From: a bacterium | Lineage (GTDB): Bacteria > Desulfobacterota > S145-22 | Direction of reading: 5' to 3' | NCBI GenBank assembly: GCA_029934085.1 | Contig: JAOZMY010000003.1 | Coordinates: 1-36,335 of the forward strand | DNA length: 36,335 bases | Shown here: positions 1 through 36,335 of the stretch, piece by piece | Layout: each line of letters starts with the position of its first letter | Position numbering within the stretch: the stretch's first letter is position 1 | The notes under the pieces: model-generated | Database searches by the model: none | Told to the model about the DNA's origin: nothing | Seen by the model: only the letters and a program-made list of their open reading frames with translations | Program-made: the position numbers and the translations under genes

Positions 1-17
1 AAAAAGAGATGTTCCAT
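1..17 (-). CDS. 5' end of an unidentified gene running off the left edge
   Basis: Reading leftwards, an ATG at 17-15 is followed by codons for E-H-L-F before the window ends. It is preceded by a purine-rich Shine-Dalgarno-like AAGGA about five bases upstream and by a strong sigma70-type promoter (46-73). Only five codons are visible, so the product cannot be named. The combination of promoter, ribosome binding site and ATG at normal spacing is the sole support. Confidence 0.4.
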
Positions 18-45
18 ATCGTTCCTTTTTTAGAATTTTGCAGAA

Positions 46-73
46 ATTATACTTTAATAGGCGGAAATGTAAA
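46..73 (-). promoter_or_regulatory. sigma70-type promoter for the gene at the left edge
   Basis: On the minus strand TTTACA (73-68), a 16-base spacer and a perfect TATAAT (51-46) form a promoter just downstream of the rarA stop codon. Transcription would begin near position 39, about 20 bases before the ATG at 17. The match is 5/6 and 6/6 to consensus. Confidence 0.55.
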
Positions 74-92
74 GGGAAACCAGGGGGCAGGA

Positions 93-1415
93 TTACTTTT
101 TTTTCTTGGCTGTGCGCAGGCTCTTCCAGTGCTCGAGGCGTTTCCGAATCTTCTCCTCGTAGCCTGCTTTTTTGGGGCGGTAGAAGGATTTTTTCGCAAG
201 GCCTTCCGGGAGATAGGTTTGATCCACGACACCGTCGGGGTCATCGTGGGGGTAGAGGTATTCCTTCCCGTATCCCAGGGCCTTCATCAAGCGGGTCGGG
301 GCGTTTCTCAGGTGAAAAGGGACAGGAAGGGCGCCGGTTGTCTGGATTTCACGGAGAACTTCTCCGTAGGCCTTGTAGATGGCGTTGCTCTTTGGGGCAC
401 AGGCCAGATAGATAGCGGCCTGCGCAAGGGCCAGTTCTCCCTCTGGGGAACCGAGGAAACGGTAGGATTCCATCGCCTGGGTGGCGATGAGCAGGGCCAT
501 GGGGTCGGCATTCCCGATGTCCTCCGTGGCGAAGCGGATCATGCGGCGGGCGATGTAGAGGGGATCCTCTCCAGCGGCCAGCATTCGCGCAAGCCAGTAA
601 AGGGCCGCATCGGGGTCGCTTCCGCGAAGGCTTTTGTGGAGGGCGGAGATGAGGTTGTAGTGTTCCTCCCCTGCCTTGTCGTATAGAAGGGTTTCGCGGC
701 GGATGGCCTCTTTCGCAGCCTCCGTGTCGATCACGCGGTTCCCCTCTTCATCAGGAGGGGTGGACAGAACCAGGCCTTCCAGCAGATTCAGGGCGATCCG
801 CGCGTCCCCGTCACAAATCTCGCTGATATGAGTCAAAATGGTGTCGTCAACGTGGGGTTGATACGCCGCCAGGCCTCTTTCTTCGTCAGAGAGGGCCCGT
901 TCGAGGAGTTGCTTGATCTGCTCGGGCTTGAGCGGCTTCAGTACAACGATCTTGGCTCGAGATCTCAAAGGAGGGATGACCTCAAAGGAGGGATTTTCCG
1001 TCGTCGCGCCGATGAGGATAAAGGTTCCATCCTCCACGTAAGGGAGAAAGGCGTCTTGCTGGGATTTAGAGAAACGATGGATCTCGTCCACGAAGAGGAG
1101 GGTCTTCTTTTTTTGTGACGCCCAGAGATCCTTCGCCTCTTTTGCCGCGTTGCGGATGTCTTTCACTCCTGAGAATACCGCGCTCAGGGTGATGAAATGA
1201 CCCTTGAGATGCTCCACGATGAGAAAGGCGAGAGTCGTTTTCCCGCTCCCCGGGGGTCCCCAAAGGATCATGGAGCGGATTTGACCCGCCGTGAGCTGTT
1301 TCCGGAAGGCGGCATTGGGGGCAAGGATATGTTCCTGACCGACCATTTCCGAAAAAGAGCGTGGCCGCATCCGCTCTGCAAGGGGGATGTGCTCAAGGGG
1401 GGATTCGGGGGTCAT
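93..1415 (-). CDS. rarA: replication-associated recombination protein A (RarA/MgsA), AAA+ ATPase
   Basis: RarA is a cytosolic AAA+ ATPase of the clamp-loader branch that acts at stalled replication forks, with SSB as known partner. Of 440 residues, Walker A GPPGSGKTT lies near residue 53, Walker B LLFVDEIHRF near 106, sensor 1 GATTENPSF near 136 and an RSR arginine-finger motif near 151. The C-terminal part has the family signature FATEDIGNADP. Length and motifs are typical. The frame is open up to 1514, but the extra 33 residues are basic, lie inside pgsA and do not look like RarA, so the ATG at 1415 is taken. That ATG is 8 bases after the pgsA stop and has no clear Shine-Dalgarno, which suggests translational coupling as third gene of the slt-pgsA-rarA operon. 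Confidence 0.95.
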   Translation of the reverse strand: MTPESPLEHIPLAERMRPRSFSEMVGQEHILAPNAAFRKQLTAGQIRSMILWGPPGSGKTTLAFLIVEHLKGHFITLSAVFSGVKDIRNAAKEAKDLWASQKKKTLLFVDEIHRFSKSQQDAFLPYVEDGTFILIGATTENPSFEVIPPLRSRAKIVVLKPLKPEQIKQLLERALSDEERGLAAYQPHVDDTILTHISEICDGDARIALNLLEGLVLSTPPDEEGNRVIDTEAAKEAIRRETLLYDKAGEEHYNLISALHKSLRGSDPDAALYWLARMLAAGEDPLYIARRMIRFATEDIGNADPMALLIATQAMESYRFLGSPEGELALAQAAIYLACAPKSNAIYKAYGEVLREIQTTGALPVPFHLRNAPTRLMKALGYGKEYLYPHDDPDGVVDQTYLPEGLAKKSFYRPKKAGYEEKIRKRLEHWKSLRTAKKKK

Positions 1416-1423
1416 GATGGAGA

Positions 1424-2002
1424 TCAGGGTTCGGGATTTTGAGAAAGGGCCTCTTTGAAGAAGCGGACGAAGTAGTCGGCGCCGGACCAGACCGTCATGA
1501 TAAGGGCGATCCAAAGGAAGATCATGCCCAGCCGTTCGATGGGAAGGGAGAGGTAGTCGTAGTGGAGGATGAGGAGATTCGTAGCGATGGATTGGCTCAG
1601 GGCCTTATATTTCCCGAGCCGACTGGCCGAGATGATGATATTTTCCGTGGCCGCGATCCCTCTAAGGCCGGTCACGGCGATCTCTCGGCCGATGATGATC
1701 GTCACGATCCAGGTTGGCGCGCGGTTCAGGCCGATGAGCATGATCAGGGCGGAGGTTAGCAGGAGCTTGTCCGCCAGAGGATCGAGAAAACGCCCCAGGC
1801 GGGTGACGATTTTCATCCGTCGCGCGAGGTATCCGTCCACGATGTCCGTTAAGGAAGCGAGTAGGTAAAGAAGGGCCGCGAAGAAGCTGGGTAGTTTTGC
1901 GGGAAAGAAGAGGAGAACCACGATCACGGGGATGACGGCGATCCTCGCGAGTGTGAGGCGATTGGCAAGGTTCCAAAGTTTTTCAGGTGGATACGTTTTC
2001 AA
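1424..2002 (-). CDS. pgsA: CDP-diacylglycerol--glycerol-3-phosphate 3-phosphatidyltransferase
   Basis: This integral membrane enzyme transfers phosphatidyl from CDP-diacylglycerol to sn-glycerol 3-phosphate, the committed step to phosphatidylglycerol and cardiolipin. The 192-residue protein carries the full CDP-alcohol phosphotransferase motif D-G-x2-A-R-x8-G-x3-D-x3-D, seen as DGYLARR followed by GRFLDPLAD. Several hydrophobic segments follow (for example ALIMLIGL and GMIFLWIALIMTVW). Length is normal for PgsA rather than for phosphatidylserine or choline-type homologues. It starts 5 bases after the transglycosylase stop, so it is the second gene of the operon. The assignment to the glycerol-phosphate branch rests on overall resemblance (N-terminal NLANRLTLARI); substrate was not tested. 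Confidence 0.93.
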   Translation of the reverse strand: MKTYPPEKLWNLANRLTLARIAVIPVIVVLLFFPAKLPSFFAALLYLLASLTDIVDGYLARRMKIVTRLGRFLDPLADKLLLTSALIMLIGLNRAPTWIVTIIIGREIAVTGLRGIAATENIIISASRLGKYKALSQSIATNLLILHYDYLSLPIERLGMIFLWIALIMTVWSGADYFVRFFKEALSQNPEP

Positions 2003-2007
2003 GGGAT

Positions 2008-2622
2008 CTACCGATACATCCGGTAATAGGTCAGGACTTTCTTGATATAGTCTTTCGTCTCTCTGTAGGGGGGGACCTTCCCATACTGGTCCACGCGGTT
2101 TGGGCCGGCGTTATAGGCGGCGAGGGAAAGGGAAAGATCACCGTTGAACTTCTTAAGGAGCATTTTGAGATATTGTACACCGGCCCGGATATTCTCTTCA
2201 GGATCGAAGACGTCTTGAACGGAGAGGTCTCGGGCCGTTTCAGGCATAAGTTGCATCAACCCCTGAGCCCCCTTCTTGGATACGGCGTAGGGGTTGAAAT
2301 CGGACTCTGCGTGGATGACCGCCTTGATAAGGGCCTTGCTTACCCCGTATTTTTTTGCATATCTGTTGATGAGGGGCTCATACTTGGCGGGGTTCCTCGT
2401 ATAGGCCCGGAGCACGGTCCTGGCGCTGGACTCTCTATCCCGTATGTACAGTTTGTATTTGTTACTGGTTGGAACGTTGGTGAAGTGATAGACTCCGTTG
2501 GCGTCTACCATGACGTAGATCCCAGAAAGGACCGGGAGGGGCAAGAAAACCATGATTGCGAAGAGGCCGGCACAAGCCAATCCTTTTATCCTGTTCGTTT
2601 TGATATCTTTACCTTTACCCAT
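2008..2622 (-). CDS. secreted lytic transglycosylase, SLT domain
   Basis: The 204-residue protein is predicted to cleave peptidoglycan glycan strands in the periplasm, releasing 1,6-anhydro-muropeptides. An N-terminal hydrophobic segment (GLFAIMVFLPLPVL, about residues 20-33) acts as signal peptide or anchor. A short beta-rich part follows (YVMVDANGVYHFTNVP), like the DUF4124 element often fused to such enzymes. The SLT domain covers about residues 85-200, with the catalytic Glu in HAESDF, then SKKGAQGLMQLMPETA and the AYNAGP motif. It is the first gene of the operon and sits behind a good promoter at 2663-2690. No strong Shine-Dalgarno is visible before the ATG, so a slightly different start is possible. 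MltC/Slt-type subclass was not resolved. Confidence 0.9.
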   Translation of the reverse strand: MGKGKDIKTNRIKGLACAGLFAIMVFLPLPVLSGIYVMVDANGVYHFTNVPTSNKYKLYIRDRESSARTVLRAYTRNPAKYEPLINRYAKKYGVSKALIKAVIHAESDFNPYAVSKKGAQGLMQLMPETARDLSVQDVFDPEENIRAGVQYLKMLLKKFNGDLSLSLAAYNAGPNRVDQYGKVPPYRETKDYIKKVLTYYRMYR

Positions 2623-2662
2623 TTTTTGTTTGGAAACAAGGTCAAAATTCTATTTTGCAACA

Positions 2663-2690
2663 AATATACGCAATTAAACGCTTTTGTCAA
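2663..2690 (-). promoter_or_regulatory. sigma70-type promoter of the slt-pgsA-rarA operon
   Basis: Minus-strand TTGACA (2690-2685), a 16-base spacer and TATATT (2668-2663) give a 6/6 and 5/6 match. The predicted start near 2656 leaves a leader of roughly 34 bases. It is divergent from the kinase promoter at 2739-2767. Confidence 0.65.
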
Positions 2691-2713
2691 TATGGGATGG
2701 TCATGATTTTGTG

Positions 2714-2731
2714 CCAAATCAAGCGATTTGG
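2714..2731. promoter_or_regulatory. 18-base palindrome between divergent promoters, candidate operator
   Basis: CCAAATC (2714-2720), AAGC and GATTTGG (2725-2731) form a perfect inverted repeat with 7-base arms. It lies between the two outward-facing -35 boxes (2690 and 2739), a classical place for a shared operator. No T-run follows, so a terminator role is unlikely. The cognate regulator is not identifiable from the window. Confidence 0.45.
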
Positions 2732-2738
2732 ACTTTGA

Positions 2739-2767
2739 TTGAAAAATCTTTCACTTTATTTTATCAT
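2739..2767 (+). promoter_or_regulatory. sigma70-type promoter of the sensor kinase pair
   Basis: TTGAAA (2739-2744), a 17-base spacer and TATCAT (2762-2767) match consensus at 5/6 in each box. The predicted start near 2774 gives a leader of about 39 bases before the ATG at 2813. Confidence 0.6.
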
Positions 2768-2812
2768 AATGTGCGAATTGGTGTAATCATTAGAGGTATA
2801 AAGGGATTTTAA

Positions 2813-4300
2813 ATGTCTTCAGGGTCATTTTGGGTGCTCGTTCAGACGCCCGTCAAGCGTGAAGCCCAGGAGAATGCCTTCCACTTCGACAAGCGAGACA
2901 TGGCGTTAGGCCTATTTGGGGATGGGACGTTTGTCGATGGCGACGAGACGTTTCTGAGCCTTTTGGGGAAACCTTCCTATCCCGTGAAACTTGAAGAGGT
3001 CTTTAACCCCGAACATACGAAGATGCTGTTGCAGGTTTTTTCTGAACCTGCGTCGCCGGCCCTGTATTTCGAAGTGGAAAGGCGGGGTGAGAGGTACACG
3101 GTGTCTACCTTTCGGTCTACAACCGACAAGGATCGATATTTTTGGTTGGTGGTGGACAAAACGAGCCATCCGACGGGAAAACCAATCGTGGGATTCGAAC
3201 AACGCTATCGTCGCCTGTTCGAAAACCTCAAAGATGCCGTGTTTGCCAGTACCGTCGAGGGGAGATTTATCGATATCAATCCTGCCGGCGTGGAGATGCT
3301 GGGCTATAGCTCGAAGGAAGAGGTGTTGAAATTAAACATCCTGACGGATTTATACTACTATCCCGAGGATCGTTTGAAATACCAGGAAATCATCGCGAGG
3401 CAGGGGTATGTGAGGGATTATGAGGTTGTGTTCAAGAAGAAAGACAAGACCCCTCTCTTTGTCTCCATGTCGAATATCGCCGTTTATGATGAGGAGCGAA
3501 AGGTCCTGGGATATGAGGGAATCTTCCGAGACCTAACCCGTCAGAAGCAGATCGAGGAAGAGCTCAAGCGCAAGAATGCACAGTTGGAATCGTATGTGTA
3601 TACCGTCTCCCACGACTTAAAGTCCCCCGTCATTGCCATACAGGGCTTTTCCCGTCTTTTGATGAGACGCTATCGAGACGTGCTGGACAAGAAAGGCGTG
3701 GAACTTTTAGAACGGATTATGGGAATTTCTAAGCGAATAGAGAAGATGATTATGGATCTTCTTGCCTATTCAAAGGCAGAGAAAGATGCCGTGGGAGAGT
3801 TTGAATTTATCGATACGTATCAGGTCGTCCAGTCCATCATTGAGGAGTTGAAGTTGAAATGGGAGGGACATCCTGTTACATTTAATGTGAGTGAGGGGCT
3901 GCCGGAGATTCTTTTTCACCCCGGGAGCTTCAGGCAGATCATGTCGAACCTTATCGACAATGCCATCAAATATAGTCGGCAGTCGCCCTCATCGGTTGTG
4001 ACCATCGACTGTTGGATTGAGGACGGTTCTGTGGTATTTTCGGTAAAGGACAATGGCATCGGCATTGACCCAACCCTGCAAGATAAGATATTTGATGTCT
4101 TTGAAAGGGGAGAAGCTCCGGAGGAGATTGAAGGAACAGGAATCGGATTGAGCATCATCAAGCGGATTATTGAAACCCATCATGGGAAGATCTGGCTTGA
4201 TTCGGAGAAAGGTAAAGGGACAACCTTCTACGTGCGGTTGCCGGTTCGCACGTTGAAGAGGAAAGAGACCGCTTCCCACCGAGATGGTGCGCTTATGTGA
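2813..4300 (+). CDS. cytoplasmic PAS-domain sensor histidine kinase
   Basis: The 495-residue protein has no membrane segment and should sense an intracellular signal. Residues 1-120 resemble a weak, divergent sensory domain. A clear PAS domain covers about 132-245 (RLFENLKDAVFAS to YEGIFRDLTRQKQ), followed by a short coiled coil. The dimerisation domain carries the phospho-accepting His267 in YTVSHDLKSP. The ATPase domain shows the N box NLIDNAIKYS (379-388), G1 DNGIGID (413-419) and G2 GTGIGLSI (441-448). All catalytic boxes are intact, so it is expected to be active. AAGGG lies 8 bases before the ATG. It is followed after 21 bases by the hybrid kinase, with which it is probably co-transcribed; no separate response regulator with an output domain is adjacent. 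Confidence 0.92.
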   Translation: MSSGSFWVLVQTPVKREAQENAFHFDKRDMALGLFGDGTFVDGDETFLSLLGKPSYPVKLEEVFNPEHTKMLLQVFSEPASPALYFEVERRGERYTVSTFRSTTDKDRYFWLVVDKTSHPTGKPIVGFEQRYRRLFENLKDAVFASTVEGRFIDINPAGVEMLGYSSKEEVLKLNILTDLYYYPEDRLKYQEIIARQGYVRDYEVVFKKKDKTPLFVSMSNIAVYDEERKVLGYEGIFRDLTRQKQIEEELKRKNAQLESYVYTVSHDLKSPVIAIQGFSRLLMRRYRDVLDKKGVELLERIMGISKRIEKMIMDLLAYSKAEKDAVGEFEFIDTYQVVQSIIEELKLKWEGHPVTFNVSEGLPEILFHPGSFRQIMSNLIDNAIKYSRQSPSSVVTIDCWIEDGSVVFSVKDNGIGIDPTLQDKIFDVFERGEAPEEIEGTGIGLSIIKRIIETHHGKIWLDSEKGKGTTFYVRLPVRTLKRKETASHRDGALM

Positions 4301-4321
4301 GGTTGTCCGGTTGAGAGGGTT

Positions 4322-6283
4322 GTGGAAAGTCGCATAAAAATTTTTAGGAACTACCTGCGGGCCCTGATCCAGGCGGTTTTTCCGTCTGAACCTTGGTTTA
4401 TTCTCCTCTTTTCTCAAATAGGCGTCAGAGAGACCCATAGGATTTTCCTGTCGTTTCCTTTTGAAGAGAACTTTTTGACCGACAAGATGACAACGTATCT
4501 CCTCCCGAAACTCCCTAAGGATATGTCAGCCCCCGTGTATCGTCGGGATCTCGTTCCTGATTTTTCTGTTTCCTCGGTCAACGTGAAATACGATATCACG
4601 GCGCCCATCTCCTACAATGGTCGCCAGATAGGCCTTTTCTGGGTGGGAACCTATGACTGGAACGGTTTCATGACGCTTCAGAGGAAGACGGTTATCCACC
4701 TTGCCGCACTTATCGGGTTTATGCTGGGGGTCTTTGCGCAGTCGGAGATGCAGGAACAGGATCTCATCGCATCAGAGATACGTTTCCGGGATTTGGTTCG
4801 CCATCTGGATGATGCCGTCTTTGTGGCGGAGAACGATCGCCTTGTCTATGTCAATCCCTCCTTGAGCGCGCTTTTTGCCTCCCCGGAGTCGGAAATCCTC
4901 GGGAAGTCCCTTCAGGAATGGATATATCCTGATGATGTGGAGGCTTTTAAACTCAGGTGGAAGCGTCTGCTGTATGGCGAGCCCTTTCCCCAGGACTATG
5001 AGATCAGGTTCAGGAACAAAGAGGGGGAAACTCGACAATGTCTCCTGACCCTTCGTAGGATGCCCTCTACGAAAGAGCCCGTTATCTTAGGGACCCTAAA
5101 GGACGTTACGGGGCTTAAGAATATCTGGAACGGTCTGTACGAGGCGAAGAAGAAGGAGGCCATTGGGACCCTGGCGGGAGGTATGGCCCACGATTTTAAC
5201 AATATCTTGGGAAGCATCCTTGGGTACGCCTCCCTGATCAAGCGTGAGGTCTCCACGGGCGAGAAACTCTATCACTATGCGGATGGTATCGAACAGTCTT
5301 CCAACCGGGCCGCCAAGCTGATTCAGCAGCTTTTGGGATTTTCCTTCAAAGGACGATACAAGGAAATCCCCTTTGTGTTACAGGGAACCCTCCAGGATCT
5401 AAAGGAAATCCTCGAAAACATGGTGGATCCGTCCATAGAGATTGTCCTTCAAATGGCGCGGGAGCCCCTGATGATCCTTGGGGATATGGATCAGGTTCAC
5501 CAATCGCTGTTGAATGTTTGTTTGAACGCCAAGGATGCCATGCCGGAAGGGGGTGTCCTCAAACTCGGCCTCTCAAAACGGTGGATCCCTGCGGCAAAGA
5601 CCTCTTTGAACCAGAAGCTGTTCCCTGGTGTCTATGCCCAGGTAACCATTGAAGACACGGGATGCGGCATGCATAAGGGGGTCTTGGAAAAGATATTCGA
5701 TCCCTTTTTTACGACCAAAGAGGTGGGCAACGGTGTCGGTCTGGGCCTGTCCATGACATATGGGATTGTCAAGAGTCACGGTGGATTCATTGAGGTGGAG
5801 AGCACTCCCGGGAAGGGGAGCCTTTTCAAGATTTGTTTCCCCCTTTACGAGGGGGCGTCCGAGTTACCTGAGGATCAGGACTTTGATCCCGCCTTTTTAG
5901 GGAAGGGGGAATGGATTCTTGTGGTGGATGACGATGAAGAGTTCCGAAATAGGTTGAGAGAGATCCTGGCGAGCCATGGGTATCATGTGCGTCTCGCAGA
6001 AAATGGGGAAGAGGCCGTCAGGCTCTATAGAGAGGCCTTTCCCTTTACCACCTTTCATCTCGTTCTCCTCGATATGTCCATGCCTGTCATGGGTGGGGAG
6101 GAGACCTTTTGGGAGCTCAAGCGAATTGACCCCGATGTGACGGTGGTCTTGATGACCGGGTTTGCCTTGGACGGGGATGTGCGAGACCTCCTTCAGTCAG
6201 GGGTCCCCGGTTATATCCAAAAACCCTTCAAGACAAGCAGCCTTCTGAGGGCGGTTCGGACGACGCTGGATCTAAACGGATAA
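4322..6283 (+). CDS. hybrid sensor histidine kinase with PAS and C-terminal receiver domain
   Basis: The 653-residue protein begins with a region of about 145 residues whose end ([16 protein letters not shown]) resembles a GAF-type domain. A PAS domain follows at about 152-265. The HisKA domain has His290 in GGMAHDFNN, the NtrB-like form. The ATPase domain has [10 protein letters not shown] (402-411), EDTGCGM (444-450), the F box DPFFTTK (460-466) and GVGLGLS (471-477). A receiver domain from about 531 carries the acidic pair Asp536/Asp537, phospho-acceptor Asp584 in LLDMSMP, Thr612 and Lys634. It could pass phosphate internally and on to an unlinked partner. The start is GTG at 4322, the only candidate that keeps the N-terminal domain; a GAGAGGG sits unusually close to it. 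Its last 12 bases overlap the end of korC on the other strand. Confidence 0.92.
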
Positions 6284-6829
6284 ACGTTTTACCCTTTCCG
6301 CCGCCTTTTTGCCTTCCTCTATCCCGATACTCAGCGCTTTTTTGTTCAGATCCGCGCTCCAGGGGGGAACCCGTTTCAAAACGGCCTCTGTGAGGGAGGA
6401 GACCTTTACGATCTTGGAGATCTCTGCGATGGCCCCGATGGCGATGATATTAGCCACAAAGGCCTTTCCCAGTTCTTCCTTAGCCAGTCGTGTGAAAGGG
6501 ATCTGATAGGCCTGGTTCGTGGGAACCTGGTGGACCAGAGAGCTATCCACGATGAGGAGCCCATCTTTTTTCAGGTCGAGATAGTATTCATCACACGATT
6601 TCTGGTTCATGCAGAGGAGAAGGTCGAGACGATTGGCCTTAGGGTAGTAGATGGTCTCGTCGCTGATGATGACCTCGGATTTGCTCGCGCCGCCTCGGGC
6701 CTCGGGACCGTAACTCTGTGTCTGGACAACATTTTTCCCGTCGTAAATCCCGGCGGCCTCCGCGAGGATGATTCCAATGAGGATCAGTCCCTGGCCACCT
6801 GAACCGGATAATCTTACTTCGTAACGCAT
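6272..6829 (-). CDS. korC: 2-oxoacid:ferredoxin oxidoreductase, gamma subunit
   Basis: The 185-residue subunit belongs to the pyruvate/ketoisovalerate oxidoreductase gamma family, which contributes to the coenzyme A-dependent, ferredoxin-reducing oxidative decarboxylation of 2-oxoacids. The N-terminus MRYEVRLSGSGGQGLILIG and the stretch QSYGPEARGGASKSEVIIS are the family hallmarks. It is the last gene of korD-korA-korB-korC, 12 bases after korB. Its end overlaps the hybrid kinase tail to tail by 12 bases, and there is no room for a conventional terminator between them. 2-oxoglutarate is the likely substrate from subunit order and resemblance, but a branched-chain or other 2-oxoacid cannot be excluded. 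Confidence 0.88.
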   Translation of the reverse strand: MRYEVRLSGSGGQGLILIGIILAEAAGIYDGKNVVQTQSYGPEARGGASKSEVIISDETIYYPKANRLDLLLCMNQKSCDEYYLDLKKDGLLIVDSSLVHQVPTNQAYQIPFTRLAKEELGKAFVANIIAIGAIAEISKIVKVSSLTEAVLKRVPPWSADLNKKALSIGIEEGKKAAERVKRLSV

Positions 6830-6841
6830 CTGTTTTCTCCT

Positions 6842-7675
6842 TTACGCCAGTCCCTTGGCTCTTTCTCTTACCTTTTCGTATTCTTCCTCGTAAACGGGCA
6901 GGTCTTTGTCGACGAGGATCCCCGTGATGATTTTATCCTTCAACTCTTCGGGAGACATCTTGGCGGCCTTTTCAACTGGGATGGAGTTGTCCCGCTGCCA
7001 TTTCAACATGTCGACGGCCGATCCCAACTTGTTCTGGCGTCCATACTGGACATGGCAGTGCGTGACAACCTCCACGACGCTGAAGCCCTTTTTGAGGATC
7101 GCCTTTTCGATGAGATTGTCCAGCAGCTTGGCGTTGTATACCGTTTGCCTGCCGACAAAGACGGCCCCCGCAGTTACGGCCAACTCGGAAATCTTGAAAG
7201 CCTGCTCGATACTGTTGTAAACGGCCGTGGAGGCCCGCATTCCATAGGGTGTGGTAGGGGAGTATTGTCCACCCGTCATCCCGTAGATACTGTTATTGAG
7301 GATGATGGCTGTGATATCGATGTTCCGGCGGGCGGCATGGATAAAATGATTCCCCCCGATCGCCATGCTGTCACCGTCTCCCATGATGGTGATCACGTTG
7401 AGCGATGGTTTTGCCAGCTTGACGCCCGTAGCGTAGGTCAAGGCGCGGCCATGAGTGGTATGAAGGGTGTTGAAATCCACGTAAACGGGGAGCCGGCCGG
7501 AACACCCGATCCCGGAAACGAGAACGATATCATCTTTTGAAAGTCCCGTCTTGTCGATGGCGCGGATGAGCGATCCCAGCAGGATCCCGTTGCCGCAGCC
7601 TGGACACCAGACGTGCGGGAATTTCTTGTCGTGTCGAAGATAGTTATGAATGAGTCTCGTATACTCAGGCATCAA
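6842..7675 (-). CDS. korB: 2-oxoacid:ferredoxin oxidoreductase, beta subunit (thiamine diphosphate binding)
   Basis: The 277-residue subunit binds thiamine diphosphate and magnesium. WCPGCGNG near residue 23 supplies the conserved Cys pair of the family. GDGDSMAIGGNHF (about 98-110) and NNSIYGMTGGQ (about 127-137) form the TPP/Mg motif GDG...NN. SPTTPYGMRAST follows, as in KorB proteins. The length fits the separate KorB subunit rather than fused pyruvate:ferredoxin oxidoreductases. Its ATG overlaps the korA stop by 4 bases (7672-7675), which points to coupled translation. It works in the cytoplasm with alpha, gamma and delta subunits. Confidence 0.93.
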   Translation of the reverse strand: MMPEYTRLIHNYLRHDKKFPHVWCPGCGNGILLGSLIRAIDKTGLSKDDIVLVSGIGCSGRLPVYVDFNTLHTTHGRALTYATGVKLAKPSLNVITIMGDGDSMAIGGNHFIHAARRNIDITAIILNNSIYGMTGGQYSPTTPYGMRASTAVYNSIEQAFKISELAVTAGAVFVGRQTVYNAKLLDNLIEKAILKKGFSVVEVVTHCHVQYGRQNKLGSAVDMLKWQRDNSIPVEKAAKMSPEELKDKIITGILVDKDLPVYEEEYEKVRERAKGLA

Positions 7676-8811
7676 TAGACCTCCTTGAGTTTTCGTAAGA
7701 TGTCATCCGGTGTAATGACCTGTCCATCCACGCGGTTGAGGGTGATAATCCGGGCATAGCCTTGGTCCACGCGTTTTACCTCACGGGAGTATTGCCCCAT
7801 ATTCATTTCAGGAATGATAACGGCGCGGACGTTTTTGAGGATCTCTTCAACCGCCCCCCGCATGAAGGGCCAGATGGTGATGGGGCGAAAAACCCCAACC
7901 TTTTGACCTTTCTCGCGGGCGAGGATCGCGGCCTGCTTCGCGGATCGTGCCACGGAGCCATAAGAAATAATGGCGACCTCGGCATCGTCCATCAGGAAAT
8001 ATTCCCCCTCCTGAATATAGGGGAGTCCTTTGTCGATTTTCCTGTGAAGTCTGTGTATGAAGGCGTCCACTTCGTCCGGCCTCGATGTGGGGAAGCCCCG
8101 AACGTCATGAACCAAACCGGTAACATGGTAGCGATATCCGTCACCAAAAGCGGACATGGGGGGAACCCCGATGCTGTTATCTTCATAGGGGATATACCAG
8201 TCCGGAGGGACGTTGGGCCGGACGCGCTCGATGATTTCAAGGGACTCCGCGGGAGGTAGTGTGATCTTTTCGCGCATGTGGGCGATGACTTCGTCCGTGG
8301 TCAAAATTACGGGGACACGGTAGCGCTCCGAGAGGTTGAAGGCCTTGATGGTGGCGTAAAAGCACTCCTCGACGGAATGGGGGCAGAGAACGATAATGGG
8401 GTGGTCTCCGTGGGTGCCCCAGCGGGACTGCATGATATCTCCCTGGGCCGGATTCGTTGGGAGACCGGTGCTGGGACCGCCCCGCATGATGTTGACCACC
8501 ACACAGGGAACCTCTGTGATACAGGCGAATCCAATGTTTTCCTGCATGAGGGAAAATCCAGGCCCGCTTGTCGCCGTCATCGATTTGACGCCTGTGAGGG
8601 AGGCCCCGATAATAGCGCCCATGCTTCCGATTTCATCTTCCATCTGGACGAAGGTTCCGTCCACCATGGGCATTTTCACGGACATCCCTTCCGCGATTTC
8701 CGTGGCGGGCGTGATGGGGTAGCCTGCGAAAAAACGGCATCCGGCGGCGATTGCCCCTTCGACGATGGCTTCGTTTCCTTGAAGAAGAAGTGGTTGGTTT
8801 GTATTACCCAT
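7672..8811 (-). CDS. korA: 2-oxoacid:ferredoxin oxidoreductase, alpha subunit
   Basis: The 379-residue alpha subunit holds the pyrimidine-binding domain of the 2-oxoacid oxidoreductase. LLQGNEAIVEGAIAAGCRFF followed by GYPITPATEI is the family N-terminus. QMEDEIGSMGAIIGASLTG and TSGPGFSLM supply the cofactor-facing parts, and the second domain (IIPEMNMGQYSREV) is typical of KorA. An upstream ATG at 8835 is in frame, but the ATG at 8811 has AAGGAGG 8 bases ahead, so it is preferred. This start overlaps the korD stop by 8 bases. The protein is a separate alpha subunit without the fused gamma domain found in some lineages; here gamma is encoded by korC. Confidence 0.93.
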   Translation of the reverse strand: MGNTNQPLLLQGNEAIVEGAIAAGCRFFAGYPITPATEIAEGMSVKMPMVDGTFVQMEDEIGSMGAIIGASLTGVKSMTATSGPGFSLMQENIGFACITEVPCVVVNIMRGGPSTGLPTNPAQGDIMQSRWGTHGDHPIIVLCPHSVEECFYATIKAFNLSERYRVPVILTTDEVIAHMREKITLPPAESLEIIERVRPNVPPDWYIPYEDNSIGVPPMSAFGDGYRYHVTGLVHDVRGFPTSRPDEVDAFIHRLHRKIDKGLPYIQEGEYFLMDDAEVAIISYGSVARSAKQAAILAREKGQKVGVFRPITIWPFMRGAVEEILKNVRAVIIPEMNMGQYSREVKRVDQGYARIITLNRVDGQVITPDDILRKLKEVY

Positions 8812-9094
8812 GGGCGGATCCTCCTTTCCCTGCATTCAGGCGATCTTCCGTGATGACCGTAATGGCGAAATCCGGACATCTCAATTCGCACTGCATGCAG
8901 GCTATGCAGGCTTCGAGGTTCTTGGCATACGCATGCCCCTCTTCGTCCTGTGCCAGGACCCCTTTCGGGCAGAAGGCCACGCAGATACCGCAGCCCTTGC
9001 ACCACGCCTTGTAGACATCGATCGCGACGGTTTTCCGGCGTTTGGTCGTCTTTGTGGTTTTTCCTTCTTTGGCTTGTTTGGCTACTTTTGCCAT
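8804..9094 (-). CDS. korD: 2-oxoacid:ferredoxin oxidoreductase, delta subunit (2x[4Fe-4S])
   Basis: This 96-residue ferredoxin-like subunit relays electrons from the catalytic subunits to soluble ferredoxin. Two complete cluster motifs are visible: CKGCGICVAFCP and CIACMQCELRCP, each C-x2-C-x2-C-x3-C-P. A Lys/Thr-rich N-terminal tail of about 24 residues precedes the domain and is a minor oddity. It is the first gene of the operon, with AGGGGG 6 bases before the ATG. Two ferredoxin motifs followed at once by KorA support a delta subunit rather than a stand-alone ferredoxin. Confidence 0.92.
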   Translation of the reverse strand: MAKVAKQAKEGKTTKTTKRRKTVAIDVYKAWCKGCGICVAFCPKGVLAQDEEGHAYAKNLEACIACMQCELRCPDFAITVITEDRLNAGKGGSAHG

Positions 9095-9345
9095 TGATTC
9101 CCCCTATGTGGTGTATATTTTCCAGGGTTGAGGATCCCCCAAGGTGGCGGTGATATTCGCCTTTTTGGAAAGGCCCTCTGATGTCTTAGTGAGATACATG
9201 ATAATGTTTTAAAGGGACAACAACATCGTGGTTCTGTTGGATCGGGTGATGCTGTATAAGGCCGGGGACAGATTCCTCCTGATTTCCCATAACTTATCGG
9301 CCTCGGTTTGGTTTCTTGCCTGAAAAGAGGTCGATAGCGGCCGTT

Positions 9346-9374
9346 TTTATGGCACATTTTCCGGGTGTTGTCAA
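9346..9374 (-). promoter_or_regulatory. candidate promoter of korDABC
   Basis: Minus-strand TTGACA (9374-9369) is a perfect -35 box. After 17 bases comes CATAAA (9351-9346), a 4/6 match to -10. It would produce a long leader ahead of korD. Confidence 0.4.
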
Positions 9375-9466
9375 GTTGCGCCCCCATTATAGGCTTAGAA
9401 ACCACCTTTATTGTTTCGGTAAAGACCTTTTGGAGAGATTATTGGGGCCTTTAGGGGGCGTGCGTG

Positions 9467-9496
9467 TTGTTTTTCCACCATTGTCTAATGTATATT
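9467..9496 (+). promoter_or_regulatory. weak candidate promoter of the rhomboid gene
   Basis: TTGTTT (9467-9472) and TATATT (9491-9496) are separated by 18 bases. The start would fall almost on the Shine-Dalgarno at 9504-9510, which leaves a very short leader, so the call is tentative. Confidence 0.25.
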
Positions 9497-9518
9497 AAAG
9501 AACAGGAGGAGACAGGAA

Positions 9519-10205
9519 GTGATCCCGATTAGAGATGATAATCCGACTGAACTGACGCCTTACGTGACGATTACCCTGATCGCGTTGAATGTGATAGTCT
9601 TTATCTATCAACTTGCCCTTGGGCCTCAGGGAAACCAGGCGCTCGTTTTAAGGATGGGGATCATCCCGTATGAATTTACTCATGCCGTCGATATTCCCCC
9701 CTACGTGTCTCATCCGCTTATTTTCAATCTGTTCGCCGCCATGTTCATGCATGGAGGGATCTTTCACCTTTTGGGGAATATGCTCTATCTTTGGATCTTT
9801 GGGAACAACGTGGAAGATGCCATGGGGCACGTCCGTTTTATCATCTTTTATCTCCTCACGGGGGTCATGGCGAGCGCGGTCCATATCATCCTGATGCCCA
9901 ATACCACGGTGCCCATGATCGGGGCCAGCGGGGCTATTTCAGGGGTTCTCGGGGCCTATTTTGTTCTGTATCCCTGGGCGAGGGTCCATACCCTCATCTT
10001 CCTCTTCTTTTTCGTGACGGTTATCCAGGTCCCCGCGATGGTCATTTTGGGGTTCTGGTTTGTGTTTCAACTTCTCAGCGTGTTCAGCAAGAGCAACGTG
10101 GCCTGGTTTGCCCACATCGGCGGATTCTTGTCAGGGATGTTCCTCGTCCGCTTCTTCCTGAGAAAGAGGTTCCGTTTCCACGGTTCCGTCTTCAGGAAGG
10201 TGTGA
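9519..10205 (+). CDS. rhomboid-family intramembrane serine protease
   Basis: Rhomboids cleave transmembrane substrates within the bilayer using a Ser-His dyad. The 228-residue protein has about six membrane helices. Catalytic Ser137 lies in GASGAISG (GxSG motif) and His199 in WFAHIGG. The conserved loop-helix HGGIFHLLGNM (78-88), with the oxyanion-side His and Asn, is present. The N-terminal MIPIRDDNPT is common in this bacterial subfamily. The start is GTG at 9519 with AGGAGGA 8 bases upstream. The last 75 bases overlap the radical SAM gene on the other strand, so the two tails are encoded by the same DNA. Substrate unknown. Confidence 0.92.
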   Translation: MIPIRDDNPTELTPYVTITLIALNVIVFIYQLALGPQGNQALVLRMGIIPYEFTHAVDIPPYVSHPLIFNLFAAMFMHGGIFHLLGNMLYLWIFGNNVEDAMGHVRFIIFYLLTGVMASAVHIILMPNTTVPMIGASGAISGVLGAYFVLYPWARVHTLIFLFFFVTVIQVPAMVILGFWFVFQLLSVFSKSNVAWFAHIGGFLSGMFLVRFFLRKRFRFHGSVFRKV

Positions 10206-11564
10206 GGCGGGGGATTCCTGACCCCATCGTTTTAGATCGTCCAATTTTTCCTTCGTGATTTCGGTTCCCCCGCAGGGAAGAAGAACATTGTTGTGGGTTA
10301 AAGGTTCTTCCGTTAACGGATAGGGCGAGATCCTGACGGCCTCTTCCCAGAGTGATGTTCCAGGGATGGGGGAGTATTCCGCGAGCGAGGGACGGACACC
10401 CCGCTCCAGGACGGCGGCCACACTGGCCTTCACCTCCTCGAAGGTCTGGCCAGGGAGGCCGACGAGGAGATAGACCTTGATGTCTTCATGCGTGAAACCT
10501 GCGTTGAAGAGGTGGGAGAGTGCGTGATCGAATTCTTTCAACGTGACCTTGGAACCCAGGCGGCGTTGCATTTCCGGGTGAATCGTCTCAAGGCTGAGCC
10601 GAAGGGTATGGAACCCGCTTGCCTTCATGAGTTCCGCGATTTCCCGGGTGATCAGGCGGACGTGGATACCGTTGGGGGTGTGGAACCGGAGGGAGAGCCC
10701 TTGATTCAAGAGGTTTTTAAGGAGGGGAATGAATCTCGTGGGAGCGTTGACCAACAGGGCGTCGTCGTAGAAGGCAAAATCTTGGACCCCAAACAAATGG
10801 TGTAACCTGGTGATGTCGTCTGCGAGTCGATCGATCGGTTGTTCAATAAACCGTGGATTGAGGAGGTTGGAGGCGCAGTAAGGGCAACGGAATGGACATC
10901 CGTGACTCGAGCGTATGCAAAGGAAATGCTGGGTGTTGTATCCCTCCCAATAAGGCAATCCTCGCATTTCGCTGGCCTGTGGGGTAGAAGCGATTGGGTT
11001 TCCTAAGAGATCGAAGACTTCCTTCAGATGTAAAGGTGTAAAAGGGCCTTCAATGACCCGGTCGGGCTGGCACACTGAACGGGCATGTCCTGGGAGGAGG
11101 GTGGCGTAGACCCCTCCAAGCCAGATAGGGGTGTCCGGGAAGTGTTCCCTTAAGTGTTCAATGACCGTTTTAACCCCTGGGTACCAGTAGGTCATGATAG
11201 AGGTAACAAAGATAAGATCAGGCTTGGGCAGGGTTTCAAGGTGTTGGCGCAGGTCTTCCGGGGAAATTCCGTAGCGGCAATACCTTCGGGGAACCGCGTC
11301 GAGGACCTTCGGTTTCTTAATCGGTGTTCGTCTGAGCTTTCCCGCACCGAAGGGGGATGTTTTGGGATGAAACGGTGTCAAGAGGGAAAAGTTTTCCGCA
11401 TCCACGCAGTCGACGAGAGAGACTCGGAATCCGGCATCTCTCAGCATCCCCCCGATCTCGAGGAGCCCCAGGGGGCGTGACCAGAGGTTGTAGGCGGCGA
11501 AATCGTAGATCCAAGGGTTGACGAGGAGGATATGCGGACGGTCGGATTGTTTCACGTGAAACAA
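10131..11564 (-). CDS. radical SAM protein with N-terminal B12-binding-like domain
   Basis: The 477-residue protein has an N-terminal Rossmann-like domain of the cobalamin-binding type found in BchE-like enzymes (HILLVNPWIYDF, PLGLLEIGGMLRDAG, then VTSIMTYWYPG and WLGGVYATLLPGH). The radical SAM core starts with the cluster motif C223-x3-C-x2-C (HGCPFRCPYC). RLSLETIHPEMQRRLGS and DIKVYLLVGLPGQT are further core elements. Substrate is unknown. It begins 3 bases after mnmE, at TTG 11564 or GTG 11555, neither with a Shine-Dalgarno, so translation is probably coupled to mnmE. The TTG start gives M-F-H-V-K-Q, encoded by a parS site. This is the N-terminus familiar from rsmG genes near origins, but the protein is not RsmG. 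Confidence 0.85.
   Translation of the reverse strand: MFHVKQSDRPHILLVNPWIYDFAAYNLWSRPLGLLEIGGMLRDAGFRVSLVDCVDAENFSLLTPFHPKTSPFGAGKLRRTPIKKPKVLDAVPRRYCRYGISPEDLRQHLETLPKPDLIFVTSIMTYWYPGVKTVIEHLREHFPDTPIWLGGVYATLLPGHARSVCQPDRVIEGPFTPLHLKEVFDLLGNPIASTPQASEMRGLPYWEGYNTQHFLCIRSSHGCPFRCPYCASNLLNPRFIEQPIDRLADDITRLHHLFGVQDFAFYDDALLVNAPTRFIPLLKNLLNQGLSLRFHTPNGIHVRLITREIAELMKASGFHTLRLSLETIHPEMQRRLGSKVTLKEFDHALSHLFNAGFTHEDIKVYLLVGLPGQTFEEVKASVAAVLERGVRPSLAEYSPIPGTSLWEEAVRISPYPLTEEPLTHNNVLLPCGGTEITKEKLDDLKRWGQESPASHLPEDGTVETEPLSQEEADEEHP
11548..11563. other. parS: parS centromere site (ParB binding)
   Basis: TGTTTCACGTGAAACA is a perfect 16-base palindrome and an exact match to the broadly conserved chromosomal parS consensus TGTTNCACGTGAAACA. 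ParB nucleates here and spreads, which organises the origin region for segregation and SMC loading. It lies within the first codons of the radical SAM gene, 4 bases beyond the mnmE stop. Location next to the rpmH-mnmE cluster fits the usual origin-proximal placement. Confidence 0.9.
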
Positions 11565-11567
11565 TTT

Positions 11568-12980
11568 CTATTTTCCGACGCAGAAATTGTGGAAGATTTG
11601 GGAGAGGATATCGTCGTCTGGGGTTTTGCCCGTGATGGATTCGAGGGCACGTTTGGCCTCCCAGAGGTCCTGAGAGAGGAAGACCTCTTCCAGATTCTGT
11701 TTTATCCCCGCATCAAAGCGTGACAAGGCGTCTTTAGCCGTTTCAAGGAGTTGAAAGTGCCGTTGATTGATAGGAATGAGGGATTGTATATCCTGGTTGA
11801 ATTCATTGGCATGGATCTTTTCTACGAGGAGGTGGGTTAACTTTTCCCAGTTCAGGCCCGTTTTTGCAGAGATTTCCACGATGGGGACTGATCCTGAAAG
11901 GTATTCTTCCACTTCTTGAAGGGAAACCTTGCGGGGTAGATCGTATTTATTGAGGGCGATGATGGTTTTTCCCTTTTCTGCATCTCTAAGCAGGGATATT
12001 TCCTCTTCGTCAAGGGGCCTGGCGGCGTCGATTACCAGGAGAACGATGTCCGCCTGGCGTTTTTTGTGGAGAGATTGGGCGGTGCCTATTTTTTCAACGG
12101 GATCTTGGGATTCCCGCAGTCCCGCCGTATCCACGATACGGAAAGGGATCCCCTGGATAAGGGTTCCTTCCTCGATAAAGTCGCGTGTGGTTCCCGGGAA
12201 TTCGGTGACGATGGCGCGTTCCTTCCCTAAAAAGCGGTTGAGGATGCTCGACTTCCCCACGTTGGGAGTTCCCACAATGACCACCTCGAACCCTTCTCGA
12301 ATCATCTGGCAGGTGGTGAACCCCTCCATGAGCCGGTCGAGCGCGTGAAAGAGACTGGGAGCCGATTTTTCCCATAGGGCTGACCAGGTCGGGGTAAAAT
12401 CCATGCCCAAATCTTCTGAGAAGTCCAGGTCTGCCTCCATATAGGTAAGAATCTGATTGATCTCCTTGAGAAGGGGTTCGATCGCCTCACGGATCCCCCC
12501 GTGGAGCTGTTTCTGGGCCATTTTAAGGGAGGCCTCGGACTGGGCCTGAATAACTTCAATGACCCCCTCCGCCTCAGTTAAATCGATCCGACCGTTCAGG
12601 AAGGCCCGGAGGGTGAATTCTCCCGGTCCCGCCAGTCTGGCCCCATGTTTTAAGAGGAGCTTCAGGATTCGTTCGAGGACAACCCGCCCGCTGTGGCACT
12701 GAATTTCTGCCATGTCCTCCCGCGTGTAGGTGTGCGGCGCGAACATGAGGACGGTGAAGACTTCGTCGATAATCTCGTGTGACTCGGGATCCACCACATC
12801 TCCAAGGACCATCTCCCTGTGTTTGAGGGAGGCGGCAGGAGACTTGGGTGAGAAGATTTCTCTGGTAATAATATGGGCTTTAAGGCCCGAGAGCCTGATG
12901 ACCCCAATACCCCCCATGCCGACCGGCGTGCTGATGGCGGCGATGGTTTGGGTGAGGTCCAACCCTTCAAAAAGGGTCAT
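11568..12980 (-). CDS. mnmE: tRNA uridine-5-carboxymethylaminomethyl modification GTPase MnmE
   Basis: MnmE (TrmE) works with MnmG to modify the wobble uridine of several tRNAs. The 470-residue protein has the folate-binding N-terminal domain (DTIAAISTP-like QTIAAISTPVGMGGIGVIR), the helical domain and an inserted G domain. G1 is GTPNVGKS (237-244), G2 GTTRD (263-267), G3 DTAG (284-287) and G4 NKYD. The C-terminus CVGK supplies the conserved Cys of the C-[IV]-G-K motif. It lies 15 bases after jag. The partner gene mnmG, which follows mnmE in many proteobacteria and firmicutes, is not in the window. Confidence 0.96.
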   Translation of the reverse strand: MTLFEGLDLTQTIAAISTPVGMGGIGVIRLSGLKAHIITREIFSPKSPAASLKHREMVLGDVVDPESHEIIDEVFTVLMFAPHTYTREDMAEIQCHSGRVVLERILKLLLKHGARLAGPGEFTLRAFLNGRIDLTEAEGVIEVIQAQSEASLKMAQKQLHGGIREAIEPLLKEINQILTYMEADLDFSEDLGMDFTPTWSALWEKSAPSLFHALDRLMEGFTTCQMIREGFEVVIVGTPNVGKSSILNRFLGKERAIVTEFPGTTRDFIEEGTLIQGIPFRIVDTAGLRESQDPVEKIGTAQSLHKKRQADIVLLVIDAARPLDEEEISLLRDAEKGKTIIALNKYDLPRKVSLQEVEEYLSGSVPIVEISAKTGLNWEKLTHLLVEKIHANEFNQDIQSLIPINQRHFQLLETAKDALSRFDAGIKQNLEEVFLSQDLWEAKRALESITGKTPDDDILSQIFHNFCVGK

Positions 12981-12995
12981 GGAGAAGACTCTCCT

Positions 12996-13667
12996 TTAGT
13001 TCGGTCCGTCCTGCGTGGCGTGCTTGGAAGGGATGATAACCACCCGCTTGAGGAGGCCGTTCCCGGTACTCTTTGTCTGGATCTCTTTGTCTTCTTTCAG
13101 GGCCATATGGACGGTTTTTCGATCCTTGGCGCTGAGAGGGACCAGAGAGACGGGCTTCCGGGTCTTCTTGGCCTTTTCGCTCAACCTCATAGCGAGCTGT
13201 GTCAAGTTTTCCTCCCGCTTCTTTCGATAGTTTTCGGTGTCTACGTGGATATTGCAGTTTCCGGAAAACTTGCGGTTCGTGATCTTATTGACGAGGTGCT
13301 GGAAGGCGTCCAGGGTCGCCCCATGTTTGCCGATCAAGAGACCGGATCCGTCCCCAATGATTTCCAGGTACACATGAATGACGTCGTCTTCCGTAAGCAT
13401 CTTGTCCTTGACTTCCACCACGGCGTCAACACCCATGTATTCGAGGATTGTGCTTAAAGCCTTTTTAGCGGTATCAGCGACCGCCTCGGGGGTTTTGACC
13501 ATGGCGCGGATCTTGACCTTCTTCCCCATGCCGATACCGATGAAACTCCGATCTGTTTCTTCCAGGACCTCGTAAACGAGGTCTTCCTTGGCGACACCTA
13601 ATTCGTTGGAGGCTTTTTCGAGGGCGTTTTCTACAGATTTTCCTTCTTTTTCGATTACATCAGTCAT
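12996..13667 (-). CDS. jag: Jag/KhpB RNA-binding protein (Jag-N, KH, R3H)
   Basis: This 223-residue cytosolic protein belongs to the Jag/KhpB family, which is always near yidC and binds RNA. The Jag-N domain covers about residues 4-55 (GKSVENALEKASNELG, then SFIGIGMGKKVKIRA). The KH domain has the GKHG loop at 113-116 (LLIGKHGATLDAFQHL). The C-terminal R3H domain has the Arg-x3-His arrangement in DRKTVHMAL (182-190). It starts 6 bases after yidC and is co-transcribed with it. Its precise targets are unknown in this lineage. Confidence 0.93.
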   Translation of the reverse strand: MTDVIEKEGKSVENALEKASNELGVAKEDLVYEVLEETDRSFIGIGMGKKVKIRAMVKTPEAVADTAKKALSTILEYMGVDAVVEVKDKMLTEDDVIHVYLEIIGDGSGLLIGKHGATLDAFQHLVNKITNRKFSGNCNIHVDTENYRKKREENLTQLAMRLSEKAKKTRKPVSLVPLSAKDRKTVHMALKEDKEIQTKSTGNGLLKRVVIIPSKHATQDGPN

Positions 13668-13673
13668 TTGTTC

Positions 13674-15302
13674 CTATCTCCCGTGAGCCAGCTTACGATT
13701 TGTATAGAACTGTTGTCCAATGGAAAGAACGTTATTCACCAACCAATAGATGACCAATCCCGAAGGGAAGTTGAGAAACATGAAGGTAAAGACGATGGGC
13801 ATGATGAGCATCATCTTTGCCATCTTGGGATCCCCCGTCGAGGGGGTCATCTTTTGCTGAATCAGCATGGTCAACCCCATGATAATGGGGGTGATGTAAT
13901 AGGGGTCCTTGGCGGAAAGGTCCTGGATCCACCAGAAAAAGGGCGCGTGTCGAAGCTCGACGGAGTCGAGCAAGGCCTTGTACAGGGCGAAGAAGACGGG
14001 GATCTGTAAGAGCATGGGCAGGCATCCCCCGAGGGGATTCACTTTGTGCTGTTTATAGAGGCGCATCATCTCCTGGTTCAGGCGTTCTTTGTCATCTTTG
14101 TATTTTTCCCTCAGCTTTTGCATGAGGGGCTGAATCTTCTGCATATCGGCCATCGATTTGTAGCTTTTGTGGGTCAATGGCCAGAAGATAATCTTGATGA
14201 GAATGGTCAACAGGATAATGTCGATGCCGTAGTTATGGGTGTATTTGTTGGTGAAATTCAGAAACTGCATGAGGGGGCGGGCGATGATTCCAAACCACCC
14301 ATAATCAATGGCCTTTTCCGCGTCTTTCCCGAACTGCTTCAGGTTGGCGAGGAGTTTGGGACCATTGTAGAGCCTGAATTTGAAGTGTTGGGTCTGGCCG
14401 GGATCGATGACAACCGCCGTGGCCGTGATATCGGCGTCCAGGGCGTTGGCCTTGTTGAGGAGGACTACCTGGTTGAAGGCATTGCTTTCCGGTGCGGCCA
14501 GGGTGACGAAGTATTTCTCGCTCAAGGCGACCCAGCCAATCTTTCCTTCGACCGTTACGGGCTCTTTGATTTTCTTCAGCTTTTTCCGGTAGACGCTGCT
14601 CCCTTTCAGGATATCCGCGCTGTAATCCTGCTGCCCGTATTTACTCTTTTCCTTTATCTTGGAGGGCTTGTTGATGAGGGATAGGATTGTGTTCCCCACC
14701 AGCTTTTCCTCCGTACTGTTTTCGATGATCCACTCCAGATCCGCTTCATATTTATCGGGATAGAAGGTGTAGCGCTTGGAAAAGCGGATGCCATCCTTGA
14801 TCCCCGTGAAGGTGAGCTGGGCGGGGGAGTCCCCCTTGTGGAGGGTAATGGTTTCCACGTTGGCCTTCATGGGGATGGCGTCGGTAACAGCTTTGCTGGT
14901 GCGATAAAAGGTTCCTTTGTAGGGAAGCTCCGGAATCGTGGCCCGAATTAGTTCAATCGGTTTCCCCTTGGGCCCCATGACATCCTTGTACTTGTTCAGT
15001 TTCCAAGAGACCAATCGTCCGCCGAGTGGTGTGAAAACCGCATGATAGAGAGGGGTTTGAATCGTGATGAGCCGGAGGTTCTTGAGATCCACATTGACCG
15101 TTTCCGTGGCCTGAACAGCAGGTTTGGCAGGTTTGACCTCGGCTTTGGAGGGTGGTTTTGAAGCAGCCTTTTCTTGTTTGACCGCTTGTTGCTTGGCTTG
15201 TTTCGGTTTTACCTGCTTCGGTTTGGGGGGTGGGAAGATCTGGTTATAGAGTAGTAAGACAATGAATGTTAGAGCGATAAAAATAATCAATCGTTTTTCC
15301 AC
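13674..15302 (-). CDS. yidC: membrane protein insertase YidC
   Basis: YidC inserts and folds inner membrane proteins, alone or with SecYEG. The 542-residue protein has the Gram-negative layout. An N-terminal signal-anchor (LIIFIALTFIVLLLYNQIF) is followed by a Lys/Pro/Ala-rich linker (about 25-65), then a large periplasmic beta domain to about residue 330. The C-terminal insertase domain has five hydrophobic segments, including YGWFGIIARPLMQFLNF, GGCLPMLLQIPVFFALYKAL and MPIVFTFMFLNFPSGLVIYW. It lies 20 bases after yidD. Length matches proteobacterial YidC rather than the short Gram-positive SpoIIIJ type, which supports a Gram-negative envelope. Confidence 0.97.
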   Translation of the reverse strand: MEKRLIIFIALTFIVLLLYNQIFPPPKPKQVKPKQAKQQAVKQEKAASKPPSKAEVKPAKPAVQATETVNVDLKNLRLITIQTPLYHAVFTPLGGRLVSWKLNKYKDVMGPKGKPIELIRATIPELPYKGTFYRTSKAVTDAIPMKANVETITLHKGDSPAQLTFTGIKDGIRFSKRYTFYPDKYEADLEWIIENSTEEKLVGNTILSLINKPSKIKEKSKYGQQDYSADILKGSSVYRKKLKKIKEPVTVEGKIGWVALSEKYFVTLAAPESNAFNQVVLLNKANALDADITATAVVIDPGQTQHFKFRLYNGPKLLANLKQFGKDAEKAIDYGWFGIIARPLMQFLNFTNKYTHNYGIDIILLTILIKIIFWPLTHKSYKSMADMQKIQPLMQKLREKYKDDKERLNQEMMRLYKQHKVNPLGGCLPMLLQIPVFFALYKALLDSVELRHAPFFWWIQDLSAKDPYYITPIIMGLTMLIQQKMTPSTGDPKMAKMMLIMPIVFTFMFLNFPSGLVIYWLVNNVLSIGQQFYTNRKLAHGR

Positions 15303-15322
15303 GTGTGTCCCTCATCATGAAT

Positions 15323-15535
15323 TTATGGAACGGGGTCATACCCGCCTGGATGGAATGGGTGACAGCGCAGGACCCGGCGGATTGCGAGGTATCCCCCATG
15401 AAACAGTCCGTGGCGCTGAATGGCTTCTTTGGCATACTGGGAACAGGTCGGCGTGTACCTGCAGGAAGGCGGCAGGAAGGGCGAAATGAGCTCGTGATAG
15501 AGTGTGAGTCCCCAGATGACAATCTTTTTAATCAT
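15323..15535 (-). CDS. yidD: membrane protein insertion efficiency factor YidD
   Basis: This 70-residue protein of the YidD family assists YidC-dependent insertion at the inner membrane. The family signature is complete: [20 protein letters not shown] followed by YAKEAI and [19 protein letters not shown]. The amphipathic N-terminus [18 protein letters not shown] is typical. Its ATG overlaps the rnpA stop by 4 bases, so translation is coupled. Confidence 0.95.
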
Positions 15536-15912
15536 TTGGTTGGGCCGGTTCTCCCGCGGGAATGACGCGTCAGTTTATGGACGGCGTCCGTGAAGTGTTT
15601 TTCCGCTTCCTGAAAGGTCGGTTTTATGGGGCGTCTTTTGCGGATGATGATCACATCCCTCGGGGGGTGGATCAGGGTTTTGTTCTTTCGAAAGGCTTCT
15701 CGAAGGACCCGCTTAACCCGATTTCTGAAAACGGCGTTGCCGTCTTTTCGTGTCACGACGATACCCAGACGGCTGTAGGGTAGAGAGGTTGGTTTGAAAA
15801 CAAATTGATATCCGGGGGTGTGTACGACCACATCCTCGGAATGCCGTTTCGTGAAATCCGACCTCTTGGTGATGCGTTCCTTTTTTTTAAAGGTTTCTCG
15901 ATGGATCATCAT
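15532..15912 (-). CDS. rnpA: ribonuclease P protein component
   Basis: RnpA is the protein subunit that helps the RNase P RNA remove 5' leaders from precursor tRNAs. The 126-residue basic protein has the N-terminal [15 protein letters not shown] motif, the central [20 protein letters not shown] with the RNR signature, and REAFRKNK. The start is ATG at 15912, 4 bases after the rpmH stop; an adjacent ATG at 15909 is equally possible. No Shine-Dalgarno is seen, as expected for coupling with rpmH. The C-terminal tail [11 protein letters not shown] is slightly extended. Confidence 0.95.
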
Positions 15913-15916
15913 GGAA

Positions 15917-16051
15917 TTAGACGGCGAGACGTTTTCTCCCCTTTGCCCGGCGACGGTTGATCACGGCGCGCCCAGACCGGGTCCGCATCCTGACGAGAAA
16001 CCCATGGGTTCTTTTTCTCTTTGTGTTGCTCGGTTGATACGTGCGTTTCAT
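15917..16051 (-). CDS. rpmH: 50S ribosomal protein L34
   Basis: The 44-residue product begins [19 protein letters not shown] and ends with [12 protein letters not shown]. This is the complete and highly conserved L34 sequence, including [17 protein letters not shown]. It was found by direct translation of the minus strand. AAGGAGG lies 7 bases before the ATG and a promoter with a perfect -35 box precedes it. It heads the rpmH-rnpA-yidD-yidC-jag-mnmE operon. In many bacteria dnaA lies next to rpmH; here topA does instead. Confidence 0.98.
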
Positions 16052-16076
16052 CGATTTCCTCCTTTTTAGCGAGCGA

Positions 16077-16105
16077 AGTTAATCATATCTACGGAAAAGT
16101 GTCAA
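16077..16105 (-). promoter_or_regulatory. promoter of the rpmH operon
   Basis: Minus-strand TTGACA (16105-16100) is perfect and is followed after 17 bases by TTAACT (16082-16077), a weak -10; TATGAT-like bases overlap the spacer. It lies in the 55-base gap between the topA stop and rpmH. Confidence 0.5.
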
Positions 16106-16106
16106 G

Positions 16107-18383
16107 TTATGTGGATGTGCCGGTGTTTTCTTCCGTTTCAAGGGGCGCGCGAAATCCACATTCCTTCACGGGGCAGCATTTGTAAACCTTGCCCCCAATC
16201 TTTTTGACAATTAGGTAAGGGCTATGACAATCTGGGCATTCCTCGGCGATGGGGCGGCTCCATAGGGAGAACTTGCAGGTGGGATATCTGCTGCAACTGT
16301 AGAAGGTTCGGCCCCGTTTGCTCCGGCGTTCCACCAGCTCCCCCTTGTGACATTCCGGACAGGGAACACCCGTGGTCTGGCGTTTCTTGAGGGGCTTGGT
16401 GTTCTTGCATTCAGGGAAACCAGAACACGCGAGGAACGGCCCGTAACGCCCCCGTTTAATGACCATGGGGCGACCACACTTCTCGCATTTCTCGTCGGTT
16501 TCCTGGGGTGGTTCCTTCTCCTTTCCCTCCATGGGACGGCGGTAACGGCACTCCGGGAAACCGGAGCAAGCGATAAATTTCCCATACTTTCCGTAGCGGA
16601 TGACCAGTGGTTTCCCGCACTCGGGGCAGGTTTCATCCGTCTTTTCCGTCAGGATATCGGAGCGTTTCAGTTCCTCTTCTTTTTTCTTCACCAGGGGATA
16701 AAAGTCTTCCCAGAATGTGCGGACCATCGGTTTCCACGCCATCTTCCCCTGAGCGATCTGGTCCAGCTGCTCCTCCATCCGGGCGGTGAACTGGGTGTCC
16801 ACATAGTGAGAAAAGTGGGTAACCAAAAGATCACTCACAATCATCCCAATCTCCTGAGGCACGAAGGCCTTGCGGATCAGGCGGGCGTAATCCCGGTTCC
16901 GAAGGGTCTGGAGGACCGTCGCGTAGGTGGAAGGTCGCCCGATCCCGTAACTCTCCAGGGTCTTGATGAGGGAGGCCTCCGTGTAGCGGGGCGGGGGTTG
17001 TGTGAAGTGTTGAATTGGCTTTATCTCCTCCAGGGCAAGGGCCTCTCCCTCCTCAAGGGGTGGAAGCAGGGTTTCCTTCGCCGTTTCGTTTAAGACCCTT
17101 AGATATCCTGGGAAGACGAGAACACTACCCGTAGCCTTAAATTGGGCTGTTTTGTCCTGTGAGTCGATGAGAACCGTTTGGGTGTCCCACTCCGCGGGGG
17201 CCATCTGGGAGGCGATGGTTCGGTTCCAGATGAGCCGGTAGAGGTCGAGGAGCTGGGGGGAAAGCACCGATTTGAGCTGCTCCGGCGTGCGCCTCAAGTC
17301 TGTGGGGCGGATTGCCTCATGGGCCTCCTGGGCGTTTTTTACCTTATTCTTATAAACGCGTGCCCTCGGGAGGGCATAGGGTTCCCCAAAGTGTTCGAGG
17401 ATAATCTGTTTTGCCTCGTGCAGGGCCTGTTTTGCCAGATGAACGCTGTCGGTTCGCATGTAGGTGATGAGCCCCACGGGCCCTTGCCCGATGTCGATCC
17501 CCTCGTAGAGCTGTTGGGCCAAGCGCATGGTTCGAGACGGAGAGAGATTCAGCTTGCGGGACGCCTCCTGCTGAAGGGTGCTGGTGATGAAGGGCGGCGG
17601 CGGGGTCTTCCGGCTGCTTTTGTGAGTAATGGCGCTGACCGTGTATCCCTTCTCCTTCAAGAGGGAGACCATCTCTTCGGCCTTTTCCCCTTTCTTGATG
17701 TCGAATTTCTTCAGCTTCGTACTGTCATAAACCACAAGTTCGGCCTCGAACGGTGTTTTTTCCTTCTGCCCGGAAAACTTGGCCTGGATCGACCAGTATT
17801 CCTTTGGCGTAAAGGCCTGGATCTCCTTTTCCCGATCACAGATGAGGCGGAGGGCTACCGACTGGACACGACCTGCGGAGAGTCCCGTGCGCACCTTCTT
17901 CCACAACAGGGGGCTGAGTGTAAATCCGTAGAGATAGTCAAGGACGACCCTCGCCTGCTGTGCGTCCACCAGGGGGATCAGGATGTCCCTGGGCTCTTTG
18001 ATGGCCGATTGAATCGCCTCTTTTGTAATCTCATGGAACACGATCCTGTGGATGGCGAGTTCCCTCTTTTTCCCGTTCCCATTCAGGCCTAAGGCCTTCA
18101 GGAGGTGGTAAGAGATGGCCTCGCCCTCCCGGTCCATGTCGCTGGCGAGATAGAGGGTGTTAACACCGGAGATGGCCTTTTTGATCCGGTCGATGTGTTT
18201 CTTCTTTTCAGGAATTACCTCGTATTTCGGCTCAAAATCATTGCTTACGTCCACCGATCCCTGTTTACTGGGTAAGGCCCGGACGTGGCCGTATGTGGCG
18301 AGGATCTTGAAATCTTTACCGAGGAAACGGCCGAGCGTCTTGGCCTTTGTGGGGGATTCCACGACCACCAGGGCTTTTTTCAT
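16107..18383 (-). CDS. topA: DNA topoisomerase I (type IA)
   Basis: TopA relaxes negative supercoils through a transient 5'-phosphotyrosine link. In the 758-residue protein the Toprim domain has Glu9 in VVVESPTKA and the DxDxE motif ASDMDREGE (Asp82, Asp84, Glu86). The catalytic Tyr308 sits in GLITYMRTDS. From about residue 590 there are four C-terminal zinc-ribbon modules: three close to the canonical CPECGKPLV...CSGFPEC form and a final degenerate CPDCHSPYL...CCPVKEC. Its ATG overlaps the dprA stop by 4 bases (18380-18383), so the two are translationally coupled. The pairing dprA-topA is common in bacteria. Confidence 0.97.
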   Translation of the reverse strand: MKKALVVVESPTKAKTLGRFLGKDFKILATYGHVRALPSKQGSVDVSNDFEPKYEVIPEKKKHIDRIKKAISGVNTLYLASDMDREGEAISYHLLKALGLNGNGKKRELAIHRIVFHEITKEAIQSAIKEPRDILIPLVDAQQARVVLDYLYGFTLSPLLWKKVRTGLSAGRVQSVALRLICDREKEIQAFTPKEYWSIQAKFSGQKEKTPFEAELVVYDSTKLKKFDIKKGEKAEEMVSLLKEKGYTVSAITHKSSRKTPPPPFITSTLQQEASRKLNLSPSRTMRLAQQLYEGIDIGQGPVGLITYMRTDSVHLAKQALHEAKQIILEHFGEPYALPRARVYKNKVKNAQEAHEAIRPTDLRRTPEQLKSVLSPQLLDLYRLIWNRTIASQMAPAEWDTQTVLIDSQDKTAQFKATGSVLVFPGYLRVLNETAKETLLPPLEEGEALALEEIKPIQHFTQPPPRYTEASLIKTLESYGIGRPSTYATVLQTLRNRDYARLIRKAFVPQEIGMIVSDLLVTHFSHYVDTQFTARMEEQLDQIAQGKMAWKPMVRTFWEDFYPLVKKKEEELKRSDILTEKTDETCPECGKPLVIRYGKYGKFIACSGFPECRYRRPMEGKEKEPPQETDEKCEKCGRPMVIKRGRYGPFLACSGFPECKNTKPLKKRQTTGVPCPECHKGELVERRSKRGRTFYSCSRYPTCKFSLWSRPIAEECPDCHSPYLIVKKIGGKVYKCCPVKECGFRAPLETEENTGTST

Positions 18384-19483
18384 CTGTTTTCTCCTAAGGG
18401 TATCTCTTTACGCGCGAAACATTGACCCGGAAGCCGGACGATCAGCCCGGTGATTTCCATGGAGAGGAGAGTGGGAAGTGCGTCTTTGGGGTCTGTTTCA
18501 CTGATTTGACAGAGTTGGTCAATTTGAACGGGTTCGCTACCGAGGTGTTGATATAGACGGGCGGCCAGTCCTTTCAACTTGGGTTGTGACGGGGCGGGGG
18601 GTGTTTCCCCGGAATGAACCGGCAGGGCCAATTCTTCCAGGATATCGTTCACATCTTCCACCAATTTGGCTCCCTGCTTGATCAGGGCGTGGCATCCCCG
18701 GCTGAGGGGGGACTCGGGCGGACCGGGCAGGGCGAAGACCTCTCGTCCTTGTTCCAGGGCCAGGCGGGCCGTGATGAGAGATCCGCTCCGCTTCGTGGCC
18801 TGAACAACGACCACGCCCCGTGAAAGGCCGCTGATGATCCGGTTCCGCCGCGGGAAATTTCTCGGTTCAGGGGGGCGCTGACAGGGAAACTCAGAGAACA
18901 CGCAGCCCCGTGAGGCGATTTCATCGGCCAAGTCCTTGTTTTCCGCTGGGTAAAAGTGGTTGAATCCGGAACCCAGCACGCCGATGGTTCGGCCACCGGC
19001 TTCGAGGGCGCCCTGATGGGCCGCGGTATCGATCCCGCGAGCCAGACCGCTTACGATCGTGATGCCCCGTCGCGCCAAACTGGCGGCGAGAGTCTTCGCC
19101 AGGCTTTTTCCTCGGTAATCGGCCTGGCGGGAACCCACAATGGCGATCGCGGTTTGATCCTCGGGAAGATAGGAGCCCTTTATGTAAAGAATGGAGGGAG
19201 GGGCGTAAATGTCCCTTAAAGGATGAGGATATTCAGGATCGTCATGGGTGACAATCCGAAGCTGTTGACTCTCGGCGGCCTCACGTTCCGCCCGGACGAC
19301 CGCGGGGAAATCGATCTGGGATATTCGCTTTGCTACCTTTGGACGCACACCCGCTGTCTGGATCAGGTCCTCACGGCTTGGAAAGGTACCATGCCTTTCA
19401 AAAAGGGTCTTTATAGCCTCCAACTGTGCGGGTTGGAGGCCGTCGATAGAATTCAAGGCGATGAGAATCTCTTTCCAGGTCAT
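18380..19483 (-). CDS. dprA: DNA-processing protein DprA
   Basis: DprA binds incoming single-stranded DNA and loads RecA during transformation. The 367-residue form has an N-terminal SAM-like helical part (LNSIDGLQPAQLEAIKTLF). The Rossmann-like core follows, with IAIVGSRQADYRG, VSGLARGIDTAAHQGALEAG and FPRRNRIISGLSRGVVVVQA. A C-terminal winged-helix-like domain ends near residue 350. The ATG at 19483 matches the usual family start but has no Shine-Dalgarno. An in-frame TTG at 19540 has GAGGT 6 bases ahead and would add 19 residues encoded partly by a triplicated heptamer. The start is therefore unsettled. First gene of dprA-topA. Confidence 0.93.
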   Translation of the reverse strand: MTWKEILIALNSIDGLQPAQLEAIKTLFERHGTFPSREDLIQTAGVRPKVAKRISQIDFPAVVRAEREAAESQQLRIVTHDDPEYPHPLRDIYAPPSILYIKGSYLPEDQTAIAIVGSRQADYRGKSLAKTLAASLARRGITIVSGLARGIDTAAHQGALEAGGRTIGVLGSGFNHFYPAENKDLADEIASRGCVFSEFPCQRPPEPRNFPRRNRIISGLSRGVVVVQATKRSGSLITARLALEQGREVFALPGPPESPLSRGCHALIKQGAKLVEDVNDILEELALPVHSGETPPAPSQPKLKGLAARLYQHLGSEPVQIDQLCQISETDPKDALPTLLSMEITGLIVRLPGQCFARKEIPLGENR

Positions 19484-19488
19484 ATTTC

Positions 19489-19509
19489 GATAGGTGATAG
19501 GTGATAGGT
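19489..19509. repeat. three tandem copies of the heptamer GATAGGT
   Basis: GATAGGT occurs at 19489-19495, 19496-19502 and 19503-19509 without mismatch. The array lies 5 bases upstream of the dprA ATG, or inside dprA if the TTG at 19540 is the start. Confidence 0.85.
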
Positions 19510-19647
19510 TAGAGGCGAGAGGGTTTTCCCTAGAGGGCAAGGTTGGACCTCAAGCGAAACCTTTATCCTTATGTTTTTTTGAAGGCTCTTCCCATGCCAT
19601 CCGCTTGTGGCCATTGTCGTGTTTCCCCTCTATTTTTAGAAAACAGG

Positions 19648-19676
19648 TGTAAATCACGAATTTGGGGACTTGTCAA
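19648..19676 (-). promoter_or_regulatory. candidate promoter of dprA-topA
   Basis: Minus-strand TTGACA (19676-19671) lies within the end of the DUF2059 gene and is followed after 17 bases by TTTACA (19653-19648). The -35 is perfect, the -10 only 3/6. Confidence 0.35.
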
Positions 19677-20187
19677 TGCCCTTTTTACCCTTCGGCGCGG
19701 TTTTTCCAGGTGCTTTCCCGCTTTTAGGCTTGTAGCCTTGGGCCTTCAACTCCTTGAAAACCTGGATGATCCAACCCATAGCCCACTTTTTCCCCCTCTC
19801 CGCCGAGGCCGCCACCATGCGCTCCTTGGCGGCAAGGTAATGTTGACCGGCGGGGGTTTTGTAGAAGGCTACGAGCTGTTTCAGGTCTTCGAGAGAGAGG
19901 TTTTCCGCGTAAATGGTGACGAAGGAATCGAGAAGTTCCCGCACATCAATGCGTTTGTCGAGTTTCTTCCAATATTCAGCCGGTGCGTCCGGGAAGGATT
20001 CCTTCAAGGCCTTGATGATGCGGGCCTTCATCTCATTGGCCAGTTTGGCTCCGTTGGTCAGCTTCATCAGCTTGAGGATCTCGGTCCTCTTTTCCGGCGA
20101 CACGGTCGTTTGCGCCATTGCCGGGAGAAGGGTGCAAAAGACAAAAGCCGCGATTACAGGCAAAAAAATGAACCATTTCCTTTTCAT
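19654..20187 (-). CDS. secreted DUF2059-domain protein
   Basis: The 177-residue protein starts with a signal peptide (KRKWFIFLPVIAAFVFCTLL, cleavage after PAMA) and should be periplasmic. The mature part is helical and carries the DUF2059 pattern: SFVTIYAENLSLEDLKQLVA then FYKTPAGQHYL. The C-terminal 25 residues are rich in Lys, Gly and Pro (KSGKAPGKTAPKGKKG) and look disordered. DUF2059 has no settled biochemical role. It has its own promoter (20228-20256) and GGAG 5 bases before the ATG. It is followed by dprA-topA in the same direction but 170 bases away. Confidence 0.85.
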   Translation of the reverse strand: MKRKWFIFLPVIAAFVFCTLLPAMAQTTVSPEKRTEILKLMKLTNGAKLANEMKARIIKALKESFPDAPAEYWKKLDKRIDVRELLDSFVTIYAENLSLEDLKQLVAFYKTPAGQHYLAAKERMVAASAERGKKWAMGWIIQVFKELKAQGYKPKSGKAPGKTAPKGKKGIDKSPNS

Positions 20188-20227
20188 GATGACTCCATTC
20201 GGTTACAGGGTGAACGATTGTTTTTTG

Positions 20228-20256
20228 CTTATGCCATGTTTTTTTGGGTGGGTCAA
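20228..20256 (-). promoter_or_regulatory. promoter of the DUF2059 gene
   Basis: Minus-strand TTGACC (20256-20251), 17 bases, then CATAAG (20233-20228): 5/6 and 4/6 to consensus, with a predicted leader of about 34 bases. Confidence 0.45.
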
Positions 20257-20491
20257 TATCAGCTCTAAGCACTGGATGGTAAGGTTCTCGAACGGAAGAG
20301 ACTCCACGTCGTTTAGGATTTACAGGGTCACCCCATAACTTGACGTGCTGGCAGGGCTTTTGTTGGCCTTGGAGGTTTTTTATTGCGAGTAAGCCTCTAT
20401 GTAGGTTTGGTTATCCTATAATGGGCAGTGTCGAGAATTTTTTGCAAATGGATCCTTGTTTTCAGATGAGCGCGGATCGGGTTATTGTTGT

Positions 20492-20519
20492 TTGACAAAT
20501 TGAGTAATTGTAATATTCT
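20492..20519 (+). promoter_or_regulatory. promoter of the OmpA-type gene pair
   Basis: TTGACA (20492-20497) is perfect and TATTCT (20514-20519) follows after 16 bases. The start would be near 20526, giving a 5' leader of about 217 bases that includes the hairpin at 20683-20708. Confidence 0.45.
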
Positions 20520-20682
20520 TTATATAGAGAAAAATTTTGATTTTATGAAAGTTCCTATTAGTTTAGTTTGCCGAGCAGAGGGAGCTTTTATGAGGCAGAA
20601 AGGTAATGTCTTTCTTCCTAAAAGAGATTTTCCTACTTTTTATTGTTTCTATAGAAAAAGACTACGCGTTTTTTAAGAGGGG

Positions 20683-20708
20683 CAGGCAACTCGTCCGGGA
20701 ATTGCCTG
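20683..20708 (+). promoter_or_regulatory. stem-loop in the OmpA-type gene leader
   Basis: CAGGCAA (20683-20689) pairs perfectly with TTGCCTG (20702-20708) across a 12-base loop. It ends 22 bases before the Shine-Dalgarno GGGAG (20731-20735), so it could affect translation or message stability. No T-run of terminator type follows. Confidence 0.4.
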
Positions 20709-20742
20709 TTTATGCATTTTGTAACCTTTTGGGAGAAATGTC

Positions 20743-21579
20743 ATGAAAAAACAAAAAGGGAGAATTTTATTTGCAGGGTGTTTTATCCTTTTGCTTGTCG
20801 GTGTTGCACATCCACAGAGTGATGCAAAAAACTGCAAGGACCATCCCTTGTTTACAAGGATGCCAAACTTCTGCCTCAAAGGATGCGAGTTCAAGGAATT
20901 TGGCAAGGTGGATTTCGTAAATGAGAAGGGTAATGATATTGAGGTTGAGGGGAAGGTTTACCGAGCAGATTATTGGTTAAAAGAGGGGTTCAGATCTCCA
21001 GGTGAGCTCAAGATCTTGAGGAATTTTTCAAATGCCATCAAGGAGATCGGGGGCATGGTGGTGAAAGAGGAGAGAGGCAATGTTTATCTGAAGCTAAAAA
21101 AATCGGGGAAGGTTTTTTGGGTAATCGTTGATACGAGCAATTCCGGGGAACACTATGAACTTACCATTGTGGAAAAGGCGGACATGGCCCAGGAGGTTGT
21201 CGCGGATGCCAATAGTCTTATGGACAAGATTCTAATGACAGGCCACGCCTCGGTTTACGGGATCTATTTCGATTTCAACAAGACTGAGATAAAACCCGAG
21301 TCAAGCAAGGCTCTCAAAGAGATTGGAAAACTCCTTCGACAGAACCCGGGGCTAAAACTCTATGTTGTAGGGCACACCGATAATGTAGGGAAGTTTGCCT
21401 ACAACATGAAGCTTTCCAGGGCGCGGGCGGAGGCCGTGGTTCGCACGTTGGTGGATACTTACCATGTTGCCTCTCAGAGGCTTGCCCCTTATGGCGTGGG
21501 GCCGCTCGCACCTGTTGCGTCCAACAAATCGGAGGAAGGACGCGCAAAGAACAGGCGAGTAGAACTAGTTGAAAAATAG
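20743..21579 (+). CDS. OmpA-family periplasmic/outer membrane protein
   Basis: The 278-residue protein has a signal peptide (GRILFAGCFILLLVGVAHPQS). A unique domain of about 140 residues with four Cys near its start (NCKDHP, NFCLKGCEF) is followed by a C-terminal OmpA domain from about residue 163. That domain has YFDFNKTEIKPESSKALKEI, the VVGHTDNVG motif, NMKLSRARAEAV and the closing GRAKNRRVEL, all features of non-covalent peptidoglycan binding. The N-terminal domain is not a beta-barrel, so the protein probably links peptidoglycan to another envelope component. GGGAG lies 7 bases before the ATG. It is followed after 13 bases by an unknown secreted protein, likely co-transcribed. Confidence 0.9.
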   Translation: MKKQKGRILFAGCFILLLVGVAHPQSDAKNCKDHPLFTRMPNFCLKGCEFKEFGKVDFVNEKGNDIEVEGKVYRADYWLKEGFRSPGELKILRNFSNAIKEIGGMVVKEERGNVYLKLKKSGKVFWVIVDTSNSGEHYELTIVEKADMAQEVVADANSLMDKILMTGHASVYGIYFDFNKTEIKPESSKALKEIGKLLRQNPGLKLYVVGHTDNVGKFAYNMKLSRARAEAVVRTLVDTYHVASQRLAPYGVGPLAPVASNKSEEGRAKNRRVELVEK

Positions 21580-21592
21580 AAGGAGAATCGCC

Positions 21593-22141
21593 ATGAGAAA
21601 AAAGATGTGTGTCTGTTTAGTATTTCTCGTTGCGATTGGTTTTTCAACGGTCGGTTACCCCGAACAGAAAAGGGCCACCTGTTTTCTCCAAGTAATGTAT
21701 TATTGGAAACTTCTCCCGAATTGTGGGACATTGGACGTGAATTCGTGTCGGGTTCCATTCCATGTGTCCGGCAATAAAATCGTCGGAGAGTACGAGGTGG
21801 GGAAAGACGAGATTCCCCCGAAGGACTTAGTGCCTCACCCTATAGGTCCTTTGCAGCATATCGATTTCTCATTCGTTTGTGGTGCCTGCAAGGTGTCGGG
21901 AATGCTGTTTATCAATAAGGTATGGGGACGGGTTGAGAAAGTTGGCGCAAAAAAGATGTTGCACTTTTATATTCAACGAACCCGGAGTGTTTGCAAGGTT
22001 GACTGTCCGGGGACACAGCAGGATTTTGATTGTTCGGTACAAGAGCCCGTGCTTGATGAATTTGTGATGCCCTTTAAAGATGGTGCTATCTTGACCAGAG
22101 GGACACGGGTGGTTTTAAAATACGCTCTCTTTCTCAAGTAA
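21593..22141 (+). CDS. secreted Cys-containing protein of unknown function
   Basis: I do not recognise a family. The 182-residue product has a signal peptide (MRKKMCVCLVFLVAIGFST) and a mature region of about 160 residues with at least seven cysteines, several in pairs (FVCGACKVSG, CKVDCPG, DFDCS), which suggests disulfides in the periplasm. The fold appears beta-rich. AGGAG is 7 bases before the ATG at 21593; a TTG 24 bases earlier is in frame but lacks a site and overlaps the OmpA-type gene. Tight spacing (13 bases) suggests that it works with the OmpA-type protein. No membrane helix follows the signal. Confidence 0.7.
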   Translation: MRKKMCVCLVFLVAIGFSTVGYPEQKRATCFLQVMYYWKLLPNCGTLDVNSCRVPFHVSGNKIVGEYEVGKDEIPPKDLVPHPIGPLQHIDFSFVCGACKVSGMLFINKVWGRVEKVGAKKMLHFYIQRTRSVCKVDCPGTQQDFDCSVQEPVLDEFVMPFKDGAILTRGTRVVLKYALFLK

Positions 22142-22267
22142 TAAGTTACTGCAAAAAGGCTGACAGGGTTGCATTTTTTCACGTGAGCATATAAAAATAA
22201 AAGACATCTGAAGGACGAACCTTGGTAGATTGGTAAGCGAGTAACCCAGTAAAATTTTTTGGATGCG

Positions 22268-22289
22268 CCGGATGTGTATAATCGTCCGG
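22268..22289. promoter_or_regulatory. inverted repeat enclosing a TATAAT box, promoter/operator of the symporter genes
   Basis: CCGGATG and CGTCCGG (6 of 7 arm bases complementary, outer five perfect) flank TGTATAAT, so a perfect -10 box TATAAT (22277-22282) lies in the loop. A T6 run at 22255-22260 stands at -35 distance but is not a good -35 box. The layout fits a promoter occluded or activated by a dimeric regulator. Confidence 0.45.
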
Positions 22290-22321
22290 AACCGTTAACC
22301 TTTTAACAAGGGAGGTTGGCT

Positions 22322-22603
22322 ATGGGTGGATCCAACGAAAACGGGGACTATGGTATTACCGTCTTTAAACCCGGTACCCCAAAGAGTGCAAAGACAAGGG
22401 GAATATTTTTCTTCATTGTCTTTTGCGTAATCATTCTCGTGCAGGCCTTCTATTGGGTTTTTGCCAACAAGGTTCTGCCTATCGTCCTGGGCATGCCCTT
22501 TGGCATGTTCTTTATTGTCCTTTTCATCGCTATTGAGTTTGTGGCTTTGGTGATCCTCTATTTCCTTGAATCGAGTGAAGACTCGGAAGGAGGGAGTATC
22601 TAA
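22322..22603 (+). CDS. small two-helix membrane protein (DUF3311-like), symporter small subunit
   Basis: The 93-residue protein has a polar N-terminus of about 25 residues and two membrane helices (IFFFIVFCVIILVQAFYWVF and FFIVLFIAIEFVALVILYFL). Between them NKVLPIVLGMPFGMF resembles the N-x3-P-x3-G-x-P-F core of DUF3311 proteins. Such proteins are commonly encoded directly before an SSS permease, as here, and are thought to act with it. GGAGG is 6 bases before the ATG at 22322; a TTG at 22316 would touch the ribosome site and is rejected. Its stop overlaps the ATG of the permease by one base (TAATG). Confidence 0.75.
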   Translation: MGGSNENGDYGITVFKPGTPKSAKTRGIFFFIVFCVIILVQAFYWVFANKVLPIVLGMPFGMFFIVLFIAIEFVALVILYFLESSEDSEGGSI

Positions 22604-24060
22604 TGTCCTGGATCGTCGTGATTGTTATTATGTTTATCTATCTGTTCTTCGTCCTGTTTCTCGGGACGTTTGCCGGCCGTGGTCGTGAGAATTCCGTCGT
22701 GGAGTATATCGCAGCCAGCCGAAACCTGGGGTTTCTCGTCATGTATTTCCTGCTCGGAGGGGCCATCTTCAGCGCCTTCGCCTATCTGGGTGGGCCGGGA
22801 TGGGCCTATTCCAAGGGAGCCGCTTCGTTTTACATCCTCGGATACTGTGCGCTCGGACTGGTTCCGTGGTGGCTGTGGGGACCCCGGGCCCTGCGGGCGG
22901 GAAAGAAATTCAACTATGTGACACAGGCCGAACTCTTCGCCGACAGATTCCAGTCCAAGACGCTGTCGGTTATTATCGCCATCGTATCGATTCTGGCCTT
23001 CATCCAGTATATCACCCTTCAAATGAAAGGCTGTGCCTATATCTTCCAGATTGGCTCGGGCGGCCGCATCCCCTTCTGGGCGGGAGCCTTGATCGCCTAC
23101 GCCGTGGTGGTGATCTACGTCTTCTTCGGCGGGGTCAGGGGTGTGGCATGGACCAATGTTTTCCAAGGTGCCTTCATGATTACCATCGCGTGGGTTTTGG
23201 GGCTCTACTTCGCTTTCAAGCTCTACGGCGGACCCGGCAACATGTTCATGAAGATCTACCAGGCCAACCCGACCCATCTCTTGGTAGGCCCGGGTACGAA
23301 GATGAGTTTCGCTGCCTACAGCAGCGCGCTGCTGGTTTCGGTCCTGGGGTTCGCCATGTGGCCCCACCTCTTCATGAAGGCCTACACAGCGGAGAGTGAG
23401 AAGGTATTGAAGAAGACGATTGTCATGTATCCGACCTTCGCCATCTTCCTGGTTCCCGTGCTCTTCATCGGCTTCGCCGGTTTCCTGCAGGTAACGCCGG
23501 ACAAGCTGGGGGCGCCCGACCGGATTCTGCCGTGGATGTTCATGCACATGCACTTCCCCTCAGTCATCGTGGGACTGGTTCTCGCCGCCGCTCTGGCCGC
23601 GGCCATGTCCACACAGGACACCATCACCCACGCGGCCGGTTCCATCTTCGCCCAGGACTTCATGCAACCGCTTCGGAAAGAGAAGCTGTCGGATAAGGAG
23701 GAGTTCGGCTGGATCCGGATCTCCGTGGTGGTCTTTGGGGCCGTGTCGTATTTCGTGGCCATTTTCGGTGGTCAGACCCTCGTTTCCCTCCTGTTGGGGG
23801 CTTATGGATCCATTGTCCAGTTCCTTCCCTTGGCGGTGGCTACCTTCTTCTGGCCCAGGGCCACGAAGGCGGGAGCCATTGCCGGGCTTCTCGTGGGGGT
23901 GTTTTACAATTACGGGATCGTTCTCCATTATATCCCAAAATTGTGGGGGATTCACGCGGGTATTCAGGGGCTTGTCCTGAACTTCATCGTGATGATCGTG
24001 GTTTCTCTGTTGACGAAACCGATGGACAAGGAACACGTCCGCAAATTTGCTGAACTGTAA
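22603..24060 (+). CDS. sodium:solute symporter (SSS family)
   Basis: The 485-residue permease belongs to the SSS family and should import an organic solute with sodium. About 13 hydrophobic segments are visible from WIVVIVIMFIYLFFVLFLG to GLVLNFIVMIVVSLLTK. Family features include the N-terminal helices with EYIAASRNLGFLVMYFLLGG, the GGVRGVAWTNVFQG motif, and AAALAAAMSTQDTITHAAGS. The substrate cannot be told from sequence: short-chain carboxylates, amino acids and pantothenate are all handled by relatives. Translation is coupled to the small membrane protein ahead of it. A terminator follows at 24075-24116. Confidence 0.92.
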   Translation: MSWIVVIVIMFIYLFFVLFLGTFAGRGRENSVVEYIAASRNLGFLVMYFLLGGAIFSAFAYLGGPGWAYSKGAASFYILGYCALGLVPWWLWGPRALRAGKKFNYVTQAELFADRFQSKTLSVIIAIVSILAFIQYITLQMKGCAYIFQIGSGGRIPFWAGALIAYAVVVIYVFFGGVRGVAWTNVFQGAFMITIAWVLGLYFAFKLYGGPGNMFMKIYQANPTHLLVGPGTKMSFAAYSSALLVSVLGFAMWPHLFMKAYTAESEKVLKKTIVMYPTFAIFLVPVLFIGFAGFLQVTPDKLGAPDRILPWMFMHMHFPSVIVGLVLAAALAAAMSTQDTITHAAGSIFAQDFMQPLRKEKLSDKEEFGWIRISVVVFGAVSYFVAIFGGQTLVSLLLGAYGSIVQFLPLAVATFFWPRATKAGAIAGLLVGVFYNYGIVLHYIPKLWGIHAGIQGLVLNFIVMIVVSLLTKPMDKEHVRKFAEL

Positions 24061-24074
24061 GAGTGATTCGAACA

Positions 24075-24116
24075 GGGTCCGGACGGTAGCCTTATCGGCC
24101 GGGCCCTCTTATTTTT
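24075..24116 (+). terminator. Rho-independent-type terminator after the symporter gene
   Basis: GGGTCCGG (24075-24082) pairs with CCGGGCCC (24099-24106) with one G-U pair, and a T-rich run TCTTATTTTT ends at 24116. It separates the symporter from the M20 gene, which then depends on read-through or a promoter of its own that I could not find. Confidence 0.7.
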
Positions 24117-24175
24117 AACCATTAACGCGTGCAGGGACATCCCATCGCAAGGACGATGCCCCGGGAGTTGACCTG

Positions 24176-25336
24176 ATGGAATTTAGCAAAATCGTTAAGG
24201 AACACGAGGACCTCATCATCCATTTTCGCCGTGATCTCCATAAGATACCGGAGGTAGCCTACACGGAGGAGAAGACCTCGGCGTATATCGCGAACTATTT
24301 GGAGAAAGAGGGATTTGAGGTAACCAAGGGAATTGCGAAAACAGGGGTCGTAGCGTTGCTGCCTCTTTCGGGTCCCGGAAAGACGCTTTTGGTTCGCTCC
24401 GATATCGACGCCCTTCCCGTCGAGGAAGAGACGGGACTTCCCTTCGCCTCGGAGCATCCCGGGGTGATGCACGCCTGCGGGCACGATGCCCATATGGCCA
24501 TGGTCCTGGGAGCCGCAACGATTCTCAAAAAGATCGGGAAGGACTTAAAGGGGAATATAAAGTTTGTCTTTCAGCCCGCGGAAGAGGGTCCCGGCGGGGC
24601 AAAACCTATGATTGAAGAGGGGGTCATGGAGAATCCTCACGTGGATTACGCCGTAGGATGCCATCTCTGGCCGGCAATTCCAGAAGGGACCGTGGGGGTG
24701 AGGGCCGGAAGGCTCCTGGCCGCGATGGATCGCTTTGACCTTAAGATCCTTGGAAAAGGGGGACATGGCGCCATGCCGCACCTCTGCGTGGATGCCCTCG
24801 AGGTGGGAACCCAGGTGGTGGGAGCCCTTCAGCGTATTGTCAGCCGTCAGATGAATCCCCTGACGCCCACGGTGGTAACGGTAGGGAGTTTCCACGCGGG
24901 GACAACTTTCAATATCATTCCCGGTGTTGCGGAGATGTGCGGGACCACACGGACCTTTGACCGGGACGTCTGGCAATCCTGGCCTGAGCGGATGGAGAAA
25001 ATTATCCGAGGCGTCTGTGAGTCCATGGGAGCGGGTTACGAATTGAAGTATTCCCAAGGCTATCCACCGCTGGTCAACGACGAGTGGATGACAGAGGTTG
25101 TTCGGAGGTGCGCGGTGGATACGGTTGGGGAGGAAAAGGTCGTGGAGCCCGAACCGACGATGGGGGGAGAGGATATGGCCTTCTTTTTAGAGAAGGCGAA
25201 GGGCTGTTTCTACTTTCTTGGCGTGGGCCGGGAAGGGGGGTTCCCACTCCACAATTCGAAGTTTACCTTCAATGAACAGGTTTTGCTCACCGGCGTGGAG
25301 ATGTATTGTCGCATAGCGTTTCACTTGCTTAGTTAG
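24176..25336 (+). CDS. M20-family amidohydrolase (aminoacylase/IAA-amino acid hydrolase type)
   Basis: The 386-residue metallo-hydrolase is expected to cleave an N-acyl or amide bond of an amino acid conjugate. RRDLHKIPEVAYTEEKTS opens the protein as in the AmhX/HipO group. Metal ligands are visible as Cys101 and His103 in MHACGHDAH, Glu136/137 in PAEEGPGGA, His163 in GCHLWP and a late His in FPLHNSKF. The dimerisation insert (about 185-300) contains the KGGHGAMPHL motif. No signal peptide, so it is cytoplasmic. GGGAG is 8 bases before the ATG. Its place behind the SSS transporter suggests uptake and hydrolysis of one conjugate, though a terminator stands between them. Confidence 0.92.
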   Translation: MEFSKIVKEHEDLIIHFRRDLHKIPEVAYTEEKTSAYIANYLEKEGFEVTKGIAKTGVVALLPLSGPGKTLLVRSDIDALPVEEETGLPFASEHPGVMHACGHDAHMAMVLGAATILKKIGKDLKGNIKFVFQPAEEGPGGAKPMIEEGVMENPHVDYAVGCHLWPAIPEGTVGVRAGRLLAAMDRFDLKILGKGGHGAMPHLCVDALEVGTQVVGALQRIVSRQMNPLTPTVVTVGSFHAGTTFNIIPGVAEMCGTTRTFDRDVWQSWPERMEKIIRGVCESMGAGYELKYSQGYPPLVNDEWMTEVVRRCAVDTVGEEKVVEPEPTMGGEDMAFFLEKAKGCFYFLGVGREGGFPLHNSKFTFNEQVLLTGVEMYCRIAFHLLS

Positions 25337-25408
25337 GCCGGAGTGAGTTTAGACTATAAAATCCTTTCTGCGATTTTTTCTTCTTTTAGGCGAAAGAGGC
25401 GTGGTGTA

Positions 25409-25429
25409 ATTTATCGTATCGTGATAAAT
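25409..25429. promoter_or_regulatory. inverted repeat ahead of the lectin-fold/ABC genes, candidate operator
   Basis: ATTTATC (25409-25415) and GATAAAT (25423-25429) are perfect 7-base arms around GTATCGT. It lies 35 bases before the first gene of the cluster, but no good -35/-10 pair was identified beside it. Confidence 0.35.
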
Positions 25430-25463
25430 ATTCCATAAATTCAATGTAAGAGTGGTGGGAGAG

Positions 25464-26180
25464 ATGTTTGTGAGATACGGGATTCGTGCATTATTTTTGG
25501 TGGTCATTTCTTTTTTCATGGTGACTTCTTCGCTCGCGCAGGGCCTGAAAAAGGCGCTACCTTCTAAGGTGGAAACCTCTGAGGAGGTGTTTCGCTGGAG
25601 TTTTGAGGATATCCCCATCGGTCACCTCCCGACGGGTTGGAAGATCGAGGCCACGGGCCGTGGAAGCCCCCTTGCCACCTGGCAAGTGATTAAGGATTCA
25701 ACCGCACCTTCAGGCAAACAGGTTCTGGCCCTCGTCCGGGTCAATCATCATTCGGGGGGCACCTTCAACCTCTGTTGGACGGACAAGGTCTCTTTCCTCG
25801 ATGGGGCGATTGAGGTGGCCTTCAAGGCTGTAAGCGGCAAGATTGATGAGGGCGGCGGGATCATGTGGCGGGTGCGGGATAGAAACAATTATTATGTGGC
25901 ACGCTTCAATCCCCTGGAAGACAACTTTCGGATCTATACTGTGAAGGGTGGCAGGCGCAGGATGATCGGTACCGCTCGAGCTTCCCTTCCCGCTGGGACC
26001 TGGCATACGATGAAGATCGTCGTGACAGGGGAGCGTTACGCGTGTTTTTTGGACGGCAAGAAATATCTCGAGGGGCGGGACGCACACTTCAAAAAGGCCG
26101 GCGGAGTAGGGCTCTGGACGAAGGCGGATGCCGTTACCTCGTTTGACGACTTCAAAGTCGCTTTGGGAGACAAAAAGTGA
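25464..26180 (+). CDS. secreted concanavalin A-like/DUF1080-type domain protein
   Basis: The 238-residue protein has a signal peptide (YGIRALFLVVISFFMVTSSL, cleavage near AQG) and one beta-sandwich domain of the DUF1080/LamG kind (FEDIPIGHLPTGWKIEA, GGGIMWRVRDRNNYYVARFN, GTWHTMKIVVTGERYACFLD, GGVGLWTKADAVTSFDDFKV). Such domains bind or cleave glycans; no catalytic residue can be assigned. Three starts are possible: GTG 25452, ATG 25464 and GTG 25470, the last with the best-spaced GGGAG. ATG is chosen. Its stop overlaps the next start by one base, so it is coupled to the solute-binding protein gene, an unusual companion for an ABC importer. Confidence 0.75.
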   Translation: MFVRYGIRALFLVVISFFMVTSSLAQGLKKALPSKVETSEEVFRWSFEDIPIGHLPTGWKIEATGRGSPLATWQVIKDSTAPSGKQVLALVRVNHHSGGTFNLCWTDKVSFLDGAIEVAFKAVSGKIDEGGGIMWRVRDRNNYYVARFNPLEDNFRIYTVKGGRRRMIGTARASLPAGTWHTMKIVVTGERYACFLDGKKYLEGRDAHFKKAGGVGLWTKADAVTSFDDFKVALGDKK

Positions 26181-27229
26181 TGGAGTGCCGGGGACGGGGT
26201 TTTTCGAGAAAGGCAGCCCTTATATTTCTTGTGAGCATTTCTTTGGGGATTCTCACCGTTTCCTGCGACTCGCCGAAAAGGGATGCGAAGGCGAAGACGG
26301 TCGTGGTTTATGTCTCGGAAGATCAGGTCTTTTCCGAACCGATTCTCAAAGATTTCGAAAAGGGCACGGGTATCAGGGTGAAGGCGGTCTATGACACGGA
26401 GGAGACCAAAGGCACGGGCGTCATGAACCGCCTCATTGCCGAGAAGGATAATCCCCAAGCCGATGTCTACTGGGCAAACGAACCTATCCGGGCGGAGGTT
26501 CTGAAGCAAAAGGGGATTTCGGTCCCGTATGTGTCCCCCAACGCGAAAGGTATCCCGGAGATCTTCAAGGATCCCAAGGGATACTGGACGGGTTTTTCCG
26601 CCCGCGCCCGCGTTTTCGTTGTTCACAAAGGCTTCAAACCGAAGCCCCGTTCTATCCGCGCCTATGTCGATCCTCGCTTCAGGGGGAAGACGGTCATTGC
26701 CAATCCCCTCTTCGGCACGACCACGACTCATATTGCCGCCCTGTTTACCCTGTGGGGTGAAGATCGGGCGAAGGCCTTTATGGAAGCGATGAAGCTAAAT
26801 AAAGTCAAGCTTTCCACCAGCAACGGAGAGAGCGCTGACCTGGTGGCGTCCGGGGAATTTGTCTTCGGTCTCGTGGACAGTGACGACGCGGCCAACCGCA
26901 TCCGGCAGGGTCGACCCATCGAGATAGTCTATCCCGACCAGGGAGAGAACGGAATCGGTTGCCTGATCGTGCCCAATGCCGTTATGCTGATTAAAGGGGC
27001 CCCACATCCCGATAACGGGAAGAAGCTTATCGACTTTTTGCTCTCGAAGGAAACGGAGCGGAAGTTGGCCATAGCCGCCTGCGCCCAGATTCCTCTGCAT
27101 TCGGCCGTGGAAACGCCTTCGGAAGTCAAACGTATCGAGCAGATCAAAGCAATGGCCATTTCCTATGCCAAAGTTGCCCGCAAACTTCAGGAAATCCAGC
27201 CCTTTCTGAAGCAGTGGGTTGGGTATTAG
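26180..27229 (+). CDS. ABC transporter solute-binding lipoprotein, iron(III)/phosphonate type
   Basis: The 349-residue protein belongs to the family of FutA/AfuA ferric-ion and 2-aminoethylphosphonate binding proteins (extracellular solute-binding family 1-like). An N-terminal hydrophobic segment ends in LTVSCDS, a degenerate lipobox, so it is probably lipid-anchored at the periplasmic face. The core shows VVVYVSEDQVFSEPILKDFE, a two-lobed fold with DVYWANEP, and NPLFGTTTTHIAALF. The conserved paired Tyr of iron binders is not evident, so the ligand is open. ATG 26180 overlaps the preceding stop; GTG 26177 is an alternative. The permease follows after 24 bases. Confidence 0.85.
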   Translation: MECRGRGFSRKAALIFLVSISLGILTVSCDSPKRDAKAKTVVVYVSEDQVFSEPILKDFEKGTGIRVKAVYDTEETKGTGVMNRLIAEKDNPQADVYWANEPIRAEVLKQKGISVPYVSPNAKGIPEIFKDPKGYWTGFSARARVFVVHKGFKPKPRSIRAYVDPRFRGKTVIANPLFGTTTTHIAALFTLWGEDRAKAFMEAMKLNKVKLSTSNGESADLVASGEFVFGLVDSDDAANRIRQGRPIEIVYPDQGENGIGCLIVPNAVMLIKGAPHPDNGKKLIDFLLSKETERKLAIAACAQIPLHSAVETPSEVKRIEQIKAMAISYAKVARKLQEIQPFLKQWVGY

Positions 27230-27253
27230 ATAAGGCCCGGCGAATAGTGCGTA

Positions 27254-28855
27254 ATGGCCAAACGTGTCATCCTATTTCTGGCTGTTTTCATCTTAATCAT
27301 CGTTGGTTTTCTGCCCCTTGTCGTGATGCTCGTTCGAAGCATCATGGTCGAGGGGCATGTGAGTCTCGCCGCTTACCGGGAGTTACTGAACTCGGGGAGG
27401 GAATGGCGGCTCCTTGGTCACAGCTTTGCCCTCTCTTTTTTGACAGCTATGTTTGCCACACTCGTGGGGTTGCCGTTGGGGATCCTCTTCGGGAGGACAG
27501 ACATGCCGTTTCGGAGACTCTTCCCCGTGCTTTTTACATTTCCCCTGTTGATTCCCCCTTATGTCACGGCCGTTTCCTGGGTTAGCCTCCTCGGAAGAGA
27601 TGGATTTTTATCCCGGACTTTAACCCCGGATGCGGCGAAAGTCGTTTCTGCTTGGCTCTTCGGCTTGCCCGGCTGCGTGATGGTGCTCTTTTCAGCTTTT
27701 CTTCCCATCATTATCCTGTTGACTATGGCGTATTTGAAAACTATCGACCCGTCCGTTGAGGAGGCGGGGAGGCTTGTTTTCGGATGGCCCCAAGTTCTTA
27801 TGAAGATTACCCTGCCCCTTCTCCTCCCGGGAATCCTCTTTGCCACCCTCCTGGTGTTTCTGCTCACGCTGGGGGAATACGGGGTTCCGTCCTTCCTCCG
27901 GTACCACGTGTTTGCCGTGGAGAGTTTTACCCAATTCTCGGCCTTCTACGACTTCAATGCCGCCACGGCGGCCGCTACGCCCCTTCTGGGAGTTACCTTC
28001 TTCGCTCTTGTTTTGGAAAGGTTCTTCCTTCATGAAAAAACACTTCACATAGAACCCGGGCCCGGGAGCAAATACGCCTTGGTGATAAGGCTGGGGGCCA
28101 TGGGGAAGTGGTTTGCGGCGCTGACGGGATTGCTCTGTCTCCTCGTGGTTGTCTTACCCTTCTTGGTTCTTCTTCTCCGTTCCCTCTCCATAAATGTCTA
28201 TAAAGAGGCCTTCTTACGGGCGGGAGACAGTCTCCTGCGGAGTATCCTCTATGCCGCCATTGGCGCTTCGGCCTTGATAATACTTGGTTTTTTCCTTGGA
28301 TACCTGGTTCAAACCCGCGCGTTTCGTTTCTGGCGTGCCATCGATTCCCTGACCATCTTCCTCTTCGCCCTCTCCGGGGCGGTGATGGGGATCGGGTTAA
28401 TCAGCCTGTGGAATCGTCCGATCACCAATTTCGTCTACGGAACCCCCATCATCATTATTCTGGGCTACCTCGCCCGGTATATCGTTATCCCTCACCGTGT
28501 GACCGTCTCGATCCTGGGCCAGATCCCCCCTTCCATGGAAGAGGCCGCTAAGGTGGCTGGGGCGAGTTGGCTTCAGCGTGTGGGTCTGGTCGTGATCCCC
28601 TTGGCGAAGCGGGGACTCGTGGCGGGATGGTTGATAAGCTATATCTTCTGCCTTCGTGACATGGGGATCACCATGTTGGTCTATCCCCCAGGGCATGATA
28701 CCTTCCCCGTCCGTATCTTTACCCTCATGGCCAACGGTTCCCCGGAACTTATCGCCGCCCTTTGTGTCCTCATGGCCGGGATCACACTCGTACCGCTCGG
28801 CGTTGGCGGCATGCTTTATAAGTTAAAAGGGATAAGCCTTACCAGAATCGGATAA
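27254..28855 (+). CDS. ABC transporter permease, fused two-domain (FbpB/ThiP-like)
   Basis: The 533-residue permease holds two binding-protein-dependent transport domains in one chain, about residues 45-260 and 330-525, with about 12 membrane helices. Each half carries a coupling-helix EAA motif, VEEAGRLVFGWPQVLMKITL and MEEAAKVAGASWLQRVGLVV. This layout is known from iron(III), thiamine and phosphonate importers. It needs a cytoplasmic ATPase, but the next gene (28896) is on the other strand and no ATPase gene is present in the window. There is no clear Shine-Dalgarno. Confidence 0.92.
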   Translation: MAKRVILFLAVFILIIVGFLPLVVMLVRSIMVEGHVSLAAYRELLNSGREWRLLGHSFALSFLTAMFATLVGLPLGILFGRTDMPFRRLFPVLFTFPLLIPPYVTAVSWVSLLGRDGFLSRTLTPDAAKVVSAWLFGLPGCVMVLFSAFLPIIILLTMAYLKTIDPSVEEAGRLVFGWPQVLMKITLPLLLPGILFATLLVFLLTLGEYGVPSFLRYHVFAVESFTQFSAFYDFNAATAAATPLLGVTFFALVLERFFLHEKTLHIEPGPGSKYALVIRLGAMGKWFAALTGLLCLLVVVLPFLVLLLRSLSINVYKEAFLRAGDSLLRSILYAAIGASALIILGFFLGYLVQTRAFRFWRAIDSLTIFLFALSGAVMGIGLISLWNRPITNFVYGTPIIIILGYLARYIVIPHRVTVSILGQIPPSMEEAAKVAGASWLQRVGLVVIPLAKRGLVAGWLISYIFCLRDMGITMLVYPPGHDTFPVRIFTLMANGSPELIAALCVLMAGITLVPLGVGGMLYKLKGISLTRIG

Positions 28856-28895
28856 GATAAAGGGCCAAGGTTCTTTGGAGGGGCCTCTGGAGGTG

Positions 28896-30029
28896 TTAAG
28901 ATATTGGTTGTTTAAAGGTGCGGATCCGCCGATAAGAGGCCTCAATACGAGGGACGGAGATTTTTCCCTGTTTGACGAGAGTCCTGATGATGGAGATAGC
29001 CCGGGGAATGGCTGTTTTGTCGAAAATGGTGTTGTTCGCGACAATCAGGATATCGACGCCGGCATCGATGGCGAGACGGATAGCTTGTTCGAATCCGTAG
29101 TATTTCCGGATGGCCCCCATCTGCATGTCGTCGGAGATGATGACACCGTCGTACCCCAGCTTTTCCCGGAGGAGTCCCGTGATTACCCTTTTCGAGAGCG
29201 TGGCAGGGTATTTATCATCCAGGTTCGCGTTGAAGACGTGGGCGGTCATAATGGCGTCGGCCATTCCGGCCCCGATGATGTTTTTATAAGGTTCTAACTC
29301 CACGGGCGACCAGGTTTTGGTCACATCAACGAACCCCAGGTGGGAGTCTGTGCTTGAGCTTCCATGCCCGGGGAAGTGTTTGAGCGTGCAGCGAATCCCC
29401 TCCGTGTGATGGGCCCGGATGAAGGCCAGGGCCATACGGGTTACCACCTGCGGATCGGCGGAAAAGCTTCGTTCCAGCTTCCCGATGACGGGGTTGTCAG
29501 GGTTGATGTTGAGATCCACGACGGGGGCGAAGTTCAGGGTGATACCAACCGACTTTAGAGTTTGCGCAATGCCAAGGGCCCGTTGGTACGTGTAGGTGAT
29601 GTCATTTTTCTTTCCCAAGGCCTGGGCTGAGACAGTTGGCGGGAAGCCGTATCTCTGTTTCAACCGTGTGATCTTGCCTCCTTCCTCGTCAATGGCGATG
29701 GTCAGTGGAGTGGGAGAGATTTTTTGAAGCTGGATACCGAGTGTTTTTACCTGGGAAGGAGATTGAATGTTGCGTCGAGGCGTGTGGGTAGGGACATCGT
29801 AATCGTAGAGAACCACTCCCCCAAGATGACGCTTTTGGATGTCTTGCCCGATGGGCGTATCGGGCGTAATCGTGAACCCCCGGAATCCCCCGATGACCAT
29901 CTGTCCGATCATTTCGTCCAGGGAGATAGGATCCGTGGTTTTCGAGGAGCCAGGTGTGGGGGAGAGCATACCGGCGCCAAGCGCGGTAGCCACCAGTTTC
30001 AGGAAGGAGCGCCGGTTCAGGGAATCCAT
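28896..30029 (-). CDS. Tat-exported glycoside hydrolase family 3, NagZ-like
   Basis: The 377-residue enzyme is a family 3 beta-N-acetylhexosaminidase-type protein. It starts with a twin-arginine signal (NRRSFLKLVATALGAG). The TIM barrel carries IAIDEEGGKITRLK, KHFPGHGSSSTDSH with the His-Asp-His loop characteristic of NagZ (217-230), and the nucleophile region VIISDDMQMGA (297-305). NagZ proper is cytosolic in Gram-negative bacteria and removes N-acetylglucosamine from muropeptides; a Tat signal puts this one in the periplasm or on the membrane. The Tat tag is odd because the enzyme needs no cofactor. It lies 3 bases after the rlmI-type gene and is co-transcribed. Confidence 0.9.
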   Translation of the reverse strand: MDSLNRRSFLKLVATALGAGMLSPTPGSSKTTDPISLDEMIGQMVIGGFRGFTITPDTPIGQDIQKRHLGGVVLYDYDVPTHTPRRNIQSPSQVKTLGIQLQKISPTPLTIAIDEEGGKITRLKQRYGFPPTVSAQALGKKNDITYTYQRALGIAQTLKSVGITLNFAPVVDLNINPDNPVIGKLERSFSADPQVVTRMALAFIRAHHTEGIRCTLKHFPGHGSSSTDSHLGFVDVTKTWSPVELEPYKNIIGAGMADAIMTAHVFNANLDDKYPATLSKRVITGLLREKLGYDGVIISDDMQMGAIRKYYGFEQAIRLAIDAGVDILIVANNTIFDKTAIPRAISIIRTLVKQGKISVPRIEASYRRIRTFKQPIS

Positions 30030-30032
30030 GTG

Positions 30033-31220
30033 CTAATCGACCTGGCAGAGAAGGCCCTTCAGATAGGCCGACTCGGGAAAAGACAAGAGGACGGGATGGT
30101 CGGGGCCTTGGGAAAGGCGGTGAAGGACCTGGACCTTACGACGAGCGTCCTTGGCCGCCCAGGAGAGAATCCGCTCGAAGGTAGCCGCGTCTATACCGCC
30201 AGAGCATGAAAAGGTGGCGAGGATACCGCCGGGGTTTAGGAGTTTCAGGGCGAGGAGGTTGATGTCCTTGTAACCCCGTGTGGCCTTGTCTCGCTGGGCC
30301 TTGGTCGCGGCCAGTTTCGGGGGGTCAAGGATAATCATATCGAAGTATCGTCCCGTGTCGCGGAATTTCCGGAGGACTTGGAAGACGTTTCCACGAATTG
30401 GTTCGTCGGGGAGATGGGATAATTTGTTTAGAGAAAGGTTCTGCCGTCCCCGATCCAGTGCGTCCTGGGAGGTGTCCACGCGAATCAGGGCGGCGGCGCC
30501 TTGACCCGCGGTGTAGACGGAAAAGGCGCCTGTGTAGGAAAAGGCGTCCATGACCTCTTTTCCCTCCGCGTAACGAGCCACGGCTGCCCGGTTTTCCCGT
30601 TGGTCGAGGTAGAAGCCCGTCTTCTGTCCCTTTGCGAGATCCACATTGAAAAGATATCCGTTTTCCATAATTTCGATGGAATCCGGAGTTGGGCTGCCGG
30701 TGAGGTGGGCTGTTTGAATGGGGAGGCCCTCCCGTTGACGGACATCGCTGTCGTTCTTTTCTAAGATCCCCTTGATCGGGAGCCTCTCCATCAGGTATTC
30801 GGCGATCTGGATCTTGAGGCGGTCCATGCCGGGATTCAAGGTCTGGAGGACGAGGAAATCATTGAAGCGGTCCACGATAAGGCCTGGGAGACCATCGGAT
30901 TCGGAATAGACGAGGCGATAGGCGTTTGTGGAAGGGTCTTTTTCCAGGAGTTCACGGGAAAAGATGGCCTTTTCTAACGCCTCTTTCCAGAAATCGGGTA
31001 ACACGGGCGCATTCCCCCAGGAAACGAGACGGACAGGAATGGGGGAGATAGGATTGTAGAACCCCCACCCCTGTGTATTCCCCTTGTGGTCAACGACCCG
31101 GACAAGATCACCTCTCCTGGGCTGTCCCCTCACCCCCTTGACGGCTCCCGAAAGGACCCACGGATGTCGAATGGTCAGGGATTTTTCCTTCCCCTCTTTG
31201 AGAACGACCGCTTCTTTCAT
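30033..31220 (-). CDS. class I SAM-dependent rRNA (cytosine-C5) methyltransferase, RlmI-like
   Basis: The 395-residue enzyme has an N-terminal PUA domain (about 1-75, RHPWVLSGAV and RGDLVRVVDHKG), a middle domain and a Rossmann methyltransferase fold. YTGAFSVYTAGQG (motif I) and DMIILDPPK followed by FSCSGGI near the end match RlmI/RlmKL-type rRNA m5C methyltransferases, with the Cys in FSCSG in the usual place. The start at 31220 is chosen because an ATG at 31232 lies in the -10 box of a good promoter (31228-31256); transcription would begin at about the A of 31220, so the message is probably leaderless. Head of the two-gene operon with the GH3 gene. Confidence 0.88.
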   Translation of the reverse strand: MKEAVVLKEGKEKSLTIRHPWVLSGAVKGVRGQPRRGDLVRVVDHKGNTQGWGFYNPISPIPVRLVSWGNAPVLPDFWKEALEKAIFSRELLEKDPSTNAYRLVYSESDGLPGLIVDRFNDFLVLQTLNPGMDRLKIQIAEYLMERLPIKGILEKNDSDVRQREGLPIQTAHLTGSPTPDSIEIMENGYLFNVDLAKGQKTGFYLDQRENRAAVARYAEGKEVMDAFSYTGAFSVYTAGQGAAALIRVDTSQDALDRGRQNLSLNKLSHLPDEPIRGNVFQVLRKFRDTGRYFDMIILDPPKLAATKAQRDKATRGYKDINLLALKLLNPGGILATFSCSGGIDAATFERILSWAAKDARRKVQVLHRLSQGPDHPVLLSFPESAYLKGLLCQVD

Positions 31221-31227
31221 AAAATTT

Positions 31228-31256
31228 ATCATACCATATCACCCATATCAGGACAA
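31228..31256 (-). promoter_or_regulatory. promoter of the rlmI-like gene, giving a leaderless message
   Basis: Minus-strand TTGTCC (31256-31251), a 17-base spacer and TATGAT (31233-31228) match 4/6 and 5/6. Seven bases separate the -10 from the ATG at 31220, so start of transcription and translation nearly coincide. No Shine-Dalgarno is present, in agreement. Confidence 0.55.
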
Positions 31257-31288
31257 AAGTAGATCCCCCTTTCCCGCCTTTTTGTCGC

Positions 31289-31317
31289 TTGACAGCACGA
31301 TAATATGATGATAGGTA
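31289..31317 (+). promoter_or_regulatory. candidate promoter of the TRAP-reductive dehalogenase operon
   Basis: TTGACA (31289-31294) is perfect; TAGGTA (31312-31317) after 17 bases is a weak -10, with TATGAT at 31316-31321 as an alternative at a too-long spacing. The palindrome at 31327-31341 lies just downstream, where a repressor would block it. Confidence 0.4.
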
Positions 31318-31326
31318 TGATGTATT

Positions 31327-31341
31327 AAACATAATATGTTT
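31327..31341. promoter_or_regulatory. palindrome ahead of dctP, candidate operator
   Basis: AAACAT (31327-31332), AAT, ATGTTT (31336-31341) is a perfect inverted repeat just after the candidate promoter. The downstream GntR-family gene is an obvious candidate to bind it, but the same sequence is not repeated before that gene. Confidence 0.45.
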
Positions 31342-31411
31342 GTGAGTCGGGAGAAAGTTTAGGAGAGAACGGCAACATTTTCATGGGGTATGTCCCAAAG
31401 GAGGGAGGAAG

Positions 31412-32434
31412 ATGAAGAAGCATTTTTACGCAGTATTGGTAGGAATTCTGGTCGCGGCTTTCTTTTTGGGTGCGACGAACCAGACATGCCGGGCGGAGAA
31501 GGTCATTGAGTTGAAGCTGGCCCATTTCATGTCCACGATGCATGTCCAGCATCGGAAGGCCTTCGTTCCCTTTGCGGAGAAGGTGGCGAAGTTGACGAAT
31601 GGCCGTGTCAAGATCAAGATCTATCCGGGAGGGACCTTGGGGAATCCCAAGACGATGGTGGACGCCATTCGAACGGGTATTACCGATATCGGTTTTGTCT
31701 TACCTGAATATGTTCCCGGTCGATTCAAGCGTAGTAGCGTCTTTGAGCTCCCCTTCATCTTTCACAGTGCCACCCACGTGACCAAGGTAACGTATGCTAT
31801 TTACAAGGATTACCTCGCCCCCGATTATAAAGACTTCAAGGTCCTCTGGTTCCTCTCGGCACCGTTGACCCAGTTGATGACGGTGAAGAAGCCGGTGAAA
31901 TCCCTCGCCGACATGAAGGGGCTTCGGATCCGTTCCGCCAGCGCTACGGAAACGGAGGGGTTGAAGCTCCTGGGAGCAAATCCCATCGGAATGCCTATTT
32001 CGGAGGTGTCTATTTCCCTTCAGAAGGGTGTGATCGAGGGGGTCTTCACCCCGTTTGCTGCCCTCAAGGCCCACAAGCTCATCGATATCGTGAAGTATAT
32101 GACGGAGTTTAATTACAACGGTGCCTTGATGTGCGTCTTGATGAACAAGAAGAAGTGGAACTCCCTTCCCGATTTTGCAAAGAAGGCCATCGACCAGGTG
32201 GCGAACAAGGACTTTGGAATCATGGCGGCCAAGGCCTTCGATGAGGAAGACGCGGAGAACGTGGCGGCGGGTAAGGCCAAAGGGATTAAGGTCTTTAAGC
32301 TTTCGGAGACGGACAAAGAGGTTATGCGCAAGAAGCTGAGCCATATCTGGGAGAAGTGGGTCAAGAAGAATGCTGGCCGATTCCCCGCCCAGAAGATTCT
32401 GGATGCCACCCTCGCCGCGGCCAAGGCAAATTAG
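31412..32434 (+). CDS. dctP: TRAP transporter solute-binding subunit (DctP family)
   Basis: The 340-residue periplasmic protein binds an organic acid and hands it to the DctQM membrane part. A signal peptide (FYAVLVGILVAAFFLG, cleavage after CRA) precedes the mature start EKVIELKLAHF. YPGGTLGNPKTMVDAIRTG and the GLRIRS motif (170-175), whose last Arg (174) normally pairs with the substrate carboxylate, are in the usual places. IGMPISEVSISLQKGVIEG is another family mark. AGGAGGGAGG stands before the ATG. It heads an operon with dctQ, dctM and a reductive dehalogenase gene. The substrate should be a carboxylate; its identity is not visible. Confidence 0.93.
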   Translation: MKKHFYAVLVGILVAAFFLGATNQTCRAEKVIELKLAHFMSTMHVQHRKAFVPFAEKVAKLTNGRVKIKIYPGGTLGNPKTMVDAIRTGITDIGFVLPEYVPGRFKRSSVFELPFIFHSATHVTKVTYAIYKDYLAPDYKDFKVLWFLSAPLTQLMTVKKPVKSLADMKGLRIRSASATETEGLKLLGANPIGMPISEVSISLQKGVIEGVFTPFAALKAHKLIDIVKYMTEFNYNGALMCVLMNKKKWNSLPDFAKKAIDQVANKDFGIMAAKAFDEEDAENVAAGKAKGIKVFKLSETDKEVMRKKLSHIWEKWVKKNAGRFPAQKILDATLAAAKAN

Positions 32435-32449
32435 AGAACTATTTTGATC

Positions 32450-32482
32450 GGGGCTGATGTCTCCGCGGGAGGCACCAGCCCT
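32450..32482 (+). other. strong stem-loop between dctP and dctQ
   Basis: GGGCTG (32451-32456) pairs with CAGCCC (32476-32481), and GTCTCC (32459-32464) with GGAGGC (32468-32473) closing a 3-base loop. No T-run follows, so it is more likely an RNA-stability or attenuation element that raises dctP over dctQM than a full terminator. Confidence 0.6.
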
Positions 32483-32511
32483 CGGTTTGAATCTTTCCGG
32501 GAGACGAGAGT

Positions 32512-33018
32512 ATGAAAAAACTTGTCTCGAAGTTCGAGAAGGGCCTCTATTTTTTCACCCGGCAGGTGGATCGTATCTCTTGGGGGGTCTTATTCTTCCT
32601 GATGCTTATGACCGTGTGCCAGGTCTTTCTGAGAAAACTCACGAATCATGCCATTCTCGGAACGGTGGAGTTGACCGAGCTGGCGATGGCCTTTATCGTT
32701 TTCTGCTCGCTGGCCGAGTGCCAGGTCCATGAGGGACATATCAAGGTGGACCTCGTCCTGAGCCGATTCAGCCCCCGTGTTCAGTCCTTTTTCGATATCC
32801 TGACCCAGGGAGCCTCTTTCGTGATCTTCAGCCTCATGACCATCGCCTTGTTTCGTCAGGCCGAGGAACTGAAGAGCGCGGGAGAGGTAACGGTCGATTT
32901 GGCCATTCCCATGTATCCTTTTGTCTATGTGGCGGCCTTTGGATGCGTGCTCCTGGCCCTTGTTCTCTTGGCCAAGGCCCTTCGGGCCCTAATCAACTTC
33001 CTCGAGGTGCAACCGTGA
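32512..33018 (+). CDS. dctQ: TRAP transporter small permease subunit (DctQ family)
   Basis: The 168-residue membrane protein has the four helices of DctQ (ISWGVLFFLMLMTVCQVFL, a second at VELTELAMAFIVFCSLAEC, a third at FFDILTQGASFVIFSLMTI and a last at FVYVAAFGCVLLALVLLAK). The stretch ELTELAMAFIVFCSLAECQV followed by EGHIKVDL matches family members. It pairs with DctM in the membrane and contacts DctP. GGGAG precedes the ATG. Its stop overlaps the GTG start of dctM (GTGA), so the two are made together. Confidence 0.9.
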   Translation: MKKLVSKFEKGLYFFTRQVDRISWGVLFFLMLMTVCQVFLRKLTNHAILGTVELTELAMAFIVFCSLAECQVHEGHIKVDLVLSRFSPRVQSFFDILTQGASFVIFSLMTIALFRQAEELKSAGEVTVDLAIPMYPFVYVAAFGCVLLALVLLAKALRALINFLEVQP

Positions 33019-34319
33019 GTCCCGAGGTCATCGGTCTCTTAGGCCTGCTGGTTCTCTTTATCCTCCTGGCCATGCGGATGCAGATAGGGTTTGCCATGGC
33101 CCTGGTAGGATTTGTTGGATTCATCATTCTCAACAATTTCCAGGCGGCCATGGGGGTCCTGGGGCTTGAACCCTTCAAGATCACGGCGGATTATACTTTG
33201 AGTGTGATCCCCCTCTTTCTGCTCATGGGGGAATTTGCCAACGAGTCCCGCATGGGGGCCGAACTCTACGACATGCTGTATAAGTGGATCGGGTTTCTCC
33301 CCGGCGGGTTGGCCATGGCCACGGTGGGGGCGTGCGCTTTCTTTGCGGCGATTACGGGATCTTCACTCGCCACAGCGGCCATGTTCGGGATGATCGCCTA
33401 TCCGGAGATGAGAAATTTGAACTACGCGGAGACCCTCGCGACGGGGTGCATCGCCGCGGGAGGCACCTTGGGGATCTTGATTCCGCCAAGCTCCGTCCTG
33501 ATTATCTACGGTATCCTGACGGAACAGAGTATCGCGCGCCTCTTTATTGCCGGGATGCTGCCGGGTATCCTCCTCGCACTCATCTTCATGGGAACCATCT
33601 TCGTGATTACCAAACGCAGACCTGAACTGGGGGCCCCTGGTCCCAGGTTTACCATCAAAGAGAAGGTAACCTCCCTGAAGGCCACGTGGGGAATCATTCT
33701 CCTATTCATCCTGGTCATCGGCGGCCTCTATACCGGGTGGTTTACCCCTACGGAGGCCGCGGGTGTGGGGGCCTTTGGCGCCTTTGTCCTGGCCCTGCTG
33801 AAACGAAGTATGGGTTGGAAGACCCTGGTGGCTTCTCTGAAGGGAACCGTCCGCTCGACGGCCTTTATCTTTGGGATTCTTATCGGCGCCATGGTCTTTC
33901 AGTATTTCATGACCCTGAGTCAAATCCCGGAGAAACTGGCCTCATGGATCGTCATGATAGGGGTGGGCCGTTACGTGGTGGTTTCCGCCATCATCCTGGC
34001 CTTCATGGTAATGGGCTGTTTCATGGAGGGGCTGTCCATCATGTTTCTGGCGGTTCCCATCGTTTATCCCATCGTAATCCGGTTGGGTTTTGATCCCATC
34101 TGGTTTGGGGTCATCATTACCCTTACCATGGAAATGAGCCTGATCACCCCGCCCGTGGGGGTCAATGTTTTTGTCCTGCACGGAGTGGTGAAAGATGTTC
34201 CCATGTACACGATCTTTCGCGGCATCCTTCCCTTTTGGATCGCCATGATCATTTGCATCATTATTCTTATTGTCTTCCCGCAAATCGCGCTGTTCCTTCC
34301 AAACACGATGATGGGTTAG
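33015..34319 (+). CDS. dctM: TRAP transporter large permease subunit (DctM family)
   Basis: The 434-residue subunit forms the sodium-coupled transport channel and has about 12 hydrophobic segments. Family marks include FLLMGEFANESRMGAELYD, GACAFFAAITGSSLATAAMF, GTLGILIPPSSVLIIYGILT and FTPTEAAGVGAFGAF. The start is GTG at 33015, which overlaps the dctQ stop; a longer frame from 32943 lies inside dctQ and is rejected. The rdhA-like gene begins 9 bases after its stop, and TAGGAG of the stop region serves as its ribosome site, so transporter and dehalogenase homologue are co-expressed. Confidence 0.93.
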   Translation: MSPEVIGLLGLLVLFILLAMRMQIGFAMALVGFVGFIILNNFQAAMGVLGLEPFKITADYTLSVIPLFLLMGEFANESRMGAELYDMLYKWIGFLPGGLAMATVGACAFFAAITGSSLATAAMFGMIAYPEMRNLNYAETLATGCIAAGGTLGILIPPSSVLIIYGILTEQSIARLFIAGMLPGILLALIFMGTIFVITKRRPELGAPGPRFTIKEKVTSLKATWGIILLFILVIGGLYTGWFTPTEAAGVGAFGAFVLALLKRSMGWKTLVASLKGTVRSTAFIFGILIGAMVFQYFMTLSQIPEKLASWIVMIGVGRYVVVSAIILAFMVMGCFMEGLSIMFLAVPIVYPIVIRLGFDPIWFGVIITLTMEMSLITPPVGVNVFVLHGVVKDVPMYTIFRGILPFWIAMIICIIILIVFPQIALFLPNTMMG

Positions 34320-34328
34320 GAGTTTGAT

Positions 34329-35774
34329 ATGACGAGGATACTTCTTTTTCTGGACGCCCTGTTCTTCATCGGCGCCGTCTATTTCACCTTTGAATCGGTC
34401 AGGGAAAGGGAATACCAGGCCCCGAAGATAGGGGTGGGATTAAGTCTTTTCGCCCTCCTCTTGGCGGGGTTTATCCTGTGGGTGCCTCCTTTGAGACCAT
34501 TTATAGCAGTCTTTTTCGGTGTTGGGGTTGCGGCCTTGATCGTCTTTGCGGTGCCGACGCCGCCGGATCCCAGGATCTTGCAGGGCGCCCAAGGACATAT
34601 CGTTGAGGAGGCTATTCGCCACGATGAAAGGGATGTTTCCTTCGCCCGCGTGAGAGGCGTTCCCCCAGGAACCCCTTACTACAAGCGGTATTACAGCATG
34701 CATCCCGAAAGGGAGGAACCGGATGCTATCCGGCGGGAGAAGGGCCTTTTGGGGGAGCCCGGACGGGTAGATAAACGCTACCGTCCCAATGTGGCCATGA
34801 TGGAGGCCTCCTTTGATATGCCCAACTTTCTTGGGCTCTATGCGGAGGCAGCGCCGTCGCCTGAAAACCCACCTTATGAAGCCGATCCTAAAAAGGCCAC
34901 GGAGATCGTGAAAAATCTTGCTCTGACCCTTGGAGCGGACATGGTGGGGATTTGTAAGGTAAATCCCAACTGGGTCTATTCCCACCGCGGTGAAATCTTC
35001 TACGATCGGTGGGAGGATTGGGGGAAAGAGATCGATCCGGAGGAACTTCCCCCCTATGCCGTGGTCATGTTGACGGAGATGCGGGAGGATCACGTCTGTG
35101 CGGCACCTCACACCCCCACGGTGGCGGAGAGCGCCCGGAACTATGGCCGCGGGTCCTATCTGAGCACGGTGCTTGCCTGGTGGTTTGCCCATATGGGCTA
35201 TCGTGGCGTTGCCCAGAACTCCCGGCATTACGATATCGCCCTTCCGCCTCTGGCGGTGGACGCCGGCCTGGGGGAAGTTGGGCGGCTTGGGTATCTCATC
35301 GCCCCCAAGTTCGGGGCGCGGGTGCGAATCTTTGCCGTGTTGACCGACATGCCGCTCGTGCCGGACAAACCCATCTCCATCGGGGTAGACGAATTCTGTA
35401 AATGGTGTAAGAAGTGCGCGGAATCGTGTCCATCCAGATCTATCCTGATGGAGGACAAGGTGGTCTATAATGGGGCGTTGAAGTGGAAGCTGGACGCGGA
35501 CAGCTGTTTCGATTACTGGACTAAGGTGGGAACCGACTGCTCCATCTGTATGGCGGTCTGTCCCTACAGCCGTCCCAACACTCCTTTGCACCGCATCGTG
35601 CGGTGGTACGTGGCGCGATCCCGCCTGGCGCAGAAATACTTTCCGCTGGTAGATAATTTTCTTTATGGGAGAAAGTGGCGTCCAAAGCCGGTGCCTTCCT
35701 GGCTCGACTATCCCAAAGGGAAAGACGTGGTCAAGGAGGAGTATGGATTGGGCAGGGTAAACGATTTTGGATAA
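34329..35774 (+). CDS. membrane-anchored reductive dehalogenase homologue (RdhA-like, 2x[4Fe-4S])
   Basis: RdhA enzymes use cobalamin and two [4Fe-4S] clusters to remove halogens reductively. The 481-residue protein has three N-terminal membrane helices (about 4-22, 36-52, 57-77) in place of the usual Tat signal. The core contains GRGSYLSTVLAWWFAHMGYR, then DAGLGEVGRLGYLIAPKFGA and RIFAVLTDMPL, as in RdhA. Cluster 1 is C357-x2-C360-x2-C363-x3-C367-P; cluster 2 uses C393 plus C404-x2-C407-x3-C411-P. Queuosine reductase QueG shares part of this fold but is shorter and lacks the anchor. Placement directly behind a TRAP importer is the oddity. Halogen removal is inferred; other reductions are possible. 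No maturation chaperone or separate RdhB is present. Confidence 0.82.
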   Translation: MTRILLFLDALFFIGAVYFTFESVREREYQAPKIGVGLSLFALLLAGFILWVPPLRPFIAVFFGVGVAALIVFAVPTPPDPRILQGAQGHIVEEAIRHDERDVSFARVRGVPPGTPYYKRYYSMHPEREEPDAIRREKGLLGEPGRVDKRYRPNVAMMEASFDMPNFLGLYAEAAPSPENPPYEADPKKATEIVKNLALTLGADMVGICKVNPNWVYSHRGEIFYDRWEDWGKEIDPEELPPYAVVMLTEMREDHVCAAPHTPTVAESARNYGRGSYLSTVLAWWFAHMGYRGVAQNSRHYDIALPPLAVDAGLGEVGRLGYLIAPKFGARVRIFAVLTDMPLVPDKPISIGVDEFCKWCKKCAESCPSRSILMEDKVVYNGALKWKLDADSCFDYWTKVGTDCSICMAVCPYSRPNTPLHRIVRWYVARSRLAQKYFPLVDNFLYGRKWRPKPVPSWLDYPKGKDVVKEEYGLGRVNDFG

Positions 35775-35795
35775 TGTGCGATTATGCGGTATAAT
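35767..35795 (+). promoter_or_regulatory. promoter of the GntR-family regulator gene
   Basis: TTGGAT (35767-35772), a 17-base spacer and perfect TATAAT (35790-35795) overlap the end of the rdhA-like gene. The regulator could thus be made apart from the operon. An inverted repeat CGGT-N6-ACCG (35787-35800) covers the -10 box and could be an autoregulatory site. Confidence 0.5.
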
Positions 35796-35824
35796 GACCG
35801 TTAGAAAGAAGGGAGAAAAAAACG

Positions 35825-36335
35825 ATGTCTTTCCAGCCATTGGAGAAAAAGAGGTATTCTGAGCAGGTCGCACACGAGATAGAATCAAAAATCCTTAATA
35901 ATGAGCTGAGGTTAGGGGAACGTCTCCTTTCAGAGGTTGACCTGGCAAAGGAATTTCGTGTCAGCCGGACCGTCATTCGAGAGGCCCTGCGCCTGCTGGA
36001 AGGGCGAGGCTTCGTCAAGATAAAACGGGGGCCCAAGGGGGGCATCTTCGCAAACGACGGTTTCCACAAACCCATGAGTGAGGCGCTTGGGCGCCTGGTT
36101 GATTCTGGGAAGGTTTCTGCAGAGGATATTTTTGAGATTCGCCTCCTTATCGAGCCCTATGTGGCGGCGGAGGCGGCCAGACGTGCCACAAAAGAGGACA
36201 TTGAAGAACTCCAAGCCCTCATCAATCTTTGCAAAGATCATATGGAGGACAGCGAGTATCTCCAGAGGGTTCGAGGGAAATTCCATGTCCAACTCGCCCA
36301 GGCCACGGGAAACCCCGTGTTGCTCATCATGATGA
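35825..36335 (+). CDS. FadR-type GntR-family transcriptional regulator, cut by window edge
   Basis: About 170 codons are visible before the window ends, found by direct translation. The N-terminal winged helix has RYSEQVAHEIESKILNNELR, GERLLSEVDLAKEFRVSRTV and VIREALRLLEGRGFVKIKRG. The start of an FCD effector domain follows (IFEIRLLIEPYVAAEAARRA, then FHVQLAQATGNPV with a probable metal-ligand His). FCD domains bind small organic acids, in keeping with regulation of the adjacent TRAP-dehalogenase genes by their substrate. GGGAG is 9 bases before the ATG. The C-terminal quarter is missing from the window. Confidence 0.92.
   Translation, partial: MSFQPLEKKRYSEQVAHEIESKILNNELRLGERLLSEVDLAKEFRVSRTVIREALRLLEGRGFVKIKRGPKGGIFANDGFHKPMSEALGRLVDSGKVSAEDIFEIRLLIEPYVAAEAARRATKEDIEELQALINLCKDHMEDSEYLQRVRGKFHVQLAQATGNPVLLIMM

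What the first reader, a model, noticed from the sequence alone, without database searches (positions are those of the whole stretch)
31412..36335. TRAP importer coupled to a reductive dehalogenase homologue and a FadR-type regulator
dctP-dctQ-dctM is followed after 9 bases by an RdhA-like gene and then by a regulator with an acid-binding FCD domain. Tight spacing suggests one functional unit: take up an organic acid and reduce it, under substrate control. Reductive dehalogenases are usually found with rdhB, rdhC/K regulators or NADPH-linked modules, so a carboxylate importer as partner would define an unusual uptake-and-reduction system, perhaps for a halogenated acid. Substrate and reaction are inference; the gene order and motifs are seen.
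Basis: partly seen in the sequence, partly recalled or inferred. Interest (0 to 1): 0.75.

Follow-up and report, generated by a model that had tools for sequence, protein, structure and literature searches.

The report
Aromatic-acid importer paired with dehalogenase-like enzyme
In several families of anaerobic bacteria, a pump that probably takes up aromatic acids sits in one gene cluster with a vitamin-B12-type dehalogenase homologue and a switch protein, which points to a substrate class for a group of membrane-bound dehalogenase-like enzymes whose job has been unknown since they were described.

Summary
dctP-dctQ-dctM, an rdhA homologue 9 bases further on, and a GntR/FCD regulator lie on one strand (31412-36335; the regulator is cut by a scaffold gap). 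The order is not an accident: it recurs in relatives, and rearranged versions (gntR-rdhA-dctPQM, rdhA-gntR-dctPQM) occur in other families. Of 16 informative loci with this DctP clade, 13 carry rdhA beside it. On an rdhA tree the TRAP linkage needs at least five changes on well-supported branches. The RdhA is a 'hybrid' type already in print (Atashgahi 2019): three N-terminal membrane helices, no Tat signal, no rdhB, function unknown. The catalytic domain is predicted to be cytoplasmic, and PceA's menaquinone-pocket residues are kept. The DctP belongs to the aromatic-acid (TarP) group of TRAP receptors. A palindrome (TAATAGGTCAGACCTATTA type) overlaps the promoter; a matrix trained on other genomes ranks it first, and it also ranks first in five loci not used to find it. 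A sister operon carries a close homologue of the bromo-hydroxybenzoate dehalogenase NpRdhA. Best reading: TRAP uptake of a (probably halogenated) aromatic acid and its quinol-linked reduction on the cytoplasmic face, under ligand-controlled repression. Substrate and reaction remain inferred. New variant of a known kind.

The parts
31289..31317 (+). Probable sigma-70-type promoter: TTGACA (31289-31294), 17 bases, TAGGTA (31312-31317)
   Evidence: Read from the sequence. TTGACA at a like position and spacing lies before the operons of G001, G003, G405 and G348:C35. The consensus scan does not list it, as the -10 is weak.
31309..31327 (+). Operator-like palindrome TGATAGGTATGATGTATTA overlapping the -10, 85 bases before dctP
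   Evidence: Top site of the region in a leave-one-out matrix scan (16.4; next best 6.6). Only 0-mismatch site in the own genome for a pattern partly modelled on it. A looser pattern alone is not significant in the window (0.28 expected); the weight lies in conservation.
31412..32434 (+). dctP: TRAP solute-binding protein, aromatic-acid (TarP-like) group
   Evidence: PF03480. AF2 model pLDDT 91.4. The first 27 Foldseek PDB rows are the TarP/aromatic-acid group and its closest kin, including 4n6d of unknown ligand. Profile search agrees.
32512..33018 (+). dctQ: TRAP small membrane subunit
   Evidence: PF04290, 1.4e-26
33015..34319 (+). dctM: TRAP large membrane subunit (GTG start)
   Evidence: PF06808, 6.1e-96; TIGR00786 339.8 bits, above its cut-off
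34329..35774 (+). rdhA-like gene: hybrid (membrane-anchored) reductive dehalogenase homologue, 481 aa
   Evidence: TIGR02486 above cut-off; AF2 pLDDT 90.9, pTM 0.89; Foldseek to PceA/NpRdhA; Y272 invariant and R333 nearly invariant in 33 homologues
34332..34550 (+). three N-terminal transmembrane helices of RdhA (residues 2-25, 31-51, 53-74) with an EXE motif (E26-R27-E28)
   Evidence: AF2 helices; hydropathy and positive-inside count over 30 homologues
35397..35432 (+). first FeS motif CxxCxxCxxxCP (C357-P368)
   Evidence: invariant in 33 homologues
35538..35564 (+). second FeS motif CxxCxxxCP (C404-P412); C393 lies upstream
   Evidence: invariant in 33 homologues
35825..36335 (+). gntR: FadR-subfamily (GntR + FCD) regulator, cut by the scaffold gap at the window end
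   Evidence: PF00392 and PF07729; continues in L036; orthologue complete in G002, 232 aa

Best explanation
A self-regulated uptake-and-reduction operon. DctPQM, a Na+- or H+-driven TRAP system whose receptor is of the aromatic-acid type, brings an aromatic carboxylic acid into the cell. The RdhA homologue, held in the membrane by three helices fused to its N-terminus and with its corrinoid/2x[4Fe-4S] domain on the cytoplasmic face, takes electrons from menaquinol and reductively removes a substituent, most likely a halogen ortho to a hydroxyl. The FCD-domain GntR protein represses the operon at a palindrome over the -10 box until the acid or its product binds. Shown by comparison or motif: operon order and its recurrence, receptor class, RDase fold and catalytic residues, helix topology, kept quinone-pocket residues, conserved operator-like site. 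Inferred: the exact acid, the halogen, quinol as donor, repression, energy yield.
For: Synteny: dctPQM-rdhA-gntR in G000, G002 and G418; in G001 and G003 as far as the contigs reach; dctPQM-rdhA in G348:C37; gntR-rdhA-dctPQM in G086, G405 and G407; rdhAsol-gntR-dctPQM in G348:C35; several rdhA with gntR and dctPQM in G449; rdhA genes beside dctP/dctPQM in G451 and G460. 13 of 16 informative DctP-clade loci are linked. Another TRAP branch is linked to TMH-RdhA in G423. RdhA tree: TRAP label needs 7 changes, at least 5 forced by supported branches. Receptor: best Foldseek rows are 5im2, 4n6d, four structures titled 'specific for aromatic acid ligands', and TarP with coumarate, ferulate, cinnamate or caffeate; sugar-acid and sialic-acid receptors come later. 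RdhA: nearest folds PceA/NpRdhA; Y272 = PceA Y246, R333 = PceA R305. Quinone pocket of DhPceA (K489, H495, R499, D515, Y520) aligns with R415, H421, R425, D442, Y446 (numbering offset 48 inferred from matching identities). Topology: 30 of 30 TMH homologues have three helices; K/R 268 on loop 1-2 plus C side against 40 on N-terminus plus loop 2-3. Operator. A sister operon under the same operator type holds an NpRdhA-like enzyme (2e-129) with Y426, K488 and R552 kept; NpRdhA has been solved with 3-bromo-4-hydroxybenzoic acid (6zy1). In the own genome an operator-like site also lies before an iodotyrosine-deiodinase-like flavoenzyme. The genome has three cobalamin riboswitch matches.
Against: No ligand, activity or transcript data. 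The window's RdhA has Trp397 where NpRdhA has substrate-binding Arg552, so it need not share NpRdhA's substrate. Most TMH-RdhA genes of the phylum have no TRAP beside them. Three DctP-clade loci lack rdhA (G292, G416, G452). No clear operator was found before G418, G348:C37, G451, G460 and G423. No rdhB, rdhC or corrinoid gene is in the operon. Corrinoid binding was not tested.
Confidence: 0.6

Rival explanations
1. Same import-and-reduction unit, but the bond broken is not carbon-halogen: the RdhA homologue reductively cleaves an aryl C-O (hydroxyl, methoxyl or sulfate ester) or C-S bond of a lignin-type aromatic acid.
For: TarP-type receptors are known for non-halogenated phenylpropenoid acids. 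The related QueG removes an epoxide oxygen with the same cofactor type (family knowledge; homology). Nothing in the window's operon is specific for halogen.
Against: RDase fold and residues match dehalogenases far better than QueG. The sister operon's RdhA is NpRdhA-like with all three key residues. An operator-like site lies before an iodotyrosine-deiodinase-like gene.
Confidence: 0.2
2. Neighbours without a shared pathway: the RdhA removes toxic organohalides or serves as a general electron sink, and the TRAP merely supplies a carbon source under the same regulator.
For: Most TMH-RdhA genes lie alone. Some loci of the DctP clade lack rdhA.
Against: Linkage recurs in several orders and with several RdhA and TRAP branches. 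A joint operator-like site and joint decay at G416:C49.
Confidence: 0.13
3. The catalytic domain faces the periplasm and acts as a respiratory RDase; the TRAP imports the dehalogenated product.
For: Some TMH-RdhAs were predicted exoplasmic by TMHMM (PMC6797604). Quinone-pocket residues are as in the exoplasmic PceA.
Against: No Tat signal to export a cofactor-loaded domain; positive-inside count gives N-out/C-in overall in the 30 TMH homologues; soluble, signal-less RdhAs take the same place in sister operons.
Confidence: 0.07

Closest known systems
Hybrid RdhA with N-terminal transmembrane helices (Atashgahi 2019, PMC6797604; Jochum et al. 2018, PMC6129605)
   Same: about 480 aa, three TMHs, EXE motif, no Tat signal, no rdhB, two FeS motifs; found in deltaproteobacteria
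   Different: Neither paper, as searched, mentions a TRAP or GntR link; function was left open. Here the gene is in a recurrent TRAP/GntR operon.
NpRdhA / BhbA catabolic reductive dehalogenases and the Comamonas pBHB cluster
   Same: A cytoplasmic RdhA beside a carboxylate-importer component (tripartite tricarboxylate receptor); the substrate is a halogenated aromatic acid
   Different: Aerobic; fused NAD(P)H reductase domain; TTT receptor instead of a whole TRAP system; no membrane anchor; Arg552 is Trp397 in the window protein
PceA2B2 menaquinol:organohalide oxidoreductase (PMC10624902, PDB 8q4h)
   Same: RdhA fold, catalytic Tyr/Arg, quinone-pocket residues, three-helix anchor with EXE
   Different: Tat-exported and exoplasmic, separate PceB; the paper says function and activity of fused RDases remain to be assessed
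TarPQM aromatic-acid TRAP transporter (PMC3610893)
   Same: receptor fold and group, conserved Arg for the carboxylate
   Different: TarPQM is described as an uptake system for lignin-derived aromatics; no RDase partner appeared in the passages read

Membership tests
Reductive dehalogenase catalytic subunit (TIGR02486) | profile score above the curated cut-off | tested here: met
   187.5 bits against 160.35; PF13486 20.9 bits, just below its 24.3 cut-off
Reductive dehalogenase catalytic subunit (TIGR02486) | two 4Fe-4S motifs, catalytic Tyr and basic partner | tested here: met
   C357-P368, C404-P412, Y272 invariant; R333 nearly invariant
Reductive dehalogenase catalytic subunit (TIGR02486) | binds corrinoid | tested here: inconclusive
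   fold matches corrinoid-bound PceA/NpRdhA; binding not measured; ring-contact residues not scored
Reductive dehalogenase catalytic subunit (TIGR02486) | removes halogen | not testable with these tools
   needs enzyme assay
Classical respiratory RdhA | Tat signal and partner rdhB | tested here: not met
   three TMHs instead of a Tat signal; no rdhB in the operon
Self-sufficient catabolic RdhA (NpRdhA/BhbA) | fused reductase (PDOR) domain; Y426/K488/R552 | tested here: not met
   481 aa without reductase domain; Y present, R333 at K488, W397 at R552
Hybrid TMH-RdhA | three N-terminal TMHs, EXE motif, no Tat, no rdhB, FeS motifs | tested here: met
TRAP transporter | DctP, DctQ, DctM together | tested here: met
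TarP-type aromatic-acid receptor | nearest to aromatic-acid receptors by sequence and fold; conserved Arg | tested here: met
   (R174 invariant)
TarP-type aromatic-acid receptor | binds aromatic acid | not testable with these tools
   needs ligand binding
FadR-subfamily GntR regulator | GntR wHTH plus FCD domain; GGTNNNACC-type palindrome near the promoter | tested here: met
   domains; palindrome (protein-DNA binding itself not tested)

The most novel reading that the evidence does not exclude
A third working mode of reductive dehalogenases, widespread in anaerobic sediment bacteria: a membrane-fused, cytoplasm-facing menaquinol:halo-aromatic-acid reductase fed by its own TRAP importer and controlled, with further dehalogenases in the genome (a second RdhA, an iodotyrosine-deiodinase-like enzyme), by one FCD-GntR regulator.
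Probability: 0.35. Interest if true: 0.8.

Novelty: new variant of a known kind. Interest (0 to 1): 0.62.

Why it matters
Membrane-fused RdhA homologues are found in many uncultured anaerobes, and two papers state that their function is unknown (PMC6797604, PMC10624902). A recurrent partnership with an aromatic-acid importer and a regulator narrows the substrate to a testable class, places the reaction on the cytoplasmic side, and gives easily expressed proteins (DctP, GntR) with which to find the compound. It bears on the halogen cycle of marine sediments and on how RDase genes are annotated.

Tried and rejected
Small haloacids (haloacetate type) as the main guess: dropped because the receptor groups with aromatic-acid receptors. 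Chance adjacency: rejected on recurrence. Epoxyqueuosine reductase (QueG) identity: rejected (TIGR00276 37.2 bits against a cut-off of 200; fold E 1e-6 against 1e-20). Perfect palindrome AAACATAATATGTTT at about 31328: not conserved even in G001, dropped. gntR's own promoter (TGGATA-16-TATAAT): not seen in the rdhA-gntR gaps of G002, G003 and G418 (by eye), so left open. Cobalamin riboswitch or other Rfam element in the window: none. RdhA on plasmids: only distant matches, none with a whole TRAP beside it in the four looked at. Literature searches for RDase with TRAP, and RDase with GntR, gave nothing on such a link; that library holds open-licence papers only.
Full report
What is there. The window is bases 1-36335 of a 55,582-base scaffold in a 2.4-Mb, 94%-complete genome. 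From 31412 to its end it carries dctP, dctQ, dctM, an rdhA homologue and a gntR gene, all on the + strand, with gaps of 77, -4, 9 and 50 bases. Domain searches confirm each. The gntR gene is cut by a run of N at 36335 and continues behind it. Upstream, on the other strand, lie a class-I methyltransferase with a PUA-like domain and a family-3 glycosyl hydrolase. Behind gntR come ORFs that I read as mutS2, dnaG and rpoD from their first residues. The operon therefore stands among housekeeping genes.

Is the order more than chance? Relatives were searched by protein and their DNA was read. The same order is complete in G002 (its dctP is cut by the contig start) and in G418 (another family), and reaches as far as the contigs allow in G001 and G003; G348:C37 has dctPQM-rdhA at 72% RdhA identity. 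Rearranged versions follow. G086, G405 and G407 have gntR-rdhA-dctPQM. G449 has a soluble rdhA, gntR, a TMH rdhA and dctPQM, with one more soluble rdhA upstream. G451 has soluble rdhA, TMH rdhA, dctP. G460 has rdhA on both sides of dctPQM. G348:C35 has soluble rdhA, gntR, dctPQM. G416:C49 holds a decayed remnant of the whole set. In G423 another TRAP branch (DctP 34% identical) sits directly before a TMH rdhA. Of 17 loci of the DctP clade found in two searches, 13 have rdhA alongside, three do not (G292:C46, G416:C71, G452:C776) and one ends at a contig edge. On a tree of 33 RdhAs the TRAP label needs 7 changes, at least 5 of them forced by well-supported branches. Repeated pairing points to a shared task. 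Most TMH-RdhA genes in the phylum nevertheless have no TRAP neighbour.

The enzyme. P0001 passes the reductive-dehalogenase model and only weakly meets epoxyqueuosine reductase. Its AlphaFold model (pLDDT 90.9) matches PceA and NpRdhA at about 1e-20 to 1e-21, and QueG at 1e-6. Both FeS motifs and Tyr272 are invariant, and Arg333 nearly so, in 33 homologues. By alignment Tyr272 = PceA Tyr246 and Arg333 = PceA Arg305 / NpRdhA Lys488. NpRdhA's Arg552 is Trp397 here, as in PceA. Three helices (residues 2-25, 31-51, 53-74) precede the catalytic part, with the EXE motif in the first loop; all 30 TMH homologues have three. Positive charges lie on the first loop and after helix 3 (268 K/R) rather than on the N-terminus and second loop (40), which puts the catalytic domain in the cytoplasm. 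The five residues named as the menaquinone pocket of D. hafniense PceA (K489, H495, R499, D515, Y520) align with R415, H421, R425, D442 and Y446 (the offset of 48 between chain and paper numbering is my inference from the matching residues). H421, D442 and Y446 are at least 90% conserved. A menaquinol donor is thus likely but not shown. Corrinoid-contact residues were not scored; the genome does have three cobalamin riboswitch matches.

The importer. The receptor's AlphaFold model finds, as its first 27 PDB rows, the aromatic-acid group and its nearest kin: 5im2, 4n6d, the four structures titled 'specific for aromatic acid ligands', TarP proteins with coumarate, ferulate, cinnamate, caffeate or 4-hydroxyphenylacetate, and Dde_0634. 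A profile search gives the same order, with isethionate and sialic-acid receptors far behind. The ligand of 4n6d, the closest by sequence, is not given in the tool output. This makes an aromatic carboxylate the best guess and a small haloacid a poor one.

The switch. A 19-base palindrome of the type TAATAGGTCAGACCTATTA lies before the operons. In the window it is 31309-31327, over the probable -10 box. Sites were first picked by eye before six operons, then tested by leaving each out: in five of six the left-out site is the best in its whole locus (G000, G003, G405, G348:C35, G086); the G418 site failed. The same holds for G001, which was not used. In five loci not used to build the matrix (G449, G452, G200, G323, G238) the best site of the whole locus again lies just before the operon. 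In the own genome the best site of its locus also precedes a second rdhA (contig C100) and an iodotyrosine-deiodinase-like gene next to another TRAP dctM (contig C4); these two regions were defined after the hits were seen. A looser pattern is not significant in the window alone, and several linked loci show no site. GntR binding is inferred.

Why halogen. The RdhA of the sister operon in G348:C35 matches NpRdhA at 2e-129 and keeps Tyr426, Lys488 and Arg552, the residues named for substrate binding and catalysis. NpRdhA was solved with 3-bromo-4-hydroxybenzoic acid (6zy1), and characterised catabolic RdhAs act on ortho-halogenated phenols. That enzyme shares gntR, operator type and TRAP clade with the window's operon. 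The step from there to the window's own RdhA, which lacks the Arg552 equivalent, is inference, and reductive C-O cleavage remains open.

Known or new. Hybrid TMH-RdhAs are known by sequence, and their function was left open. A carboxylate-importer component beside a catabolic RdhA exists in Comamonas pBHB. No paper found in this open-licence library describes the TRAP-RdhA-GntR association. I file it as a new variant of a known kind.

Noticed in passing
L196 (G000:C4) 3991-4650 and 4745-4763: An iodotyrosine-deiodinase-like flavoprotein (5ko7 1e-68, mammalian IYD about 1e-55) follows a TRAP dctM, with the operator-like palindrome between them: perhaps a second, flavin-type dehalogenase in the same regulon.
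   Followed up: partly
L044 (G000:C100) 2922-4112, site 4200: A second rdhA homologue of the same genome has an operator-like site 88 bases upstream.
   Followed up: partly
L043 (G000:C164) and L046 (G003:C78): A third rdhA homologue (no TMH) lies next to a small membrane protein gene, an order kept in both genomes; possibly an unusual anchor.
   Followed up: no
L187, L188 (G200, G323): Operon of NpRdhA-like rdhA, gntR and a dctP of another branch with the operator-like site 21 bases before rdhA; no dctQM was found close by.
   Followed up: partly
L115, L116, L118, L076: A pair that looks like a GlcD-type FAD oxidase and a GlcF-type Fe-S protein (judged from first residues only) lies beside TRAP-rdhA loci, or beside rdhA alone in G292.
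   Followed up: no
L145 (G416:C49) 6200-8324: Decayed remnant of dctP, rdhA (in-frame TGA) and gntR: the set seems to decay as a unit.
   Followed up: partly
window 36335 / L036 about 636-760: The window ends at a scaffold N gap; the sequence after the gap repeats the last bases before it, a scaffolding overlap inside gntR.
   Followed up: yes
G451 and G460: These genomes carry 12 and 18 rdhA-like matches, unusual numbers outside known organohalide-respiring genera.
   Followed up: no

Follow-up and report, generated by a model that had tools for sequence, protein, structure and literature searches.

The closest described relatives of the protein considered here are the hybrid reductive dehalogenases (hybrid RDases), which, as set out in the 2019 account, combine an RdhA domain bearing two iron-sulfur motifs with three N-terminal helices, the first two of which are joined by a loop holding an EXE motif, and lack both a Tat signal and an rdhB (Atashgahi 2019, PMC6797604; Jochum et al. 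2018). The account describes a set of about 70 sequences of about 450-490 aa, Deltaproteobacteria included and contributing many of them; reports TMHMM runs that placed the C-terminus in the cytoplasm about as often as on the exoplasmic side; and names orientation and substrate as open questions (Atashgahi 2019, PMC6797604).

Two better-characterised systems frame these questions. In the solved PceA2B2 structure of Desulfitobacterium hafniense (8q4h), the Tat-exported PceA stands on the P side with a separate three-helix PceB, whose E61 and E63 lie in the TMH2-TMH3 loop on that side, and the menaquinone site of PceA includes K489, H495, R499, D515, and Y520 (Cimmino et al. 2023, PMC10624902). 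That study suggested that the hybrids resemble PceA2B2 and repeated the EXE link. The catabolic RdhA proteins (NpRdhA, BhbA), like the protein studied here, have no Tat signal and are predicted to act in the cytoplasm. They differ in having no membrane helices, in carrying a second RdhA-like half together with a reductase part, and in the replacement of the quinone-site His and Tyr by Glu and Arg in this self-sufficient type. The BhbA gene of Comamonas 7D-2 follows that of a tripartite-tricarboxylate (TTT) binding protein, a catabolic precedent for the gene order described below.

Here, we analyze a hybrid RDase encoded in a window of 36,335 nucleotides (positions 1 to 36,335 of contig JAOZMY010000003.1, assembly GCA_029934085.1) from a bacterium of the Desulfobacterota lineage S145-22. 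It is a real and conserved member of the group published in 2019, not a new kind, and the protein itself is no different from those already described; its TRAP/GntR operon and the uniform charge pattern of the family are not discussed in the accessible portions of that account (PMC6797604). To the published work we add a helix-by-helix correspondence with RdhB, a consistent prediction of an inward-facing catalytic domain, and a recurrent TRAP operon.

The hybrid dehalogenase and its active site

The open reading frame at 34329..35774, on the forward strand like every feature of the window given below, encodes a 481-aa cobalamin/iron-sulfur reductive dehalogenase with a membrane anchor fused at its N-terminus. 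It is preceded by an AGGAG ribosome-binding site and starts 9 bp past the dctM stop; nucleotides 34329-34577 specify residues 1-83, and the RdhA catalytic domain occupies about residues 82-460 (34572..35708), as delimited by profile, PDB and fold matches and by the structural model. The protein matches NCBIfam TIGR02486 (E 5e-55, 187.5 bits, cut-off 160), and both PceA and NpRdhA are recovered by PDB sequence matches (E ~1e-45, with E to 1e-74 in a profile search) and by Foldseek (E ~1e-20, with chain A only covered). Its identity to the characterised enzymes is remote, at 22-28%. Pfam finds FeS/dehalogenase domains only, with no fused NAD(P)H-oxidoreductase part, and the AlphaFold model has a mean pLDDT of 90.8.

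The sequence-only reading that drew attention to this gene had proposed that its first 80 or so residues form three membrane helices in place of a Tat signal. Hydropathy (segments 4-20, 34-50, and 59-75) and the AlphaFold model (pLDDT 94-98 over residues 1-74) agree on this for residues ~1-75, with helix 1 at residues 2-25 (34332..34403), helix 2 at 31-51 (34419..34481), and helix 3 at 53-74 (34485..34550). The N-terminus (MTRILLFLD...) has no twin-Arg (Tat) motif, and there is neither an rdhB beside the gene nor room for one, with 9 bp to dctM and 50 bp to gntR. E26-R27-E28 (34404..34412) sits where that reading had placed it, in the turn between helices 1 and 2, and is the ExE part of a family motif E-x-E-x-R-A (residues 26-31). 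We gathered 45 distinct complete three-helix homologues from Desulfobacterota by searches of relatives, the phylum, another class, and contigs; the first Glu is present in all 45, the second in 41, and the Ala in 44. In an alignment of 43 hybrid sequences, E26 is invariant and E28, R30, and A31 are nearly so; these four belong to the small number of positions conserved in the anchor region. The reading had named variability of the glutamates as what would tell against it; since they are conserved among the 45 homologues, the E-R-E is more than a chance occurrence. Every feature by which hybrid RDases are recognised is thus present: two [4Fe-4S] motifs in an RdhA domain, a three-helix N-terminus with EXE in the helix 1-2 loop, and the absence of both a Tat signal and an adjoining rdhB.

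The catalytic core is also conserved. Tyr272 (35142..35144) and Arg333 (35325..35327) align with Tyr246 and Arg305 of SmPceA and are found in 47 of 47 hybrids; this active-site pair is shared with the respiratory RdhAs of the PceA type, which differ in bearing a Tat signal peptide. The two [4Fe-4S] motifs, Cys357-360-363-367 and Cys393/404-407-411 (35397..35561), are invariant in 43 hybrids. Behind them, two helices (residues 419-430 and 432-446; 35589..35666) match, by alignment and in the model, the menaquinone-binding helices of D. hafniense PceA (roles from PMC10624902), with H421, D442, and Y446 equivalent to its H495, D515, and Y520. These residues are kept in 45, 44, and 45 of 47 hybrids, respectively. 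Most homologues without membrane helices also have all three (H in 35/40, Y in 29/40), and we rejected them as a marker of membrane coupling; for the same reason they allow, and do not prove, coupling to quinol, which is possibly the electron supply of the window RdhA. Genes for a menaquinone-type decarboxylase and an MqnP-like prenyltransferase are present in the genome, and a search of it (94% complete) for MqnA, MqnC, and MenD gave none above cut-off; MqnC was above cut-off in only two of the 18 hybrid-bearing genomes checked. At locus L154 (G000:C46), an MqnP-like prenyltransferase adjoins a menaquinone-type UbiD decarboxylase, in a genome with no MqnA, MqnC, or MenD above cut-off.

In a tree built from the catalytic domain only, 46 of 47 hybrids fall in one clade with moderate support (84), which suggests that the fusion was mostly a single old event. 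The remaining one, a three-helix RdhA with ESCIRA instead of ExE (L080, 5751-7157), lies outside this main clade, possibly as an independent fusion or through a long-branch effect. Two genomes (G460 and G451) encode 16-18 rdhA homologues each, of which those examined mostly have no Tat signal, membrane helices, or adjoining RdhB.

Linkage to TRAP transporter genes

The dehalogenase gene is the fourth in a run, dctP-dctQ-dctM-rdhA-gntR, that is transcribed in one direction with short gaps and has the appearance of an operon, gene order being the ground on which co-transcription is proposed. Its products are the TRAP solute-binding protein DctP (31412..32434; PF03480, 2e-57), the small membrane subunit DctQ (32512..33018; PF04290, 1e-26), the large membrane subunit DctM, whose GTG start overlaps the dctQ stop (33015..34319; PF06808), and, after rdhA, an FCD-domain GntR-family regulator (35825..36335; PF00392, PF07729) that continues past the window to 36487 (locus L004). 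DctP retains the conserved ligand-site Arg in a RIRSAS segment that aligns with solved TRAP binding proteins, a residue that we take to bind carboxylate.

The dctPQM-rdhA order recurs in other genomes (G001, G002, G348, G418, and G423), where 10-56 bp separate dctM from rdhA. The gntR gene follows rdhA in G002 and G418, and also follows an rdhA fragment in G003. G086, G449, and G405 have the alternative order gntR-rdhA-dctPQM, and parts of it are found in G451 and G407. The existence of two gene orders argues for a functional link between the transporter and the dehalogenase. Overall, TRAP genes lie on the same strand within 1.5 kb of 11 of 49 hybrids versus three of 54 rdhA homologues that are not hybrids (Fisher p 0.013, an optimistic value because related hybrids are not independent), whereas an adjacency of ~2% would be expected from 17 DctM genes in the 2.4 Mb genome. 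TRAP linkage was rejected as a universal feature of hybrids: the importer is not an obligatory partner, because 38 of the 49 have no TRAP gene within 1.5 kb on the stretch analysed. A second shared partner was sought in the neighbourhoods of the other hybrids and none was found, two of them having acyl-CoA synthetase-like genes. An open-access literature search found no prior report of a hybrid-TRAP operon. Where the linkage occurs, it suggests that the dehalogenase works with the adjacent organic-acid importer.

Probable kinship of the anchor with RdhB and its predicted orientation

In separate RdhBs whose genes adjoin rdhA, the loop joining the final two helices has the sequence E-x-E-P-x-A or one close to it, as in SYVEIEPKAA of Dehalococcoides and SYGEDEPQAG of Sulfurospirillum. 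The anchor of the hybrids, fused in frame to RdhA, is not a separate small protein as an RdhB is; profile-profile comparison nevertheless pairs its helix 1-loop-helix 2 with the last two RdhB helices and their ExE (hhalign Prob 88.9, E 2.4e-6, 48 columns), helix 1 aligning with the penultimate and helix 2 with the last helix, and finds no RdhB counterpart for helix 3. A single-sequence phmmer search of the PDB with one RdhB as query missed PceB and returned rhodopsin noise only. The reading had proposed a natural RdhB-RdhA fusion, to be abandoned should profile searches find no similarity of the N-terminus to RdhB. As the hhalign pairing shows, the similarity exists, and the proposal stands in part: judged by profile comparison, helices 1-2 and the ExE loop are RdhB-like, their homologues in RdhB being its last two helices, and helix 3 is an addition, such that hybrid helices 1-2-3 are not equivalent to RdhB helices 1-2-3. 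The tie between the E-x-E and RdhB, which the reading offered as its own, was correct and had already been published (PMC6797604; PMC10624902).

The comparison with PceA2B2 (8q4h) cuts two ways. The fold, the Tyr/Arg site, the clusters, the quinone-site His/Asp/Tyr, and an ExE loop between two anchor helices are common to both. The window protein differs in that its anchor is fused, has no match to the first helix of PceB, possesses the extra helix 3, and is predicted to hold the catalytic domain in the cytoplasm. With an odd number of helices (three), the ExE loop and the catalytic domain always lie on the same side of the membrane, as in PceAB.

Which side this is had been left open by the reading, and need not be, as the charge distribution across the family favours the cytoplasm. 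In the hybrids, Lys and Arg average 6.3 over loop 1 and the 15 residues that follow helix 3 taken together, against 1.2 in the N-terminal tail plus loop 2. The bias has the same sign in 45 of 45 hybrids and in 13 of 13 clusters at 60% identity, and its mean of 5.07 compares with 2.93 +/- 0.34 (maximum 4.13) in shuffles keeping the segment lengths. Six PceB-type RdhBs have 0-1 Lys/Arg in the ExE loop, and five of the six have 2-5 on both flanks; the pattern of the hybrids is the reverse of that in most separate RdhBs. Hence, the positive-inside rule, which is a tendency and here draws part of the loop-1 charge from the conserved motif Arg, predicts that the ExE loop and the RdhA domain of the hybrids face the cytoplasm. 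The absent Tat signal fits a cytoplasmic catalytic domain, though the genome does encode TatC.

Alternatives to this reading bear on the ancestry of the anchor, on its orientation, and on the chemistry that it serves. The ExE resemblance might be convergent or incidental, in which case the anchor would be a generic set of three helices with an acidic turn and no kinship to RdhB. Scored one by one, however, ten separate RdhBs reached 17.6-33.2, whereas the median of 150 control helix pairs was 10.9, and six of the ten exceed every genuine control pair, the top-scoring 'control' being an ORF that holds an unrecognised real RdhB. Moreover, the motif common to both families is longer than the two glutamates, running E-x-E-(P)-x-A between two helices, and the catalytic partner of both anchors is of the same family. 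We accordingly hold convergence to be quite improbable, even granting that helix pairs carry little information, that RdhB families are short and diverse, and that the hhalign probability is 89% and not 99%. In PceA2B2 the ExE loop of RdhB lies on the P side (PMC10624902), and homology with RdhB thus lends something to the notion that the hybrid is oriented as PceAB and exposes both its ExE loop and its catalytic domain to the periplasm, as a respiratory menaquinol:organohalide oxidoreductase contributing to the pmf; the retention of the quinone-site residues and the TatC of the genome could be read likewise. Yet no Tat motif or twin Arg precedes helix 3, export of a cofactor-loaded domain would have to proceed with no known signal, and the Lys/Arg distribution is opposite in every one of the 45 hybrids. 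This periplasmic arrangement appears unlikely to us, and we prefer the inward-facing one.

A different objection concerns activity, namely that the protein is a membrane-tethered reductase and not a dehalogenase, its corrinoid fold reducing another substrate, as in QueG relatives, while the helices simply anchor it. The invariance of Tyr272 and Arg333, as in PceA, speaks against this, as does a score above the TIGR02486 cut-off and far above that of QueG. Its attraction lies in the low identity to characterised enzymes, in neighbourhoods that apart from TRAP are diverse, and in the literature surveyed, which reports neither activity nor other biochemistry for any hybrid. We give it a small share of the probability and retain dehalogenation as the preferred function.

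Beside these comparisons, other arrangements of RdhA and RdhB-like proteins came to light. At L057 (1271-2823), an rdhA homologue without Tat signal or helices is directly followed by an ORF of 78 aa whose two helices flank ELEPRA; of the RdhB-type proteins, this one matches the hybrid anchor best, and the rdhA-ORF pair is possibly a cytoplasm-facing two-gene version. Four further rdhA homologues (L061 2375-4257, L064 2170-4131, L132 1742-3641, and L133 2231-4106) begin with two hydrophobic segments and lack a Tat motif. Each is followed by a separate RdhB-like ORF with GEKEPGA/KA; they form one clade in the tree and carry Gln and Phe where the quinone site has Asp and Tyr.

A proposed inward-facing dehalogenase and its implications

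The model that we favour, and consider more likely than not, is that of an inward-facing hybrid dehalogenase with an RdhB-like anchor, fed by quinol or another donor and acting on a TRAP-imported acid. Helices 1-2 and the ExE loop of its three-helix anchor would be kin to the end of RdhB, with the corrinoid/two-[4Fe-4S] RdhA domain behind. Helix 3 would return the chain to the ExE side, and the iron-sulfur/quinone-site face of RdhA would sit on the anchor much as PceA does on PceB. Relative to PceAB, the unit as a whole is most likely turned over, its ExE loop and catalytic domain lying on the cytoplasmic side, a placement that would remove the need for Tat export. Electrons would probably pass from membrane quinol (or another cytoplasmic donor) via the two clusters to cob(I)alamin, which would remove the halogen, with Tyr272 the likely source of the proton. 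An organic acid imported by the putatively co-transcribed TRAP transporter, with the GntR regulator in control, is the likely substrate, and such a supply would point to a catabolic or redox-balancing role rather than to pmf-generating respiration. More tentatively, and with less confidence than we place in the model for this locus, the hybrids as a group may be inverted PceABs that couple quinol oxidation to dehalogenation of TRAP-imported halogenated acids at the inner face of the membrane, with neither Tat export nor pmf.

The charge pattern in 45 homologues, the RdhB helix match, and the TRAP operon turn the orientation and substrate questions raised in 2019 into specific tests, with the TRAP binding protein as a direct handle on the substrate of the hybrid. 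If inward-facing, the hybrids would constitute a membrane-bound but probably non-respiratory class of dehalogenases, and their genes in metagenomes should be taken with caution as evidence of organohalide respiration.
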